A DNA stretch of 64,000 nucleotides, from positions 62,001 to 126,000 of the forward strand of contig JAJTFH010000002.1 in NCBI GenBank assembly GCA_021298395.1. The letters are read 5' to 3'. The position numbers and the translations under genes were made by a program. The stretch is from Gemmatimonadota bacterium (GTDB lineage: Bacteria; Gemmatimonadota; Gemmatimonadetes; Gemmatimonadales; Gemmatimonadaceae). The notes under the pieces were generated by a model, which ran no database searches, was not told the origin of the DNA, and was given only the letters and a program-made list of their open reading frames with translations. Positions 1-64,000 of this stretch are shown here, one piece after another. Position 1 is the stretch's first letter. Each line of letters begins with the position of its first letter.

Positions 1-227
1 AGGTGCACCCGGGCCCGAACCGTGGCGTGAAGCAGGCGCTCTTCTCCGTGCTCGTGCGCACCTACATGCCGGCGGTCCTCGTCGAGCTGGGCTTCGGCAC
101 CAATCCCTCGGAGGCGCGCTGGATGGCGACGCCGCGGGGGCAGCAGGAGGCGGCGGAGGCGATCGCCGAGGCCGCGGTGGATTACCTGCAGGACTACGAC
201 CGCCGCACCCGGACGGCCTCCCGATGA
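1..227 (+). CDS. N-acetylmuramoyl-L-alanine amidase, C-terminal part (5' end outside window)
   Basis: Only the last 75 or so codons are present; the frame is open to the left edge, so the real start lies upstream. The residues match the end of the Amidase_3 (AmiC/CwlM-type) zinc amidase fold: a segment reading MPAVLVELGFGTNP corresponds to the conserved PavLvElGFlsNp block that carries the second catalytic glutamate, followed by the final amphipathic helix. These enzymes cut the amide between N-acetylmuramic acid and the peptide stem in the periplasm. The stop overlaps the pyrD start (ATGA), so the two are probably co-transcribed. Family assignment is good; the domain set upstream cannot be seen. 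Confidence 0.85.
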   Translation, partial: VHPGPNRGVKQALFSVLVRTYMPAVLVELGFGTNPSEARWMATPRGQQEAAEAIAEAAVDYLQDYDRRTRTASR

Positions 228-1147
228 GCGATCTGCGCGTCACCCTCGCGGGGCTCGAGCTCCAGAATCCTGTCCTCCTCGCCTCGGGCACAGCGGCCTA
301 TGGCCGTGAGCTCGCCGACGTCATGGACCTCGAGTCACTCGGCGGCTTCGTCACCAAGGCGGTGAGCCTCGAGCCTCGGGTGGGGGCCACGGCGCCGCGC
401 GTCGCCGATTTCCCGGGCGGGATGATCAACGCGGTGGGGCTCGCGAATCCCGGCGTCGATGCGGTGCGGGCCGAGGATCTCCCCTGGATCGCCAGCCACG
501 TCCGGCGGCCGCGCGTCCTCGTGAATGTCGTCGGGAAGGAGGCGCACGAATTCGGCGAGGTCGTCGCGCGGCTCGATGCCGCGCCCGGCTTCCAGGGGTA
601 CGAGCTCAATGTGAGCTGCCCCAATGTGAAGCAGGGGGGGATGGAGTTCGGTGCCGATCCCGCCGCACTGGCGCAGGTGATCGGCGGTGCGCGGGCGGCG
701 ACCACGAAGCCGATCATCGTGAAGCTCTCCCCGACGCTCGCGCGCATCGGCGAGGTCGCGCAGCAGGCCGTCGATGCCGGTGCCGATGGGATCACGGTGA
801 TCAACACGATCCCGGGGGTGGTCGTCGACATCGAGCGGCGCCGTCCGGTGCTCGGCTTCGGTTCCGGTGGCGTGAGTGGGCCCGGACTCCTCGCGGTGGG
901 GGTGCTCGCGACCTGGCGTGTGCGCCAGGCGGTGCGCGTCCCCATCATCGGCGCGGGGGGCGTCCAATCGGCGGAGGATCTCCTGCAGTTCCTCATCGCG
1001 GGTGCCTCCGCCGTCGCCATCGGGACGGCCGGGCTCGCCGATCCCAAGCTCCCGCCGCGCATCGTGCGCGATCTCGCGCGGTGGTGCGACCAGCACGGCG
1101 TCGCGCGCGTCGCCGACCTCATCGGTACCCTGGAGTGGCCTGCATGA
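224..1147 (+). CDS. pyrD: Dihydroorotate dehydrogenase, class 1B catalytic subunit
   Basis: Oxidises dihydroorotate to orotate in de novo pyrimidine synthesis using FMN. The 307-residue TIM barrel has the usual length. The catalytic base is a cysteine (C132 in the motif NVSCPNVKQGG), which marks class 1B rather than the membrane class 2 enzyme with serine. The C-terminal phosphate-binding part reads GAGGVQSAEDLL then AIGTAGL. Class 1B enzymes normally work with the iron-sulfur/FAD subunit PyrK, which is not next to this gene, so it must be elsewhere or another electron acceptor is used. The ATG overlaps the amidase stop, and the end overlaps pyrF. Confidence 0.95.
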   Translation: MSDLRVTLAGLELQNPVLLASGTAAYGRELADVMDLESLGGFVTKAVSLEPRVGATAPRVADFPGGMINAVGLANPGVDAVRAEDLPWIASHVRRPRVLVNVVGKEAHEFGEVVARLDAAPGFQGYELNVSCPNVKQGGMEFGADPAALAQVIGGARAATTKPIIVKLSPTLARIGEVAQQAVDAGADGITVINTIPGVVVDIERRRPVLGFGSGGVSGPGLLAVGVLATWRVRQAVRVPIIGAGGVQSAEDLLQFLIAGASAVAIGTAGLADPKLPPRIVRDLARWCDQHGVARVADLIGTLEWPA

Positions 1148-1869
1148 CCGCTGACCGCCCCCCCACCGCTCGGTCGCTCCGTGCGCAACCGATCATCGCG
1201 CTCGATGTCCCCTCGCTCGAGGCGGCGCTCGCGTTGCTCGGTCGCCTCGGCCCCGAGGCCGACTTCGTGAAGGTGGGGCTGGAGCTCTTCACCGCCGAGG
1301 GGCCGCGCGTGGTGGAGCGGCTGCGGCGCGACGGGCGACGGGTGTTCCTCGATCTCAAGCTCCACGACATCCCCAACACGGTGAAGGGCGCCGCGCTGCG
1401 GGCCGCCGCGATGGATGTGCAGCTGCTCACCGTCCATGGGTACGGCGGTGCCGCGATGGTGGAGGCGGCGGTCGAAGGAGCCGGGGCGGGGACGGGGATC
1501 CTCGTCGTCACCGTGCTCACGAGCTTCGAGCGCAGCGCGCTCGGTGTGGCCCTCGGGCGCGAGGTGCCGGAGCTGGGGGCTGAGGTCGTGCGGCTCGCAG
1601 GGGTCGCGAGTGCGGCCCGGGCCCATGGGATCGTCTGCTCAGGGCAGGAGGTGGCCGCGGCGGTGAGCACCTACCCCGAGCTCAGGCCCCTCGTCCCCGG
1701 GATCCGCCTCGCCGGCGGGGCTTCCCATGACCAGGCGCGGGTGGTGACTCCGGAGCAGGCGGCAGGGGATGGCGCGACGTATCTCGTTCTGGGACGGGCC
1801 GTTACGGCGGCTGAGGACCCGGCGGCGGCCTTAGCCTCAATCCGCGCAACGCTCCAGACCTCAGGTTGA
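1144..1869 (+). CDS. pyrF: Orotidine 5'-phosphate decarboxylase
   Basis: Converts OMP to UMP, the last step of de novo UMP synthesis. The 241-residue protein carries the catalytic D-x-K-x-x-D motif at about residues 70-75 (DLKLHDIPNTV), and the phosphate-binding end reads LVPGIRLAGG then LVLGRAVTAAEDP. The start is the ATG overlapping the pyrD stop (ATGA); an upstream in-frame GTG would bury 21 codons inside pyrD and is less likely. Together with pyrD this gives two consecutive pyrimidine steps. Confidence 0.95.
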   Translation: MTADRPPTARSLRAQPIIALDVPSLEAALALLGRLGPEADFVKVGLELFTAEGPRVVERLRRDGRRVFLDLKLHDIPNTVKGAALRAAAMDVQLLTVHGYGGAAMVEAAVEGAGAGTGILVVTVLTSFERSALGVALGREVPELGAEVVRLAGVASAARAHGIVCSGQEVAAAVSTYPELRPLVPGIRLAGGASHDQARVVTPEQAAGDGATYLVLGRAVTAAEDPAAALASIRATLQTSG

Positions 1870-1935
1870 CGGCTCAACGCGTTCAGCCTCCAGGTTCCAT
1901 CAGTCAGCCTGTTCGGTACACGTCAGTCCGGGGCC

Positions 1936-1966
1936 TTGTGTCAAGGGTCTCCCCCGACTATCCTCC
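1936..1966 (+). promoter_or_regulatory. Candidate promoter of the alpha (ribosomal protein) operon
   Basis: TTGTGT at 1936-1941 and TATCCTCC at 1959-1966 with a 17-base spacer, in the 168-base gap between pyrF and rpmJ. The downstream box resembles other start-proximal boxes in this window. It would give a leader of roughly 65 bases before rpmJ. Assigned by pattern only. Confidence 0.4.
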
Positions 1967-2037
1967 GGGTCTGCCCAAAACGGGGCGGATCAAGCATTTG
2001 CGGGCCTTTGGGCCCTCAGACCTTCTGGAGTCCTTCA

Positions 2038-2154
2038 GTGAAAGTTCGCAGCAGCGTGAAGCCGATTTGCGAGCATTGCAAGGTGGTCAAGCGTGCCGGC
2101 GTGACGCGGATCATCTGCAAGCGCAATCCCAAGCACAAGCAGCGGCAGGGGTAA
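2038..2154 (+). CDS. rpmJ: 50S ribosomal protein L36
   Basis: A 38-residue protein beginning [15 protein letters not shown], with the zinc-binding Cys-x2-Cys, Cys and His pattern of the zinc form of L36 (CEHC, then [11 protein letters not shown]). The GTG start at 2038 is fixed by the invariant length of L36 and by a GGAG seven bases upstream at 2027-2030; the reading frame extends further upstream but that part has no similarity to L36. First gene of the alpha operon, eight bases before rpsM. Confidence 0.95.
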
Positions 2155-2161
2155 TCCACAC

Positions 2162-2539
2162 ATGGCACGTATTTCCGGCGTGGACCTTCCGCGCGACAAG
2201 AAGGTCGAGATCGGCCTCACCTACATCTTCGGCATCGGCCGCGTCCTCGCGCGTCGCATCCTCGCCAACACCGGGGTCAACCCGGAGCAGCGGATCCGCG
2301 ACCTCTCGGACGCCGACGTCAACAAGCTCCGTCAGGAGATCGAGAAGCAATATCGCGTCGAGGGGGCGTTGCGCACCGAGGTCGCGATGAACGTGAAGCG
2401 CCTGATGGACATCGGGTCGTATCGTGGGACGCGGCATCGCCGTGGCCTCCCGGTCCGTGGGCAGCGCACGCACACCAACGCCCGCACGAAGAAGGGGCCG
2501 CGCCGCGCGATCGCGGGGAAGAAGAAGGTGACTAAGTAA
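2162..2539 (+). CDS. rpsM: 30S ribosomal protein S13
   Basis: Head protein of the small subunit that contacts L5 and the P-site tRNA. The 125-residue sequence starts [18 protein letters not shown] and contains the helix-two-turn-helix region ([14 protein letters not shown]) and the conserved basic tail ([19 protein letters not shown], then KKGPRRA). Order rpmJ-rpsM-rpsK-rpsD-rpoA is the standard bacterial alpha operon. Its TAA shares one base with the rpsK ATG. Confidence 0.98.
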
Positions 2540-2916
2540 TGGCTATCGGGAAGAAGACGAAGCGCGTGGTGGACGCCGAGGGCGTGGCGCACGTCAACGC
2601 GACGTTCAACAACACGCTGATCACCATCACCGACGCGCACGGCAATGCCGTGTCGTGGGGGACGTCGGGGAAGGCGGGGTTCAAGGGTTCGAAGAAGTCC
2701 ACCCCGTTCGCGGCGACCGTCGCCGCCGAGCAGTGCGCGCGCGAGGCGATGTCCTCGGGCGTGCGCCGCGTGCATGTGCGGGTGCAGGGGCCAGGGTCGG
2801 GTCGCGAGTCCGCCATCCAGGCGCTCGCCGCCGCCGGTCTCCAGGTCAAGTCCATCAAGGACGTGACCCCCATCCCGCACAATGGTTGCCGGCCGCCCAA
2901 GCGCCGGAGGGTCTGA
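2539..2916 (+). CDS. rpsK: 30S ribosomal protein S11
   Basis: Platform protein of the small subunit that contacts 16S rRNA near the E-site. The 125 residues contain [34 protein letters not shown] and the conserved end [20 protein letters not shown] then CRPPKRRRV. Length and start are typical. The ATG overlaps the rpsM stop by one base, implying translational coupling. Confidence 0.98.
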
Positions 2917-2919
2917 TCC

Positions 2920-3552
2920 ATGCGTTACACTGGTCCGAGTTGCCGGCAGTGCCGGCGTGAAGGGACGAAGCTCTTCCTCAAGGGCACCAAGTGCTTCACC
3001 GAGAAGTGCCCGGTCGAGCGCCGCCCGTACGCCCCTGGCCAGCACGGTCAGAGCACGGCGCGTCGGAAGAAGATGAGCGAGTACGCCAAGCAGCTCCGTG
3101 AGAAGCAGAAGATCAAGCGCATCTACGGGCTGAGCGAGCGGCAGTTCCGCAACACGTTCGAGCGCGTCTCGACCCTCCCGGGCGTGACGGGCCACAACCT
3201 GCTCGCGGCGCTCGAGAGCCGGCTCGACAACATCGTCTACCGCATGGGCTTCGCGTCCAGCCGCAAGGCGGCGCGTCAGCTGATCCGTCACCGGCATGTC
3301 GAGGTGAACGGGAAGTCGGTGGACATCCCGAGCTTCGTCGTGCAGCCGGGGCAGGAGATCCGCGTGCGGCAGCAGTCGCGTGAGCTCGTCCTCGTGAAGG
3401 AGGCCCTCGAGGTCGCCGCGCGTGGCGCCTCGCCGGCCTGGATCGCCGTCGACAAGGACACCTGCTCGGGCCGGATGCTCGAGCGTCCGCAGCGGCAGAG
3501 CATCCCGATCGCGGCGCAGGAGCAGCTGGTCGTCGAGCTCTACTCGAAGTAA
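2920..3552 (+). CDS. rpsD: 30S ribosomal protein S4, zinc-binding type
   Basis: Primary 16S rRNA binder that nucleates small-subunit assembly. The N-terminus carries four cysteines at residues 8, 11, 25 and 30 (CRQC, then CFTEKC), so this is the zinc-containing form. The S4 RNA-binding domain follows (LESRLDNIVYRMGFASSRKAARQLIRHRHVEVNG) at about residues 95-130. Length 210 is usual. A 120-base gap with a hairpin follows before rpoA; in many bacteria S4 represses its own operon, so this gap is a natural place for control, though that is inference. Confidence 0.97.
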   Translation: MRYTGPSCRQCRREGTKLFLKGTKCFTEKCPVERRPYAPGQHGQSTARRKKMSEYAKQLREKQKIKRIYGLSERQFRNTFERVSTLPGVTGHNLLAALESRLDNIVYRMGFASSRKAARQLIRHRHVEVNGKSVDIPSFVVQPGQEIRVRQQSRELVLVKEALEVAARGASPAWIAVDKDTCSGRMLERPQRQSIPIAAQEQLVVELYSK

Positions 3553-3572
3553 GGCAGGTCGACGGTCCCGGT

Positions 3573-3609
3573 CCCCTGACGACCGAACGAGCGTGCCGCG
3601 CGTCAGGGG
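3573..3609 (+). promoter_or_regulatory. Hairpin between rpsD and rpoA, possible control element
   Basis: Perfect 9-base arms CCCCTGACG (3573-3581) and CGTCAGGGG (3601-3609) enclose a 19-base loop, inside the longest gap of the alpha operon. No T-run follows, so it is not a classic terminator. It could be an attenuator, an RNA-processing site or an S4 target. Function unproven. Confidence 0.35.
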
Positions 3610-3672
3610 CGGGGCACGGCGTCGGTGGCGCGTCATCGCCATCGTGACATTCTCTCTCTAAGGAACCTCTCC

Positions 3673-4743
3673 ATGGCACACACGATCGATCTTCGCGGGC
3701 TGGTCCGCCCGCAGCTTGTCGAGATGACGAAGCGCGAGGACCATGCCAACGCGGCCGAGTTCCGGCTCCAGCCGCTCGAGCGCGGCTTCGGCCACACGCT
3801 CGGCAACAGCATGCGTCGGATGCTGCTCTCCTCGCTCCGCGGCGCCGCCGTCTGGGGCTTCCGGATTGACGGCGTCCTGCACGAGCATCAGACCATCCCC
3901 GGCGTCGTCGAGGATGTCCATCAGATCATCGGCAACCTCAAGACCCTCGTGTTGGCGCTCGACGCCGACGTCGAGGAGGCGGTCCTCCGCCTCAAGGTCA
4001 AGAAGGCGGGCGCGGTGACGGCAGGGCAGCTTGAGCTGCCGGCCGGCGTCACGGTCGTCGAGTCGTCCCATCACCTGCTCACGCTACAGGACCCGCGCGA
4101 GCTCTCGATCGAGCTGCATGTCAACAAGGGGCGGGGGTATGTGGAGGCCGAGCAGCATCCGGTCGATCGCTCCCTCCCGGTGGACCTCGTCCGCATCGAT
4201 TCGATCTATTCGCCGGTCAAGCGCGTGAACTTCGCCGTCGCGGAGACTCGCGTCGGGCAGCGCACCGACTACGATCGCCTCACGCTGACGGTCGAGACCG
4301 ATGGCACCGTGTCGCCCGAGGAGGCGGTGAGCTACGCCGCGGCCCTCGCGCAGACGCACTTCCAGTACTTCGCGAGCTTCGGCTCCTCGGCCGCCGCAGC
4401 GGTCGCGGTCCCGGGCGCGGAAGGGAGCTCGGACGCCGCCCGCCTCGCGGAGCTGCTCCGGACGCCGATCGATGACCTCACGCTCTCCGTGCGCTCCGTC
4501 AATTCGCTGAAGAACTCCAGCATCCGCTCGCTGGGCGATCTCGTCCGCCAGACCGAGACGCAGATCCTGCAGGTCAAGAATTTCGGCAAGAAGTCCCTCC
4601 AGGAGATCGCCGACCTCCTCGAGAAGGAAGGACTCAATTTCGGGATGCGGTTCGAGGAGTCGACGGCAGGCGTCCGGGTGGTCGATTGGGGCACCCCGCC
4701 GAGCCGTGCGGCCGCGAACGCGCCCGACGACGAAGAGGATTAG
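3673..4743 (+). CDS. rpoA: DNA-directed RNA polymerase subunit alpha
   Basis: Assembly platform of RNA polymerase and contact for UP elements and activators. The 356-residue protein has the alpha-NTD (EFRLQPLERGFGHTLGNSMRR, then DPRELSIELHVNKGRGYV) and, from about residue 265, the alpha-CTD with its helix-hairpin-helix elements (VNSLKNSSIRSLGDLV; VKNFGKKSLQEI). The start is the ATG at 3673, preceded by AAGGA at 3660-3664; an upstream in-frame ATG would add 16 residues not seen in alpha subunits. A short acidic tail (DDEED) ends the protein. Confidence 0.97.
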   Translation: MAHTIDLRGLVRPQLVEMTKREDHANAAEFRLQPLERGFGHTLGNSMRRMLLSSLRGAAVWGFRIDGVLHEHQTIPGVVEDVHQIIGNLKTLVLALDADVEEAVLRLKVKKAGAVTAGQLELPAGVTVVESSHHLLTLQDPRELSIELHVNKGRGYVEAEQHPVDRSLPVDLVRIDSIYSPVKRVNFAVAETRVGQRTDYDRLTLTVETDGTVSPEEAVSYAAALAQTHFQYFASFGSSAAAAVAVPGAEGSSDAARLAELLRTPIDDLTLSVRSVNSLKNSSIRSLGDLVRQTETQILQVKNFGKKSLQEIADLLEKEGLNFGMRFEESTAGVRVVDWGTPPSRAAANAPDDEED

Positions 4744-4748
4744 GACCG

Positions 4749-5108
4749 ATGCGTCATCGTAAGGCAGGCCGGAGCCTCCGGCGTACGTCGGAGCAGCGCC
4801 TGGCGCTCCTCCGCAATCTCGCGACCTCGCTGATCGAGCAGGGCGCCATCGAGACCACCGAGGCCAAGGCGAAGGAGCTGCGGCCGTTCGTGGAGAAGCT
4901 GATCACCAAGGCGAAGTCGGGGACGCTCCACGACCGTCGCCTCGCCGGCCGGCACGTGCAGAAGCGCGCGGCGGCGGACAAGCTCTTCCAGGATGTCGGC
5001 CCCAAGCAGGCGGGGCGCACCGGTGGCTACACGCGCATCCTGAAGACCGGGCACCGCAAGGGTGACGGGGCGGATATGGCGCGCATCGAAATCATCCAGG
5101 AGGGCTGA
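4749..5108 (+). CDS. rplQ: 50S ribosomal protein L17
   Basis: Large-subunit protein near the exit tunnel. The 119 residues begin MRHRKAGRSLRRTSEQRLAL and include the conserved TTEAKAKELRPFVEKLIT segment and GGYTRILKTGHRKGD. Start at the ATG five bases after the rpoA stop, which gives the family's usual N-terminus; an upstream in-frame ATG overlaps rpoA and adds an unrelated arginine-rich stretch. Confidence 0.97.
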   Translation: MRHRKAGRSLRRTSEQRLALLRNLATSLIEQGAIETTEAKAKELRPFVEKLITKAKSGTLHDRRLAGRHVQKRAAADKLFQDVGPKQAGRTGGYTRILKTGHRKGDGADMARIEIIQEG

Positions 5109-5111
5109 CCC

Positions 5112-5333
5112 ATGGCCATCCAGCGCAATCGCTGCTACGTCTGCGACAAGGGCGTCGCCCATGGGAACTCCCGCTCGCACGCCAACAACTCGGTGCGCCG
5201 CACCTGGAAGCCGAACCTCCAGGTCGCCCGCATCGTCGAGGATGGCAAGGTCATCAAGATCAAGGTCTGCACCCGCTGCCTGAACGCGGGGAAGATCCAG
5301 CGGGCCCCGCGCGGGGCCGCGGCCGCGGTCTGA
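5112..5333 (+). CDS. rpmB: 50S ribosomal protein L28
   Basis: A 73-residue protein with the L28 signatures (KGVAHGNSRSHANNSVRR, then WKPNLQ) and a Cys-x2-Cys plus Cys-x2-Cys pair (CYVC, CTRC) that suggests a zinc form. Placement right after rplQ, three bases downstream, is not the usual rpmB-rpmG context but agrees with it being the last gene of this transcription unit, since a strong terminator follows. Confidence 0.95.
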   Translation: MAIQRNRCYVCDKGVAHGNSRSHANNSVRRTWKPNLQVARIVEDGKVIKIKVCTRCLNAGKIQRAPRGAAAAV

Positions 5334-5362
5334 ACACGGACCGGGCGTCCATGATCGTCGAC

Positions 5363-5392
5363 GGGGGGAGCGTGGTGCGCTCCCCCCGTTTT
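5363..5392 (+). terminator. Rho-independent terminator of the alpha operon
   Basis: Ten-base perfect stem GGGGGGAGCG (5363-5372) with CGCTCCCCCC (5378-5387), a five-base loop, then GTTTT. Placed 30 bases after rpmB. Confidence 0.9.
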
Positions 5393-5394
5393 GA

Positions 5395-6438
<1,044 letters not shown>

Positions 6439-6439
6439 G

Positions 6440-7408
6440 GTGCGTCGCGCCCTCATCACCGGCGCCGACGGCTTCGTGGGCCAGTGGCTCGCGAAGACGT
6501 TGGTGGCTCAGGGCTGGCGGGTCACCGGGACGGCGTGGCGCGGGATCCCAGCCGTCGGCACGCTGACCGCCAAGGAGCAGGCGCAGGTCACCTGGGAGGT
6601 CGGGGATCTGACCGCCGCGCGGGATCTGGGGCCGATGCGGGCGCTCCTCCGGCGCGCCACTCCCGACGCGATCTTCCACCTCGCTGGGATGTCGTATGTC
6701 CCGACCGTCGGGGACGACCCGGTCACCGCCCTCGAGACCAACGTCGGCGTCGGGATCCGCCTCCTCGAGGCGATGCGGGCCGAGCGGGTGGCGTCGGGGC
6801 TCGACCCCACGATCCTCGTCGTCGGGAGCGCGGAGCAGTACGGGCGCCACGCGGCGTCCTCGATGCCCCTCCCCGAGACCACCCCCTGCGCGCCACGCTC
6901 GTTCTACGGGGCGACCAAGCAGGCGCAGGAGGAGTTCGCCCTCGCCGCCGCCCGGGCCCATGGGCTTCGGATCATCGCGACCCGCTCCTTCAACCACTGC
7001 GGACCGGGGCACGCCCCGATCTTCCTCCTCCCCGCGCTCGTCCAGCGCGTGCGCGAGGCGCGCCGCACCGGGGCCACCACCCTCCCGATCGGGAATACGG
7101 AGACGGTGCGGGATTATCTTCATGTGCGGGATGTGGTCGAGGCCTATCTCGCCCTGGTCGAACGGGGGCAGGTGGGGGAGGCCTACAACGTCTGCCGTGG
7201 CACGGGCGTCACCGTGGGGGAGGTCGCCGCGTTGGTCATCGTCCGGGCCCACGCGACGGTGCAGTTCGTGCAGGACCCGACCTTGCTCCGGCCCGCGGAT
7301 GTGCCGGTGCTCGTCGGCCAGAACACCAAGCTGTGCACTCACACCGGGTGGACGCCCACCCGGACCCTGACCGACATCATCGACGATCACCTGCATGCCG
7401 CGTCGTGA
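6440..7408 (+). CDS. rmd: NAD(P)-dependent epimerase/reductase, probable GDP-6-deoxy-D-mannose reductase
   Basis: 322-residue extended SDR with N-terminal [15 protein letters not shown], active-site S near 130 (VVGSAEQYG) and Y156/K160 (FYGATK). The RSFNHCGPG and [12 protein letters not shown] motifs are typical of RmlD/Rmd/GalE-like enzymes. Its position one base after gmd suggests reduction of GDP-4-keto-6-deoxy-mannose to GDP-D-rhamnose (Rmd); a GDP-fucose or talose outcome cannot be excluded from sequence. GTG start at 6440 directly follows the gmd stop. Overlaps carB by 14 bases. Confidence 0.8.
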
Positions 7409-10400
7409 CGACCTGAAGCGCATCCTCCTCATCGGTTCCGGCCCGATCGTCATCGGGCAGGGGGCCGAGTTCGATTACTCGGGCACGCAGGCGGCGAAGG
7501 CGCTGCGCGAGGAGGGGTACGAGGTGATCCTCGTGAACTCCAATCCCGCGACGATCATGACCGATCCCGAGCTCGCGGATCGGACCTACATCGAGCCGGT
7601 GACCCCGGAGTTCGTGGAGCTGATCATCGCGCGTGAGCGCCCCGATGCGCTGCTCCCCACCATGGGCGGACAGACCGCGCTCAATGTGGCGATGACCCTC
7701 CATGAGCGTGGCGTCCTCGAGAAGTATGGTGTCGAGCTTATCGGGGCCAATGCGCGAGCGATCGCGGTCGCCGAGGACCGCAAGCTCTTCGGTGAGGCGA
7801 TGGAGCGGATCGGATTGCGCTGCCCTCAGGGGCGCATCGCGACCACCTGGGAGGAGGCGCTCGAGATCGCGGAGTGGACGGGGTTCCCCGCGATCATCCG
7901 TCCCGCCTTCACCCTCGGGGGCTCCGGCGGTGGGATCGCCTACAATCGCGAGGAGTACGAGCGGATCGTGAAGCGCGGGCTCGCCGAGTCGCCGATCTCG
8001 CAGGTCCTCATCGAGCGCTCCCTCATCGGATGGAAGGAGTACGAGCTCGAGGTGATGCGCGACTCCGTCGACAACGTGGTCATCATCTGTTCGATCGAGA
8101 ACATCGATCCGATGGGGGTCCACACCGGCGATTCGATCACCTGCGCGCCGGCGATGACGCTCTCCGATCGCGAGTACCAGGCGATGCGCGATGCCGCACT
8201 CAAGGTGATCCGGGAGATCGGGGTCGCCGCGGGGGGCTGCAACATCCAGTTCGCGGTGAATCCGGCGAACGGCGAGATGGTCGTGATCGAGATGAATCCA
8301 CGCGTTTCGCGCTCCTCGGCACTCGCCTCCAAGGCCACCGGCTTCGCGATCGCGCGCATCGGGACCAAGCTCGCGGTGGGGTATCGCCTCGATGAGATCC
8401 CGAACGACATCACCAAGACCACCCCGGCGAGCTTCGAACCGGTGCTCGACTACGTGGTGGTGAAGGTCCCGCGCTTCGCCTTCGAGAAGTTCCCCGGCGC
8501 CGACCCCGTGCTCACGACGCAGATGAAGTCGGTGGGAGAGTCGATGGCGATCGGGCGCACCTTCAAGGAGGCGTTCCAGAAGGGGCTCCGCGCCCTCGAG
8601 ACGGGGCGCGCCGGCTGGGTGGTCGGTGAGCGGCCGGTCGATGACCGCGTCGCCGACGATTCGCTCGCGGCCGTGGAGCAGGCGCTCGCGAAGCCGGTCC
8701 CGGAGCGCGTCTTCCAGATCAAGCGCGCCCTCCTGCATGGGATGTCGGTGGAGGAGCTGCATCGGCGCACGGGCGTCGACCCCTGGTTCCTGCGGCAGTT
8801 CGAGGAGCTCGTCGAGGCGGAGCGCGCGTATGCGGCGCTCGCCGAGGTCGATGCGGTGAGCCTCCGCCACATGAAGCGGATGGGGTTCTCGGACCGGCAG
8901 CTGGCCGCCCTGCGGAAGGAGACCGAGGGCGCGGCGCGCACGCGCCGGTGGGCGCTCGGTGTGCGGCCGAGCTACAAGATGGTCGATACCTGCGCCGGTG
9001 AGTTCCCCTCGAACACGCCATATCTCTATTCGAGCTACGACGAGGAGTCGGAAGCGCCGCGCACCGGGAAGCCCTCGGTGATCATCCTCGGGTCGGGGCC
9101 GAACCGGATCGGGCAGGGGGTCGAGTTCGACTACTGCTGCGTCCGCGCCGCGCTCGCGCTCCGTGAGGCGGGGTACGAGACGATCATGGTCAACTCGAAC
9201 CCCGAGACGGTCTCCACCGACTACGACACCTCGGACAAGCTCTACTTCGAGCCGCTGACCTTCGAGGATGTCCTCGAGATCGTCGAGCGGGAGCAGCCCC
9301 TCGGTGTGATCGTCCAGCTCGGTGGGCAGACCCCGCTCAAGCTCGTGAAGCCGCTCGAGGCGGCGGGGGTCAGGATCCTCGGCACCTCGCCCGATGCGAT
9401 CGATATCGCGGAGGACCGGAAGCGCTTCGAGGCCCTCGCGCGCGAGCTCGGGGTCATGCAGCCCCCCAATGGCACGGCGACGAGCGTCCCTGAGGCGGTG
9501 GCGATCGCCGAGCGGATCGGGTATCCGGTGTTGGTCCGGCCCAGCTATGTGCTCGGCGGGCGCGCGATGGAGATCGTCTACGACGAGCCGTCGTTGCGGG
9601 AGTACTTCGAACGGGCGGTGCGAGTCTCCGAGGAGCGGCCCGTGCTCGTCGACGCCTTCCTCGAGGATGCGTTCGAGGCGGACGTCGACGCGCTCTCCGA
9701 CGGGAAGACGGTGGTGATCGGTGGGGTGATGCAGCATATCGAGGACGCGGGGATCCACTCCGGCGACTCGGCCTGTGTGTTGCCGCCGCACCGGATCGCG
9801 AAGGAACACCAGGACATCATGCGTGCCCACACCATCGCCTTCGCGAAGGCGCTCGGGGTGGTGGGGCTGATCAATGTCCAGTACGCGGTGAAGGATGGTG
9901 TGGTCTATGTGATCGAGGTCAATCCGCGCGCCTCCCGCACGGTGCCGTTCGTGTCGAAGACGATCGGACGCCCGCTCGCCTCGCTCGCGGCGCGCGTGAT
10001 GCTCGGGGAGACGCTCGAGCAGCTCGGGTACACGCAGGAGATCGTCGCACCGTATGTCGCGGTGAAGGAGGCGGTCTTCCCCTTCACGAAGTTCCGGGAG
10101 TTCGATCCGATCCTCGGCCCCGAGATGCGCTCGACGGGCGAGGTGATGGGGATCAGCCGGCACTTCGGTGAGGCCTTCGGCAAGTCCCAGCTCGCGGCGG
10201 GGAACGGTCTCCCACGCGAGGGACATGTGATGCTCACCGTGAACAAGAGCGATAAGGCGGGGGCGGTGCCGATCGCGCGGCGCTTCCGCGACATGGGGTT
10301 CGGGCTCGTCGCCACGCATGGCACCGCCGACCATCTCGAGTCGGTGGGGATCGCGTCACGTCGGGTCTTCAAGGTGAGCGAGGGGCGTCCCCATGGGATC

Positions 10401-10622
10401 GATCTCATGGTCAATGGGGAGATCCAACTGCTGATCAATACGCCGCTCGGGAAGAGCGCGCAGCGTGACGACTATTCGATGCGGCAGGCGGCGGTCGCGA
10501 ATCGCGTGCCGTATACCACCACCCTGTCCGGCGCCGATGCGGCCTGTGCGGCCATCGAGTCGGCTCGCGCACATCCCGCGAGCGTGAAGTCGCTCCAGGA
10601 ATGGCAGGCGGAGCTGCGATGA
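7395..10622 (+). CDS. carB: Carbamoyl-phosphate synthase large subunit
   Basis: Makes carbamoyl phosphate from bicarbonate, ammonia from the CarA glutaminase, and two ATP, feeding pyrimidine and arginine synthesis. The 1075-residue length and internal duplication are normal: each half starts with a similar block ([38 protein letters not shown]) followed by an ATP-grasp domain ([35 protein letters not shown]). The C-terminal MGS-like allosteric domain starts near residue 935. carA is not adjacent. Unusually the gene sits inside sugar-nucleotide genes, overlapping rmd by 14 bases and the next acetyltransferase by three. Confidence 0.97.
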
Positions 10623-11218
10623 GTACCGCACCGACCATCCATGAATCGGCGTATGTCGACGAGGGGGCGATCGTCGGCGAGGGGACGCGCATCTGGCACT
10701 TCTGCCATGTGAATCCGGGCGCCGTGATCGGTGCACGGTGTTCCCTTGGGCAGAATGTGGTGGTGATGAGCGGGACGCGGATCGGGGACAACGTGAAGAT
10801 CCAGAACAACGTCTCGATCTACGAGGGGGTAGAGCTCGAGGACGATGTGTTCTGCGGCCCGTCGATGGTGTTCACGAATGTCATGAATCCGCGGAGCCAT
10901 GTGAGCCGCAAGCATGAATACCAGCGGACCCTCGTGAAGCGTGGGGCGAGCATCGGGGCCAACGCGACGGTCGTCTGCGGCGCGACGCTCGGTGAGTACT
11001 GCTTCATCGGCGCTGGCGCGGTCGTGACGAAGGATGTGCTGCCGTACGCGTTGATGGCCGGGGTGCCGGCGCGGCGGATCGGGTGGATGTGTCAGTGCGG
11101 GGAGAAGCTGGAGAAGAGCGCCGAGGGAGGCGCGGCGTGGCACTGCCCGGTCTGTCGGGCGCGCTATGCGGCGTCGGGGGAGGGGATCGCCCCCGTGGCG
11201 CCCCGGGAAAGGGCCTGA
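10619..11218 (+). CDS. wbpD: UDP-amino-sugar N-acetyltransferase, left-handed beta-helix (WbpD/WlbB-like)
   Basis: 199-residue hexapeptide-repeat protein; repeats such as [23 protein letters not shown] and [10 protein letters not shown] build a left-handed beta-helix. The segment [12 protein letters not shown] and the order with dehydrogenase and aminotransferase genes point to the enzyme that acetylates the 3-amino group of UDP-2-acetamido-3-amino-2,3-dideoxyglucuronate. The C-terminus adds a zinc-ribbon-like pair (CQCGEKLE, then CPVCRARY) common in this subfamily. ATG overlaps the carB stop; a start six codons earlier lies inside carB. Function is inferred from family plus context. Confidence 0.82.
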
Positions 11219-12258
11219 TGTCGGCCTCGCGCGCGGCATTCCGGGTCGCCCTCGTCGGGTGCGGGCGGATCAGCGCGAATCACGTCGAGGCGATCGCCAA
11301 GATCGACGGCCTCACCCTCACGGCGGTCTGCGACACCGATGCGACGCGCGCACGAGCCGCGGGCGAGCGGATCGGGGTCCCCTGGTACTCCGACTACGCG
11401 ACGATGCTCGCCGAGGCGCCGATCGATCTGGTGACCGTCGCGACGCCTTCGGGGCTGCATCCGGAGCACGGGATCCTCGCGGCGCGCGCGGGGAAGCATG
11501 TCATCAGCGAGAAGCCGATGGCGATCTCGCTCGAGGGGGCCGATGCGCTGATGCGCGCCTGCGATGAGGCGGGGGTCCGGCTCTTCGTCGTGAAGCAGAA
11601 TCGGTTGAATGCCACCATCCAGCTCCTGCGGCGTGCGGTGGAGAAGGGGCGGTTCGGCAAGCTCTACATGGGGAACGCCACTGTCCGGTGGGCGCGGCCG
11701 CAGGAGTATTACGACCAGGCGCCCTGGCGTGGGACCTGGGCACTCGATGGTGGCGCCTTCATGAACCAGGCCTCGCACTATGTGGACCTCATGCAGTGGA
11801 TGATGGGGCCGGTGCGCAGCGTGATGGCGAAGACGGCCACGATGGCGCGCCGGATCGAGGCGGAGGACACGGGGGCGGCGATCGTGACCTTCGAGAGCGG
11901 GGCGATCGGGGTCATGGAGGTCACCATGCTGACCTATCCGAAGAACCTCGAGGGGTCGTTCACCCTGCTCGGGGAGAAGGGGACGGTCCGGATCGGCGGG
12001 ACCGCGGTGAATCGGATCGACCACTGGGAGTTCGCCGAGTACGACGACGATGACCGGCTGGTGGAGGCGGCGAACACGGCCCCCCCCTCGGTCTACGGCT
12101 TCGGGCATGAGCCCTACTACCGGAACGTCCTTCAGGCCCTGCGCGGGGAGACGACGCCGGATACCGATGGGGCCGCCGGTCGGAAGTCGTTGGAGCTCAT
12201 CGTGGGGATCTATGAATCGGCGCGGACGGGGCGCGAGGTCACCCTCCCGATTCGTTGA
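11218..12258 (+). CDS. wbpB: UDP-N-acetylglucosaminuronate 3-dehydrogenase, Gfo/Idh/MocA family (WbpB/WlbA-like)
   Basis: 346-residue oxidoreductase with an N-terminal Rossmann fold (VALVGCGRISANHVEAIAKI), the family EKP motif (HVISEKPMAISLEGAD) and a C-terminal alpha/beta dimer domain. In the WbpB/WlbA pathway it oxidises C3 of UDP-GlcNAcA, handing the 3-keto sugar to a PLP aminotransferase, which is the next gene. ATG shares one base with the preceding stop; the frame extends upstream but that stretch is out of register inside the acetyltransferase. Substrate is inferred from gene order. Confidence 0.82.
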   Translation: MSASRAAFRVALVGCGRISANHVEAIAKIDGLTLTAVCDTDATRARAAGERIGVPWYSDYATMLAEAPIDLVTVATPSGLHPEHGILAARAGKHVISEKPMAISLEGADALMRACDEAGVRLFVVKQNRLNATIQLLRRAVEKGRFGKLYMGNATVRWARPQEYYDQAPWRGTWALDGGAFMNQASHYVDLMQWMMGPVRSVMAKTATMARRIEAEDTGAAIVTFESGAIGVMEVTMLTYPKNLEGSFTLLGEKGTVRIGGTAVNRIDHWEFAEYDDDDRLVEAANTAPPSVYGFGHEPYYRNVLQALRGETTPDTDGAAGRKSLELIVGIYESARTGREVTLPIR

Positions 12259-12288
12259 CGGGGCGGGGGCGGGGCGGCGATATTTAAC
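12255..12288 (+). promoter_or_regulatory. Candidate promoter before the aminotransferase gene
   Basis: TTGACG at 12255-12260, spacer of 20 bases, then TATTTAAC at 12281-12288, in an 86-base gap whose AT-rich patch stands out. Would start a transcript about 50 bases before the aminotransferase. Confidence 0.4.
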
Positions 12289-12344
12289 TGCTTGGCATCA
12301 TTGCACTTCCGCCGCCTTTTCCCTCTGCTGAGATCTTGCCGAAC

Positions 12345-13457
12345 ATGGCTGTCCCGCTTCTCGATCTGAAGGCACAGCACGCGACGATCCGGGATGAGGT
12401 CCTCCCGGGCCTCATCCAGCTCATCGACGATCAGGCCTTCATCCTCGGCGCCCCGGTGGGCGCGCTCGAGTGCGAAGTGGCTGGGCTCTCCCAGACGCGG
12501 TATGCGGTGGGGTGTGCGAACGGGACCGATGCGATCCTGATCGCGCTGCGCGCCCTCGATATCGGACGTGGGGACGAGGTCATCACATCGCCCTTCACCT
12601 TCTTCGCGACCGCCGGCACGATCCACAACGTCGGGGCGACCCCGGTCTTCGTGGACATCGATCCCGCGACCTACAACATCCGCCCCGACCTCGCGGCCGC
12701 GGCCGTCACGTCGAAGACCAAGGCCGTGATCCCCGTCGATCTCTTCGGGCAGATGGCGGCGATCGAGGAGATCCGGCGCTTGCTCCCGTCGATGCCGATC
12801 ATCGAGGATGCGGCGCAGAGCATCGGGGCGCGTCGGAAGATCGATGGGGCGTGGGTGATGGCGGGGCAGGCGGCGACCATCGGGACCTTCTCCTTCTTCC
12901 CCTCCAAGAACCTCGGCGGCTACGGGGATGGCGGGATGATCGTCACGCAGGACGAGGCGATCTTCAAGCGGTTGCAGCGCCTGCGCACGCATGGCTCGGT
13001 GCAGACCTACCTCCACGAGGAGGTGGGGTACAACTCGCGCCTTGATGCGTTGCAGGCGTTGGTGCTGAGCGCCAAGCTCCCGCATCTCGCGGCGTGGAGT
13101 GCCAAGCGTCGGGAGAACGCCGCGTTCTACACGCAGGCCTTCGCCGACATCGCGGAGATCGTCCCGCCGTTCATCGATCCTGCCAACGAGTCGATCTTCA
13201 ACCAGTACACGATTCGTGTCGCGCGGCGCGACGAGCTCAAGTCGCATCTCGCCGCGAAGGGGATCGGTCACTCGGTCTACTATCCCCTCCCGCTCCATCT
13301 GCAGCCCTGCTTCGCCTACCTCGGGTACCGTGAGGGGAGCTGCCCCGAGGCGGAGCAGGCGGCGAAGGAAGTCGTGTCGCTCCCGGTCTTCCCGGAGCTC
13401 ACCGGGGCGCAGCGCGACGAGGTGGTCGCCGCGGTCCGTGGGTTCTTCGGGAAGTAA
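12345..13457 (+). CDS. wbpE: UDP-3-keto-GlcNAcA aminotransferase, DegT/DnrJ/EryC1 family (WbpE-like)
   Basis: PLP-dependent sugar aminotransferase of 370 residues. The Schiff-base lysine is K188 in FFPSKNLGGYGDGG, and EDAAQSIGA holds the conserved aspartate that contacts the cofactor nitrogen; the start VPLLDLKAQ is typical of the WbpE branch. It would aminate C3 of the keto sugar made by the upstream dehydrogenase, using glutamate. ATG at 12345 gives the family N-terminus; a TTG nine bases earlier is possible. No clear Shine-Dalgarno is visible. Confidence 0.87.
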   Translation: MAVPLLDLKAQHATIRDEVLPGLIQLIDDQAFILGAPVGALECEVAGLSQTRYAVGCANGTDAILIALRALDIGRGDEVITSPFTFFATAGTIHNVGATPVFVDIDPATYNIRPDLAAAAVTSKTKAVIPVDLFGQMAAIEEIRRLLPSMPIIEDAAQSIGARRKIDGAWVMAGQAATIGTFSFFPSKNLGGYGDGGMIVTQDEAIFKRLQRLRTHGSVQTYLHEEVGYNSRLDALQALVLSAKLPHLAAWSAKRRENAAFYTQAFADIAEIVPPFIDPANESIFNQYTIRVARRDELKSHLAAKGIGHSVYYPLPLHLQPCFAYLGYREGSCPEAEQAAKEVVSLPVFPELTGAQRDEVVAAVRGFFGK

Positions 13458-13472
13458 GACCAGGCGACCGGC

Positions 13473-14822
13473 ATGTCCGCGCAGCAGACCCTCCTCTCCC
13501 GCATCGGGGATCGCTCAGCGGTCTCCGCTGTGATCGGCTTGGGCTATGTGGGGCTCCCGCTCGCGATGGAGCTCTGCGAGACCGGGTTCACGGTCGTCGG
13601 CTTCGATGTGAGTGAGCGCGTCTGTGCGCTCCTGATGCGGGGCGAGTCGCACATCCAAGACGTGCCGGCAGCGCAGGTCGCGAAACACGTGGCCTCCGGG
13701 AAGTTCCTCGCGACCACCGATGCCACGCGGCTCGCATCGGCGGACACGATCTCGATCGCCGTCCCGACTCCGCTCGCCAAGACCCGCGACCCCGACATGT
13801 CGTACGTGGTCGCCGCCGCGGAGACGGTGAGCGCACAGGCGCGGGTGGGGATGCTGATCGTGCTGGAGAGCACCACCTACCCGGGGACGACGCGCGAGCT
13901 CCTGCAGCCGCGCCTCGAGGCGCGTGGACTCGTGATCGGGCGCGATCTCTTCCTCGCCTTCAGCCCTGAGCGGGTCGATCCAGGGAACCCGGTCTATCAC
14001 ACGAAGAACACGCCGAAGGTCGTCGGCGGGATCACGCCGGCCTGTACCGAGGTCGCGACCGCCTTCTACGCCTCGACGATCGACACCGTGGTCCCGGTGT
14101 CGTCACCGGAGGCCGCGGAGCTGGTGAAGCTCCTCGAGAACACCTTCCGCTCGGTGAACATCGGGCTCGTCAACGAGATGGCGATCGTCTGTGATCGGCT
14201 AGGCGTCGACATCTGGGAGGTCATCGAGGCGGCGGCGACCAAGCCCTTCGGCTTCATGAAGTTCACGCCGGGCCCGGGGATCGGGGGGCACTGCATCCCG
14301 CTCGATCCGCACTACCTGGCGTGGAAGATGCGGTCGCTCAACTATAAGACGCGCTTCATCGACCTCGCGAGCGAGGTCAACTCGTCGATGCCCGACTTCG
14401 TGGTGGACAAGGTCGCCTGGGCGTTGAACGACGAGGGGAAGGCGGTGAAGGGGAGTGCCATCCTCGTCCTCGGCGTGGCGTACAAGCGCGACATCGATGA
14501 TATGCGCGAGAGTCCAGCGCTCGATGTGATGCGGCGGTTGGAGGAGCGTGGGGCACGGGTGCAGTACCACGACCCACACGTCGCGCGCTTCCAGGAGGAT
14601 GGGCACGCGATGGCGAGTGTCCCGCTCACGCCGGAGTTGTTGGCCGCTGTCGACGCGGTGGTGATCATCACCGACCACTCGTCGGTGGACTACCGGAATA
14701 TCGGCGCGCATGCCGCGCTCGTCGTCGATACGCGAAATGTCATGGCGTCGCTCGGGGCCACCCGCGCGCGCGTCGTGACGCTGACCTCATCGCGCCCGGT
14801 CATGGGCGCCGCTACGGAGTGA
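13473..14822 (+). CDS. wbpA: UDP-N-acetylglucosamine 6-dehydrogenase (WbpA-like)
   Basis: UDP-sugar dehydrogenase of 449 residues making the uronic acid that feeds the B/E/D enzymes. Rossmann start [19 protein letters not shown], catalytic cysteine C274 in [16 protein letters not shown], and a C-terminal UDP-binding domain with [15 protein letters not shown]. The GGHCIPLDP form is characteristic of the UDP-HexNAc branch (WbpA/WecC) rather than UDP-glucose dehydrogenase. With the three previous sugar genes it completes the set from UDP-GlcNAc to UDP-2,3-diacetamido-2,3-dideoxyglucuronate. Confidence 0.88.
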
Positions 14823-14826
14823 TGGC

Positions 14827-16134
14827 ATGAAGGTGACGGTGGTGGGGACCGGCTATGTGGGCCTGGTCGTGGGCGCCTGTCTCGCCGAGACGGGGAACGA
14901 CGTGATCTGCGGTGATGTCGATGCCAAGAAGATCGAGGGGCTCAAGCAGGATGTCCTCCCGATCTACGAGCCCGGGCTCGAAGAGTACGTCCATCGCAAT
15001 CGCGTCGCGGGGCGCCTGACCTTCACGACCGATATCCCCGCGGCGATCGCCGCTGCCGATGTGATCTTCATCGCGGTAGGGACCCCGCCAGATGAGGACG
15101 GCTCCGCCGACCTCAAACATGTGCTTGCCGTCGCCGATCAGATTGGGAAGCACGCCGTCCGCGAGGTGGTGGTCGTCACCAAGTCCACCGTGCCAGTCGG
15201 GACCGCAGAGAAGGTCGCCGAGGCGATCCGTCCGCATGCCAAGGTCCCGTTCCACATGTGTTCGAACCCCGAGTTCCTCAAGGAAGGGGCCGCGGTCGAC
15301 GATTTCATGAAGCCCGATCGTGTGGTCATCGGCGTGGCGAGCGACGTCGCGCGGGAGCGGATGGGGGAGCTCTACGCGCCCTTCGTGCGCACCGGCAAGC
15401 CGATCATCTTCATGGACATCCCCTCGGCGGAGATGACCAAGTACGCGGCCAATGCGATGCTCGCGACGCGCATCTCCTTCATGAACGAGATCGCGAACCT
15501 CTGTGAGCGGGTCGGGGCGAACGTCGATCTCGTACGGAAGGGGATCGGGAGCGATACGCGGATCGGACCCGCCTTCCTCTTCCCAGGCCCTGGCTACGGG
15601 GGCTCCTGCTTCCCGAAGGATGTGAAGGCGCTCATGCGCACCTCGGAGGAGCGGGGCGCCCCGATGGGGGTGCTCAAGGCGGTCGAGGAGGCGAACGAGC
15701 GGCAGAAGCATCGGCTCTTCGAGAAGGTGAGCACGGCCTTCGGCGGGGCGCTCCGCGGCAAGCGAATCGCGCTCTGGGGGCTCGCCTTCAAGGCGAACAC
15801 CGATGACATGCGCGAGTCGCCGGCCCTCGTCCTCATCGACGAGCTCCTCGCAGCGGGGGCGACCGTCGTCGCGCACGATCCGGCGGCGATGCACGAGACG
15901 CAGCGGCGGATCGGGGACCGGATCACCTACGCGGAATCGAACTACGCCGCCGCCGAGGGGGCGGATGCGCTGGTGATCGTCACCGACTGGAACGAGTACC
16001 GCTTCCCTGACTTCGCACGGGTGAAGGCGGCGCTCAAGCGCCCGGTGCTGATCGACGGCCGCAATCTCTACGATCCGGCGAAGATGCAGGCGCTGGGCTT
16101 CACCTACCGCTCGATCGGGCGGGGGGCCGAGTGA
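14827..16134 (+). CDS. ugd: UDP-glucose 6-dehydrogenase
   Basis: Oxidises UDP-glucose to UDP-glucuronate in two NAD steps. 435 residues; Rossmann motif [19 protein letters not shown], catalytic cysteine C261 in [16 protein letters not shown], and C-terminal [16 protein letters not shown]. The GGSCFPKDV form separates it from the preceding UDP-HexNAc paralogue. Four bases after that gene; its stop overlaps the GTG of the UDP-xylose synthase, whose substrate is exactly this enzyme's product. Confidence 0.93.
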
Positions 16135-17087
16135 GGGTCCTCATCACGGGCGCCGCGGGCTTCCTCGGGAGCCATCTCGCCGACCGCTTCCTCGCGGATG
16201 GCCACGAGGTGGTCGGGCTCGACAACTTCCTGACCGGCCGGCCGGAGAACATCGCGCACCTCATGGGGCACGAGCGCTTCGCCTTCATCCGCCACAACAT
16301 CTCCGAGTACACCTACGTCTCGGGTCATCTCGATGGGGTGTTGCACTTCGCCTCCCCCGCGAGCCCGGTCGATTACCTCGAGCTCCCGATCCAGACGTTG
16401 AAGGTCGGTTCGCTCGGGACGCACAACGCCCTTGGGCTCGCGCTGGCCAAACAGGCGCGCTTCCTCCTCGCCTCGACCTCCGAGGTGTATGGCGATCCGC
16501 TCGTGCATCCGCAGCCGGAATCGTACTGGGGGCATGTGAACCCGATCGGGCCGCGCGGATGCTACGACGAGGCGAAGCGCTTCGCCGAGGCGATGACGAT
16601 GGCCTATCATCGGGCGCAGGGGGTAGACACGCGGATCGTCCGCATCTTCAACACGTACGGCCCTCGTATGCGCCCGGGCGACGGGCGCGTCGTTTCGAAT
16701 TTCATCGTGCAGGCGTTGCGTGGCGAACCGCTCTCCATGTACGGCGACGGCTCGCAGACCCGCTCCTTCTGCTACGCGTCCGACGAGGTGGAGGGGATCT
16801 ATCGCCTCTTCCTCAGCGAGGAAGGGATGCCGGTCAATATCGGGAACCCGAACGAGTTCACCGTGCGGGAGCTCGCTGAGCTGGTGATCGAGCTGACGGG
16901 CTCGTCTTCCACGATCGAATCCCTGCCGCTCCCAGCTGACGACCCCAAGGTCCGTCAGCCGGACATCACGCGGGCCAAGGCCATCCTCGGCTGGGAGCCC
17001 ACCGTGCAACTCCGCGAGGGGTTGCTGCGTACCATTGAGTACTTCCGCACCCTCCCTGGGACGGCGCGGCTCCAACCCCCGACCTGA
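16131..17087 (+). CDS. uxs: UDP-glucuronate decarboxylase (UDP-xylose synthase)
   Basis: 318-residue extended SDR that decarboxylates UDP-glucuronate to UDP-xylose. Signatures of this family are plain: [53 protein letters not shown] and CYDEAKR with the catalytic tyrosine and lysine. GTG start at 16131 overlaps the ugd stop (GTGA), making an Ugd-Uxs pair that channels UDP-glucose to UDP-xylose. Confidence 0.93.
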
Positions 17088-17875
17088 TGCGTCGCTCTCT
17101 CCTGTTGGTCGTCGGTCTCACGCTCGTCTCCGTTGGATGCTTCCGTGCCTTCAACGTGCGGAACTATCCGACCTCGATCTCGCTCTTCGAGGCGGGGCTC
17201 GAGCGCTACGACGCCGAGAAGTACACCGATGCGGCCAACGCCTTCGAGCGGCTGACCCTCGACCTGCCGAGTCGCGACTCGCTCCTCCCCCGCGCGCACT
17301 GGTACCTCGGGCAGTCGCGACTCAAGCGCGATGAGCGCCTCTTGGCGGCCCAGGCCTTCATCCGGTTGGCCGAGAGCTTCCCCAACGACTCGTTGGCGGA
17401 TGATGCGCTCTATGCGTCGGGGCAGTCCTACCTCGGCCTCTGGCCGAACGCAGCGCTCGATCCGCAGTATGGGCTCCTCGCGCAGACGCAGTTCCGGCTC
17501 CTCGTGGGTGTCTATCCGGACTCCCCGATGGCCGACTCCGCGACGGCAGCGCTCGAGGCCCTCGACGAGCGCTTTGCGACCAAGGACTACGAGACCGGGA
17601 TGCACTACCTGCGCCGCAAGGCGTACGACTCGGCGATCCTCTACTTCAAGGACGTGGTGAAGGGGTGGCCGGAGTCCGATCGCGCCCGTCAGGCGATGGT
17701 GCGGATGGTCGAGATCTACCGCCTCCCGATCCTCAACTATACGGATGACGCCGAGGAGGTCTGTGTGACGCTCCGCGCCGCCTATCCGAAGGACCTCGAC
17801 GTGCTGCGCCTCTGCAAGCTCCCGACCGCAACGGACGGCATGCCGTCGTCTGCCACTCGGCCACCGCGCCCGTAA
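17087..17875 (+). CDS. bamD: Outer membrane assembly lipoprotein, BamD-like
   Basis: 262 residues with a lipoprotein signal peptide ending LVSVGC (lipidated C18) followed by TPR-type repeats (YDAEKYTDAANAFERL, AHWYLGQSRLKRDERLLAAQAFIRLAESFP). This is the layout of BamD/YfiO, the essential lipoprotein of the beta-barrel assembly machine. The family is identified by layout and repeat register, not by a diagnostic motif, so a generic TPR lipoprotein is possible. TGATG junction with the preceding gene and five bases before nadD. Confidence 0.8.
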   Translation: MRRSLLLVVGLTLVSVGCFRAFNVRNYPTSISLFEAGLERYDAEKYTDAANAFERLTLDLPSRDSLLPRAHWYLGQSRLKRDERLLAAQAFIRLAESFPNDSLADDALYASGQSYLGLWPNAALDPQYGLLAQTQFRLLVGVYPDSPMADSATAALEALDERFATKDYETGMHYLRRKAYDSAILYFKDVVKGWPESDRARQAMVRMVEIYRLPILNYTDDAEEVCVTLRAAYPKDLDVLRLCKLPTATDGMPSSATRPPRP

Positions 17876-17880
17876 ACCCG

Positions 17881-18471
17881 GTGGGGGAGCGCCTCGGCAT
17901 CCTCGGCGGGACCTTCGATCCCCCGCACATCGGCCATCTCCTCCTGGCGTACGGCGCGATCGAGCAGCTCGCGCTCGATCGGCTCATCCTGGTCCCGGCC
18001 CGTCGGCAACCGCTGAAGGCTGAGGTGGCGATCACCGATCCGGCGCATCGTCTGGCCATGGTCCGATGCCTCGCGGAGATGGATCCCCGGCTCCACGTCG
18101 ATGCCCTCGAGCTCGATCGGCCCGGGTTATCTTTCACGGTCGACACGCTCCGCGCGTATCGGGCGCAGTGGCCCGAGGCGGCGCTCCATCTGCTCCTCGG
18201 GGCGGATGCCGCGCGGACCTTCGCGCAGTGGCGCGCGCCGGCGGAGGTCGCCGGCTTGGCGCGGGTGGTCATCTGCACGCGAGGGGAGGAAGCGATGCCT
18301 GCCGCGCCGGCGGGGATCGCGTGGGACCGGCTGGCGACCCGACGGGTCGATGTGTCGGCGACGGAGGTCCGCGCGCGGGTGCGGGCGGGGCTCTCGATCC
18401 GTGGCTTCGTCACGGAGGCCGTGGCCGCGTACATCGCGGCGCATGGGTTGTATCGTACCACCACCGAGTGA
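17881..18471 (+). CDS. nadD: Nicotinate-nucleotide adenylyltransferase
   Basis: Adds AMP to nicotinate mononucleotide in NAD synthesis. 196 residues with the nucleotidyltransferase signature GGTFDPPHIGHLLLA at the start and an ISSTxxR-type block reading VDVSATEVRARVRAG near the end, followed by YIAAHGLY. GTG start at 17881, five bases after bamD, places the first strand correctly. Confidence 0.93.
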   Translation: MGERLGILGGTFDPPHIGHLLLAYGAIEQLALDRLILVPARRQPLKAEVAITDPAHRLAMVRCLAEMDPRLHVDALELDRPGLSFTVDTLRAYRAQWPEAALHLLLGADAARTFAQWRAPAEVAGLARVVICTRGEEAMPAAPAGIAWDRLATRRVDVSATEVRARVRAGLSIRGFVTEAVAAYIAAHGLYRTTTE

Positions 18472-18477
18472 GACCGG

Positions 18478-21400
18478 ATGTTCAAGACCCTGCTGGCGAA
18501 AGTGATCGGGACGCGGCACCAACGCGAACAGAAGCGGGTGCAGCCGATCGTCGACGAGATCAATGAGATCGGCGCGCGGGTGCGCGACCTCTCCGATGCT
18601 GACCTGCGGGCGCAGACCACCACCTTCCGGGCGGCGATCGCCGAGGCGACCGAGGCGCTGCGCGGACGGATCGAGGCGCTGAAGGCGGAGAAGCATGCGG
18701 CGGTCGATGTCGCCGCACGCGAGGCGATCGATCTGCAGTTGTCCGGCGCCGATGGGCAGGGAGGGCTCGAGCACGAGTACCGCGAGGCGATCAAGGGGGT
18801 GCTGGACGAGATCCTCCCCGAGGCTTTCGCCACCGTGCGTGAGGCGGCGCGTCGCCTCGTGGGGACCACCGTGGTGGTGACCGGGCGCGATCTCCCCTGG
18901 GACATGGTGCACTACGACGTCCAGATGGTGGGCGGCATCCAGCTCCACCTCGGACGCATCGCGGAGATGGCGACGGGCGAAGGGAAGACCCTCGTCGCGA
19001 CGCTGCCGCTCTATCTCAATGCCCTCCCGGGTCGCGGCGCGCATCTCGTCACGGTCAATTCGTATCTGGCACGGCGCGATTCCCAGTGGATGGGGCACCT
19101 CTTCCGGTGGCTGGGCCTCACGGTCGGGTGTCTCGATGACACCGAGCCAGGGACCCCGGAGCGCCGCGCCGCCTACGCCTGTGACATCACGTACGGCACC
19201 AACAACGAGTTCGGGTTCGATTATCTGCGCGACAACATGGTCGTCTCGCTCGATCAGCGCGTGCAGCGTCCGCACATCTTCGCCATCGTCGACGAGGTCG
19301 ACTCGGTCTTGATCGATGAGGCGCGGACCCCGCTCATCATCTCAGGCCCGGTGGGGAACGAGGGGGATCGCGCCTACGCCGAGCAGAACCACGCGATCAC
19401 CCGCCTGGTGCGGAAGCAGACCGAGCTGGTGAACGATCTCGTGGCCAAGGGGGAGCGTGCCCTGGCGGAGGCCGAGGGCGGCGTCGCATCCAAGGGGGCC
19501 GCGCCGCGCAAGGAGGCAGGTCTCCTCTTCTACCAGGCGCGCCTCGGCGGCCCGAAGAACAAGCGCCTCCTCAAGGCGATGCAGGAGACGGGGGTCAAGC
19601 AGCTGATCCAGGAGGCGGAGCTCGCCCATCTCGCGGATCGCAAGCTCCCGCCCGCCAAACAGGAGTACCGCCACATCGAGGAGGACCTGCTCTTCGTCCT
19701 CGACGAGAAGGGGCACTCGGTCCATCTCACCGATCGTGGGGTCGACTTCCTCTCGCCGGACCAGCACGACGAGTTCGTCCTCCCGGACATCGCGACGGCG
19801 ATCGGGCGGCTCGAGAAGGATCTCGCCCTGGATGCGGCCGCTCGCCTCGAGGCGCGGCGGCAGATCGAGACCGAGTACGCGCTCAAGTCGGAGAAGCTGA
19901 ACATCGTCCACCAGCTCCTGCGCGCCCACGCCCTGTACGAGAAGGACGTGAATTACGTCGTACAGGATGCGCAGGTGCTGATCGTCGACGAGTTCACTGG
20001 CCGTACCATGCCGGGCCGTCGCTGGAGCGAGGGGCTCCATCAGGCGGTGGAGGCGAAGGAGGGGGTGCAGGTGAAGGGGGAGACGCAGACCCTCGCCACC
20101 ATCACCATCCAGAACTACTTCCGCCTCTACGAGAAGCTCGCGGGTATGACCGGGACCGCGGAGACCGAGGAGACGGAGTTCTTCCAGATCTATGGGCTCG
20201 AGGTCGCGGTGATCCCGACCAACCGCGCGATCGTGCGCGAGGATCGGCACGACCTCGTCTACAAGACACGGCGCGAGAAGTACAACGGGATCGTCGAGGA
20301 GACCCGCCGCCTCCATGGGCTCGGCTTCCCGGTCCTCGTCGGCACGACGAGCGTCGAGGCCTCGGAGACCCTCTCGCGACTCTTCCAGCGCGGCGGCCTC
20401 CCGCACAACGTCCTCAACGCCAAATACCATCAGCGCGAGGCGGAGATCGTCGCCCTCGCGGGGCAGCCGGGCGCGATCACCATCGCCACCAACATGGCGG
20501 GCCGCGGGACCGACATCAAACTCGGGGCCGGCGTGCGCGAGGCGAAGGCCTCCACCGTGAAGGACCCGGACGGCAAGGAGCAGAGCGTCACCGAGCCGGG
20601 CGGGTTGCACATCATCGGGTCGGAGCGGCATGAATCGCGGCGCATCGATCGTCAGCTGCGCGGTCGCGCGGGGCGTCAGGGGGATCCGGGGAGCTCGCAG
20701 TTCTTCCTCTCCCTCGAGGACGACCTGATGCGGCTCTTCGGGTCGGACCGGATCGCGCGGCTCATGGATTCGCTCGGTGCGCAGGAGGGGGAGGTCCTCA
20801 CGCATCCCCTCATCACGCGCTCGATCGAACAGGCACAGAAGCGGGTCGAGCTCCAGAACTTCCAGTCGCGCAAGCGCCTGCTCGACTATGACGACGTGAT
20901 GAATCAGCAGCGCGAGGTGATCTACTCGCTTCGCTCGTTCGCGCTCGATGCCGGCGAGGAGCTCCGTGGTGAGGCGGAGCGCATGGTCGGGGCGGCCGTC
21001 GCGCGGCGGGTCGAGATGGAGCTCGGCGAGGCGGAGTCCCCCGAGGCGTGGGATCTCGCCCTCGTCCGGCAGGAGCTCCTGATGCAGTACCTGCTTCAGG
21101 TGCCCGCCTTCGAATCGGAGGATCGACTCCCGGCCACGCTGGCCGCCGCACAGGAGGCGGCGACCGAGGCGGCCACGACGGCGTTCCATGCGAAGATCGA
21201 CTCGCTCGGTGAGTTCGCGTCGCGCCTCCTCTCCCTCGTGATGCTCAACGTCCTCGACGAGAAGTGGAAGGACCATCTCTACGACCTCGATCAGCTGCGC
21301 GCCGCCATCGGTTATCGGTCGTGGGGGCAGAAGGACCCGCTCGTGGAATACAAGCAGGAGGCCTTCTCGATGTTCGAGGACCTCATGCGCGACATCCAAC

Positions 21401-21693
21401 ACACCTTCGCGGAGCGCTTCCTCAAGGTGCAGCTCGTCTTCGAGCCGCCGCCGAGCGCCTCTGCGCCGTCGCCGGTGGCGGAGGCCCCGCGCACCTTCGA
21501 TCCGTTCGGCGTCGCGACCCCGCCCGCTGCGCCAGTGGAGCCGCCGGCGCCGCGCGTCGTCGGGGCAGGGCGAGGAGTCACCAACCTCGATGGGCCCGGT
21601 GCCGCATCGACGGGGGAGTTCGCCGACGTCGGCCGGAACGATCCCTGCCCCTGCGGGAGCGGGAAGAAGTTCAAGAAGTGCCACGGGGCGTGA
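18478..21693 (+). CDS. secA: Protein translocase ATPase SecA, long FCB-type form
   Basis: Motor of Sec export through SecYEG. 1071 residues: Walker A MATGEGKT at about 164-171, DEVD box at 272-275, second helicase domain with NMAGRGTDIKLG, scaffold and wing domains, and a zinc-binding tail CPCGSGKKFKKCH. Two insertions lengthen it compared with the roughly 840-900 residues of most SecA: one near residues 55-115 and one of about 100 residues in the preprotein cross-linking domain (around 300-400, reading GLLFYQARLGGPKNKRLL). From memory of the family, both recall Bacteroidetes SecA. Six bases after nadD. Confidence 0.97.
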   Translation: MFKTLLAKVIGTRHQREQKRVQPIVDEINEIGARVRDLSDADLRAQTTTFRAAIAEATEALRGRIEALKAEKHAAVDVAAREAIDLQLSGADGQGGLEHEYREAIKGVLDEILPEAFATVREAARRLVGTTVVVTGRDLPWDMVHYDVQMVGGIQLHLGRIAEMATGEGKTLVATLPLYLNALPGRGAHLVTVNSYLARRDSQWMGHLFRWLGLTVGCLDDTEPGTPERRAAYACDITYGTNNEFGFDYLRDNMVVSLDQRVQRPHIFAIVDEVDSVLIDEARTPLIISGPVGNEGDRAYAEQNHAITRLVRKQTELVNDLVAKGERALAEAEGGVASKGAAPRKEAGLLFYQARLGGPKNKRLLKAMQETGVKQLIQEAELAHLADRKLPPAKQEYRHIEEDLLFVLDEKGHSVHLTDRGVDFLSPDQHDEFVLPDIATAIGRLEKDLALDAAARLEARRQIETEYALKSEKLNIVHQLLRAHALYEKDVNYVVQDAQVLIVDEFTGRTMPGRRWSEGLHQAVEAKEGVQVKGETQTLATITIQNYFRLYEKLAGMTGTAETEETEFFQIYGLEVAVIPTNRAIVREDRHDLVYKTRREKYNGIVEETRRLHGLGFPVLVGTTSVEASETLSRLFQRGGLPHNVLNAKYHQREAEIVALAGQPGAITIATNMAGRGTDIKLGAGVREAKASTVKDPDGKEQSVTEPGGLHIIGSERHESRRIDRQLRGRAGRQGDPGSSQFFLSLEDDLMRLFGSDRIARLMDSLGAQEGEVLTHPLITRSIEQAQKRVELQNFQSRKRLLDYDDVMNQQREVIYSLRSFALDAGEELRGEAERMVGAAVARRVEMELGEAESPEAWDLALVRQELLMQYLLQVPAFESEDRLPATLAAAQEAATEAATTAFHAKIDSLGEFASRLLSLVMLNVLDEKWKDHLYDLDQLRAAIGYRSWGQKDPLVEYKQEAFSMFEDLMRDIQHTFAERFLKVQLVFEPPPSASAPSPVAEAPRTFDPFGVATPPAAPVEPPAPRVVGAGRGVTNLDGPGAASTGEFADVGRNDPCPCGSGKKFKKCHGA

Positions 21694-21734
21694 GCGGGCG
21701 GTAATCGCGCCTGATCGCGGTGATCGTCTGGTGA

Positions 21735-21766
21735 GGGGGCGAGGGCTCGTACGAGCTTTCGCCCCC
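21735..21766 (+). terminator. Hairpin after secA, probable terminator
   Basis: A long stem pairs GGGGGCGAGGGCTCG with CGAGCTTTCGCCCCC, including two G-T wobbles, with almost no loop. It lies 42 bases after secA. No T-run follows, so Rho-independent action is uncertain. Confidence 0.6.
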
Positions 21767-21819
21767 GTTCGCATCCAAACGGTGTTGGGCCCGGTGATCG
21801 TCGGAGCGACACTGGCCCC

Positions 21820-22500
21820 ATGCCCTCCGTCCTCGAACTCCCCCCGGCCGATCGCCCTCGCGAGCGTCTCCGTGCCCTTGGCGCCCAGTCTCTGACCACG
21901 AGCGAGCTCCTCGGGCTCCTCTTGGGTTCCGCCCCGAGTGGCTCGAGTACGACCGAGGTCGCCGCAGCGCTCTTGGCGCGCGCCGGTGGGTCGTTGCGGC
22001 GGCTCGGGCAATTGCCACTGGCGACCCTCGCCGAGCTCCCCGGCCTCGGGGAGACGCGCGCCCTCGCGGTGCAGGCGGCATTGGAGGTCGGGCGACGCCT
22101 CGCGGGGGAGGGGGTGGTCGAAGGGGAGCCGATGCGCGGACCGCGCGATGTCTGGCGCTACTTCGCCCCGCGTCTCGAGGGACTCCCCGTGGAGGAGTTC
22201 CACGTCGCGATCCTCGACAGCCAGCACCGACTCGAACGGGATGTGCTGATCAGTCGGGGGATCCTGAATGGCTCGCTCGTCCACCCCCGAGAGGTCTTCC
22301 GCGAGGCGATCGCGGAGCGGGCGGCCGCACTGGTCCTGGTGCACAACCATCCCTCGGGGGATCCCACGCCCAGTCCCGATGACCGTGAGGTCACGGCCCA
22401 GCTCGTCGCGGCGGGCCGGCTCCTCGATATCCCGGTCCAGGACCACATCGTCATCGGGCGAGGGCGCTACCTCTCCTTCGCGGAGGCGGGGCTGTTGTAG
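21820..22500 (+). CDS. radC: RadC-family JAB domain protein
   Basis: 226 residues: N-terminal helix-hairpin-helix part (RERLRALGAQSLTTSELLGLLLG, then LPGLGETRALAVQAALEVGRR) and a C-terminal JAB/MPN metalloprotease-like domain with the metal motif HNHPSGDPTPSPDD around residue 170. Complete by family standards. The historic link to DNA repair is doubtful and the biochemical role of the family is unsettled. Stands alone between a hairpin and the promoter of the next gene. Confidence 0.92.
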   Translation: MPSVLELPPADRPRERLRALGAQSLTTSELLGLLLGSAPSGSSTTEVAAALLARAGGSLRRLGQLPLATLAELPGLGETRALAVQAALEVGRRLAGEGVVEGEPMRGPRDVWRYFAPRLEGLPVEEFHVAILDSQHRLERDVLISRGILNGSLVHPREVFREAIAERAAALVLVHNHPSGDPTPSPDDREVTAQLVAAGRLLDIPVQDHIVIGRGRYLSFAEAGLL

Positions 22501-22551
22501 GCGGGGCGGCTGGAGGCGGGGGGGGACCCGAGGGGGCGGCGCCGGGCGCGC

Positions 22552-22582
22552 TTGCACCTTTTCCCTCGGTCGGCGATATAAC
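22552..22582 (+). promoter_or_regulatory. Promoter of the (p)ppGpp synthetase gene, start-proximal
   Basis: TTGCAC at 22552-22557, a 19-base spacer, TATAAC at 22577-22582. The start codon follows five bases later, so transcription should begin at or next to the ATG. Confidence 0.55.
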
Positions 22583-22587
22583 GAGAT

Positions 22588-24777
22588 ATGACCGCCGCGC
22601 CGCCCCTGATCGACATCATCCCGGGCTGGGATCTCCGGGACTCGGAGGTCGCCGGGCGGCTCGATGCCGACCTGCTCGGGCGGGCCTACCGCTTCAGCGA
22701 GAAGGCACATGTGGGGCAGACGCGCCTCAACGGCGATCCGTATGTGACGCACTGCGTGGAGGTCGCGCGGATCCTGGCGGAGCTCCACCTCGATTCGGTG
22801 ACCGTCGCGAGCGGGCTGATCCACGACGTCGTCGAGGACACCGGGCGCACGGTCGAGGATGTGGAGCGCGAGTTCGGGCGGGAGATCGCGCAGATCGTCG
22901 ATGGGCTGACCAAGATCGGTCACCTCCCGATGGCGTCGCGCGAGGAGCGGCAGGTGGAGAGCTATCGGAAGCTCCTCCTCTCGGTCGCCAAGGATGCCCG
23001 CGTCATCCTGGTCAAGCTCGCCGATCGTCTGCATAACATGCGGACCCTCGAGTGGATGCCCGAGGAGAAGCGGCGGCGCATCGCGCTCGAGACGCGGGAC
23101 CTCTATGCGCCGATGGCGCACCGCTTCGGTCTCGCGGCGATGAAGGCGGAGCTCGAGGACCTCGCCTTCAAGTGGCTCGAACCCGACGAGTACAAGGCCC
23201 TCGCCAAGCTGATCGCCGAGAAGCGGGCCGCACGGGATTTGCGCATCGCCGAGATGATCGAGCCCCTCGAGGCGACCCTCCGCGAGAACCAGGTGCGTGT
23301 GCATGAGGTGAACGGCCGGCCCAAGCATCTCTGGTCGATTTATAAGAAGATGCAGAAGCGGGATGTACCCTACGATGAGATCTACGATCTCTACGCCATC
23401 CGCGTCCTCGTCGACAGCGTCCCGGAGTGCTATCACGCGCTCGGCGTGGTCCATGGCGCGTGGACCCCGCTGCAGGAGCGGATCAAGGACTACATCGCGC
23501 AGCCGAAGTCGAACGGGTATCAGTCGCTCCACACCACGATCTTCGGCCCGCGCGGGACCCTCTTCGAGATCCAGATCCGCACGCGTGACATGCACCGCAC
23601 GGCGGAGTACGGCATCGCCGCGCACTGGCTGTACAAGGAGGGGGAGAAGGGGAGTCGCGACCTCGATCGTCACCTCTCCTGGTTCCGGCAGGTGCTCGAG
23701 CTTCAGCTCGACGCCGAGACGCCCGACCAGTTCCTCGAGTTCCTGAAGCTTGATCTCTATCAGGATGAGATCTTCGTCTTCACGCCGAGCGGGGACGTGA
23801 TCCAGTTGCCGAAGGGGGCGACGCCGATCGACTTCGCCTTCGCGGTGCATACGCAGGTGGGGCTCCACACGCAGGGCGCGCGGGTCAATGGCCGCATCGT
23901 GCCGCTCTCGCGCGAACTCCGGAACTCCGAGACGGTCGAGATCATCCGCTCGCCAGCGGCGCGCCCCAACCGCGATTGGTTGGCCCATGTCCGCACGGGG
24001 CGCGCGCGGCACAAGATCCGCCAGTGGCTCCGGAACGAGGAGCAGAAGACCTTCGTCGCCGTCGGGCAGGAGATCCTGGACCGCGAGCTCCGCCGCCGGC
24101 GGCATCCGAAGCTTGGCGAGGCCGAGCTTCGGACGATCGCGGCGGGGCTCAAGCTGCCCACCATCGAGCATGTGCTGGCGGCGATCGGGTCGGGGGACAT
24201 CGGGGTGACGGCGGTGCTCAAGGCCCTGCACCCGGAATTGGACGAGACGCAGGAGGTCGCGCTTCGCCCGAGTCCGATCGAGCGGCTGATCGACCGGATG
24301 CGCCGCCCCGGCACCTCGCGTGGGTTGCGGATCCAAGGGGCTGATGGGCTGATGGTGCGCTATGCCCAGTGCTGCCAGCCGGTGCCTGGGGATACCGTCG
24401 TCGGCTATGTCACGCGCGGTCGCGGGGTGAGCATCCATCGTGGGGACTGCCCGAACCTCCTCGTCCTGGTGCACGAGCCGGAGCGGCGGCTCGAGATCGA
24501 CTGGCAGGAGAGTGCGGGGGAGCGCTTCGTGATCCGGCTCGCCATCGAGGGGCAGGATCGCCGCGGGCTCTACGCCGATCTCGCGACGGCGGTCAGCGCG
24601 GCGGGCACCGACATCCGGTCGCTCGAACTCAAGACCATCGACGGGCGCGTGGCGGGCGCCGCGCTCGTCGAGGTGGAGAACCTCGCCCACCTCGAGCGGA
24701 TCATCAATGCCGCGCGCCGGGTGAAGGGCGTCAGCTCCGTGGCGCGACGGGAACGCCTCACCGACGGCGACGGTTAA
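22588..24777 (+). CDS. rsh: Bifunctional (p)ppGpp synthetase/hydrolase, RelA/SpoT family
   Basis: Sets (p)ppGpp levels in the stringent response. 729 residues in the standard order: HD hydrolase domain with intact metal residues (H55 region YVTHC, HDVVEDT at 79-85), synthetase domain at about 265-350 (YDLYAIRV, KPKSNGYQSLHT-like PKSNGYQSLHT, FEIQIRT), TGS domain (DEIFVFTPSGDVIQLPKGAT), helical part with a conserved cysteine pair (YAQCCQPVPGD), and C-terminal ACT. Intact HD and synthetase motifs imply both activities. The upstream promoter touches the start codon, and no Shine-Dalgarno is visible. Confidence 0.96.
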   Translation: MTAAPPLIDIIPGWDLRDSEVAGRLDADLLGRAYRFSEKAHVGQTRLNGDPYVTHCVEVARILAELHLDSVTVASGLIHDVVEDTGRTVEDVEREFGREIAQIVDGLTKIGHLPMASREERQVESYRKLLLSVAKDARVILVKLADRLHNMRTLEWMPEEKRRRIALETRDLYAPMAHRFGLAAMKAELEDLAFKWLEPDEYKALAKLIAEKRAARDLRIAEMIEPLEATLRENQVRVHEVNGRPKHLWSIYKKMQKRDVPYDEIYDLYAIRVLVDSVPECYHALGVVHGAWTPLQERIKDYIAQPKSNGYQSLHTTIFGPRGTLFEIQIRTRDMHRTAEYGIAAHWLYKEGEKGSRDLDRHLSWFRQVLELQLDAETPDQFLEFLKLDLYQDEIFVFTPSGDVIQLPKGATPIDFAFAVHTQVGLHTQGARVNGRIVPLSRELRNSETVEIIRSPAARPNRDWLAHVRTGRARHKIRQWLRNEEQKTFVAVGQEILDRELRRRRHPKLGEAELRTIAAGLKLPTIEHVLAAIGSGDIGVTAVLKALHPELDETQEVALRPSPIERLIDRMRRPGTSRGLRIQGADGLMVRYAQCCQPVPGDTVVGYVTRGRGVSIHRGDCPNLLVLVHEPERRLEIDWQESAGERFVIRLAIEGQDRRGLYADLATAVSAAGTDIRSLELKTIDGRVAGAALVEVENLAHLERIINAARRVKGVSSVARRERLTDGDG

Positions 24778-24845
24778 CCTCCGCAGCACACATGGCGCGC
24801 GCGCCCGGCCTGCGCCTCGACTCCCCCACCTCGGCCCCATCCGAC

Positions 24846-25289
24846 ATGTACGCTGCGATCCTGCACACGCACAACGCCCTCCGATGGCTCGTCCTCGTCG
24901 CGGGGATCCTCGCCGTCCTGCGCACGCTGCAGGGCCTGAACGGGACGACCCCGTTCGCGGCGGCCCGCCGGTTGGGACTCACGTTCACGGCCGCCCTGCA
25001 TCTGCAGGTCATCACCGGGCTCACCCTCTTCGTGGTCAGCCCACTCATCCAGGCGGCGATGGGGGATATGCCAGGGACGATGAAGAATGCGCCGCTGCGA
25101 TTCTTCATCGCCGAGCACCCGACGTTGATGGTGGTCGCCGCGATCGTCGCGACCATCGGGGGGATCGTCGCGAAGAACGCCCCGGATGATGCCAAGCGCC
25201 ACCGAAAGGCCTTGGCCTTCACGGTGGCGACGTTGGCGTTGATCTTTGCCGGCATCCCCTGGGATCGTCCCTGGATGCCGGGGCAGTGA
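24846..25289 (+). CDS. Small four-helix inner membrane protein, function unknown
   Basis: 147 residues with four hydrophobic stretches, at roughly 12-30, 48-66, 92-112 and 122-140. Histidines sit near helix ends (LHTHNALRW, LHLQVITG, AEHPTLM), as in small b-type cytochrome-like proteins, but no haem motif is diagnostic, so no function is assigned. The ATG at 24846 removes an arginine- and proline-rich stretch that an upstream ATG at 24792 would add. Sits 68 bases after the rsh gene and converges on the H-NS-like gene, with a hairpin between. Confidence 0.7.
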   Translation: MYAAILHTHNALRWLVLVAGILAVLRTLQGLNGTTPFAAARRLGLTFTAALHLQVITGLTLFVVSPLIQAAMGDMPGTMKNAPLRFFIAEHPTLMVVAAIVATIGGIVAKNAPDDAKRHRKALAFTVATLALIFAGIPWDRPWMPGQ

Positions 25290-25292
25290 GCT

Positions 25293-25316
25293 CCGGCGTC
25301 CTCGAGCGGACGCCGG
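25293..25316. terminator. Hairpin between convergent genes
   Basis: Nine-base perfect stem CCGGCGTCC (25293-25301) and GGACGCCGG (25308-25316) with a six-base loop, in the 36-base gap between two genes that point at each other. It could stop transcription from both sides; no T-run. Confidence 0.55.
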
Positions 25317-25325
25317 CACGCTGAC

Positions 25326-25793
25326 TCAGATCAGGAATTCGGCGGGGGACCGGCCCTCGGCGACCAGGGCCGCGAGCCAACGCGGCTGCTTCCCGCGGCC
25401 CGACCAGACCTCGCCATTCGGCCCACGGTACTTGGCCGGGACCTTGCCCCCCTTCGCCGCGCCGCGCGTGCCGGCCTTCTTGGCCTTGGCGCTGGCGCCC
25501 TTCTTGGTCGCTTTTGCCGGCCGTCCGCGCTTCCCGGCCTTCTTCGCTGCCTTCTTCGCCGCCTTCTTTTTGCCCCGCGTCGACGGACGGCCGACCTTGC
25601 CCTTCCGCCCGCGGCGCGCGCCGACCCCCGCCGCGAGATCCTGGAGCGTCAGCCCGAGGCGCTCGAGCGCCTCGGAGATAAAGCCCAGCGCCGCGGCACG
25701 GGTCTCGCGTTGCTGGGTCTCGATGCGCTCCAGCTTGGACTGGAGTTCATGTATCTTCTCACGAATGACGTCTGGGACGGCCGAGCGAGCCAT
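25326..25793 (-). CDS. H-NS-family nucleoid protein with a histone-H1-like lysine/alanine-rich middle
   Basis: 155 residues. N-terminal coiled coil for dimerisation (IREKIHELQSKLERIETQQ), then a low-complexity basic stretch of about 50 residues with KKAAKKAAKKAGKRGRPAKA, resembling histone-H1-like tails, and finally an H-NS DNA-binding domain (KYRGPNGEVWSGRGKQPRWL, then EFLI end). H-NS proteins bridge DNA and silence AT-rich genes. The start is the ATG at 25793, which begins the coiled coil; the frame stays open upstream on this strand but runs antisense through uvrB. Divergent from uvrB, with inverted and direct AT-rich repeats between the two. Confidence 0.88.
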   Translation of the reverse strand: MARSAVPDVIREKIHELQSKLERIETQQRETRAAALGFISEALERLGLTLQDLAAGVGARRGRKGKVGRPSTRGKKKAAKKAAKKAGKRGRPAKATKKGASAKAKKAGTRGAAKGGKVPAKYRGPNGEVWSGRGKQPRWLAALVAEGRSPAEFLI

Positions 25794-25839
25794 GAGGGGG
25801 TCCGGTGGAAGGGGATCGACGGCGCCATATCGGGCGCGG

Positions 25840-25873
25840 GATAATCGAGAGATAATCGATAACGCATTATCTC
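25840..25873. promoter_or_regulatory. AT-rich repeats between the H-NS-like gene and uvrB, likely operator
   Basis: GATAATCGA occurs twice as a direct repeat, 25840-25848 and 25851-25859, eleven bases apart (one helical turn). Overlapping it is a perfect inverted repeat, GAGATAAT (25849-25856) and ATTATCTC (25866-25873) separated by nine bases. The patch is strikingly AT-rich for this genome and lies between divergent start codons. It fits autoregulation by the H-NS-like protein or a LexA-like control of uvrB; which is not known. Confidence 0.5.
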
Positions 25874-25904
25874 CCACGATGCCATCCGTGGCGTGGAACG
25901 TCCG

Positions 25905-27986
25905 ATGACCCTCCTCTCCGTCCACGCGCCGTTCCAACCCGCTGGGGACCAGCCCCGGGCCATCGCGGAGCTCTCCGCCGGGCTCGTGCGCGGCGATCGC
26001 TTCCAGACCCTCCTCGGCGTCACTGGCTCCGGGAAGACGATGACGATGGCGCACGTCATCGCCGCGCATGGACGTCCGGCGCTCGTCCTCTCGCACAATA
26101 AGACCCTCGCCGCCCAGCTCTACGGAGAGCTGAAGGGCTTCTTCCCGCAGAACGCCGTCGAGTACTTCATCTCGTACTACGACTACTACCAGCCCGAGGC
26201 CTACGTCCCCGCCTCGGACACCTACATCGAGAAGGACGCCTCCATCAATGAGGACATCGATCGCCTGCGGCTCCGCGCCACCTCCTCGCTGATGGAGCGC
26301 GAGGACGTGATCATCGTCGCCACCGTCTCCGCGATCTATGGCCTCGGCGATCCGGAGACCTATCGGCAGGCGATGGTGACGTTGCAGGTGGGACAGACGA
26401 TCGCCCGCGACGAGATCCTGCGGGCGCTCGTGCGGATCCAGTACGGCCGCAACGACGTGAACTTCGAGCGTGGGACCTTCCGCGTCCGCGGCGACACCGT
26501 GGAGATCTTCCCGGCGTACGAGGAGCAGGCGGTGCGGATCGAGATGTTCGGCGATCTCATCGAACGGATCGCCAAGATCGATCCGCTCACCGGATCGACC
26601 ATCGCGACCCTGCCGCGTACGGCGGTGTACCCCGCGAAGCACTTCGTGACCACGCGGCCCACGCTCGAGCGTGCGGTGAAGGAGATCCGCGCCGAGCTCG
26701 TCGAGCGGCTGGCCACATTGAAGGGGGCAGGGAAGCTCCTCGAGGCGCAGCGCCTGGAGTCACGCACCAACTTCGATATCGAGATGATGCTCGAGATCGG
26801 GACCTGTCCGGGCATCGAGAACTACTCGCGGATCCTCGCAGGGCGGCAGCCCGGCGCGCGTCCCGCCTGTCTCCTCGACTATTTCCCGGACGACTTCCTC
26901 GTCGTGGTCGACGAGTCGCACGTGACCCTCCCGCAGATCGGCGGGATGTTCAATGGGGACCGCGCCCGGAAGACCACGCTCGTCGAGTATGGCTTCCGCC
27001 TCCCGAGCGCGCTCGATAACCGACCCCTCAAGTTCGAGGAGTTCCTGGCGCTCACCCCGCGCGCGGTGAACGTCTCCGCGACCCCAGGGGAGCTCGAGCT
27101 CTCGCTCGCGGAGGGGGTGGTCGTCGAGCAGGTGATCCGCCCCACGGGGCTCCTCGATCCCGTCATCGAGATCCGCCCGGTGCAGGGACAGGTCGACGAT
27201 CTCTTGCATGAGATCCGGCTCCGCGAGCGGCGTGGGGAACGTGTCCTCGTCACGACGCTCACCAAGCGGATGGCGGAGGACCTCGCCGACTATCTCGCGC
27301 AGGTGGGGGTCCGCGTACGGTACATGCACGCCGACATCGATGCCATCGAACGGATGGAGATCATCCGTGGGCTCCGGCTCGGCGAGTTCGACGTGCTGAT
27401 CGGGATCAACCTCCTGCGCGAAGGGCTCGACCTCCCCGAGGTCTCCCTCGTCGCGATCCTCGACGCGGATCAAGAGGGGTTCCTGCGCTCCGATCGCTCG
27501 TTGATCCAGACCGTCGGGCGTGCGGCGCGCCATGTCGACGGCCGCGCGATCTTCTACGCCGATCGCATCACGGGGTCGATGCAGCGCTGCTTGGACGAGA
27601 CCTCGCGGCGCCGGGCGCGGCAGGAGGCGCACAACGTCGAGCACGGGATCACGCCGAAGGGGGTGACGAAGAGCACCGATCAGGTGCGGATCGTCACCCG
27701 CGTGGCCGATGCGCGCGAGGGGACGACGGCACGCGAGGGGGAGCGCGCGTCACGCCAGACTCGGAAGAAGGTCGCTGAGGCGGAGCGGACCTATGGCACC
27801 GATGACCTGCCAGGGCTGATCGCACGGCTCGAGGAAGAGATGCGGACCGCCGCCAAGAACCTCGATTTCGAGACGGCGGCGCGGCTCCGCGACGAGCTCT
27901 TCGATGTGAAGGCGGCGATGGGGGAGGGGCGTGCGCGGCCTGGCGCCGGTGCGCGACCCGGGGGAGGTCGCCGTGCCCGTCGCTGA
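25905..27986 (+). CDS. uvrB: Excinuclease ABC subunit B
   Basis: Damage-verifying helicase-like subunit of nucleotide excision repair. 693 residues: Walker [11 protein letters not shown], the beta-hairpin [14 protein letters not shown] that probes [12 protein letters not shown], helicase motifs ([23 protein letters not shown]), and a C-terminal UVR motif ([28 protein letters not shown]) that contacts UvrC. ATG at 25905 was chosen; a GTG at 25893 would add four residues. Its end overlaps the following fusion gene by 14 bases. Confidence 0.97.
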
Positions 27987-29322
27987 ACTGACGGAGGAGG
28001 CGTTGCGCGCCTGGGGTGAGACGCTCGGGGCGACGGTCGCTCCGGGGACCATCTTCGCGCTCGAAGGCGACCTGGGGGCAGGGAAGACCACGCTCGCACA
28101 GGCGATCGCCCGGGGGTGGGGCGTCGCATCGGAGGTGACGAGCCCGACCTACGCGATCGTGCACGAATACACCGCGCCTCGCGGTCCCCTCGTCCCGCCG
28201 ACAGGTGGCCTGGTGAACGTGAGCGCTGCGATGGCGCCGGCCCGCGGTGGGATCGACGATCCGCTCCGCGGTACGGTCCTCGTCATGGACGCGGCCGCGG
28301 GCCCAGGGACGATCGCCGTGCTGCGTGCCGGCGCGGTGCTCGCCGACGCGACCGTCGAGATGCGCAGCATGGAGGAGGAACGCTTCTTCCCCGCGGTGCT
28401 CGCGACGCTCGAGCGCGCCGGCGCCCCCCTCGGCTCGCTCGACGCGATCCTCGTCGGGGCGGGGCCGGGGAGTTTCACCGCACTCCGCGTCGTGGGCGCG
28501 ATCGCCAAAGGGCTCGCCGAGGGGCGTGGCATCCCCCTCATCGCGATCCCCTCGCTCGCCCTCACGGCGACCTCGCCAGGCGTGACGCAGGTGCGGCTCG
28601 ACGCCTTGCGTGAGGAGTGGTATCTCGCCGCGTTGCATCGCGATGCGACGGGGGTCGTCATCGCGGTCGAGCAGCTGGGGTGTCGCCCGGCGGCCGAGGG
28701 CGCCGAGGCCATCGACGCGAGGCCGCACGCGCGCGAGGCACCACACCTGCTCGCCCTCGCGCGGGCGCTGGGACCGGTCGACCTCGCGGCGTGGGAGCCG
28801 CTCTACGGGCGTTTGGCCGAGGCGCAGGTGACGTGGGAGACCGCACATGGGCGACCGCTCCGCGCGGCCCCCGTCGAATGCCGCCCCGCGACCGCGGACG
28901 ACCTTCCGGCGATTCTCGCGATCGAGCGGGGGAGCTTTTCCGATCCCTGGGGTGCGACGACCTTCGCGGAGACGCTCGCCTCACCAACGGATCGCTGTCT
29001 CGTCGCCACACAGGGTGAGGTGCTGCTGGGGTACGGCATCGTCCGTCAGATCGGGCCGGAGGCCGAGCTCATGAACTTCGCGGTCCATCCCTCGTCGCGT
29101 CGGCAGGGGCTCGGGGACGCGCTCCTCGCGGAGATCCTGCGCGAGCTTGATGCCGAGGGCGGCGTCACCGTCTTCCTCGAGGTCCGGGCCAGCAACCTCG
29201 CCGCAGAGACCCTGTATCGCCGGCACGGATTCCTCCCGGTGGGTCGGCGGCGGGACTACTACGAGGCTCCTCGAGAAGACGCCCTCCTGATGCGCCGGGC
29301 GCCCATGGGCGGCGACGATTAG
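27973..29322 (+). CDS. TsaE (gutted)-TsaB-RimI fusion protein
   Basis: 449 residues combining three proteins linked to t6A tRNA modification and ribosomal protein acetylation. Residues 1-70 match the first half of TsaE, with Walker [10 protein letters not shown] (32-40) and TSPTY (56-60). The second half of TsaE, with its HxDLYR and EW motifs, is missing: about 30 residues lie between HEYTAPRG and the TsaB start. Residues about 100-290 are TsaB ([22 protein letters not shown]). Residues about 300-449 are a RimI-type GNAT domain ([18 protein letters not shown]). GTG at 27973 follows a GGAGG at 27963-27967; in-frame GTGs at 27931 and 27949 are alternatives. An ATG at 28231 could be an ancestral tsaB start. 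Confidence 0.85.
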
Positions 29323-29407
29323 GTTATGCCGAGGTGTTTCCGATGCGACGGCGGCCGCTGGACCGCAGTAAGGTGAGCGCGCGGAACAACCCGAACTAGG
29401 AGGCAGG

Positions 29408-29875
29408 ATGAGTCGTAGCGTGAACAAGGTGACCCTCGTGGGCAACGTGGGTGCCGATCCCGAGATCCGCTCGACGAGCGGTGGGAACAAGGTGGCGCAG
29501 TTTTCCCTCGCGACGAGCCGGCAGTGGAATTCGGCGAGCGGCGAGAAGCAGGAGAAGACCGAGTGGCACAAGTGCGTCGCATGGAACGCCAAGGGCTCCG
29601 GGCTCGCCGACATCATCGAGCGCTACGTGAAGAAGGGCGACAAGCTCTTCGTCGAGGGGCGCGTCGAGTATCGGCAGTACGAGGACAAGGACAAGCAGAC
29701 GCGCTACGTGACAGAGATCAACGTCCGGGAGATCGTCCTCCTGGGGGGTGGTCGCGGGGGCGATGGCGAAGGCCGTCCCGCGCGGACCGCGGCAGGAGCC
29801 AAGCCGGGTGGCGCCTCGGATGGATTCGAGGAGTTCCCGGCGGCGATGGATGGCGACGACGATCTCCCGTTCTGA
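29408..29875 (+). CDS. ssb: Single-stranded DNA-binding protein
   Basis: 155 residues: OB-fold starting SRSVNKVTLVGNVGADPEIR, conserved WHKCVAW and GDKLFVEGRVEYRQYED, a glycine-rich linker and the acidic tip ending DGDDDLPF that recruits replication and repair partners. A strong Shine-Dalgarno (AGGAGG at 29398-29403) five bases before the ATG makes it one of the clearest ribosome sites in the window. Confidence 0.97.
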   Translation: MSRSVNKVTLVGNVGADPEIRSTSGGNKVAQFSLATSRQWNSASGEKQEKTEWHKCVAWNAKGSGLADIIERYVKKGDKLFVEGRVEYRQYEDKDKQTRYVTEINVREIVLLGGGRGGDGEGRPARTAAGAKPGGASDGFEEFPAAMDGDDDLPF

Positions 29876-29879
29876 TCGC

Positions 29880-31004
29880 GTGACCACGCGGCGTCGCCTT
29901 CGCGCGCTGCTCCTCGGCACGGCGATTCTCTCCGTCGGCCCGGTGGGCGTCGGGGCGCAGGCGACGTCGCTGGGGGCATCTCCTGCGCGGGAGGTGCCCC
30001 CGACCACGCATACCGTGAAGCGTGGCGATACCCTCTGGGATCTCGCGGCGCGGTATCTGGCCAACCCGTTTCGGTGGCCAGAGATCTCCGGTCGCAACAC
30101 GACCCTGATCCAGGATCCCGATCTCATCGAACCGGGGTGGGTGCTCGTGATCGCCGGTGAGCCGCTCTCGGCGGCCGGTGCGGGGCGACCGATGCCGCGG
30201 GCGACCGACGTCGACTCGGCAGCGGCCGGTGCTCGCGGTGCATCGCAAGGGGTGCCTCCCATGGCTGCGACTCCGCCTCGCGTGATCGGCGGCGATCCGG
30301 CCTCCCGGTGGGCGGCGCGCCGCCGTGAGGCGGAACGCGTCCCGTATCTGGTGGGCCTCGGCGGGATCGAGGGTGCCGGATGGATCGTGCTGCCGCAGGC
30401 GCGCAACGTGTCCGGGATGCCAGCGACTGCCCCAGGCCTCGTCCAGTTGTATGACCGCGTGCGTCTCGTCCTGCCCAAGGGGAGCGCCGTCGCTCCCGGC
30501 ATGACGTTGCTGACGCTCCGCTCTGGCCCGACCCTCAAGGGGATCGGCCGCGTCGCCATCCCCACCGGCCTCCTGCGGGTGATCTCCGATTCTGCCGGTG
30601 GGATCGCCGAGCTCGTCACGATGTTCGATCAGGTCGACGCCGATCAACGCGTCGTCCCAGCCTGGAGCGCGCCGGCGGTGACCGATTCGGTACCGGTGCG
30701 GGTGTCGGCGGGTCCGACCACTGCCGTGCTCTGGATCGCGGGCGATGCGCTCCTCCCCGCGCCGGGGGCGGCGATCCTCCTCTCGCGGGGCTCCGGCGAG
30801 GGGCTGCGCGTCGGCGATCAGGTCACGCTCGGTCCGCAGGATCGGCCCGCGAGAGGTCGGGCCTCGATGCCCGAGCCGGTCGACATCGCCGTCGCGCAGG
30901 TGGTGCGGGTGACACGCGCCGGGGCCAGCGCCGTGCTCCTGAGTCAGGTGGATGGGGCGATCGCCGTCGGGATGACGGGCCGAGTCACCGCGCGACTCCC
31001 ATGA
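29880..31004 (+). CDS. Secreted LysM-domain protein
   Basis: 374 residues. The N-terminus, from the GTG at 29880, gives a basic start, a hydrophobic core (LRALLLGTAILSVG) and GVGAQA, a good Sec signal peptide. One LysM domain follows (HTVKRGDTLWDLAARYLANPFRWPEI), which binds peptidoglycan. The remaining 270 residues show no domain I recognise but contain repeated hydrophobic strand-like stretches. Four bases after ssb. An upstream in-frame start would lie inside ssb and lose the signal peptide. Role in cell-wall binding is inferred from LysM. Confidence 0.8.
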   Translation: MTTRRRLRALLLGTAILSVGPVGVGAQATSLGASPAREVPPTTHTVKRGDTLWDLAARYLANPFRWPEISGRNTTLIQDPDLIEPGWVLVIAGEPLSAAGAGRPMPRATDVDSAAAGARGASQGVPPMAATPPRVIGGDPASRWAARRREAERVPYLVGLGGIEGAGWIVLPQARNVSGMPATAPGLVQLYDRVRLVLPKGSAVAPGMTLLTLRSGPTLKGIGRVAIPTGLLRVISDSAGGIAELVTMFDQVDADQRVVPAWSAPAVTDSVPVRVSAGPTTAVLWIAGDALLPAPGAAILLSRGSGEGLRVGDQVTLGPQDRPARGRASMPEPVDIAVAQVVRVTRAGASAVLLSQVDGAIAVGMTGRVTARLP

Positions 31005-31032
31005 GTGCTCCCGCGCCGCGTGGCCGGGGCCC

Positions 31033-31040
31033 TATCTTTG
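31033..31040 (+). promoter_or_regulatory. FCB-type -7 box of the epimerase/tol operon
   Basis: TATCTTTG matches the Bacteroidetes-type TAnnTTTG exactly and ends four bases before the ATG at 31045, so the transcript should be leaderless or nearly so. No upstream TTG element is obvious. Confidence 0.5.
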
Positions 31041-31044
31041 AGGG

Positions 31045-31995
31045 ATGACCACACGACGCGCGCTCGTGACCGGAGGAGCCGGGTTCATCGGCTCCCATCT
31101 CGCTGACGCTCTCCTCGCTGACGGCTGGGCCGTCACCGTCCTCGATGATCTCTCGAGTGGGAAGCGGGGGCAGGTCCCGGCGGCCGCGGCCTTCGTCCAC
31201 ACCGACATCCGATCGCCCGACGCCGCGACCTGCGTGCGCGAGGGCGGATTCGATCTGATCTGCCACCTCGCCGCGCAGATGGATGTGCGGAAGAGCGTCG
31301 CCGATCCCGGCTTCGACGCCGACGTCAACATCAAGGGCTCGCTGAATCTCATCGAGGCGATGCGCACCTCGGGACGACAGACCCGCTTCGTCTTCGCCTC
31401 GACCGGTGGGGCGGTGTATGGCGATCTCGTCACGCCACCGAACCTCGAGACCTTCCCGAAGGATCCCGACTCGCCGTACGGGATCGCGAAATACGCGGTG
31501 GAGCTCTACCTCGGCTACTACGCCCGCATCCACGCCCTCGATTACGTGGCGCTCCGCTTCGCGAACGTCTACGGGCCGCGCCAGGATCCGCATGGGGAGG
31601 CGGGGGTCGTCGCGATCTTCTGTCAGCGCCTCAAGGCCGGCACCCCGCTCACCGTCTTCGGGGATGGCGGACAGACGCGCGACTACGTCTATGTCGGGGA
31701 TGTCGCGCAGGCGCATCTCCGCGCGGCCGCGCTGCCGGCGCTCCCCCCCGGCACGGTCGATGTCCGCGCCTTCAACCTCGGCACGCAGGTCGAGACCTCG
31801 GTCCTCGAGCTTGCGGCGGCGCTGATGCGAGGGACCGGCCGACAGGTGCCGGTCGAGCACGCCCCACCGCGCGCCGGAGAACAACGTCGCTCGGTCGTGT
31901 GTATCGACAAGGCACGCACCGCCCTCGGGTGGAGCCCGGCGATGCCGCTGGACGAGGGGCTCCGCCGTACCTTCGACTGGTTCAATTCTCGGTGA
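31045..31995 (+). CDS. NAD-dependent sugar-nucleotide epimerase, GalE-like
   Basis: 316-residue extended SDR: VTGGAGFIGSHLADALL, VYGDLVTPP, catalytic SPYGIAKYAVELY, and ARFANVYGPRQDP-type RFANVYGPRQDP. Similar to UDP-glucose 4-epimerase and UDP-N-acetylglucosamine epimerases; exact substrate not decidable. Its stop overlaps the tolQ GTG, so it leads the Tol-Pal operon. A promoter box lies directly before its ATG. Confidence 0.85.
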   Translation: MTTRRALVTGGAGFIGSHLADALLADGWAVTVLDDLSSGKRGQVPAAAAFVHTDIRSPDAATCVREGGFDLICHLAAQMDVRKSVADPGFDADVNIKGSLNLIEAMRTSGRQTRFVFASTGGAVYGDLVTPPNLETFPKDPDSPYGIAKYAVELYLGYYARIHALDYVALRFANVYGPRQDPHGEAGVVAIFCQRLKAGTPLTVFGDGGQTRDYVYVGDVAQAHLRAAALPALPPGTVDVRAFNLGTQVETSVLELAAALMRGTGRQVPVEHAPPRAGEQRRSVVCIDKARTALGWSPAMPLDEGLRRTFDWFNSR

Positions 31996-32699
31996 TCTTC
32001 GCGCAACTCGCAGCCGCCGTCCCGTCCTCGCCCATCGAGCTGATCCTCGCCAGTTCAGGGGTCACCCTCTCGGTCCTCGCGGTGCTCGCGATCCTCTCGC
32101 TCCTCTCGTGGGCGGTGATGCTCTCCAAGTGGCGGACCTTTCGCGAGGTGGAGCGCACCGGGCGCGAGTTCCACGCCGAGTTCAGCGGGTGCCGGTCCTT
32201 CGGTGAGGCCGAGGGGCTCCTGCTCGTCCGCGGGGAGGAGGGGGCCCATCCCCGCATCCTCCAGCGGGCGGTACGCTTCCTCGATGATCTACGCACTGGC
32301 GCCGCAGGACAGCGCAGCGACGCCCTCTCCGCCGGGCAGGTTGAGGCGTTGCGCCTCGTGCTCGACGCGGAGACCAACGCCGAGCGCGATCGCCTCGGTA
32401 CCTACATCCCATTCTTGGCGATGGTCGGCTCGGTGAGCCCGCTGCTCGGGCTCCTTGGCACCGTCCTCGGCGTGATCAGTGCCTTCCTCGGCGTGGCGCG
32501 CGGGGGCTCGGGGAATCTCGCGGCGGTCGCGCCTGGCGTGGCCGAGGCGCTCGTCGCGACGGCGTTCGCCCTCGCGGTCGCGATCCCTGCCTACTTCGGC
32601 TACAACATCTTCGCGGCGCGACTGAATCGCCTGGACGGTGAACTCGATGCCTTCGGGACCGAGGTGATCGCGCTCATCGCACGCGAGGGGCGGCTCTAG
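31992..32699 (+). CDS. tolQ: TolQ/ExbB-type proton channel protein
   Basis: 235 residues with three membrane helices: one near residue 20-40 (VTLSVLAVLAILSLLSWAVM), two C-terminal ones in the MotA/TolQ/ExbB domain (FLAMVGSVSPLLGLLGTVLGVISAF; GVAEALVATAFALAVAIPAYF). With TolR it uses proton flow to drive TolA and keep the outer membrane tethered during division. GTG start at 31992 overlaps the epimerase stop. TolQ rather than ExbB is chosen because tolB and pal follow. Confidence 0.92.
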   Translation: MIFAQLAAAVPSSPIELILASSGVTLSVLAVLAILSLLSWAVMLSKWRTFREVERTGREFHAEFSGCRSFGEAEGLLLVRGEEGAHPRILQRAVRFLDDLRTGAAGQRSDALSAGQVEALRLVLDAETNAERDRLGTYIPFLAMVGSVSPLLGLLGTVLGVISAFLGVARGGSGNLAAVAPGVAEALVATAFALAVAIPAYFGYNIFAARLNRLDGELDAFGTEVIALIAREGRL

Positions 32700-32700
32700 G

Positions 32701-33117
32701 ATGCGCCGCCGCGCCCGCGGGGAGCGGACGCCACTCAATGCGGAGATCAACGTCGTCTCGCTGATCGACGTGATGATGCTCCTCATGATCATCTTCATGA
32801 TCACCGCTCCGATGATGCAGGGCGGGGTCGATGTCTCGTTGCCGCGTGCGGAGGCGCGCCCGCTCGACGCCAAGCGTCCCCTCGTGGTCTCGATCACACG
32901 CGATGGTCGCATCTACCTCGATGAGGTCCGCGTCTCACTGGGTGAGTTCCGCAGCATGTTCCGCGCGTTGGCCGCGCGGTCGGGGCAGGGGGGGGTCTAC
33001 CTGCGGGCGGATCAGCGCGCCGACTACGGGCAGGTGGTGCGGGTGCTGGCGATCATGCGGGCCGCGGGGGTCGGCGATGTCGGCCTCGTGACGGAGCCGG
33101 AGGACGTCGCGAGGTGA
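32701..33117 (+). CDS. tolR: TolR/ExbD-type proton channel protein
   Basis: 138 residues, one membrane helix (INVVSLIDVMMLLMIIFMITAPMM) that carries the critical proton-accepting aspartate D23, then a periplasmic domain of about 90 residues. One base after tolQ. Partner of TolQ; GTG of the next gene overlaps its stop. Confidence 0.92.
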   Translation: MRRRARGERTPLNAEINVVSLIDVMMLLMIIFMITAPMMQGGVDVSLPRAEARPLDAKRPLVVSITRDGRIYLDEVRVSLGEFRSMFRALAARSGQGGVYLRADQRADYGQVVRVLAIMRAAGVGDVGLVTEPEDVAR

Positions 33118-33854
33118 GTGTCGCGCTCCGCGGCTCCTCCGAGCTGCGTGGTCCGCTCCTCCTCTCGGCGGTCGCGCATCTCGTCGTGATGCTCGCGCTC
33201 CTGGTCGTGCGGACCGCGGCGCCGCCGGCGCTCCCGCTGATGTACGAGGTGAACCTGGTCGCGGCTCCCGTCGGTGAGCGGGCCGCTGGGGTGGTGCGCG
33301 ACCCGGTCCCCGAACCGGTGACGCCACCGGCCGCGGCGCCCACGCCGACTCGCGTGGAACGGAACGACCCGGGGAAGACGGCGCCGATCAAGGCGCCGAC
33401 CGTGAAGGCGCCGACGCGCGCCACGCCCTCGCCGGCCGCGCCCGCCAAGGCCGCACCCGCCAAGGCCGCACCCGCCAAGGCCGCACCCGCCGCTCGCGCA
33501 CCCACAGCCGGCGGTGGCGCCGTGGGTGGGACGGGGACCGACGTCGCCACGGTCCGAACCGAGGGGATCCAGTTCCCCTTCCCTGGGTACCTGCAGAACA
33601 TCGTGCGGCAGATCGCGCTCAACTTCCGGCCGCGGAATCCGGGGGCGCTGACCGCCGAGGTGCTCTTCTTCATCCACCGGGACGGGAGCGTGTCGGGATT
33701 CCGATTCGTCCAGCGCAGCGGGAACTTCGCCTTCGATGTCGAGGCGGAGGGAGCGGTCGAGGCGGCGACGGGAGCGTTTGGTCCGCTGCCGAAGGGGTTC
33801 GGGGATGACATCCTCCCCGTGACCTTCCGATTCGACCCGGCGCGGTTGCGATGA
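33114..33854 (+). CDS. tolA: TolA/TonB-like periplasm-spanning protein
   Basis: 246 residues: short cytoplasmic start, one membrane anchor (LLSAVAHLVVMLALLVV), a proline/alanine/lysine-rich spacer of about 100 residues including three identical PAKAA units, and a C-terminal TonB-like domain (YLQNIVRQIALNFRPRNPGA, then EVLFFIHRDGSV). The gene order tolQ-tolR-tolA-tolB-pal decides for TolA, although the C-terminal domain looks closer to TonB. GTG start at 33114 overlaps the tolR stop. Confidence 0.85.
   Translation: MSVALRGSSELRGPLLLSAVAHLVVMLALLVVRTAAPPALPLMYEVNLVAAPVGERAAGVVRDPVPEPVTPPAAAPTPTRVERNDPGKTAPIKAPTVKAPTRATPSPAAPAKAAPAKAAPAKAAPAARAPTAGGGAVGGTGTDVATVRTEGIQFPFPGYLQNIVRQIALNFRPRNPGALTAEVLFFIHRDGSVSGFRFVQRSGNFAFDVEAEGAVEAATGAFGPLPKGFGDDILPVTFRFDPARLR
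33441..33485 (+). repeat. Three perfect 15-base tandem repeats in tolA
   Basis: CCCGCCAAGGCCGCA repeats exactly three times, coding PAKAA each time, followed by a decayed fourth unit. The perfect base identity points to recent slippage expansion of the spacer. Confidence 0.9.
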
Positions 33855-35146
33855 GGGGAATGGTCCGACGGTTCGATGCCATCCTGATGATGGGGCTTGG
33901 GATGGCGATCGGTTCGGCGCTCGCCGCGCAGGAGCCCGGGGTACGGATCGGCCTCACCTACACACCGGGGTCGCAGCCGGGGATCTATCTCGTGCCGGTC
34001 CGCGGGGCTGATGGGGATTCGGTGCGTCGGATCATCGCCCGCGACCTGGAGTTCGGGCATCGGCTCACGGTGATCGCGCCGGATTCCGGGGCCGTGGTCC
34101 CCACCGGTCGGTTCAACTACCCGCTCTACGCGCGACTCGGTGCGGCGGGGGTGGTGCAGCTGGTGCTCCAGGCGGATGGGAGCGCACTGGTCACCCTGCA
34201 CGATGTGGTGGCCGCGCAGGCGCAGGAGACGCGGCGCTTCGCCCTGCCGGGGCCACGCCTCTCGCCGGCCTGGCGACTCGCCGTGCATGGCATCGCCGAT
34301 GTCATCGAGGAGTGGGTCACGGGGACGCGTGGGGTCGCCGCCACGCGGGTGCTCTTCGTGCGGGGCGGGGCGCTCTGGCGGATCGATAGCGATGGGGCGA
34401 ACGAACAACCGGTGCCGGGTGTGGGTGCGGCCCTCGGACCGGCCTGGCACCCCGATGGGCGGTCGATCGCCTTCGCCCGTATGCGTGATGACGGCACCTC
34501 GGTGGTGGTGCACGAGCTCGCGAGTGGGGAGGAGCGACGCGTGCGCACCGGGGCGCCGCTGAGTCTCTCGCCGGCGTTCTCCCCCGATGGGAAGTGGCTC
34601 GCCTTCGCAGCGGGGGAGTCCGGGACCGATCTCTACGTCGTCCCGGTCGGCGCCTGGGACGAGCCGCCGTTGCGCGTCACCGTCGGACGGGGGTCGACCA
34701 ACGCCCAACCGACCTTCGCCCCCGACGGTCGGCGCATCGCCTTCACGACCTCGCGCCTCGGACGGAACGAGATCTATCTGACCGATGCCGATGGGGCGAA
34801 CCCCGAGCTACTCACCTCGACCGCGTTGACCGATGCCCCCTATCGTGCCGACCCCGCCTGGTCCCCCGATGGGCGGTTCGTCGCCTTCTCGACGCAGATC
34901 GACGGGCGGTTCCAGATCGCCACGATCAGCCTGCGCGACCGCGCGGTGCGCCAGTACACGACCGAGGGGATCAACGAGGACCCCTCCTGGGCCCCCGATG
35001 GACGGCACCTCGTCTTCACCTCCTCGCGGACCGGAACGCGGCAGTTGTGGGTATTGGATACGGAGTCGGGTCGGGTGCGACAGCTCACGCGCGGGGCAGC
35101 TGCGCGTATGGGGGCGTGGTCCCCGCGGCTGCTGAGCGTCCCCTGA
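33851..35146 (+). CDS. tolB: Tol-Pal system beta-propeller protein TolB
   Basis: 431 residues: signal peptide ending SALAAQ, an N-terminal domain of about 140 residues, then a six-bladed propeller built of PD40-type repeats with recurring PAWHPDGRSIAFAR, SPDGKWLAF, APDGRRIAF, SPDGRFVAF and APDGRHLVF. It binds Pal and TolA in the periplasm. ATGA overlap with tolA. Confidence 0.94.
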   Translation: MRGMVRRFDAILMMGLGMAIGSALAAQEPGVRIGLTYTPGSQPGIYLVPVRGADGDSVRRIIARDLEFGHRLTVIAPDSGAVVPTGRFNYPLYARLGAAGVVQLVLQADGSALVTLHDVVAAQAQETRRFALPGPRLSPAWRLAVHGIADVIEEWVTGTRGVAATRVLFVRGGALWRIDSDGANEQPVPGVGAALGPAWHPDGRSIAFARMRDDGTSVVVHELASGEERRVRTGAPLSLSPAFSPDGKWLAFAAGESGTDLYVVPVGAWDEPPLRVTVGRGSTNAQPTFAPDGRRIAFTTSRLGRNEIYLTDADGANPELLTSTALTDAPYRADPAWSPDGRFVAFSTQIDGRFQIATISLRDRAVRQYTTEGINEDPSWAPDGRHLVFTSSRTGTRQLWVLDTESGRVRQLTRGAAARMGAWSPRLLSVP

Positions 35147-35163
35147 GCGTCTCCTGACTCGGT

Positions 35164-35171
35164 TATCTTTC
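35164..35171 (+). promoter_or_regulatory. Candidate FCB-type -7 box before pal
   Basis: TATCTTTC, one base off TAnnTTTG, in the 65-base gap between tolB and pal. It would give a leader of about 35 bases. A GGAG at 35200-35203 serves as ribosome site. Confidence 0.4.
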
Positions 35172-35211
35172 CCCGCATCGTGGATTCTTCACATCACCGG
35201 AGCGCCCCCAC

Positions 35212-35841
35212 ATGAAGAGCTCGCGCACGTTCCCCCTTGTCCTCGCGGTCGCCGGTGTCCTCACGGCCTGCTCTCGCGTGACCCCGAAGACGGAACCGGC
35301 CCCGGCGACCCCGGCGCCAGCCGTGGCTTCGGCAGCGGCCCCCGCGCCGGCTCCGGTGCCCTCGTCGGCCCCGGTCGCCGGGGCGCCGTCCGCTGGCACC
35401 GCCTCCACCAGCGTGGGCGATCGATTGGCTGGCGCGACGGGCACGGTCGCCGGGCGCGATCTCGCCACCAGCGATCCGCGCGCCGTCCTCACCGAGATGA
35501 TCTTCTTCGACTACGACCAGTCGGAGCTGCGGGCGGAGGCGCGGGCCACCCTCGACGCCAAGCTCGCCTTCCTGCAGGCCAATCCGTCGATCCGGATCCG
35601 CGTCGCGGGGCACACCGATGAGCGGGGGTCGGACGAGTACAACATCGCGCTGGGCATGCGTCGCGCTGCCGCGGCCAAGCGCTATCTCGTCGATCTCGGG
35701 ATCGCGGAGAGCCGCATCGCCGTCGTCACGTTCGGGGAGGAGCGGCCGATCAACACCGAGTCCACCGAGGCCGCCTGGGCGCAGAATCGCCGTGACGAGT
35801 TCGAGATCGTCGCGGGCGGGACTGGTAACGGTCCCGCGTGA
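35212..35841 (+). CDS. pal: Peptidoglycan-associated lipoprotein
   Basis: 209 residues: lipoprotein signal ending LTAC (lipidated C20), an alanine/proline-rich linker of about 70 residues, and an OmpA-like domain (FFDYDQSELRAEAR, then RVAGHTDERGSDEYNIALGMRRA) that grips peptidoglycan. The linker is longer than in E. coli Pal. Partner of TolB; stop overlaps the cpoB GTG. Confidence 0.95.
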   Translation: MKSSRTFPLVLAVAGVLTACSRVTPKTEPAPATPAPAVASAAAPAPAPVPSSAPVAGAPSAGTASTSVGDRLAGATGTVAGRDLATSDPRAVLTEMIFFDYDQSELRAEARATLDAKLAFLQANPSIRIRVAGHTDERGSDEYNIALGMRRAAAAKRYLVDLGIAESRIAVVTFGEERPINTESTEAAWAQNRRDEFEIVAGGTGNGPA

Positions 35842-36680
35842 GCCTTCGCTCGCTGCGTCAGCTGGTCTGGGCGCCGGCCGTCCTCGTGACGGCCGGCGCC
35901 TGCCTAGCCACCCAGCAGGATCTTCGGGTCGTCCAGGGAGACGTGGTCGCGGTGCGGGACGAGTTCCGACGCCTCCAGTCGGCGGAGCGGACCCGTGACT
36001 CGCTCCGCGCCGTGTCCCTCGATAGCTCGCTCGCCCAGATCGCCCTGCTGCTGCGCGCGACGAACGACACCGTCCGCGGCATCAGCACGACGGTGGTGCG
36101 CCTGCGCGGCGACGTGCGCGAGGACCTCCAGAACGTGCGCGCGCAGCTGATCGCCATCCAGGAGCTCACGGGGCAGTCGCAGCGTCGCATCCAGGAGCTC
36201 CGCGCCGACCTCGAGTCCGATGCCCTCGAGAAGTCGACGGCGCCGATCGCTGGCGCGGCCACCGGTCGGGATACGGCGCGCACGTCGGCGCCGGCGACTC
36301 CCGGACCGGCCCAGCTCTACCAGATGGGGCAGGATCAATTGCGCCGCGGCAGTGGGGCCTCGGCGCGCAGCGCCTTCGGGGCGCTCCTCGCCCAGTATCC
36401 GCGGTCCGACCTCGCCGCCGACGCGTTGTACGGGATGGCTGAGGCGTACACGGCGGAGGGGAATGCCACCGCCGCTGATTCGATCTACAATCAGGTCGCG
36501 GTCCGGTTCCCGACCTCCGAGCGCGCGCCGACGGCGCTCTACAAGCGCGCGACGGCCCTGCGGCTGGCCGGGAAGGCCGAGCCGGCGCGGACCCTCTACC
36601 GACAGATCATCCAGCGGTACCCGCAGTCCGAGGCGGCCGTGCTCGCCGAACAGTTCGTCGGCACCCCGCGACGCCCCTGA
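35838..36680 (+). CDS. cpoB: Tol-Pal cell-division coordinator CpoB/YbgF
   Basis: 280 residues: hydrophobic leader (WAPAVLVTAGAC, possibly a weak lipobox), a coiled-coil stretch around residues 35-125 and a C-terminal TPR domain with three repeats (LYQMGQDQLRRGSGASARSAF; ALYGMAEAYTAEGNATAADS; ALYKRATALRLAGKAEPART). In Proteobacteria CpoB links Tol to peptidoglycan synthesis. GTG start at 35838 overlaps the pal stop. Confidence 0.9.
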   Translation: MSLRSLRQLVWAPAVLVTAGACLATQQDLRVVQGDVVAVRDEFRRLQSAERTRDSLRAVSLDSSLAQIALLLRATNDTVRGISTTVVRLRGDVREDLQNVRAQLIAIQELTGQSQRRIQELRADLESDALEKSTAPIAGAATGRDTARTSAPATPGPAQLYQMGQDQLRRGSGASARSAFGALLAQYPRSDLAADALYGMAEAYTAEGNATAADSIYNQVAVRFPTSERAPTALYKRATALRLAGKAEPARTLYRQIIQRYPQSEAAVLAEQFVGTPRRP

Positions 36681-36717
36681 GTCGCCGACGTCGAGGCCTT
36701 CGCCGCATGGCGCACGC

Positions 36718-39700
36718 ATGACGTCCGGTCCCCGCGCGGAGATGCCCTTCCTCGACCATCTCGAGGAGTTGCGCTATCGCCTCATGTGGAGCGTCGGCGC
36801 CCTCCTGCTCTGCATGGTGGGCGCCCTGGTGGTCGTCATGCGGCCGGAGTTCGATGTCATCGGACTGCTGGCGGCCCCGGTGATGCCGTACCTCCCCGAG
36901 GGGAAGCTCGTCGTCACCCATCCCCTCGATCCCTTCTCGATCAGCCTCAAGGTCGCCTTCGCCGTGGGGCTCGTCTGTTCGCTCCCCGTCGTCGGCTATC
37001 ATCTCTGGTCCTTCCTGTCGCCGGCACTCCATCCGCATGAGAAGCGGCTGATGGTGCCCGTGCTCCTCGGCGCGACGATCCTCTTCGGCTCCGGGGTCTA
37101 CATCGCCTGGCGATTCGTGCTGCCGATCATCTTCGACGTGCTGGTGGGGATGCAGTCGGCCTCGCTCCAGCCCCTCTTCACGGCGCGCGAGGTCTTCGGC
37201 TTCATGGTCACGACCTGCCTGGCGTTCGGCGCGATCTCGCAGTTGCCGGTCGTCGTCCTCGCGCTGACCGCGCTCGGGCTCGTGACGCCGACGGCGATGA
37301 TGAAGTTCCGCCGATATGCGATGGCGGCCAGCTTCCTGATCTCCGCGATCGTGACGCCGGGTGACCTGCTCATCATGACCGTGCTGATGGCGGTCCCGCT
37401 CTATGGGCTGTACGAGATCAGCATCATCGTCTCCTGGCTCGTCCATCGGCGGCGGATGCGGCGCATCGGAGCCGCCGCCCTGCTGCTGGTGTCGGTGCTC
37501 GGTGGAGGAGTCGCGTCGACGCTCGGCGCGCAGCCGGCGCGTCCGCGTCCGGCGCAACCGATGCCGACGCGCGCTCCCGGATCGATGCCGAGTGGTCAGG
37601 GACGGTTCGGCCCTCCGGTCGCCGACACCGTCTCGCGCGCCCCGAGCTCGTCGCTCGTCGACTGGGCGCCGGACGACAGCGTCATCCGCGCCCTGATGGC
37701 GCGGCGCGGCTACACCGCGGTCCGCTACCAGGCGGGGCAGGTCCGCTTCGAGGCCGCGGGACGCGTGATGACGCTCCAGCGCGACTCCACCGCGCGGGCC
37801 GCGGTGCAGCGGGACTCCACCCTCCTCGTCGCGGACCGGATCGCGTACAGCGACAGCATCAAGCGCGTCACCGCGCGCGGTGACACGATCGTGATGCGCG
37901 ATCCCTCCCGCGGCGACGATATCCTCGGACACGAGGAGTTGGTCTACGACGTCGAGCGTCGCGAAGGCCGGACCCGGGACTTCAGCACCATCGCCAAGGC
38001 CGGGGAGGACTGGAAGGTGATGGCGCATCAGGCCGCCTTCGCCTCCGATACCGCCGCCGACCGCAACACCGTCTACGGACGGGATGGCGTCATCACCTCG
38101 TGCCTCGACAGCGTCCCGCACTATCACTTCCTCGCCAAGGAGCTGAAGCGCGTCAGTGGGAGCACGCTGGTGGCCCGGCCCGCCATCCTGTACGTGCAGG
38201 ATGTCCCCGTGCTGTGGCTCCCCTTCATCTTCCAGGACATCCGCTCCGGGCGTCGCTCGGGGATCATCCCGCCGCGCATGGGGTTCGCCGAGTTGGTGCG
38301 GAATAGCCCGACCTATCGCCGCACGGTCGAGAACCTCGGGTACTACTTCGCGATCAACGACTACATCGACGCGCAGGTCTCGATGGACTGGCGGTCGAGC
38401 GCTCGCGCGACGGCGCAGGACCCCGGCTGGACGCGGTTGAATGGGGAGATCCGCTACCGGTGGCTCGATCGGTTCACGTCGGGGACGCTGGCGCTCTCGC
38501 AGAACACGCTGAGCACCGGGAGCCGGAACACCGCGATCAGTTGGTCGCATGCGCAGGAGTTCTCCTCACGGACGCGCCTCAACACCAACCTCAATTACGT
38601 CACCAGCACGCAGATCCAGCGGCAGACGATCATCAATCCCTTGGCCGCGGTGGCGACGATCGCCTCGCAGATGAATCTGGTGCGCCAGCAGGGCCCGTTC
38701 TCGGTGAATCTCGGCGGCACCCGGCGGCAGTATCCCGGGCGCGATCAGGTCGACCAGGACTTCCCTTCGCTCAACATCGCCTCCAAGCCCCTCGAGCTCG
38801 GGACGTGGTTCGTCCTCAATCCGAGTCTGCAGTTCGGGCAGCGGAACAGCTACAACCTCGACGCCACCGGCGACTTCGCCTATCGCTACCTGCAGGCCGC
38901 GAGTGGGCTCGATTCCGTGCGCCTGAAGCGCAATACGGGGACCACGACCCTCGCGATCGGGACCCCGTTCAAGATCTTCGACTTCCAGGTCCAGAGCGGG
39001 ATCCGCTTCAATCAACAGCTCTTCGATTATCCGCAGATCATCACGCTGCGCGACGTGCAGGACAGTGCGGTGCGTGTCGATCGGGTCTACCAGCGCACGT
39101 ACGAGTCGAGCCTCGATGCCGACATCTCGATCGGCCTCCCGCAGTTCCTGCAGGGGACCTGGAACCTGACGCCATCGGTGACGGCGTCGAACGTCGACCC
39201 AGGTGGCTTCGCCGTGCGCACCTTCCGGTCCAACGGCGCCTGGGTCACGCAGCGCAAGCGTCTGTCGTATGGGCTCGGGGTCTCGCCGACGATCTATGCG
39301 CTCCTCCCGGGGTTCGGGCCGGTCCAGCGGTTCCGTCACGCGATCTCGCCCACGGTCAGTTATTCGTTCTCGCCCGAGGCCTCGGTCCCCGATGCCTTCC
39401 TCGCCGCGACCGGGCGCACGCGGGCCGGCTACCTCGGGTCCCTCGCGCAGAACCGTGTCTCGCTCGGTCTCACGACGAACATCGAGGCGAAGTTGCGTGT
39501 GCCGGAGGATTCCACCGATCTCTCCGCGGATGGCGGGAAGAAGGTGAAGGTGGCGACGATCCAGTTCACGGGGATCGCGTATGACTTCGAGCGGCGACGC
39601 GCGACGGGGAAGACGGGATTCGCGACCGATCGGTTCGGGTACACCTTCCGCTCCGATCTCCTCCCGGGGTTCGACCTCGGCGTCGATTACTCGCTCTTCC

Positions 39701-40461
39701 AGGGCGATCTCCTGAGCGATACCGCGAGCTTCAGTCCGTACCGGGAGGCGGTGCGCGCCTCGTTCAACCTCGACGCCAACTCCAGCCTCGTCCAAGCGAT
39801 CGCGCGGCTCTTCGGGGTGTCCCTTGGGGCGGCACGGCGTGGCCCCGCGCCGATGATGGAGCAGAGCCCGATGGGTGGCGGACTCATCTCCGCGGCGGGC
39901 TCGCTCAATGGGATGGGGGCGACCACCGGGACCCGCGCGCGCGGCGGGATCCAGGAGATCCCGACGGGGCAGGGGTTCACCGCAGCCTTCACCGTGAGTT
40001 CGCAACGCCAGCGCCCCCCCGTCGGGGGGCGCATCGTGGACTTCGATCCCACGCTGCAATGTCAGGCGCTGCTCGGATTCCCGCAGTACGACACCTGCGT
40101 CTTCCAAGCCGAACGATCCGCGGCGACGCAGGTCGCGCAGACGGCGGGTCCCTCTGGTGCGACCTTCTTCCGCGTCCCGCCGACGACCTCGGTGGGGATC
40201 CGCACGACCTTCAACCTCACCCCACGCTGGGCGGGGTCGTGGAGCACCACCTACGATGTCGTGCGGAGCGAGTTCGCCAGCCAGGTGGTCTCCCTCCAGC
40301 GCGAGCTGCATGATTGGCGGGCCGTCTTCGGCTTCACGCAGGCGCCGAATGGGAACTTCGCCTTCACCTTCTTCATCTCCCTCAAGGCGCAACCGGAGAT
40401 CAAGCTCGACTACGATCGCCAGACGTTCCGCCCCCCGGGAGCAGGACTCCGTACCCCATGA
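36718..40461 (+). CDS. tatC: TatC fused in frame to an LptD-like outer membrane protein
   Basis: One uninterrupted frame of 1247 residues. Residues 1-245 are a complete TatC, the twin-arginine receptor: MPFLDHLEELRYRLMWS, six membrane helices, ending YEISIIVSWLVHRRR. No stop follows. Residues 247-270 (RRIGAAALLLVSVLGGGVAS, then TLGAQP) look like a signal peptide, and residues about 275-1247 are an LptD/OstA-type protein: an OstA-like beta domain (LVADRIAYSDSIKRV) then an LptD barrel (LYVQDVPVLWLPFIFQDI, then RRSGIIPPRMG). TatC ends in the cytoplasm, so the internal signal would correctly export LptD, which could be cut free at LGA. Alternatives are internal initiation at 37456 or a lost stop from an assembly error. 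The ATG at 36718 gives the usual TatC start; its end overlaps hutH. Confidence 0.85.
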   Translation: MTSGPRAEMPFLDHLEELRYRLMWSVGALLLCMVGALVVVMRPEFDVIGLLAAPVMPYLPEGKLVVTHPLDPFSISLKVAFAVGLVCSLPVVGYHLWSFLSPALHPHEKRLMVPVLLGATILFGSGVYIAWRFVLPIIFDVLVGMQSASLQPLFTAREVFGFMVTTCLAFGAISQLPVVVLALTALGLVTPTAMMKFRRYAMAASFLISAIVTPGDLLIMTVLMAVPLYGLYEISIIVSWLVHRRRMRRIGAAALLLVSVLGGGVASTLGAQPARPRPAQPMPTRAPGSMPSGQGRFGPPVADTVSRAPSSSLVDWAPDDSVIRALMARRGYTAVRYQAGQVRFEAAGRVMTLQRDSTARAAVQRDSTLLVADRIAYSDSIKRVTARGDTIVMRDPSRGDDILGHEELVYDVERREGRTRDFSTIAKAGEDWKVMAHQAAFASDTAADRNTVYGRDGVITSCLDSVPHYHFLAKELKRVSGSTLVARPAILYVQDVPVLWLPFIFQDIRSGRRSGIIPPRMGFAELVRNSPTYRRTVENLGYYFAINDYIDAQVSMDWRSSARATAQDPGWTRLNGEIRYRWLDRFTSGTLALSQNTLSTGSRNTAISWSHAQEFSSRTRLNTNLNYVTSTQIQRQTIINPLAAVATIASQMNLVRQQGPFSVNLGGTRRQYPGRDQVDQDFPSLNIASKPLELGTWFVLNPSLQFGQRNSYNLDATGDFAYRYLQAASGLDSVRLKRNTGTTTLAIGTPFKIFDFQVQSGIRFNQQLFDYPQIITLRDVQDSAVRVDRVYQRTYESSLDADISIGLPQFLQGTWNLTPSVTASNVDPGGFAVRTFRSNGAWVTQRKRLSYGLGVSPTIYALLPGFGPVQRFRHAISPTVSYSFSPEASVPDAFLAATGRTRAGYLGSLAQNRVSLGLTTNIEAKLRVPEDSTDLSADGGKKVKVATIQFTGIAYDFERRRATGKTGFATDRFGYTFRSDLLPGFDLGVDYSLFQGDLLSDTASFSPYREAVRASFNLDANSSLVQAIARLFGVSLGAARRGPAPMMEQSPMGGGLISAAGSLNGMGATTGTRARGGIQEIPTGQGFTAAFTVSSQRQRPPVGGRIVDFDPTLQCQALLGFPQYDTCVFQAERSAATQVAQTAGPSGATFFRVPPTTSVGIRTTFNLTPRWAGSWSTTYDVVRSEFASQVVSLQRELHDWRAVFGFTQAPNGNFAFTFFISLKAQPEIKLDYDRQTFRPPGAGLRTP
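37456..40461 (+). other. lptD: lptD portion with possible own start codon
   Basis: In-frame ATG at 37456 would start a 1001-residue protein MRRIGAAALLLVSVLGGG..., a textbook signal peptide with a basic start, followed by the LptD-like domain that assembles lipopolysaccharide in the outer membrane. No Shine-Dalgarno precedes it. It is listed separately because the ancestral lptD gene probably began here; translation from it cannot be shown from sequence. Confidence 0.55.
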
Positions 40462-41975
40462 CGGTTGCCCCGCTGGTCCTCGATGGCGCCTCGCTCACCA
40501 TCGCTGATGTCGTCGCCCTCGCCGCGGGCGGGCGGTCGGTCACCCTCGCACCGTCCGCAGCAGCTCGTATGCGGGCGACGCGCACCGTAGTCGAAGGGCT
40601 CGCGGCTCGAGGGGAGGCGGTCTATGGGGTGACGACGGGGTTCGGCAAGCTCTCCGATGTCGCGATCCCGGCCGATCAGCTCGCCCAGCTCCAGGTGAAC
40701 CTCATCCGGAGTCATGCCGCCGGGGTGGGGCCGCGGCTCCCGGAGGAAGAGGTCCGCGCGATGATGCTCCTCCGCGCGAACGTGCTCGCGAAGGGGTTCA
40801 GCGGTGCCCGCCCTGCACTCGCCGAACTGCTCTGCGGGATGTTGAACGCGCGATGCTGGCCCGACATCCCGGAGCAGGGCTCCGTCGGGGCGAGTGGGGA
40901 TCTCGCCCCGCTCGCGCATCTCGCCCTCGCCCTCATCGGGGAAGGGGAGCTCAACCATCCCGGTGGGCGTGGGCCGGCCGCCGAGGTGCTCGCCGCGCAT
41001 GGGCTCGCGACCGTCACCCTGGGGCCCAAGGAGGGGCTCGCGCTGATCAATGGCACCCAGGCGCACACCGCGGTCGCGGCGCTCGCGGTGACGGCGGCCC
41101 GCCGCGCCTGGGTCACCGCGCATGTCGCCGGGGCCATGTCGCTCGAGGCGCTGCTCGGGACACCGACCCCCTTCGATCCGCGCATCCACGCCGCGCGCGG
41201 CCAGCGAGGGCAGCAGGTGTCGGCGGCACTCCTGCTCGAGCTCCTGCGCGACAGTCAGATCCGCGAATCGCATCGCGAGGGCGACACCCGCGTGCAGGAT
41301 GCCTACGCGCTCCGCTGCATGCCCCAGGTCCATGGCCCCGTCCTCGAGGCGATCGAGTTCGCCGAGGGGCTCATCACCACCGAGCTGAATGCGGCGACGG
41401 ACAACCCGCTCGTCTTCGATGACGGGACGATGCTCTCCGGCGGGAACTTCCACGGCCAAGCCGTCGCCCTCGCGCTCGATATCCTCGCGATCGTGATGAC
41501 GAATCTCGCCGTCATGAGCGAGCGGCGGATCGACCGCCTCGTCCATCCCGATCTAAACGAAGGGCTCCCCCCCTTCCTCACGCCGACGGCCGGGGTGAGC
41601 TCCGGCTTCATGATGGCGCAGGTGACCGCCGCCGCGATCACGAGCGAATGCAAGGGGCTCGCCCATCCCGCGAGCGTCGACTCGATCCCCACCGACGGGA
41701 GCAAAGAGGATGTGGTCCCGATGGCGATGGGGGCGGCGACGAAGCTGCGGCGCTTGCTTCGCAACGTCGAATCCGTCCTGGCCGTCGAGGTGATGTGTGC
41801 CACGCAGGGGATCGACTTCCGCCGACCGCTCCGCGGCAGTCGTGCGGTCGAGGCCGCCCATGCCGAGGTCCGGTCGCTGGTCCCGGCGCTGACCGCCGAC
41901 CGCGTCCTCGGTCCCGACATCGAACGGCTCGCCCTCGCCATCAGGCAGGGGCGCTTCGCCACCCTCGCGCACTAA
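40458..41975 (+). CDS. hutH: Histidine ammonia-lyase
   Basis: Removes ammonia from histidine to give urocanate, the first step of histidine degradation. 505 residues; the self-formed MIO electrophile comes from A145-S146-G147 in GSVGASGDLAPLAHL. The tyrosine loop (EAVYGVTTGFGKLSD) and the C-terminal SVDSIPTDGSKEDVVPMAM are conserved. Start at the ATG that overlaps the lptD stop (ATGA). That overlap places the hut genes downstream of the envelope genes in one likely transcript. Confidence 0.96.
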   Translation: MTVAPLVLDGASLTIADVVALAAGGRSVTLAPSAAARMRATRTVVEGLAARGEAVYGVTTGFGKLSDVAIPADQLAQLQVNLIRSHAAGVGPRLPEEEVRAMMLLRANVLAKGFSGARPALAELLCGMLNARCWPDIPEQGSVGASGDLAPLAHLALALIGEGELNHPGGRGPAAEVLAAHGLATVTLGPKEGLALINGTQAHTAVAALAVTAARRAWVTAHVAGAMSLEALLGTPTPFDPRIHAARGQRGQQVSAALLLELLRDSQIRESHREGDTRVQDAYALRCMPQVHGPVLEAIEFAEGLITTELNAATDNPLVFDDGTMLSGGNFHGQAVALALDILAIVMTNLAVMSERRIDRLVHPDLNEGLPPFLTPTAGVSSGFMMAQVTAAAITSECKGLAHPASVDSIPTDGSKEDVVPMAMGAATKLRRLLRNVESVLAVEVMCATQGIDFRRPLRGSRAVEAAHAEVRSLVPALTADRVLGPDIERLALAIRQGRFATLAH

Positions 41976-41980
41976 CTTCC
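41973..41980 (+). promoter_or_regulatory. Candidate start-proximal promoter box before hutU
   Basis: TAACTTCC overlaps the hutH stop and ends four bases before the hutU ATG at 41985; the same placement is seen at other genes here. No upstream TTG element. Confidence 0.35.
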
Positions 41981-41984
41981 CGAT

Positions 41985-43551
41985 ATGTCACAGCCACGCC
42001 CCGTCCGTGCGCCGCGCGGCGCCACGATCTCCTGCAAGGGGTGGGAGCAGGAAGCCGCCCTCCGCATGCTCATGAACAACCTCGACCCCGAGGTCGCCGA
42101 GCGCCCCGATGATCTCGTGGTGTACGGCGGGACCGGGCGCGCGGCGCGGAATTGGCAGGCCTTCGACGACATCGTGCGCAGCCTCCGCGCGCTCGAGCAC
42201 GACGAGACGCTGCTGGTACAGAGCGGGAAGCCGGTCGCGGTCTTCCGCACGCACGCGAACGCGCCGCGCGTCCTGATCGCGAACTCCAACCTCGTCGGGC
42301 GCTTCGCCACCTGGGACTACTTCCGCGAGATGGAGCGGAAGGGGCTCATGATGTACGGGCAGATGACCGCCGGGTCGTGGATCTACATCGGCTCGCAGGG
42401 GATCGTGCAGGGGACGTACGAGACCTTCGGGGCGGTCGCACGCCAACACTTCGGGGGCTCGCTCGCGGGGCGGTTCGTCCTCACCGCCGGCTTGGGCGGG
42501 ATGGGGGGCGCGCAGCCCCTGGCGGCGACCATGCACGACGCGGCCTTCCTCGGCATCGATGTCGATCCCGCGCGGAGCCAGAAACGCGTCGATACCGGCT
42601 ACTGCGATCGCATCACGCATGCCCGCGCTCATCGCGCGTGGCGATATCCCCGATGTCGTCACCGATCAGACCTCGGCGCACGACATGCTGAATGGGTACG
42701 TCCCGCACGGGATGACGCTCGCCGAGGCGAATGCGCTCCGCGCCGCCGATCCCGCGACCTACGTCCGGCGCGCGACCGAGAGCGCGGTGGTCCATGTGGA
42801 GGCGATGCTCGCGATGCAGCGCCGCGGCGCCATCGCCTTCGACTACGGCAACAACATCCGCACCGTCGCACTCGACGCCGGCGTTGCGACCGCCTTCGAG
42901 ATCCCCGGCTTCGTCCCGGAGTACATCCGCCCCCTCTTCGCCGAGGGGAAGGGGCCGTTCCGGTGGGTGGCGCTCTCGGGCGACCCCAAGGACATCGCCC
43001 GCACCGACGAGCTCGTGCTCGAGATGTTCCCAGAGGACGAGCACCTCAAGCGGTGGATCACCCTCGCGCGCGAGCGGATCCATTTCCAGGGGCTCCCCGC
43101 GCGCATCTGCTGGTTGGGGCAGGGCGCGCGTGCGACGTTCGGGATGGCGCTCAATGATCTCGTCGCGCGCGGCGAGGTCTCGGCGCCGATCGCCATCGGA
43201 CGCGATCACCTCGATACGGGGAGCGTCGCCTCCCCCTTCCGAGAGACCGAGGCGATGCGCGACGGGAGTGATGCCGTCGCCGACTGGGCGATCCTCAATG
43301 CGTTGCTCAATGTGGCGAGCGGGGCGAGCTGGGTGAGCTTCCATCACGGCGGTGGCGTCGGGATCGGGAACTCGCTCCATGCGGGGCAGGTGATCGTCGC
43401 CGACGGTACGCCGGCGATGCGGGAGCGACTGCAGCGCGTCCTCACGAACGATCCGGGGATCGGCGTCGCACGTCACGCCGATGCGGGCTACGAGATCGCG
43501 CGCGAGACCGCGGTGCGCGAGGGGATCCAGCTGCCGTCGCTCCATTGCTGA
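41985..43551 (+). pseudogene. hutU: Urocanate hydratase, broken by an internal deletion and frameshift
   Basis: Two frames together cover urocanate hydratase, which turns urocanate into imidazolone propionate with NAD. The first frame (41985 to about 42620) has the start [23 protein letters not shown] and [18 protein letters not shown], ending TGYCDRITH. The second (from 42619 to 43551) begins [22 protein letters not shown] and runs to the normal end. About 30 residues (the DLDeAl...GNAAE region between GYxD and LPELxxRG) are missing at the junction, and the frames differ, so deletion length is 2 modulo 3 (about 89-92 bases). Everything else is well conserved, so the lesion is recent or an assembly error. 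A continuous product would end at 43157 with an unrelated tail. Confidence 0.85.
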
Positions 43552-44519
43552 GCACGCGCTTCCGGCCCTGGCATCTCCTGCCATTCAGCCTGAAGTACGC
43601 GCGGCTCCGACTGCGCCGTCGCCCCGTCCTCGTGAACTTCGAGGTCACGATGCGGTGCAATGCGCGGTGTCCCTTCTGTGACTACTGGAAGACCTCACCG
43701 GAGATGAAGGCCAAGGAGTTGCGCTCGTTCGTCGACGCGGCGGTGGCCTTTGATCCGATGATGATCACCTGGACCGGCGGGGAACCGCTCCTGCGCTCCG
43801 ATCTGGAAGCGCTGGTGCGCGGCGTGCAGACGGCGGTCTCCCCTGTCTGGATGACGGTGCTCACGCACGGGGCGATGCTGTCCATCGAGCGCGCGCGCTC
43901 GCTCTGGGCCGCGGGGATCGGACAGTTCGGCATCTCCCTCGATTACCTCGATGCGCGGCACGACCAGGCGCGCGGGATCCCCGGTCTCACGGCCAAGGTC
44001 CTCGCCACCGCCGAGCGGATCCGCGCTGAGGGGATGACGGTGCGATTCAATACCGTCATCAAGGACGACAATCTCGACGAGATCCTCCCCATCGTCCGCG
44101 CGGCGGAGGCGATGCGCGCTGGGGTGAATCTCTCCGTCTATACCGATTTCAAGAACGGGAATCGCGATCATCTCTTGGGCCCCGCCCATCAGGCGCGGGT
44201 CGAGGCCCTCGTCACGGAGCTCCTCGCCTTCAAGCGTCGTCGCCGCGGCACCATCTCCAACTCCGATCACTACCTCGCGCAGATCCCGCGCTGGGTGCGT
44301 GGCGAGCTCACCGCCCCGTGCCATGCGGGGAAGGACACCGTGCACATCGATCCCTACGGCGGGATCCGTCGGTGTCCCGACTTCCCGACCGACGGGCATT
44401 GGCGCGACCATCAGGGGTACGAGCCGATCGCCTGTGATCGCTGTTTCTATGCGTGTCGTGGGGAGGCGCAGGCGCCGTTGCGCCCCAGTCGGTTCCAGGA
44501 CCTGGTGGCCACCCCATGA
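43545..44519 (+). CDS. Radical SAM protein with SPASM-like C-terminus, inside the hut operon
   Basis: 324 residues. The radical SAM cluster motif is C38-x3-C42-x2-C45 (CNARCPFC), preceded by the strand VNFEVTMR, with GGEPLL at 79-84. The C-terminal part has five cysteines (259, 277, 297, 300, 304; [12 protein letters not shown]), as in SPASM/twitch domains that bind auxiliary iron-sulfur clusters. Substrate unknown. TTG start at 43545 overlaps the hutU stop, and its stop overlaps the hutI ATG, so it is translationally coupled to both. No histidine-pathway step is known to need such an enzyme. Confidence 0.85.
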
Positions 44520-45772
44520 CCCAGCTCTTCCTCAACGCGTCTCAGGTGGTCACCTGTGCGGGCCCGGCCCGCGCCCGGCGTGGCGTGGAGCAGGGGGATG
44601 CCGTGGTGCGCGAGCGCGTCGGCGTCGCCGTCGATGCCGCGGGGCGGATCCTCGCCGTCGCCCCGGATGCCGAGCTCCGTGCGGCGCAGCCCACGGCGAG
44701 GATCATCGACTGCGCCGGCGGGGTGCTCACCCCCGGCTTCGTCGACTCCCACACCCATGCGATCTTCGGCCGCGCGCGCTACGAGGAGCAAGAGATGCGT
44801 GCCGCGGGAATCGGCTATCTCGAGATCGCCAAGCGGGGCGGGGGGATCCACTCGTCCGTGCGCGATCTGCGGAGTCGGACCGCCGACGAGCTCATCGCAC
44901 TCGCCACGGACCGTCTGCGCCGCATCGCCGCGCACGGCACCACCACGGTCGAGATCAAGTCGGGCTACGGTCTCTCGCTCGAGTCCGAGCTCGCTACCCT
45001 CCGCGTCATCCGACAACTTGCCGCCGATCTCCCATTGCGGCTCGTCCCGACCTTCCTCGGGGCACATGAGATCCCCCTCGATCATCAAGAGCGGGCCGCG
45101 CAGCGTGAGGATTATCTCCGGCTCGTGACGGAGGAGATGATCCCCGCCGTCGCCACGGCGGGACTCGCCCGCTTCTGCGATGTCTTTTGCGAACCCGGGG
45201 TCTACACCGTCGACGAGACGCGGCGGATCCTCCGCGCCGCGCGTGCCGCCGGTCTCCAACTCAAGCTCCACGCCGACGAGCTCGAGAACGGGACGGCGGC
45301 GGAGCTCGCCGCCGAGCTCGGGGCCACGAGCGCCGATCACCTGGCGGCGATCTCGGAGCTGGGCATCCAGGCGCTCGCGGCCGCCCGGACCGTGGCGACA
45401 CTCTTGCCTGGGACGATGCTCTTCCTCGGACGTCCCAAGCAAGCGCCGGCGCGCGCGTTGATCGAGGCCGGCATCCCGGTGGCTCTCGCCTCGGACTTCA
45501 ATCCTGGGACCAGTCCCACGGTGAACTTCCCGCTCGTCCTCACGCTCGGGGTCAGTCAGCTGCGGTTGAGCGTCGCCGAGGCGTTGATCGCTGGGACGGT
45601 GAATGGCGCGGCGGCGCTCGGGCTTGCACACGAGATCGGCCAGGTCGCGCCCGGGTTCCAAGCCGACCTCGCCCTGTTCGACGTGCGTGACCACCGGGAG
45701 CTCCCGTACTGGTACGGCGATCGACGATGCCAGCGGACCTGGGTCGGGGGGCGTCCCGTGCACGTCGGGTGA
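44516..45772 (+). CDS. hutI: Imidazolonepropionase
   Basis: Opens imidazolone propionate to formiminoglutamate, the third step of histidine degradation. 418-residue amidohydrolase with metal motif H79-x-H81 in GFVDSHTHAIFG, RGGGIHSSV, KSGYGL, LKLHADE and SDFNPGTSPT. ATG at 44516 overlaps the radical SAM stop; an upstream GTG-type start would sit inside that gene. No hutF, hutG or regulator gene is next to it. Confidence 0.95.
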   Translation: MTQLFLNASQVVTCAGPARARRGVEQGDAVVRERVGVAVDAAGRILAVAPDAELRAAQPTARIIDCAGGVLTPGFVDSHTHAIFGRARYEEQEMRAAGIGYLEIAKRGGGIHSSVRDLRSRTADELIALATDRLRRIAAHGTTTVEIKSGYGLSLESELATLRVIRQLAADLPLRLVPTFLGAHEIPLDHQERAAQREDYLRLVTEEMIPAVATAGLARFCDVFCEPGVYTVDETRRILRAARAAGLQLKLHADELENGTAAELAAELGATSADHLAAISELGIQALAAARTVATLLPGTMLFLGRPKQAPARALIEAGIPVALASDFNPGTSPTVNFPLVLTLGVSQLRLSVAEALIAGTVNGAAALGLAHEIGQVAPGFQADLALFDVRDHRELPYWYGDRRCQRTWVGGRPVHVG

Positions 45773-45819
45773 GGGGGGAGATTCCCTCCATCGGTGCGGG
45801 TCGTGCGCGAGGCAAATGC

Positions 45820-45851
45820 TTGGCAGGCCGAGGGTTCGGCCGCTAGCTTTG
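45820..45851 (+). promoter_or_regulatory. FCB-type promoter of the TPR gene, start-proximal
   Basis: TTGGCA at 45820-45825, 18-base spacer, TAGCTTTG at 45844-45851 (exact TAnnTTTG). The GTG start follows four bases later. This is the clearest two-element example in the window. Confidence 0.65.
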
Positions 45852-45855
45852 CTCC

Positions 45856-47994
45856 GTGACCGACATCGCCAAGCTCAAGCGCCGCGCAGCCGATCTCGAG
45901 GCGGGGAAAGACATCGAACGGGCCATCGTTGCCTACCGCGAGATCGTCGAGATGTTCGAGAACGGCGAAGCTGATCCGATCGACATCCCGCTGTACAACC
46001 GCCTAGGCGACCTCCTCCTCAAGGTCGGAGAGACGGCGGAGGCGGTCGCCATGTGGGAGCGCGCCGCCGATCACTACGCCGATGGCGGCTTCAACAATCC
46101 GGCCATCGCGCTCTGCAATAAGATCCTCCGGCATTCGCCCGGGCGTACCGTCGTGTACCTCAAGCTCGGGCGCATCCTCGTGGCGAAGGGATTCCGCGTC
46201 GAGGCGCGCCAGCACTTCGTCGAGTACGCCCACCGCACCCAACAGCACGGGGACCTCCCCGAAGCCTTCCGGGCCCTCAAGGAGTTCGCCGACCTCGTCC
46301 CGGATGAGAGCGACATTCGCGTGATGTTGGCCGATCAACTCGAGAAGGCGGACCTCGTGGATGAGGCAATCGGGCAGTTACAGCTCGCGCATGCGCAGTT
46401 GACGCGGCAGGGGAAGTTCCCGGAGGCCGATGTCGTCGCCGCCCGGTTGCGAGCGCTCGATCCCGAGGCGGAGTTACAGGTGGTGCAGCAGGATCCGATG
46501 GCGTCCGCCGACGGGCTCGTCTTCCTCGATGTCGGCGCGGCGAACCTCCCACGGCCGACCGGGGTGTTCGACGGCGGGATGATCCTGGCGAGTGAGGCGG
46601 TCGAGGAGGACGCGCTGGTCCTCCCGCCGCCGGAGCGAGGCTTCTTCGGGGAACCGGCCGCTCGCGAACCCGCGGTCGGATCGGAGGCGCTCACTCCCGT
46701 CGACGTGTCCTGGTCTGGCCATGGGCTCCTCGACGGTTTCGAGGGGTCGGGCGTCCCGGACGACCTTCCAGCCGCCCCGGGGCTGGCTGACATCGCCCCC
46801 ATCGACGAGGCCCCCGCGTCGCCCATCGCCGACCTGCCCTTGATCGAACCGGATGGCATGGAACCGATCGCGCTGATCGATGCGCCCGGCCTGGGTGCCA
46901 CGGAGGGAGGACGTGACCTCCCGCGACCGACGCGTCGCATCACCTCGGTCGCGCTCGCGCCCATCGTCGACGTCTTGGCACCCCAGGTGGGGGCGGCTCC
47001 GGGCGATTGGCTGTTGCGCCGTCAGTATGGCGAAGCCCTGCTCGACGCGGGCCGACGGGAGGAGGGGATCGCGGAACTCGAGGAGGCGCTGGACCTCTGC
47101 CAACGGCAGGGGGAGGCGGCGAGCGTCGCCTCGTTGGCGGAGGAACTGGTCCGCGTCGCCCCCGACGCGGTGCGATTCCACCAGCGTCGCGTCGAGTCGG
47201 CGGCGGCCTCAGGGGATCCGCAGCGTCTCACCGGGGCCTTCCTCGATCTGGGCGACGCCCTCTCGCGGAGCGGTGCCCAGCAGCGAGCCACCGCGGTCTT
47301 CCAGCGCGTCTTGGCGATCGATCCGGACGATCTGCGCGCCCACGCCGCCCTCGCCGCGCTGACGCCGACGCCGGACTCCGCCCCAGCGCGATCGGTCAGC
47401 CGCGTGGCCCCGAGCCCTCGGCGCGAATCAGGGCCGGCCCCGGCTCGGGAAGGCGTGGAGGAGGAGGGGCTCGTCTCCATCGGCGATTGGCTGAAGGAGA
47501 GCATCGAGCGAGGCAGCACGCGCATTGTGGTCGCGGAGCCGGCGGCGAGCGAGCCGCGTCCGATGGATTCCCAGGGGAGGCCCACGCGGGTCACGCAGGG
47601 AATCGCGGCGCAGGTGGCGAAGGAGGACCATGCCGCCCACTACGAGCTCGGTGTCGCGTATCGTGAGATGGGACTCATCGACGAGGCGATCGGCGCCTTT
47701 CAGAAGGCGTTGCGATCGCCCGGGCATCGGCTCCGAGCGCTCGAAGCGTTGGGGCGATGCTTCGTCGACAAGGAGCAGCATGCCGTGGGACAGGCGATCC
47801 TGGAGCGAGCGCTGGCCGAGCCCGGGGCGACGGATCAGCAGCTAGTCGGGGTCCTATTCCTGTTGGGGCAGATGGCAGAGGTCTTGGGCGCCGCCGAGGA
47901 GGCGCGTCGTTATTATCAGAGGGTGTTCGCCGTCGATGACCGGTTCCGCGACGTCGTCGATCGGCTCAATTCGCTCGAACGCATCACGCCGTGA
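45856..47994 (+). CDS. Large TPR-repeat protein
   Basis: 712 residues, no signal peptide. N-terminal TPR block of about 200 residues (LYNRLGDLLLKVGETAEAVAMWERAADHY, LGRILVAKGFRVEARQHF), a low-complexity acidic/proline-rich middle (about 220-360), and two further TPR regions (LLRRQYGEALLDAGRREEGIAELEEAL; HYELGVAYREMGLIDEAIGAFQKAL). Probably a cytoplasmic scaffold; partners unknown. GTG start at 45856 directly follows a promoter box. Stop overlaps the prenyltransferase gene. Confidence 0.85.
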   Translation: MTDIAKLKRRAADLEAGKDIERAIVAYREIVEMFENGEADPIDIPLYNRLGDLLLKVGETAEAVAMWERAADHYADGGFNNPAIALCNKILRHSPGRTVVYLKLGRILVAKGFRVEARQHFVEYAHRTQQHGDLPEAFRALKEFADLVPDESDIRVMLADQLEKADLVDEAIGQLQLAHAQLTRQGKFPEADVVAARLRALDPEAELQVVQQDPMASADGLVFLDVGAANLPRPTGVFDGGMILASEAVEEDALVLPPPERGFFGEPAAREPAVGSEALTPVDVSWSGHGLLDGFEGSGVPDDLPAAPGLADIAPIDEAPASPIADLPLIEPDGMEPIALIDAPGLGATEGGRDLPRPTRRITSVALAPIVDVLAPQVGAAPGDWLLRRQYGEALLDAGRREEGIAELEEALDLCQRQGEAASVASLAEELVRVAPDAVRFHQRRVESAAASGDPQRLTGAFLDLGDALSRSGAQQRATAVFQRVLAIDPDDLRAHAALAALTPTPDSAPARSVSRVAPSPRRESGPAPAREGVEEEGLVSIGDWLKESIERGSTRIVVAEPAASEPRPMDSQGRPTRVTQGIAAQVAKEDHAAHYELGVAYREMGLIDEAIGAFQKALRSPGHRLRALEALGRCFVDKEQHAVGQAILERALAEPGATDQQLVGVLFLLGQMAEVLGAAEEARRYYQRVFAVDDRFRDVVDRLNSLERITP

Positions 47995-48998
47995 CCCCTG
48001 AATCCCCCCTCCCCTCCGCGTCGTCCGTCGCCGGGCTCAGCGAGATCCAGGCCCCGATCCGGGACCGGCTCGACCGCGTGCCAGACGAGATGTGGCGTAT
48101 CGTCCAGGCCGATGTCGATATCGTCCAGGCAGCCAACGCCCACCTGCGCGGGATGCGTGGGAAGCTCTTCCGCCCGACGCTCCTTCTCCTCGCCTCCTCG
48201 GTCGAGGGGACCCCCGAGGCGCGGGCGCTCCCGCTCGCGGCGGTCAGTGAGCTGGTCCACCTCACGAGCGTGGTGCATGACGATTCCGTCGATCACTCCG
48301 TGCTCCGGCGTGGTCAACCGACGCTCAACGCCCTCTTCAGCCATCAGGTCGCCGTCCTCATGGGCGACTTCCTCTTCTCCAAGGCGATCGCCGAACTGGT
48401 GCGCCTGGGTGATCTCGAAGCGTTGCGGGTGTTCACGTCCGCGTCCAACGAGATGACGCTCGGCGAACTCCGCCAACTCGCCGCATTCGATGCGCTGAGC
48501 TTCAGCGAGGATGATTATCACCGGTTGATTCTCGCCAAGACCGCGTCGCTGGTCGGGGCGGCGTGCGAGATGGGCGCGGTCGCCGGCGCGCCGCGATTCC
48601 GTCGCCAGATGCGTCAGTTCGGCGAGCGGATGGGGATGGCCTTCCAGGTCGCCGACGATCTGCTGGATTACACGGCGCAAGAGGAGGTGACGGGGAAGCC
48701 GACCGGCCTCGACCTGCGCGAACACAAGGTCACCTTGCCGCTCATCGCAGCACTCCCGGTGATGTCCCGGGCCCAGCGTGGTCGTGTCGACGCGCTCTTC
48801 GCCGATCCGGTGCCGAGTGACGAATCCATCGCGGAGGTCGTCGGGATCGTGACGGAGTGCGGGGGACTCGACTATGCACGGCGGCAGGGCGAGGGATGGG
48901 CGGCGGAGGCCGAAGAGGCCCTCACCGACATCCCGGCGTCCGACGTGCGGCAGTCACTCGCCGACGCGCTCGCATTCGTCCTCGACCGGAGAGCCTGA
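47991..48998 (+). CDS. Polyprenyl diphosphate synthase (quinone or carrier-lipid side chain)
   Basis: 335-residue trans-prenyltransferase that extends isoprenoids for quinones. The two aspartate-rich motifs are intact: DDSVD (97-101, in VVHDDSVDHSVLRRG) and DDLLD (near 222, in FQVADDLLDYTA); GKLFRPTLLLL carries the conserved GKxxRP. Chain length cannot be read reliably. GTG start overlaps the TPR stop; TGATG to the next gene. Confidence 0.93.
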   Translation: MTPESPLPSASSVAGLSEIQAPIRDRLDRVPDEMWRIVQADVDIVQAANAHLRGMRGKLFRPTLLLLASSVEGTPEARALPLAAVSELVHLTSVVHDDSVDHSVLRRGQPTLNALFSHQVAVLMGDFLFSKAIAELVRLGDLEALRVFTSASNEMTLGELRQLAAFDALSFSEDDYHRLILAKTASLVGAACEMGAVAGAPRFRRQMRQFGERMGMAFQVADDLLDYTAQEEVTGKPTGLDLREHKVTLPLIAALPVMSRAQRGRVDALFADPVPSDESIAEVVGIVTECGGLDYARRQGEGWAAEAEEALTDIPASDVRQSLADALAFVLDRRA

Positions 48999-49276
48999 TG
49001 GTGCAGGGGTCCGCCAAGCATCGCCCGTGGTTCCATGCCATCGTCCTGGCGAGCGGGTTCATCGTCGGTGGCTTCCTGACTCATCTCCTTCGGCTCTTCC
49101 TCCCCTCAGGGGCGGTGAAGGAGTTCCTCACCACCGGGATGACGGCGGCGGTCGGCCCGCTCACCCTCGACTTGATTATCATTAGCATCGGGTTGGGACC
49201 CATCGCGCTCGACGTCTCGCTGCTGAGCCTCGTCGGGGTCCTCGCTGCCTACCTCGTCGCGCGCTCGCTGTTCTAA
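48998..49276 (+). CDS. DUF4321-like small membrane protein
   Basis: 92 residues with an N-terminal helix (FHAIVLASGFIVGGFLTHLL) and a C-terminal one (LLSLVGVLAAYLVARSLF) around a hydrophobic middle that may be a third membrane segment. Resembles DUF4321 proteins from memory; function unknown. The family often sits near tatA and prenyl genes, as here. ATG shares a base with the preceding stop. Confidence 0.65.
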   Translation: MVQGSAKHRPWFHAIVLASGFIVGGFLTHLLRLFLPSGAVKEFLTTGMTAAVGPLTLDLIIISIGLGPIALDVSLLSLVGVLAAYLVARSLF

Positions 49277-49287
49277 GGGGGTCGTCC

Positions 49288-49533
49288 ATGTTCGGATTGG
49301 GTCCAGGGGAACTGATTCTCATCTCGTTGGTCATCCTCGTCGTCTTCGGCGCCAAGAAGGTGCCGGAGCTGATGGGAGGCGTCGGGAAGGGGATCCGCGA
49401 GTTCAAGCGGAACATGAACGATGTCCAGCGGGAGATCGCGACGCCGGCGGAGCGCGAGGCGCTCCCGCCGGGGGAGTCCCGTAGCGTCGAGCACGATGAT
49501 GCCGTGGAGAAGGAGCCGAAGCGGCTGATGTGA
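49288..49533 (+). CDS. tatA: Twin-arginine translocase subunit TatA
   Basis: 81 residues: N-terminal membrane helix after MFGLGPGELILISLVILVVFGAKKVPELM, then an amphipathic helix (GVGKGIREFKRNMND) and a charged tail, the standard TatA/E layout with the FG hinge. It forms the pore that works with TatC, which is 12 kb upstream in fused form. Followed by two strong hairpins. Confidence 0.94.
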   Translation: MFGLGPGELILISLVILVVFGAKKVPELMGGVGKGIREFKRNMNDVQREIATPAEREALPPGESRSVEHDDAVEKEPKRLM

Positions 49534-49545
49534 GCGTGTGTGGTC

Positions 49546-49617
49546 GGCCTCGCTGCATCGCGAGGCCAGCGCAAGTGAATCGGGGGGCCGGCGCTGAGCG
49601 TCGGCCCCCCGATCGTT
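49546..49617. terminator. Two tandem hairpins between convergent tatA and ppiD
   Basis: First stem GGCCTCGC (49546-49553) with GCGAGGCC (49560-49567). Second, a 16-base stem starting ATCGGGGGGCCG at 49579 and ending CCCCCCGAT at 49613, loop of three and one G-T pair, followed by CGTTT. A convincing terminator for both directions. Confidence 0.85.
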
Positions 49618-49661
49618 TCGCGGCGCGGCGCCCGCGGGGGACGCCGCGTCTCCGTCACTCG

Positions 49662-51506
49662 TTACGGTGCGAGCTCTGACTGGCGCCGCAATCCGGCGTT
49701 GATCTCGTTCCGACGGTCGACGATCTTGGCCTCCTTCCGGAGGTGGTCGAGGAAGAGCCGGACGCGGCGCTCGCGTGCCCCTTGGAGCGCCTGCTCACGG
49801 AGCATCCCCTTCATCGCGTCGAACTCGGTGCGGTTCGCCTCGACCCGGGCGAGGACCTGCAGCACGACCACCGCCTCGTCGGTCTGCACCAGACCGAGCC
49901 CACCCACCGGGGTGGTGAAGGCGGCGCCGACCGCCTCGTTGGCGTAGCCGAGTCCGGGGACGAAGCCCAGGCGGGTGAAGGGGCCGGCGCTGTCGGCGAC
50001 GGCGCTCACCTTCGCGGCCGCCGCCGCCAGCGAGGTCGCCTTCGCGTCGCGGAGCAGGGTCTCGCTCTTGCTCAGCTGCGCCGCCGCGGCCTTGCGGCTC
50101 TTGAGGACGCTGCGGATCTCCTCCTTCACCGTGGTGAAGGGCTGCGGGCCACCGACGCTCAGCGAATCGAGGCGCGCCAGGTAGTAGCCGTTTGCGTCAT
50201 CGAGGAGGTCGCTGAGCTCGCCCGGGACCGGACCCGAGAAGGCCCACCCGGTGAGCCCGGGGACCGGACGACCGAGATAGGAAGCGGGCTGGCCATCCTG
50301 CACGGGAATCTGTGAGATGAGGAGCTTGAGCTCGGCCGCGGCGCTGTCGAGCTTCGCTGCCTCGCTCGACCCTGCCGCGATCGCCGAGAGGCGATCGGCG
50401 CGACGATCGGTCAGGGTCGCCGAGGAATCGGCCTGCGCCACCTTCAGCAGGATGTGGCGGAGCGAGAGCGTGTCCCCCTTGCGATCGGTCACCTGGATCA
50501 GGTGCCACCCGAACGAGGTGAGCACGGGCTCGGAGATCTGATTCGGGCGGAGCGCGTAGGCGGCCGTCTCGAAGGCGGGGACGAAGCGCCCCTTCCCGCC
50601 ACGCCCGAGGTCGCCCCCCTGCGCCCCCGAGGCCGTGTCCGCCGACTCGCGGCGCGCCACATCGGCGAAGCTCGAGCCCGCCGCACCGGAGAGGATCTCC
50701 TCGCGGAGCTTCAGTGCCCGCGCCCGCGTCGCCGCGGTGTCGGACGCCGATGGGGTCCGGTCGATCGTCACGAGCGAGACCACCGCGCGCCCCGGACGGG
50801 TCCAGCGATCCTTGAAGCGGTCGTAGAACGCCTTCACCTCGCGGTCACTCACTTCGGTCGTGGCGATCTCGGCGGGGGAGGGACGAAGCGCGACGAAGCG
50901 CACGGTGGCGCTGTCCCGCTCGTCACGGAAGTTCTGCCAGAGGCGCGCATCGCTCACATAGGTATCGGCGATGAGCTGTGAGAAGAGCTTCGCGCGGGGG
51001 AGCTCGGTCCGGTAGTAGTTCTCGAGCTGCACCAGGAGCCCCTGCTGCTTCGCCACCGGTGAACTGAGGAACCGCTGATACTTCTGCAGGTCGAACCGTC
51101 CGTCGGTCTGCAGGTCGGGGTTCTGCATCAACTGCGGTGGTGGGGAGCTGAGGGCCGCCTGCTTGATCTCCGCATCGGAGACGCGGATCCCACGCCGCTC
51201 ATACTCCTGTTGGAGCAGGAGGTCGGAGACCATCTGTTCGAACGCCTGCTCCTCGAGCTGGCGCTGGTCGTCCATCGTCATGGCGCGTCCCGCCTGCTGC
51301 TCCTGTTGCTGCCGGAGCTGCTGGACGAGGCTCTGCCACGAGAGGTAGGGGATCTCGTCCCCGTTCACCTTGGCGACGACCGTCGCGCTCGTGACCGGCG
51401 CGCGGCCGATGAGCCCCGACATGTCGCCGAGGAGGAAGCCGCCGACGAAGGCGACGAAGAGGAAGATCCAGATGTACTTCGCGATGCCCCGCATCTGTTG
51501 CAGCAC
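49662..51506 (-). CDS. ppiD: PpiD-like periplasmic peptidyl-prolyl isomerase/chaperone
   Basis: 614 residues: N-terminal anchor (YIWIFLFVAFVGGFLLG), SurA-N-like chaperone region (LQQEYERRGIRVSDAEIKQAAL), one parvulin domain near 235-350 (FADVARRESADTASGAQGGDLGRG, then FGWHLIQV) and a C-terminal region that repeats the pattern in part. Assists newly exported outer-membrane proteins at the Sec exit. GTG start at 51506; an in-frame ATG four codons later is an alternative. The only gene besides the H-NS-like one on the minus strand. Confidence 0.9.
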   Translation of the reverse strand: MLQQMRGIAKYIWIFLFVAFVGGFLLGDMSGLIGRAPVTSATVVAKVNGDEIPYLSWQSLVQQLRQQQEQQAGRAMTMDDQRQLEEQAFEQMVSDLLLQQEYERRGIRVSDAEIKQAALSSPPPQLMQNPDLQTDGRFDLQKYQRFLSSPVAKQQGLLVQLENYYRTELPRAKLFSQLIADTYVSDARLWQNFRDERDSATVRFVALRPSPAEIATTEVSDREVKAFYDRFKDRWTRPGRAVVSLVTIDRTPSASDTAATRARALKLREEILSGAAGSSFADVARRESADTASGAQGGDLGRGGKGRFVPAFETAAYALRPNQISEPVLTSFGWHLIQVTDRKGDTLSLRHILLKVAQADSSATLTDRRADRLSAIAAGSSEAAKLDSAAAELKLLISQIPVQDGQPASYLGRPVPGLTGWAFSGPVPGELSDLLDDANGYYLARLDSLSVGGPQPFTTVKEEIRSVLKSRKAAAAQLSKSETLLRDAKATSLAAAAAKVSAVADSAGPFTRLGFVPGLGYANEAVGAAFTTPVGGLGLVQTDEAVVVLQVLARVEANRTEFDAMKGMLREQALQGARERRVRLFLDHLRKEAKIVDRRNEINAGLRRQSELAP

Positions 51507-51556
51507 GGACGAGAACCCTGAGGATGACGGTGAAAGTCCCGCACGGAGATAACCCT

Positions 51557-51588
51557 GAAACGTACCCGTCGCCGCGACGTAAAATCAA
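51557..51588 (-). promoter_or_regulatory. FCB-type promoter of ppiD (minus strand)
   Basis: Read on the minus strand: TTGATT (51588 down to 51583), 18-base spacer, TACGTTTC (51564 down to 51557), close to TAnnTTTG. Leader of about 45 bases to the GTG. Confidence 0.55.
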
Positions 51589-51608
51589 GCACGACGGGCA
51601 CTTCTGAA

Positions 51609-51640
51609 TTGACCGTCCCCGTCGAGTGATGCTACCTTCC
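51609..51640 (+). promoter_or_regulatory. Promoter of the second TPR gene
   Basis: TTGACC (51609-51614), 18-base spacer, TACCTTCC (51633-51640). Divergent from the ppiD promoter and with the same spacing; leader of about 42 bases. Confidence 0.55.
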
Positions 51641-51687
51641 GGCGAGGGCGCTGCCGCCCGTCTCGCCCCGTCCCCGCGCCCCTCGGC

Positions 51688-52641
51688 ATGCCCGATCTCG
51701 TCCGTCTCGACGCTCTCCGCCGCCGCTTCGCCGATCAGCCGACGCGGGCCGGTGTGCCCTATGCGGAGGCCCTGCGCCGGGCGGGCCGCCTGGAGGACGC
51801 CATCGCGGTCCTCCGCACGGCGTTGGGAGAGGCGCCGCGGAACGTCCTTGGCCTCGGGATCCTGGCGCGCTGCCTACGAGACCTCGGCGACTCGGAGGAG
51901 GCCGGCATCGCCGTGCGCTCGGCGCTGGCCCTCGATCCAGACGATCCGGTCCTCAGCGAATTGGCAGACCTGGTGACGTTCGCCCCGACCCGACCGGAGG
52001 AGGCGTCCTCCGACGTGATCATGGCGGTCGAGGAGGCGCCGGTGATACGGTTCGCGGAGACGCCCCTCACGCCGGAGCCGATCGCCGAGCCTGAGCCGTC
52101 CGCCCCACCGACGCTGATGGCGTCGGTCTTCGTGACACAGACCATGGCCGAGCTCCACGTCCAGCAGGGCCTTCCGGCGCGAGCGGTCGCGATCTACCGC
52201 GAGCTCCTGCTGCGGGCGCCGGACGACGTCCGTCTCGCCGCGCGCCTGACCGAGGTCGTCGCCCTCGCGCAGCAGCAGGAGGCCGCGGGGCCTGCGAGCT
52301 TCGGTGATGCGTTCGCGGTCCCGAGCGCCTTCGACTTCTCCGACGATGCGCACCGGGTTGCGCCGACGATCTCCGCGACGGAGGAGTCGATGCTCGCCAG
52401 CCTGTCCTTCGAGGCGATCGTCCTTCCCACGCCGGCCCCGGACGGGGCGGGGCTCGACCTCCCGGTCGGCGCCGGACCGTCCGCCCGCGAGGCGCTCCGG
52501 CACCTGGTCCAGCGGCCGGTCGTGCGGACGGCCGCGTGGACCGCCGGGACCGAGGCGGCACCGTCGTCCCGCGCCGGATCACCACCGCCCGCCGACCTGA
52601 CGGGCGACGACTTCGACCAGTGGCTGCGGGAGATCTCCTGA
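51688..52641 (+). CDS. TPR-repeat protein
   Basis: 317 residues, no signal peptide. TPR repeats at the start (YAEALRRAGRLEDAIAVLRTALGE; ILARCLRDLGDSEEAGIAVRSAL) and around residue 155 (ELHVQQGLPARAVAIYRELLLRAPDD), with an acidic/proline-rich remainder. Similar in build to the larger TPR protein at 45856; role unknown. First gene of an operon with aroQ. Confidence 0.8.
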   Translation: MPDLVRLDALRRRFADQPTRAGVPYAEALRRAGRLEDAIAVLRTALGEAPRNVLGLGILARCLRDLGDSEEAGIAVRSALALDPDDPVLSELADLVTFAPTRPEEASSDVIMAVEEAPVIRFAETPLTPEPIAEPEPSAPPTLMASVFVTQTMAELHVQQGLPARAVAIYRELLLRAPDDVRLAARLTEVVALAQQQEAAGPASFGDAFAVPSAFDFSDDAHRVAPTISATEESMLASLSFEAIVLPTPAPDGAGLDLPVGAGPSAREALRHLVQRPVVRTAAWTAGTEAAPSSRAGSPPPADLTGDDFDQWLREIS

Positions 52642-53087
52642 TGCGCATCGCCGTCTTCAATGGACCGAATCTCAATCTCCTCGGCATTCGCGAGCCGGCG
52701 ATCTACGGCACCACCACCCTCGGCGAGATCGAAGCGCGGCTCGAGGCGGTGGGCGCGGAGCTCGGGATCACGCTCCTCTTCTCGCAGTTCAACGACGAGG
52801 GGCGGATGATCGATGCGATCCACAACTGCTACGGCGTGGTGGATGGCGCGCTGGTGAACGCGGGGGCCTGGACGCATACCAGTCTCGCCATCCGCGATGC
52901 GCTGACCGCGGTCCGTCTCCCGTACGCCGAGGTCCACCTCTCCAACATCTGGGGACGGGAGCCGGAGCGGCGGCATTCGTGGCTCGCGCCAGGGGCGATC
53001 GGGGTGATCGCCGGCTTCGGCGCCGATGGCTATGAATTGGCCCTGCGGGGTCTGGTGCAGGCATTGCGGCGCAGCAGCGAGTCGTGA
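52641..53087 (+). CDS. aroQ: 3-dehydroquinate dehydratase, type II
   Basis: Third step of the shikimate pathway. 148 residues: FNGPNLNLLGIREPAIYG holds the catalytic tyrosine and arginine, NAGAWTHTS the substrate-binding part, and EVHLSNIWGREPERRHS the catalytic histidine. ATG overlaps the TPR stop by one base; a longer upstream reading is inside that gene. Confidence 0.95.
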   Translation: MRIAVFNGPNLNLLGIREPAIYGTTTLGEIEARLEAVGAELGITLLFSQFNDEGRMIDAIHNCYGVVDGALVNAGAWTHTSLAIRDALTAVRLPYAEVHLSNIWGREPERRHSWLAPGAIGVIAGFGADGYELALRGLVQALRRSSES

Positions 53088-53794
53088 CGAGTCTGCTCTA
53101 CGCGGTGATCGCGGCGGCGGGGAACGTCGTCGGCGCCGCGGCGATCACGGCTCGGCCGCGCTGGGCCCCGAGGACCCTCGAGCTTCTGCTCGCCTTCTCC
53201 GCCGGATTCCTCGTGGCCGTGGCCCTGACGGGGTTGCTGCCCGAGGCGCTCGAGCGAGGCGGGCCGGCCTCGCCCTTGCTGATCCTCCTCGGCTTCCTGT
53301 TAGTGCATCTCACCCAGCACGCCCTCGTCGGACATTTCCATTTCGGTGAGGAGACGCACGTCGTGGGGCGCGATGTCGGGGACGCGGCGCTGGTCGGTCT
53401 GCTCCTCCACACCTTCGTCGATGGGGTGGCGATCGCGAGCGCGTTCCAGGTGGATTCGGCGCTCGGGGTCCTCGTCTTCGGAGCGATCGTCTTGCACAAG
53501 GTGCCGGAGGGCCTCGCCATCGCCTCGCTCTGGGTCGCGGCGGGTCGGTCGCGGCCGGCGGCCTTGGGCGCAGCGACGGCGCTCGGGGTCGCGACCCTGC
53601 TCGGCGTCGCGCTCACCGAGTGGCTCGATCCCCTCGCGCGCTGGGGCCTCGCGCTCTCCGCCGGAGTGACGCTTTACGTCGGCGCCTCCAACCTCATCCC
53701 GGAGTTCCAGGGGAAGCCGGGGTGGGGGCACAATCTCACCTTCTTCCTCGGATGCGGGATCGCCGTGCTCCTCCGCGCGCTGATCGGCCATTGA
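53084..53794 (+). CDS. ZIP-family divalent metal transporter
   Basis: 236 residues with about eight membrane helices. The metal-binding helices 4 and 5 read LHTFVDGVAIASAF and LHKVPEGLAIASLW, the ZIP signatures; a histidine-rich loop (HALVGHFHFGEETH) sits between helices 3 and 4. Probably imports zinc or iron; metal unknown. GTG start overlaps aroQ. Confidence 0.88.
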   Translation: MTSLLYAVIAAAGNVVGAAAITARPRWAPRTLELLLAFSAGFLVAVALTGLLPEALERGGPASPLLILLGFLLVHLTQHALVGHFHFGEETHVVGRDVGDAALVGLLLHTFVDGVAIASAFQVDSALGVLVFGAIVLHKVPEGLAIASLWVAAGRSRPAALGAATALGVATLLGVALTEWLDPLARWGLALSAGVTLYVGASNLIPEFQGKPGWGHNLTFFLGCGIAVLLRALIGH

Positions 53795-55128
53795 GCGCGC
53801 CGCGGCCCTCGAGCGGCGTGCCACTGGCCGCGCGCTTGCGCCCGCGCACGCTCGATGAGGTGGTGGGGCACGAGGCGCTGCTCGGCGAGGGGAAACCGCT
53901 GCGACGGGCCATCGCGAGCGGGGAGCCGGGGTCGTTCCTCCTCTGGGGACCCCCGGGGAGCGGGAAGACGACCATCGCGCGGCTCGTGGCCCACCATGTC
54001 GAGGCGGAGTTCGTCCCCTTCAGCGCGGTCACCGATGGGATCCCCCGTCTGCGCGAGATCGTCGCCGCGGCGGAGAAGCGCGGCCTCTTCACGACGCGGA
54101 CGATCCTCTTCATCGACGAGATCCATCGCTTCAATCGCGCGCAGCAGGATGCCTTGCTCCCGCAGGTGGAGAGCGGCCTCCTGACGTTGATCGGAGCGAC
54201 GACGGAGAACCCGAGCTTCGAGCTCACGGGGGCGTTGTTGAGCCGACTCCGCGTCGTGGTACTTCAGCCCCTCACCGCGACGGCGATCGCGACGTTGCTC
54301 GACCGGGCGATGCAGGATCCCGAACGCGGATTGGGGGGCCTCGGTCTGACCTTGGAGCCCGGCGCGCGGGACGCCTTGGCGCAGCTCGCCGACGGCGATG
54401 CGCGCCGGGCGCTCACCGTGCTCGAGACGGCGGCGTCGCTCGCGACGGATCGCATCTCGCCGGACGTGGTCGAGGCGGCGATCCAGCAGCGCGTCGCGCA
54501 GTATGACAAATCGGGGGAGCAGCACTTCAACCTCATCTCGGCCTACCACAAGGCGCTGCGCGGCTCCGACCCGCAGGGCGCGCTCTATTGGCTCGCGCGG
54601 ATGATCGAGGGGGGCGAGGACCCGATGTACATCGCGCGCCGCACGGTGCGGTTCGCGGCGGAGGATGTGGGGCTCGCCGATCCGCGGGCCCTCTCGCTCG
54701 CCATCGCCGCGCGCGACGCCTATCACTTTCTCGGGTCCCCTGAGGGAGAGCTCGCGATCGCCGAGGCCGCGGTCTATCTGGCGACGGCGCCGAAGTCGAA
54801 TCGCGTGTATACCGCATGGGCCGCGGCGCGTGAAGCGGCCCGATCGACCCCGGCGGCGCAGGTGCCGCTCCACCTTCGCAACGCCCCGACCGCCTTGATG
54901 AAGGAGCTCGGATATGGGGCGGGGTATCGGTATGCGCATGACGTCCCAGCGGGGTATCTCCCACAGGACCACCTCCCGGACGAGGTGCGGGGAGCGACCT
55001 TCTACGAACCGGGGGCGCATGGGTTCGAGCGGGAGATCGAGAAGCGGTTGGCGTGGTGGCGCTCGCTGGCCGAGCGCGTGGGGCAGGGACAGGAGGGGCA
55101 CACATCGGATGAGGGATCGCATGGCTGA
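53791..55128 (+). CDS. rarA: Replication-associated recombination protein A (RarA/MgsA)
   Basis: AAA+ ATPase acting at stalled forks. 445 residues from the TTG at 53791: LRPRTLDEVVGHEALLG, Walker A GPPGSGKTT (about 53-61), Walker B/DEIH box FIDEIHRFNRAQQDALLP, and the MgsA C-terminal tetramerisation part (AYHKALRGSDPQGALYWLARM, KSNRVYTAW, HLRNAPTALMKELGYG). A GTG at 53818 is a possible later start. TTG overlaps the ZIP stop. Confidence 0.94.
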   Translation: MSAPRPSSGVPLAARLRPRTLDEVVGHEALLGEGKPLRRAIASGEPGSFLLWGPPGSGKTTIARLVAHHVEAEFVPFSAVTDGIPRLREIVAAAEKRGLFTTRTILFIDEIHRFNRAQQDALLPQVESGLLTLIGATTENPSFELTGALLSRLRVVVLQPLTATAIATLLDRAMQDPERGLGGLGLTLEPGARDALAQLADGDARRALTVLETAASLATDRISPDVVEAAIQQRVAQYDKSGEQHFNLISAYHKALRGSDPQGALYWLARMIEGGEDPMYIARRTVRFAAEDVGLADPRALSLAIAARDAYHFLGSPEGELAIAEAAVYLATAPKSNRVYTAWAAAREAARSTPAAQVPLHLRNAPTALMKELGYGAGYRYAHDVPAGYLPQDHLPDEVRGATFYEPGAHGFEREIEKRLAWWRSLAERVGQGQEGHTSDEGSHG

Positions 55129-55630
55129 TCGCGCGCACGACGGGAGGCGTAGTGGGGTGACGGGGCCGGGGCGGTGGTGGGGTTCGCGAGCCCTGGTGGT
55201 CATCGCGACGCTCCTGTCCCTGACCGGGTGCCGATCGCTCGCACGCGCGGCGTTCGTTCCTCCTGAGGTCGCCGTCGCCGATACCAAGGTCCGGAACATC
55301 GGGCTGCGCGGGGGGGCGCTCGACGTCACGCTCCGCGTGGACAACCCCAACGACTTCCGTCTCGACGTCGCGGGCGTCCGCTACATCGTCTGGGTGGACT
55401 CCACGCAGGTCGCGACGGGGAATGTCGAGCGGGTCGTCACCCTGCTCCCGCGCTCCACGACGCTGGTCGAGGTCCCCGTCGAGTTCCTCCTCGAGGCGCT
55501 GCGAGTGGTGATGGTGCGCTTCGTTGCCTCAGGCACGGTCCCGTATCGGGTGACCGGCGAGTTCCGGTACGTCACCCCGTTCGGCAGCATCACCCGTCCC
55601 TTCGAGAGCGCAGGCATGGTGCGTCGATGA
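55109..55630 (+). CDS. LEA type 2 family lipoprotein
   Basis: 173 residues: basic start, hydrophobic core, lipobox LLSLTGC, then one LEA14/WHy-type domain (LRGGALDVTLRVDNPNDFRLDVAGVRY). Such domains occur in small lipoproteins of unclear role, perhaps in desiccation or envelope stress. ATG at 55109 was preferred because AGGAGG lies at 55091-55096; ATG at 55121 is possible. Overlaps rarA by 20 bases and hflX by four. Confidence 0.78.
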   Translation: MRDRMADRAHDGRRSGVTGPGRWWGSRALVVIATLLSLTGCRSLARAAFVPPEVAVADTKVRNIGLRGGALDVTLRVDNPNDFRLDVAGVRYIVWVDSTQVATGNVERVVTLLPRSTTLVEVPVEFLLEALRVVMVRFVASGTVPYRVTGEFRYVTPFGSITRPFESAGMVRR

Positions 55631-56925
55631 GCAAGGATCTGATCGAGCTCGCGCCCCCGCAGGAGCGGGCGATCCTCGTCGGCGCCCCACTCAAGCGAGG
55701 GACCGATCGCCACCACGCCGCGGAGCACCTGGACGAGCTGGCGCAGCTCTCCGATACCGCGGGCGCCGTCGTGGTCGGAACGCTCACGCAGCAGATCGAT
55801 CGCCCCGACCCGGCCACCTATATCGGGCGCGGCAAGGTCGAGGAGCTGAAGCAGCTGGTGAGCGCCACCGAGGCGACGCTCGTCATCTTCGACGATGAGC
55901 TCTCGCCGGCGCAGGGGAAGAACCTCGAGGGCGAGGTCGGGAAGCGGGTGATCGATCGCGCGGAACTCATCCTCGATATCTTCGCGGTGCGCGCGCGCTC
56001 GGCCGAGGCGCGGATGCAGGTGGAGTTGGCGCAGCTCGAGTATTCACTCCCGCGCCTCGTGCGGATGTGGACCCACCTCGAGAAGTTCCGCGGTGGGATC
56101 GGCGTGCGCGGCCCCGGTGAGACGCAGCTCGAGACCGACCGTCGCCTCGTGGGGCACCGGATCCGCCTGCTCAAGGAGCGGCTCGAGGAGGTCACCAAGG
56201 CGCGGCACGTGCAGCGCGCGGGCCGCACCGGCGCCTTCAAGGCCTCCCTCGTCGGGTACACCAATGCGGGGAAGAGCTCGATCCTGCGCGGGATCTCGGG
56301 GAGCGCCGAGGTCTTCGTCGAGGATCGCCTCTTCGCGACCCTCGATCCGCTCACGCGTGAGGTCGATCTCGGGGATCATCAGTCGGTCCTGCTCACCGAC
56401 ACGGTGGGGTTCATTCGCAAGCTCCCGCACCACCTGGTCGCCAGCTTCCGCGCGACGCTCGAAGAGGTGCAGGAGGCCGACCTCCTGCTCCAGGTGATCG
56501 ACGCGAGTCACCCGTCGTGGGAGGAGCATCGCCTCGTGGTCGATCAGGTGCTCGCCGAGCTCGAGGCGAATGAGATCCCGATGGTCTATGTCTTCAACAA
56601 GGTCGATCGGCTCGAGCCGGAGGTGCGTGCGGCGCTCGAGGCGCGGATCGCGAATCTCGCCCCCGGGAGCGTCTTCACGAGCGCCGCCTCCCCGGCGGGA
56701 CTCGAGCCGCTCCGCGATCTCCTGCGCGAGGCCCAGCGGGCCCGCCGTCCCGAGGTCGTCCTCGCCATCCCGATGACCGACGGGAAATTGCTCGCCGAGG
56801 CGCATCGGCTCGGCGAGGTGACGTCGAGCGAGCCCGACGAGGGGGAGGGGGTCCTGGTGGTGCGTGGCCGGTTCGATGGGGCGGCGCTGGCGCGGCTGGT
56901 CCGCGGGGGCGCCGAGGAGCGGTAG
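55627..56925 (+). CDS. hflX: Ribosome-associated GTPase HflX
   Basis: 432 residues: N-terminal HflX domain (DTAGAVVVGTLTQQIDRPDP, YIGRGKVEEL, FDDELSPAQGKNLE), coiled linker ending GVRGPGETQLETDRRL, G domain with GYTNAGKSS (near 210), DTVGFIRKLPH and NKVD. Splits stalled or hibernating ribosomes. ATGA overlap with the lipoprotein gene. Confidence 0.96.
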   Translation: MSKDLIELAPPQERAILVGAPLKRGTDRHHAAEHLDELAQLSDTAGAVVVGTLTQQIDRPDPATYIGRGKVEELKQLVSATEATLVIFDDELSPAQGKNLEGEVGKRVIDRAELILDIFAVRARSAEARMQVELAQLEYSLPRLVRMWTHLEKFRGGIGVRGPGETQLETDRRLVGHRIRLLKERLEEVTKARHVQRAGRTGAFKASLVGYTNAGKSSILRGISGSAEVFVEDRLFATLDPLTREVDLGDHQSVLLTDTVGFIRKLPHHLVASFRATLEEVQEADLLLQVIDASHPSWEEHRLVVDQVLAELEANEIPMVYVFNKVDRLEPEVRAALEARIANLAPGSVFTSAASPAGLEPLRDLLREAQRARRPEVVLAIPMTDGKLLAEAHRLGEVTSSEPDEGEGVLVVRGRFDGAALARLVRGGAEER

Positions 56926-56939
56926 GGGGACGGCCCGTG

Positions 56940-56947
56940 TAATTTTC
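56940..56947 (+). promoter_or_regulatory. Start-proximal promoter box before alaS
   Basis: TAATTTTC (one base off TAnnTTTG) in the 27-base gap between hflX and alaS, ending five bases before the ATG. No Shine-Dalgarno is seen, so a leaderless transcript is likely. Confidence 0.45.
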
Positions 56948-56952
56948 CCGGG

Positions 56953-59670
56953 ATGCACGCCTCCGAGATCCGCCGCCGTTTCCTCGAGTATTTCGCCCGG
57001 CAGGGACACGTCATCCGGCCGAGCTCCGCGCTCGTGCCCGCCGATGACCCGACGTTGCTCTTCACCAACGCCGGGATGGTGCCGTTCAAGAAGATCTTCC
57101 TCGGGCAGGAGGCCCCCCCCGATGGCCAGCGCCGGGCGACGACGAGCCAGAAGTGCGTCCGCGCCGGCGGGAAGCACAACGACCTCGAGCAGGTGGGTCA
57201 TACCGCGCGGCATCACACCTTCTTCGAGATGCTCGGCAACTTCTCGTTCGGCGACTACTTCAAGCGCGACGCGATCCGCTTCGCCTGGGCGTTCGTCACC
57301 GAGGAGCTGCAGCTTCCCAAGGAGCATCTGCGCGTCACGGTCTATCATGAGGACGAGGAGGCGCGGCAGCTCTGGCAGGAGGTCGCCGGCGTCCCTCCCA
57401 CGCGGATCTACGGCCTCGGCGAGCGCGACAACTTCTGGCAGATGGCGGACACCGGCCCCTGTGGCCCGTGCAGCGAGATCTACGTCGACCTCGCGCATCT
57501 GACCAAGGACTTCGCCTTCCCGAAGGACGCCACGGGGGAGTGGACGCGCACCGATCTCGCCGATGTCTCGCTCGATGCCTTCGTCGAGGGGGCGGAGGCG
57601 GGGCGCTTCCTCGAGATCTGGAATCTCGTCTTCATGCAGTACGATCGGCAGGGGGATGGGACGCTTGTCCCACTTCCGAAGCCGAGCGTCGATACCGGGG
57701 CGGGGCTCGAGCGGATCACGGCGGTGCTGCAGGGGGTCTCCAACAACTACCACACCGATCTCTTCACTCCGCTGCTCGACCGCGTCGCGGAGGTCACGGG
57801 GACGCCCTACGCGTACCATCGGGAGGAGTCGGTGAGCTATCGCGTCCTCGCCGATCATGCGCGTGCTGTGACCTTCCTTCTCGCTGACGGCGTCTTCCCG
57901 AGCAATGAGGGACGCGGCTATGTGCTCCGGCGCATCCTGCGGCGCGCGGTGCGGCATGCCTGGCTCCTCGGTCGACGTGAACCGACCCTCGTGCGGGTCG
58001 TCGAGCGGGTGATCGAGATCATGGGGGACCAGTTCCCCGAGATCGCCAGTCGGCGGAGCCACATCCTCGAGACGACGCGTGCCGAGGAGGAGCGCTTCCT
58101 CGCGACCGTCGACGGCGGGATGTCGCGCTTCGAGCAGTTGGCCCCGACCGGCTCCACCCAGGGATCGACCGCGATCCGTGGGACGATCAGCGGGGAGGAT
58201 GTCTTCAAGCTCTACGACACCTTCGGCTTCCCGGTCGACCTCACGGAGTTGATGGCGCGCGAGCGCGGGTATGTGGTGGATCTCGCCGGGTTCGAGGCCG
58301 CGCTCGATGCGCAGCGCCGGCAGAGCCAGGAGGAGCGCAAGAGCCGGCAGCTCGGCGTGGCGATCGATGATCTCGCCGACCAGGCGCAATGGCGCACCGG
58401 GCCCGACGCCGTGCGCGGTCGCTTCGTCGGCTACGACCGCACCGAGGTGGAGACCGAGGTCGTCGCGATGCGGACGATGGACGATGGGCGCGTCGCGCTC
58501 ATCCTCGCCGACTCGCCGTTCTACGCGGAGTCGGGTGGACAGGTCGCCGACCAAGGCGAGGTGGCAGGGGAAGGGTGGCACCTCGAGGTCGCCGATGTGC
58601 GCAAGGTCGATGGGCAGGTCGCGGTCATCGGGACGGCCACGGGTACGGTGCGCTTCGACCGGGCGCAGGCGCGCGTGCCAGCGGATCGCCGCCGCGATAC
58701 GGAGCGCCATCACACGGCGACCCATCTCCTGCACGCTGCGCTGCGCACGGTGCTCGGGGATCATGTCCATCAGGCAGGCTCGCTCGTCGCCCCCGATCGC
58801 CTCCGCTTCGACTTCACGCACCATGGTCCGGTGACGCGCGAACAGCTCGAGAGCATCGAGCAGATGGTGAATGAGGGGGTGTGGGCGAACGTCGATGTCC
58901 GGATCAGCGAGCGGCCCTATCCGGAGGCGATCGCCGCCGGGGCGATGGCGCTCTTCGGCGAGAAGTACGGCGAGGTGGTGCGCGTGGTGGAGATCGCAGG
59001 GCTGAGCACCGAACTCTGCGGTGGGACCCATGTGCGGAACACCGGGCAGATCGGGGCGGTGCGCCTCGTGAGCGAGAGCGGGGTCGCCGCCGGCGTGCGT
59101 CGCATCGAGGCGGTGACGGGTCGCCGCGCGCACGCGCTCCTACGCGAGCGCGAGGCCGCGCTCACCGCGATCGCGGCGCGGCTCAAGGTGAACACCCTCA
59201 CCGGCGACGCACTCACCAAGAAGGTCGACGACCTCCTCGCCGAGCGGAAGAAGCTCGAGCGGCGCGTCGAGGAGGCGCTCGCTGGCGGTGGCGCCGGGGG
59301 CGGTGATCTCCTCGCGGGCGCGGCATCGGTCGGGACCGCGCGACTCCTGACCAAGGAGATCACGGTCCCGACGATGAAGGAGTTGCAGGCCCTCGGCGAT
59401 GCGGTGCGTGCGGCGCTCGGTAGCGGGATCGGTCTCCTCCTCGGCACCTTCGAGGATGAGAAGCAGGGGCTCGTCGTCGTCGTCACCGATGATCTGGTGG
59501 GTCGGGGGATCACCGCGGGCGGGCTGGTGAAGACCCTCGCCGCGGAGACGGGTATCAAGGGAGGCGGGAAGCCCCACATGGCGCAGGCCGGTGTTGCCGC
59601 GGAGCAGCGAGAGGCCGTGCGTTCGACGGCGCAGCGCGTGGCGCGTGGTGCGCTGGGGGGCGGCGCATGA
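56953..59670 (+). CDS. alaS: Alanine-tRNA ligase
   Basis: 905 residues in standard order: catalytic domain (FTNAGMVPFKKIFLG, HNDLEQVGHTARHHTFFEML, GPCGPCSEIY), tRNA-binding helices, the editing domain with HxxxH (HHTATHLLH near 585) and the CGGTH motif (near 690) that bind zinc, and a C-terminal coiled-coil plus C-Ala domain. All editing residues appear intact. ATG follows the promoter box; stop overlaps the next ATG. Confidence 0.97.
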   Translation: MHASEIRRRFLEYFARQGHVIRPSSALVPADDPTLLFTNAGMVPFKKIFLGQEAPPDGQRRATTSQKCVRAGGKHNDLEQVGHTARHHTFFEMLGNFSFGDYFKRDAIRFAWAFVTEELQLPKEHLRVTVYHEDEEARQLWQEVAGVPPTRIYGLGERDNFWQMADTGPCGPCSEIYVDLAHLTKDFAFPKDATGEWTRTDLADVSLDAFVEGAEAGRFLEIWNLVFMQYDRQGDGTLVPLPKPSVDTGAGLERITAVLQGVSNNYHTDLFTPLLDRVAEVTGTPYAYHREESVSYRVLADHARAVTFLLADGVFPSNEGRGYVLRRILRRAVRHAWLLGRREPTLVRVVERVIEIMGDQFPEIASRRSHILETTRAEEERFLATVDGGMSRFEQLAPTGSTQGSTAIRGTISGEDVFKLYDTFGFPVDLTELMARERGYVVDLAGFEAALDAQRRQSQEERKSRQLGVAIDDLADQAQWRTGPDAVRGRFVGYDRTEVETEVVAMRTMDDGRVALILADSPFYAESGGQVADQGEVAGEGWHLEVADVRKVDGQVAVIGTATGTVRFDRAQARVPADRRRDTERHHTATHLLHAALRTVLGDHVHQAGSLVAPDRLRFDFTHHGPVTREQLESIEQMVNEGVWANVDVRISERPYPEAIAAGAMALFGEKYGEVVRVVEIAGLSTELCGGTHVRNTGQIGAVRLVSESGVAAGVRRIEAVTGRRAHALLREREAALTAIAARLKVNTLTGDALTKKVDDLLAERKKLERRVEEALAGGGAGGGDLLAGAASVGTARLLTKEITVPTMKELQALGDAVRAALGSGIGLLLGTFEDEKQGLVVVVTDDLVGRGITAGGLVKTLAAETGIKGGGKPHMAQAGVAAEQREAVRSTAQRVARGALGGGA

Positions 59671-59966
59671 CCTCACACTGGATCGCGGCGCGCGCCGCCG
59701 ATGTCCCGCCGGCGCTGGTCGAGCGCGTGCAAGGGCTGGTCCCGACCGCTGATGGGGCCCCGGTCGATCGGCTCATCGACACGGCGACGTCATTGCTCCG
59801 CACCACCGTCGAGCCGGGCGAAGGGGAGGGGGCGCGCGCCGTCGCGCTCGATCTCCTCGCCGCCGACGCCTGTGTGACCTGGGCCTTCGAGGCGATCACC
59901 GATCCCGCCGCCCTCCCCGCCGTCGCGGACGCCGCGATGCAGCGGATCACCGATGCGCTCGCCTAG
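59667..59966 (+). CDS. Small hypothetical protein
   Basis: 99 residues, helical and alanine-rich, acidic, no signal peptide or membrane segment, no recognised family. ATGA overlap with alaS suggests coupling to it and good reason to think it is real. Codon use is like its neighbours (GC-rich third positions). No function can be assigned. Confidence 0.6.
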   Translation: MTSHWIAARAADVPPALVERVQGLVPTADGAPVDRLIDTATSLLRTTVEPGEGEGARAVALDLLAADACVTWAFEAITDPAALPAVADAAMQRITDALA

Positions 59967-59988
59967 CGCGCTCCCCGCGAGACTCCCG

Positions 59989-60517
59989 ATGACCGCCATC
60001 GATCCCGTCACCCATCTCACCGAACTTGCCGAGACCGCCGCGCGCGCCGCGACCGCCCTCGGCGCCGGCATCCGCGAAGCCACCGCGCTCGTGCACGGCA
60101 CGCTCGCGAACGGGGGGACCCTCCTCTTCTGCGGGAACGGGGGGAGCGCCGCCGACGCGCATGACCACCGATACCTCCAACCTGACGGCGTGCGGCAACG
60201 ACTTCTCCTTCGACGAGATCTTCAGCCGGCAGGTGGAAGGGCTCGGACGGGCGGGGGATCTGTTGATCGTCCACACCACGAGCGGGAACTCGCCGAACTG
60301 TCTGCGCGCGGTGGAGGTCGCCCGCGCCATGGGGGTGCGCACCCTCGCGCTCACGGCCAAGGATGGCGGGAAGATCAAGGCGATGGTCGACTGTTGCCTC
60401 GTGGTCCCCACCGACCGCACCGATCGCGCGCAGGAGATCCATCTCGCCATCCAGCATGCGATCTGTGACGCGGTCGAGCAATCGGGGCTCGGGGCGGATC
60501 GCCCAGCGACGACCTGA
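59989..60517 (+). pseudogene. gmhA: Sedoheptulose-7-phosphate isomerase-like gene, broken by internal deletion and frameshift
   Basis: Frame one (59989 to about 60160) carries a GmhA-like SIS start ending FCGNGGSAADA. Frame two (60161 to 60517) resumes with MTTDTSNLTACGNDFSFDEIF and the SIS signature VHTTSGNSPN, then ALTAKDGGKIKA and QEIHLAIQHAIC. About 21-22 residues are missing between them, the stretch that holds the glutamate of the zinc site in E. coli GmhA, and the frames do not match (deletion 2 modulo 3, about 65 bases). So even frameshifting could not restore a normal enzyme. It would make heptose precursors for lipopolysaccharide. TGATG to the next gene is preserved. Confidence 0.82.
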
Positions 60518-61605
60518 TGCGGGCCACGCGGCGCGCCCGTCTCGGCGCGTTGCTCGCCGACCGGGGGATGGACGCCATGCTCGTCTCGGCCCTCCCGAAC
60601 ATCCGCTATCTCACCGGGTTCTCTGGGTCGAACGCCCTGCTGCTCGTCACGGCGGACGGGGCGACCCTCCTCACCGACTTCCGCTACGCCACGCAGGTGA
60701 AGACGGAGGTCGATCCCGCGGTGGAGGTGCTCATCGCCCCCGCCTCACTCTGGGCCGAGCTCTGGCGGATCCTCGGGGCCCGACCGTCGATCGGATGCCT
60801 CGCCTTCGAGACGGCGCATCTCCTCCACCACGAGACGCAGCGCTTCCTGGCGGCTGGGGCGGAGGGGGCACGCTGGCAGTGGGCGCCGGTGGTCGACCTC
60901 GTGGAGGGACTCCGTGAATCGAAGGATGCGGGGGAGGTGGCCGAGATCCGCGCCGCCATCGCGATCGCCGAGCAGGCGCTCGGCGCCACCCTCCCGCTGA
61001 TCCACGTGGGGATGACCGAGCTCGCGGTGGCGGGGGAGCTCGAGCGCGCGTTGCGGGTGGCCGGGAGCGAGGGGTTCCCCTTCGAGACGATCGTCGCCTC
61101 CGGTCCGCGGTCGGCGTTGCCCCATGCGCGCGCCTCCACGCGGGTGATCGCCCGTGGCGATCTGCTCCTGATCGACTTCGGCGCCATCCATCACGGATAC
61201 TGCGCGGACATCACCCGGACCTTCGTCGTCGGGGCCCCGCCGACCGATCGGCAGCGCGAGATCCACGCCCTGGTTCGGGAAAGTAACGGGAGCGCTTCGG
61301 CCCTTGTTCGGCGGGGGATGCGAGGGCGGGATGCCGACGCGTTAGCGCGGGACTACATTGAGCGGGCTGGGTTCGGGGAGGCGTTCGGACACTCCCTTGG
61401 GCATGGCATCGGGCTCGAGGTCCACGAGGCACCCCGTCTCGCCAAGACCGCGGAGGCCCCGCTCCCACCGGGGGCGGTCGTCACCATCGAGCCCGGGGTG
61501 TACCTCGAGGGGTGGGGGGGCGTCCGGATCGAGGACGACGTCCTGCTCGGCCCTGAGGGTCCTGTTGTGCTGACCTCGTTCCCACGCGACCTCGTGCAGC
61601 TCTGA
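60517..61605 (+). CDS. Xaa-Pro aminopeptidase/dipeptidase (M24 family)
   Basis: 362 residues: N-terminal creatinase domain (ALPNIRYLTGFSGSNALLL) and a pita-bread metallopeptidase domain. All five metal ligands are visible: two aspartates (LIDFGAIHHGYCADITRTF), histidine (GHSLGHGIGLEVHE) and two glutamates (IEPGVYLEGWGGVRIEDD). Cleaves peptides with proline in second position. In many bacteria it precedes efp and accBC; here efp is absent but accB follows. Confidence 0.93.
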   Translation: MRATRRARLGALLADRGMDAMLVSALPNIRYLTGFSGSNALLLVTADGATLLTDFRYATQVKTEVDPAVEVLIAPASLWAELWRILGARPSIGCLAFETAHLLHHETQRFLAAGAEGARWQWAPVVDLVEGLRESKDAGEVAEIRAAIAIAEQALGATLPLIHVGMTELAVAGELERALRVAGSEGFPFETIVASGPRSALPHARASTRVIARGDLLLIDFGAIHHGYCADITRTFVVGAPPTDRQREIHALVRESNGSASALVRRGMRGRDADALARDYIERAGFGEAFGHSLGHGIGLEVHEAPRLAKTAEAPLPPGAVVTIEPGVYLEGWGGVRIEDDVLLGPEGPVVLTSFPRDLVQL

Positions 61606-61649
61606 GGCACGAGCGCGCCGACACCTCACGTACCACGCTGACCCCCCCC

Positions 61650-62132
61650 ATGATCGATCTTCGCTACGTCAAGAAGCTGCTGGAGATGCTCGATGAGTCC
61701 ACCGTGGATTCGATGGAGATCTCCTCGGACAAGGGGATGCGCATCCGCCTGAGCAAGACGGCGACGGTCCGTCCTGGCGCGGTCTACGCCGCGCCGGCCG
61801 CCGCGCCGGTTCCGGTCGCCGCTCCGGCCGCCGCCGCGCCCGCCGCTCCCGCCGGCTCGTCGGAGCCTGCACCGACGGCTGGGGGGAACGCGACCGACGT
61901 GAAGTCGCCGATGGTCGGCACCTACTACGGAGCTCCCGAACCCGGCGCCAAGCCGTACGTGAGCGTCGGGCAGCAGGTGAAGCAGGGACAGGTCCTCTGC
62001 ATCATCGAGGCGATGAAGATCATGAATGAGATCGAGTCCGAGGTCTCGGGCACGATCGTCGAGGTCTGCGCCGCCGATGCCCACCCGGTCGAGTACGGTC
62101 AGGTGCTCTTCCGTGTCCGCCCGAATGGCTGA
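61650..62132 (+). CDS. accB: Biotin carboxyl carrier protein of acetyl-CoA carboxylase
   Basis: 160 residues: N-terminal helical start (YVKKLLEMLDESTVDSMEI), an alanine/proline linker, and the biotinyl domain with the target lysine K123 in EAMKIMNEI. Carries biotin between AccC and the transferase in fatty acid synthesis. Its end overlaps pilT by eight bases instead of leading directly into accC. Confidence 0.96.
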   Translation: MIDLRYVKKLLEMLDESTVDSMEISSDKGMRIRLSKTATVRPGAVYAAPAAAPVPVAAPAAAAPAAPAGSSEPAPTAGGNATDVKSPMVGTYYGAPEPGAKPYVSVGQQVKQGQVLCIIEAMKIMNEIESEVSGTIVEVCAADAHPVEYGQVLFRVRPNG

Positions 62133-63258
62133 CGCGCCAGCCGGCGTCGATCTCCGCCAGCTCCTCATCACCCTGCAGCAGCAGGGTGGCTCCGATCTGC
62201 ATCTCAAGCTCGGTCGGCCACCGATGCTCCGCGTGCATGGGGACCTGGTCCCCGTCACACATCCCCCGCTGACCGCCGCCGATCTCAAGGGGATCGCCGA
62301 GCAGGTGATGGCGCCGCGCCACAAGCAAGAGTTCGAGGAGCTGCGAGATGTGGATTTCGCGATCGGACTCCAGGGCGTGGGACGGTTCCGCGTGAATGCC
62401 TTCCAGCAGCGCGGCTCGCTCGCCTTCGCCTTCCGTGCCGTGCGCGCCGAGGTGGGGTCGGTCGCGGAGCTCAACCTCCCACCGGTCCTGAACACCATCG
62501 CGCTCCGGACGCGCGGGTTGGTGCTGGTGACCGGGGTGACAGGATCGGGCAAGTCCACCGCGCTGGCGGCGATGATCCACCAGGTGAACGCCACTCGGGC
62601 GGTGAACATCATCACCATCGAGGATCCGATCGAGTACTGGCATCAGGATCGCAAGGCCTGCGTGAGTCAGCGGGAGATCGGGGCGGATACCCTCGGCTTC
62701 GCGCAGGCGTTGCGTCGCGTGCTGCGACAGGATCCGGATGTCATCATGATCGGCGAGATCCGCGACCTCGAGACGCTCGAGGTCGCCATGAAGGCCGCCG
62801 ACACGGGCCATCTCGTCTTCTCGACGCTTCATACGATGGATGCCGCGCACACCATCGAGCGGCTCCTCTCGTTCTATCCCCCGGACCAACAGGCGAACGT
62901 CCGCTTCCACCTCGCGTCGACGCTGCAGGCGGTGATCAGTCTCCGGCTCGTGCCGCGGAGTGACCGACCCGGACGGGTCCCCGCCTGCGAGGTGCTCATC
63001 AATAGCTCGGCGGTCGCGGACAACATGCGCGACCCCTCCACGGCACTCGAGATCCCCCGGCTCATCCGGGAGGGGACGGTGCCGTACGGGATGCAGTCGT
63101 TCGACCAATCGTTGCGCCATTGGCAGTCGCAGGGGGTCATCTCCTACGAGACTGCCCTGCAGCACGCCACCCACCCGGGGGAGTTCGCCCTCGCCGCGCA
63201 GGGGATCGCGGGCGCGTCGGACACCTCGTGGCACCAACTCTCTCAGGATGTGCGCTGA
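62125..63258 (+). CDS. pilT: Type IV pilus retraction ATPase PilT-like
   Basis: 377 residues: N-terminal PAS-like part ([20 protein letters not shown]), Walker [10 protein letters not shown] (about 137), Asp-box ([10 protein letters not shown]), Walker [16 protein letters not shown] and His-box [15 protein letters not shown]. These are the PilT/PilU signatures. Start at ATG 62125 inside accB. Only this pilus gene is in the window. Sits between accB and accC with overlaps on both sides. Confidence 0.92.
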
Positions 63259-64000
63259 TGTTTCGTAAGGTCTTGATCGCCAACCGTGGGGAGATCGCGC
63301 TGCGCGTCGTGCGCGCCTGCCGCGAACTCGGAGTGGAGACCGTCGCCGTGTACTCCGAGGCCGACCGGGAATCGCTCCATGTCCGCTTCGCCGATGACGA
63401 TGTCTGTATCGGGCCGGCCCCCGCGCGGGAGTCCTATCTGCGCATCCCTCGCCTCATCGCGGCGGCAGAGATCGCGGGCGCCGATGCCATCCACCCGGGC
63501 TACGGCTTCCTCGCGGAGAACGCCGAGTTCGCGGAGACCTGTGCCGCGAGTGGGATCACCTTCATCGGACCCACCCCGCATCAGATCCGGACGATGGGCG
63601 ATAAGGCGGCCGCACGTGCCGCGATGATCGCCAACGACGTCCCTGTCGTCCCGGGCTCCCCCGGGCCGGTCGAGGATGTCGATGAGGCACTCGCCGTCGC
63701 CGAGCAGATGGGGTTCCCGGTCATCATCAAGGCGGCGGCCGGTGGGGGCGGGAAGGGGATGCGCGTCGCGCGCGATGCCGACGACTTCGCTCGCGCCTTC
63801 CAGCTCGCGCGTTCCGAGGCGCTCTCCGCCTTCGGCAATGGCTCGGTCTACGTCGAGAAGTATCTCGAGCGGCCGCGCCACGTGGAGTTCCAGATCCTCG
63901 GCGATACGCACGGCAACGTCATCCACCTCGGCGAGCGCGACTGCTCCGTCCAGCGTCGGCATCAGAAGCTGGTCGAGGAAGCCCCCTGCCCGGTGATGAC
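63258..64000 (+). CDS. accC: Biotin carboxylase, 3' end outside window
   Basis: First 247 or so residues of the ATP-grasp subunit of acetyl-CoA carboxylase, which carboxylates biotin on AccB. The N-terminus [40 protein letters not shown], the glycine loop [15 protein letters not shown], and [16 protein letters not shown] are all typical. The ATG at 63258 shares one base with the pilT stop. The frame is open to the right edge. Confidence 0.95.

Follow-up and report, generated by a model that had tools for sequence, protein, structure and literature searches.

The H-NS-family gene and its domain layout

The window (the whole stretch of 64,000 nucleotides of Gemmatimonadota DNA analysed here) has a GC content of 69% and includes a gene of the H-NS family at positions 25326-25793 (-). 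The frame is exact, with an ATG start and a stop codon at 25326-25328, and encodes a protein of 155 amino acids (P0001). A Pfam scan carried to E 0.1 returned Histone_HNS alone (PF00816, aa 120-155; E 3.5e-13, 49.5 bits against a cut-off of 25.6), with no H1-like or HU family (no PF00216), and an NCBIfam search returned nothing above a cut-off. The protein consists of three regions in order: N-terminal predicted helices, a basic linker, and the C-terminal H-NS domain. An earlier note on this DNA, made from the letters alone, had reported an H-NS domain joined to a histone-H1-like lysine/alanine stretch, and the Pfam match together with a 67-residue acid-free linker bears this out. The word "tail" in its title does not fit the arrangement, as the basic stretch is internal, lying between the helices and the DNA-binding domain; the note's reasoning, which placed the stretch as a linker between a coiled coil and the H-NS domain, agrees with the position found.

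The N-terminal helical region (aa 1-53; 25635-25793 (-)) includes a predicted helix at aa 8-46 and the start of another at aa 50-61, and from its family is presumed to be the dimerisation region. H-NS proteins have a helical oligomerisation domain with two dimerisation sites at this end, and the structure model of the P0001 monomer (mean pLDDT 75.6, pTM 0.37) predicts the two N-terminal helices. Mean pLDDT is 95-97 in the blocks of aa 11-50, about 90 in the C-terminal domain, and 42-58 in the blocks of aa 61-120, where a helix (aa 75-85) is drawn at low confidence within the KKAAKKA part.

The C-terminal DNA-binding domain (aa 120-155; 25329-25436 (-)) was assigned from Pfam, solved relatives, and a fold match. 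Among solved structures, a sequence search finds the C-terminal domains of Ler (2lev, E 8.6e-5), H-NS (2l92, E 0.0013; presumably Bv3F of Burkholderia), and StpA (2lrx, E 0.0033). Foldseek with the P0001 model also ranks Ler 2lev best (prob 1.00, E 0.013), and none of its matches reaches E 0.001. The AT-hook-like loop of the domain carries RGK at aa 133-135 (within SGRGKQP; 25389-25397 (-)), aligned with the QGR or RGR of other H-NS proteins. K135 is at least 90% conserved in a 39-row alignment of relatives, by which the RGK loop appears to be a common variant among them.

Composition and conservation of the linker

The linker (aa 54-120; 25434-25634 (-)) was bounded by a motif rule and is modelled mostly at low confidence. 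It is built mainly of lysine, alanine, glycine, and arginine (27% K and 12% R, i.e., 39% K+R; 25% A), lacks aspartate and glutamate, and has a net charge of +26. Lysine makes up 2.4% of residues across 45 likely-gene open reading frames of the window, which cover 85% of it and were picked by our own filter of length and codon-position GC; the richest of their 15,249 stretches of 65 residues reaches 15.4% K. The H-NS frame is not among the 45, and its linker would have headed this ranking. The lysine richness of the linker is beyond chance. The earlier note's "50-residue KKAAKKA-type" description was right in kind as to both the K/A pattern and the length, although the stretch is longer than 50 residues. 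It was also incomplete, passing over an AT-hook-like KRGRPAK (aa 88-94; 25512-25532 (-)) and another GRP core nearer the N-terminus (aa 68-70; 25584-25592 (-)). Most of the KKAAKKAAKKA part is encoded by a tandem repeat of 12 bp x 2.7 at 25537-25568. Slippage or a frame artefact as the source of the linker is out: only 32 bp of it is repetitive, and the linker persists in two other genomes.

These two genomes, G170 and G248, share the layout with the genome of the window (G000); their proteins are 94% and 54-55% identical to P0001, respectively. Directly ahead of the C-terminal domain, the three carriers have acid-free runs of 67, 67, and 69 residues. Between G000 and G170, which differ by few changes, pN/pS is 0.24 in the linker (64 codons), 0.24 in the C-terminal domain, and 0.05 in the N-domain. 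Between G000 and G248 the values are 0.88 (in a gapped alignment), 0.20, and 0.51; here the alignment indicates that length and charge of the linker are conserved and its letters are not.

The AT-hook consensus is a GRP core with basic flanks. KRGRPAK fits it; from the P0001 copy alone the motif may also be due to chance, as [KR]GRP was reached in 2.6% of 20,000 shuffles of this linker (two GRP cores in 0.11%). The G170 linker keeps KRGRPAK and has RRP in place of the first GRP, whereas G248 has one RRRGRPAK at a different place in the linker. A single [KR]GRP is present in each of these two linkers (3.8% and 4.1% of shuffles) and in those of four other relatives: L116 (0.7%), L123 (2.4%), L118 (4.8%), and L115 (5.2%). 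The linker of L117 has no [KR]GRP, and a stricter hook pattern is missing in L118 as well. What speaks for the putative AT-hook is its recurrence, no single test being enough; G000 and G170 are not independent, and the motif is best regarded as suggestive.

Distribution and genomic slot

PF00816 is rare in the phylum sample, being above its cut-off in 3 of the 395 genomes (3 of 179 in the family, 3 of 17 in the genus), all in one genus; two other genomes of the sample have weak matches below the cut-off. A whole-protein search of the genus gave weak partial-domain matches in two further genomes and at a second place in G170 (E 3.4e-4 to 0.004). The gene is carried by G000 (1.82 Mb), G170 (2.1 Mb), and G248 (2.3 Mb), a group with small genomes, and in all three it sits between a gene for a 147-aa protein and uvrB. 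The former, the "upstream" neighbour (24846-25289 (+)), adjoins uvrB in relatives without the H-NS gene; the divergent neighbour (25893-27986 (+)) encodes what we take to be UvrB, by recognition of its sequence rather than a family search. Both neighbours can be read at 16 loci of the genus, three with the gene and 13 with 14-107 bp between the match ends. The 147-aa protein has no Pfam match at E 0.001 and is present at 16 of 18 uvrB loci of the genus, between uvrB and a gene recognised as relA/spoT.

In a UvrB tree the carriers fall in one six-row branch (96/96, midpoint root) together with G290, G385, and a second, partial uvrB of G170. As drawn, the tree needs three changes in gene presence, because G290, G385, and the second G170 row are scored as gene-less; in G290 the slot is a 44-bp gap without the gene, and the other two are cut by contig ends and are uninformative on this point. 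The pattern is compatible with a single gain plus one loss or with two gains at the same slot, and a single gain is favoured because the slot is shared. The two uvrB matches of G170 (contigs C33 and C47), one of which starts at a contig end, are possibly strain variants in one assembly.

The AT-rich upstream element and potential targets

An AT-rich stretch lies upstream of the gene at 25838-25881, between it and uvrB. The most AT-rich 22-, 30-, and 40-mers of the window all start at 25841, the 30-mer having 70% A+T. At longer scales the number of position groups that match or exceed this stretch (its own included) is four at 50 bases, 13 at 100, and five at 200, and the 50- and 100-base A+T maxima of the window are near 23300. 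G170 has the same stretch, and G248 has a related one (best 30-mer 67%) at a greater distance from uvrB. A higher A+T content is to be expected of intergenic DNA, and the stretch is therefore suggestive only.

Within it is a 22-bp element, GAGATAATGCGTTAWCGATWAT (25852-25873 (-)), which occurs once in each carrier genome and, with up to three mismatches, in none of the 14 other genomes of the genus; the pattern was written from the three carrier promoters and matches there by construction. In G000 and G170 the element is 59-80 bp ahead of the start codon, and in G248 it is 58-79 bp ahead. From uvrB it is some 20 bp away in G000 and more than 100 bp away in G248, a difference that ties it to the H-NS gene. 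An ordinary promoter could account for the element, and a promoter-like match at 25816-25845 on the opposite strand makes a shared promoter possible. An inverted repeat that the element contains was rejected as not above chance, since 46 of 100 shuffles reach its count in the window, and known structured RNAs are absent from the window at gathering thresholds.

H-NS-like silencers are generally assumed to depend on AT-rich targets, and the earlier note had argued that a GC-rich host offers few of them. This premise holds, for several non-carriers too: matches to 12-base A/T runs number two in G000 (1.8 Mb; overlapping, at one place), none in G170, three in G248, and 0 to 19 in non-carriers. 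HU (PF00216) is found in 15 of the 17 genomes of the genus, carriers included; the two misses are 77% and 83% complete.

Relatives and origin

Among the best 80 of 275 relatives from a scan of named genomes, nearly all are proteobacterial, besides two from Gemmatimonadetes and one from Planctomycetia (L065). A tree of 101 shortened proteins places the three carriers in one group (100/99), inside a set that we label betaproteobacterial-type from record names (94/87; 98/87 with L065); this tree has 102 columns for 101 rows, and its bootstrap is unsettled. The placement makes transfer likely, and the P0001 gene was probably acquired horizontally. L065 (a Planctomycetia metagenome record, match 5001-5210) groups beside betaproteobacterial-type H-NS and represents either a second transfer outside the proteobacteria or mis-binning.

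Mobile elements were also considered as a source. With one alignment (A2), 54 stretches of viral contigs matched and none of them was confirmed as a relative. A broader one (A4) gave 32 confirmed loci, and none of their 34 domain rows, two of them with negative scores, has an acid-free run of at least 40 residues or a [KR]GRP within its acid-free run; a viral origin was rejected. Close plasmid and phage relatives were rejected as well, with only two and one records, respectively, at E 1e-5, matched in the C-terminal domain alone.

Betaproteobacterial H-NS proteins (e.g., of Achromobacter and Bordetella) share with P0001 the C-terminal domain with its WSGRG loop, the short helical N-domain, and a basic linker. 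In many of these rows the N-domain closes with a G[LI]T- or DIT-like turn ahead of the linker, and RGK is the loop of most rows of the 39-row alignment. P0001 differs from them in its Gemmatimonadota host and, compared with the Achromobacter rows, in a linker about twice as long (67 vs about 36 acid-free residues) with an AT-hook-like motif added.

How unusual the linker is was gauged by the length of acid-free sequence directly ahead of the C-terminal domain, with a threshold of 40 residues. In a proteobacterial class sample (274 genomes around G400), 0 of 54 rows reach the threshold and the median is 14; these rows are all those above the cut-off except G400 itself, the centre, chosen for its long linker, and four rows below the cut-off were left out. 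Three of 79 rows of pattern-selected relatives reach it (L050, L019, and L056), and K+R is 28% or more in two of these three. The 79 rows represent 78 loci, of which three give two rows each, with two duplicates dropped. L116 is a further long-linker protein, a second copy in the genome of L050. By the motif rule, the long linkers of these proteins from proteobacterial metagenome assemblies (L050/L123 and L116 in G399, L019/L117 in G400, L056/L118 in G401) have 54-56 residues and 30-41% K+R, with a hook core of RGRP in L116 and L123 and KGRP in L118. Their N-domain is of another subgroup (FGIT), unlike that of the carriers, and the tree separates L050, L019, and L056 from the carriers (100/84), so that long linkers may have more than one origin.

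The basic linker plan is thus common, with lengths that vary widely among relatives, and the long acid-free version is rare in the samples examined. Excerpts of PMC6936261 describe a positively charged linker as a conserved feature of H-NS, MvaT, and Lsr2 that probably helps recruitment to DNA. The general plan is already on record; the length and composition of the linker in P0001 and its host are unusual. Literature searches, judged by titles and abstract openings and with few subscription papers covered, brought up no description of this layout or of H-NS in Gemmatimonadota. The P0001 gene is real, and its protein is a variant of a known H-NS-family plan with an uncommon linker.

Proposed role and alternative explanations

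The reading that we consider fairly probable is that P0001 is a horizontally acquired H-NS-family bridging protein whose linker adds DNA contacts. Dimers would form through the N-terminal helix, and each C-terminal domain would reach with its RGK loop into the minor groove where the DNA is locally richest in A+T. The basic linker carries a single well-formed AT-hook-like motif and, in this copy, another GRP core; it would contribute loose phosphate and minor-groove contacts, giving more affinity and reach in a 69% GC genome with few good sites. The protein would then silence or organise comparatively AT-rich promoters, probably its own among them, and the element at 25852-25873 may serve autoregulation. 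AT preference may in this way be reinforced rather than replaced. In favour of this reading are the H-NS domain, the Ler, H-NS, and StpA relatives, the predicted fold, the highly charged linker with KRGRPAK, the rarity in the phylum sample, the single slot, the tree placement that points to transfer, and the conserved upstream element. These were observed here, and dimerisation, bridging, DNA preference, and autoregulation are inferred. Passages in two other sources bear on the setting: MvaT has a weaker hold on a GC-rich fragment, from which it is rapidly displaced (PMC4466236), and RGR loops go with GC-rich hosts, loop and linker both contributing in Sfx (PMC11796372). Several points count against the proposal. 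The hook statistics are modest one by one (2.4-5.2% of shuffles, except for L116), the first GRP is RRP in G170, L118 fails the stricter pattern, and L117 has no hook. AT tracts are so scarce that an AT-targeted role would find few binding sites, and carriers are no richer in such tracts than non-carriers; the AT-rich lead of the upstream stretch ends at 40 bases; and linker letters differ between G000 and G248.

The view of the earlier note was that the linker acts like histone H1, neutralising phosphates regardless of sequence and compacting GC-rich DNA in bulk. This is unlikely, though a serious contender: the linker has the corresponding composition, its lysine content is over tenfold above that of the window frames, and 12-base A/T runs occur at one place in G000 and nowhere in G170. 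In the spore-associated HU of Streptomyces (HupS), according to an excerpt of PMC3784963, a Lys-rich tail serves DNA compaction, and P0001 may be analogous as a nucleoid protein with a Lys-rich extension; HupS, however, is of the HU family and its extension is a tail, whereas P0001 has no PF00216 match and its stretch is internal. Sequence-blind binding also sits poorly with [KR]GRP in the linkers of all three carriers and four of the five others tested, with the AT-rich element kept upstream, and with HU as another candidate for bulk packing in most of the genus. The linker might instead be a passive spacer that drifted to K, A, R, and G under loose constraint after transfer, leaving the protein with the function of a short-linker betaproteobacterial H-NS. 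Such drift would suit the poorly alignable, much-gapped linkers of G000 and G248 with their high pN/pS and the variable linker lengths of relatives; it is improbable given that length and charge are kept in all three carriers although lysine codons oppose 69% GC, and that between G000 and G170 the linker is as constrained as the C-terminal domain, albeit over few changes.

Contamination, or a mis-binned proteobacterial piece, could be suspected from the nearly all-proteobacterial relatives kept (the best 80 of 275) and from the two Gemmatimonadetes relatives being metagenome assemblies. Its probability is close to negligible and synteny rules it out: the gene lies inside a 137,575-base contig, flanked by genes common to the genus, and the same junction recurs in three assemblies. 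A more far-reaching reading is speculative and quite unlikely. It holds that, in one small-genome lineage, a transferred xenogeneic silencer turned into a general chromatin protein by means of an H1/HMGA-like linker, carried along or grown, since the host genome is nearly without classical AT-rich targets; of the few strong short AT-rich sites that remain, one would be in its own promoter.

Lsr2, which we take to be a different sequence family from P0001, offers a partial parallel. A second Lsr2 of Mycobacterium smegmatis MKD8 is, in an excerpt of PMC6936261, a protein with a much longer linker, and thus like P0001 an H-NS-like silencer with an enlarged positive linker. The three assemblies establish PF00816 outside the proteobacteria. 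A GC-rich genome that is nearly devoid of long A/T runs and naturally carries an H-NS with this enlarged basic linker and AT-hook-like motif permits a clean comparison with the gene-less slot of close relatives; this comparison asks what the linker does and how a silencer behaves when its classical targets are missing.

A composite frame nearby

In a 463-aa frame at 27931-29322 (+), the front half of TsaE (profile 4-64 of 128) is joined to a TsaB-like part, matched by the Pfam TsaD model, and to a GNAT acetyltransferase. G170 has two separate matches for these, TsaE and the remainder, with about 150 bp between them, which suggests a deletion or an assembly join in G000.

Follow-up and report, generated by a model that had tools for sequence, protein, structure and literature searches.

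The window (the whole stretch of DNA that was analysed, 64,000 nucleotides long) comes from a Gemmatimonadota MAG of 1.82 Mb and contains, on the plus strand like the tol-pal-type run, the hutH overlap, and the tatA-like gene given below, one uninterrupted frame of 1247 aa from an ATG at 36718 to a TGA at 40461. The initial annotation had read this frame as a complete TatC passing, without a stop, through a signal-peptide-like segment into LptD; the two profiles, PF00902 for the first part and PF19838 for the last, bear this reading out. Upstream lies a tol-pal-type run (32701..36680) with, according to Pfam, ExbD/TolR, a TonB/TolA-like protein, a TolB-like propeller, Pal (OmpA domain), and a CpoB-like TPR protein. 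Downstream, the stop of lptD overlaps by 4 nt (ATGA, 40458..40461) the start of a hutH-like gene for a histidine/aromatic ammonia-lyase (PF00221, E 4e-189). A tatA-like gene of 81 aa (49288..49533; PF02416, E 6.7e-16) is the single match to the TatA/B family in the window genome. The urocanase gene (hutU, 41985-43551) is spread over two frames, one with the N-terminal domain and the early Rossmann part and the other with the remainder; it is either a pseudogene or an assembly indel of this MAG.

The TatC part comprises residues 1-242 (36718..37443) with the six-helix core. The profile PF00902 matches residues 13-227 over its complete length (1-208 of 208; E 9e-53; 179.6 bits vs. a cut-off of 25.1), the NCBIfam model tatC (TIGR00945) gives 162.2 against a cut-off of 132.7, and the AlphaFold model compares with the solved structures 4b4a and 4hts at TM-scores of 0.84-0.85 (target-normalised). 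The alignment shows E17, R19, P54, F99, and E108 unchanged throughout its fused rows (60/60) and, wherever the residue is present, among the 92 separate rows as well. We take them to be the equivalents of E15, R17, P48, F94, and E103, the signal-recognition residues of E. coli TatC; these residues are intact in all fusions. Six-helix core, as judged by profile and model, and recognition residues are those of an ordinary TatC (PF00902/TIGR00945; 4b4a of Aquifex, 9dzz of E. coli), but the fused TatC has no stop codon, runs into an internal signal peptide, and would be left with a predicted seventh helix. Residue 175 (37240-37242), which corresponds to Glu170 of E. coli TatC, is Gln in the window and in its genus, fused or unfused.

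After TatC, the linker of the window reads SWLVHRRRMRRIGAAALLLVSVLGGGVASTLGA, followed by QPARPRP past the predicted cut. It consists of a basic n-region, HRRRMRR (residues 243-249, 37444..37464), a hydrophobic h-region, IGAAALLLVSVL (residues 250-261, 37465..37500; mean Kyte-Doolittle hydropathy of 2.69), and a c-region with the predicted signal peptidase I site GGGVASTLGA/Q (37501..37533), where the site pattern and the invariance of Q272 place the cut between A271 and Q272. The stretch HRRRMRR is predicted to be simultaneously the cytoplasmic tail of TatC and the n-region of the internal signal peptide; within it, at 37456 as the initial annotation had it, is the sole in-frame ATG 5′ of the hydrophobic segment. 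The h-region is a further hydrophobic segment after the six-helix core and, by hydropathy, a predicted seventh helix, for which there are no topology data. In the AlphaFold model, TM6 and the adjoining linker form one continuous helix (218-262), in which confidence drops toward the end; we do not read the topology from this model helix, and the seventh helix is predicted only.

The mature LptD (37531..40458) would start with a Pro-rich N-terminus of about 40 residues, predicted to be disordered, and continue with a jellyroll and a β-barrel. PF19838 (LptD_2) matches residues 485-957 (E 3e-33; 115.7 bits vs. a cut-off of 22.5; profile positions 2-430 of 464), and profile comparison relates the LptD part to the solved LptD 7omm (E 1.5e-9) and to 8h1r. 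With the AlphaFold model of LptD (mean pLDDT of 72.9), Foldseek hits 1-37 are all LptD or LptDE structures (best 8h1s, E 3.9e-24). On the strength of these models, the LptD half has the jellyroll and β-barrel fold; transport of LPS together with LptE is only inferred. Fold and top structural matches are thus those of the LptD of the LPS transport system (PF19838; solved as 8h1s and 7omm), whereas the signal peptide, N-terminal in the usual LptD, is internal to a larger protein here.

Profile searches of the window genome return one TatC, one LptD_2, and one TatA/B, so that the fused frame is the sole source of both TatC and LptD. All 19 genomes checked (19/19) have one TatC and one LptD_2 gene each, with TatA present in all, and signal peptidase I was found in 11/11 genomes checked.

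Distribution of the fused frame

Compared in relatives, the tatC–lptD junction is open in two sister MAGs with different DNA: G013 (contig VHBP01000033, isolate M_DeepCast_50m), with a TatC 88% identical to that of the window, and G004 (contig CAIVJV010000352, isolate LaPlata-b), with a TatC 92% identical but a contig that stops 91 residues past TatC. The fused frame is also present in 78 of the 85 informative genomes of f2, a family of the same order but not the family of the window (102 genomes were searched, 90 of them with a TatC match; G087, G097, G100, G117, and G140 end too early to judge). Those frames have typically about 1170-1260 residues; LptD is confirmed by profile in the fetched junctions, and the remaining genomes rest on frame length. 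Separate genes occur in the other seven (G049, G056, G090, G092, G105, G106, and G109). The fusion is nearly fixed in f2, and it spans dozens of genera.

In the family of the window (f1, 179 genomes), fused frames occur, among the matches listed, only in the window genome (G000), G004, and G013, and in two g5 genomes (G270 and G274). Within the window genus, the fusion is restricted to the three-genome clade, the other relatives having separate genes. No fusion was found in the other orders and classes sampled. In G302 (L192, G302:C111), an apparent second TatC with a long frame was rejected: two tandem tatC genes are followed directly by a separate lptD, with TGA then GTG in the same frame.

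The initial annotation had considered a stop codon lost only in the window, which the relatives with an open junction refute; it had also held that separate genes in all close relatives would speak against its reading, a situation not met since fusion is the rule in f2. The frameshift-split hutU means that local indels in the window MAG cannot be excluded, and a sequencing or assembly error could in principle have deleted the stop codon; with G013 and G004, each an independent MAG, and dozens of independent f2 assemblies all showing an open junction, however, practically nothing is left of this explanation. Chance is excluded by the recurrence of the same architecture in 78/85 informative f2 genomes.

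Linker, cleavage site and proposed processing

The linker was followed in 61 distinct fusions with LptD confirmed by profile. Its basic n-region is followed in these by a hydrophobic segment, with a mean hydropathy of about 2.5, and then, some 24 residues past TatC, by a signal-peptidase-type site. The site is found by pattern in 60/61 fusions, with Ala (55), Gly (4), or Ser (1) at −1, Leu, Ala, or Val at −3 in 56/60, and Gln at +1 in all 60. The search pattern demanded Q at +1 and A, G, or S at −1, so that those counts are partly built in. Independently of the pattern, Q272 is the sole invariant column between Tyr232-Glu233 of TatC and LptD in 39 aligned fusions. The polyprotein with a predicted cut after LGA that had been suggested for the window is supported by both the invariant Q272 and the prevalence of Ala at −1 (55/60), the cleavage itself being inferred. 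Over all pairs, pN/pS is saturated and uninformative and was hence repeated on 13 close pairs, with values of 0.21 for the n-region, 0.59 from the h-region to the cut, 0.11 for TatC, and 0.16 for LptD beyond +40. The linker is under purifying selection, as expected for translated protein.

We favor the reading, to which we give a probability of about 0.85, that tatC and lptD form one gene for one obligate precursor, with an internal signal peptide from which signal peptidase I would release LptD. That ribosomes read on through the junction and that the product is cleaved is inferred; the continuous frame, the single copies, the conservation, and the signal-peptide-like linker are seen in the sequences, and there are no protein-level data. 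The ribosome would make TatC first, which would insert with its C-terminus in the cytoplasm, as is established for TatC; from that side, the basic stretch and the hydrophobic helix would re-enter the membrane. Acting as an internal Sec signal peptide, these segments would lead to the threading of LptD through SecYEG during synthesis. The cut by signal peptidase I would fall between the AxA-like site and the conserved Gln, and the released LptD would proceed to the outer membrane. Unless a second protease removes it, the signal peptide would stay on TatC, giving it a seventh transmembrane helix and a tail in the periplasm; that such a helix is left on TatC after the cut is probable, but inferred.

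The internal start at 37456, given initially as a simple alternative, would make this ATG the main origin of LptD, with TatC–LptD read-through as a tolerated by-product or a long-tailed TatC. The ATG is right at the n-region in the window and in G004, some start codon precedes the h-region in 12/61 fusions, and translational coupling looks like the rule among unfused relatives. On the other hand, the sister G013 has ATC in place of this ATG, and in 49/61 fusions the stretch from TatC to the hydrophobic segment contains neither ATG nor GTG nor TTG (non-standard starts are not excluded). The rate of start codons is 1.7% in that stretch vs. 9.9% in the body of TatC, a difference explained in part by composition, since the stretch before the h-region is rich in Arg and Ala. 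There is no recognisable Shine-Dalgarno sequence 5′ of 37456, a weak argument as tatC itself lacks one. The internal start is for these reasons unlikely as the main source of LptD, although some LptD could arise by internal initiation in the 12 fusions, the window included, that keep a possible start. Even then, TatC being without a stop of its own, each TatC molecule would still bear an extension.

A release of TatC by programmed frameshifting near the junction would need an early stop in another frame, as some fusions have (19/61 in +1 within 40 codons); we find it hardly credible, because 36/61 fusions are stop-free within 40 codons in both alternative frames, the window among them, where both stay free of stops for >80 codons. 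The fusion could also remain uncut, with TatC tethered to LptD through the Pro-rich linker in a bridge from inner to outer membrane. The stretch past the h-region is indeed Pro-rich and predicted to be disordered, and the junction behaves as a single conserved unit. But the conservation of Ala at −1 and Gln at +1 is that of a site for signal peptidase I, the unfused LptD proteins bear the same kind of signal peptide, and the genes have been split repeatedly, all of which makes an uncut bridge very unlikely.

With the cleaved precursor as the preferred reading, the leftover signal peptide might be a functional seventh helix of TatC, one cut freeing LptD and completing the Tat receptor, so that the assembly of LPS in the outer membrane and that of Tat would be coupled. 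As only one TatA/B gene is present in the window genome, the helix might, for example, stand in for a TatA/B-type partner; we regard this extension as speculative and rather improbable. The Arg-rich linker also raised LptD as a candidate Tat substrate, which was rejected: no junction (0/61) fits RRx[FL][LIMVF], and with junctions so unlike Tat signals, export of LptD by the TatC to which it is fused is unlikely. For a functional link between Tat and LPS assembly, gene order is all the support there is, and the neighbors, tol-pal-type genes and hutH, suggest a shared envelope operon as much as a specific partnership.

Precedents and significance

Polyproteins are uncommon among bacteria. Mechanistically, the closest precedent is the precursor of cytochromes b and c1 in Bradyrhizobium japonicum, FbcH, in which a polytopic inner-membrane protein is followed without a break by an exported protein with its signal sequence, the two are parted by signal peptidase, and a single gene stands in place of two neighbors. 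As in FbcH, two proteins occupy one uninterrupted frame without other copies, and an internal signal peptide with a conserved cleavage motif, as expected of a polyprotein of this type, can be recognised in the fusions (cleavage of TatC–LptD is inferred). In contrast, the two halves of FbcH are subunits that work together in one complex of a single membrane, while TatC and LptD belong to different membranes and pathways, and the second partner is here an outer-membrane β-barrel.

In the window bacterium and nearly family-wide in f2, two important envelope proteins thus appear to come from one common precursor. The polyprotein would unite partners of different membranes and pathways, and in the genomes checked it is the sole source of both. 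The usual view is that export of outer-membrane proteins follows their synthesis; the proposed precursor would imply that an outer-membrane β-barrel is exported while attached to the ribosome by which an inner-membrane protein was made immediately before, and that TatC may bear an extra helix. Automatic annotation may well label the whole protein as TatC alone or as LptD alone (we have not checked this). We found no publication on a TatC–LptD fusion in the open-access literature, the only literature searched, and this absence is no proof. A paper on TatC diversity lists one Gemmatimonadetes TatC, and the words fusion and fused are absent from it (PMC3827258).

Origin and later splits

On a FastTree tree of 153 TatC plus LptD rows, with the junction excluded, eight changes of state between fused and separate are required, and the states are clustered far beyond shuffles. 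Counts of changes alone cannot separate gains from losses; the starred branches of the tree force all eight. In the simplest reading of this tree, the fusion would have been gained once in the ancestor of f2, once in the clade of the window, and once or twice in g5, and would have been split four times within f2. The tree requires at least three gains, with several later splits. Within f2, fused genes have come apart more than once, so that the joined state is dispensable, a point against the favored reading.

In other Gemmatimonadota, overlapping tatC–lptD pairs share with the fusion the gene order and the type of signal peptide but, unlike it, yield separate proteins, with stop and start in different frames and, commonly, an overlap of 4 nt between them. 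The start of lptD overlaps the stop of tatC in this way in 51/92 separate pairs, and several further pairs carry TGATG at the boundary. With unfused relatives mostly overlapping by 4 nt, a small indel can create a fusion, and it is likely, judging from these junctions, that the fusion arose several times from ancestors with such a tatC-stop/lptD-start overlap. L126 presents the reverse case, a TGA within an ATGA overlap. The route from overlapping stop and start codons to a fusion, and back, is clear.

Stop/start overlaps of 4 nt recur along the gene run, as in lptD/hutH in the window and tatC/lptD in the 51 unfused relatives. In G090 (L144, G090:C35), the tatC/lptD frame is broken inside a GGC/GGG repeat and no start codon precedes the LptD signal peptide; the break may be an assembly slip (or a slippery repeat) and not a true split. 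In the f2 genome G049, tatC (L127, G049:C47) and lptD (G049:C20) are on different contigs, with lptD near tatA.
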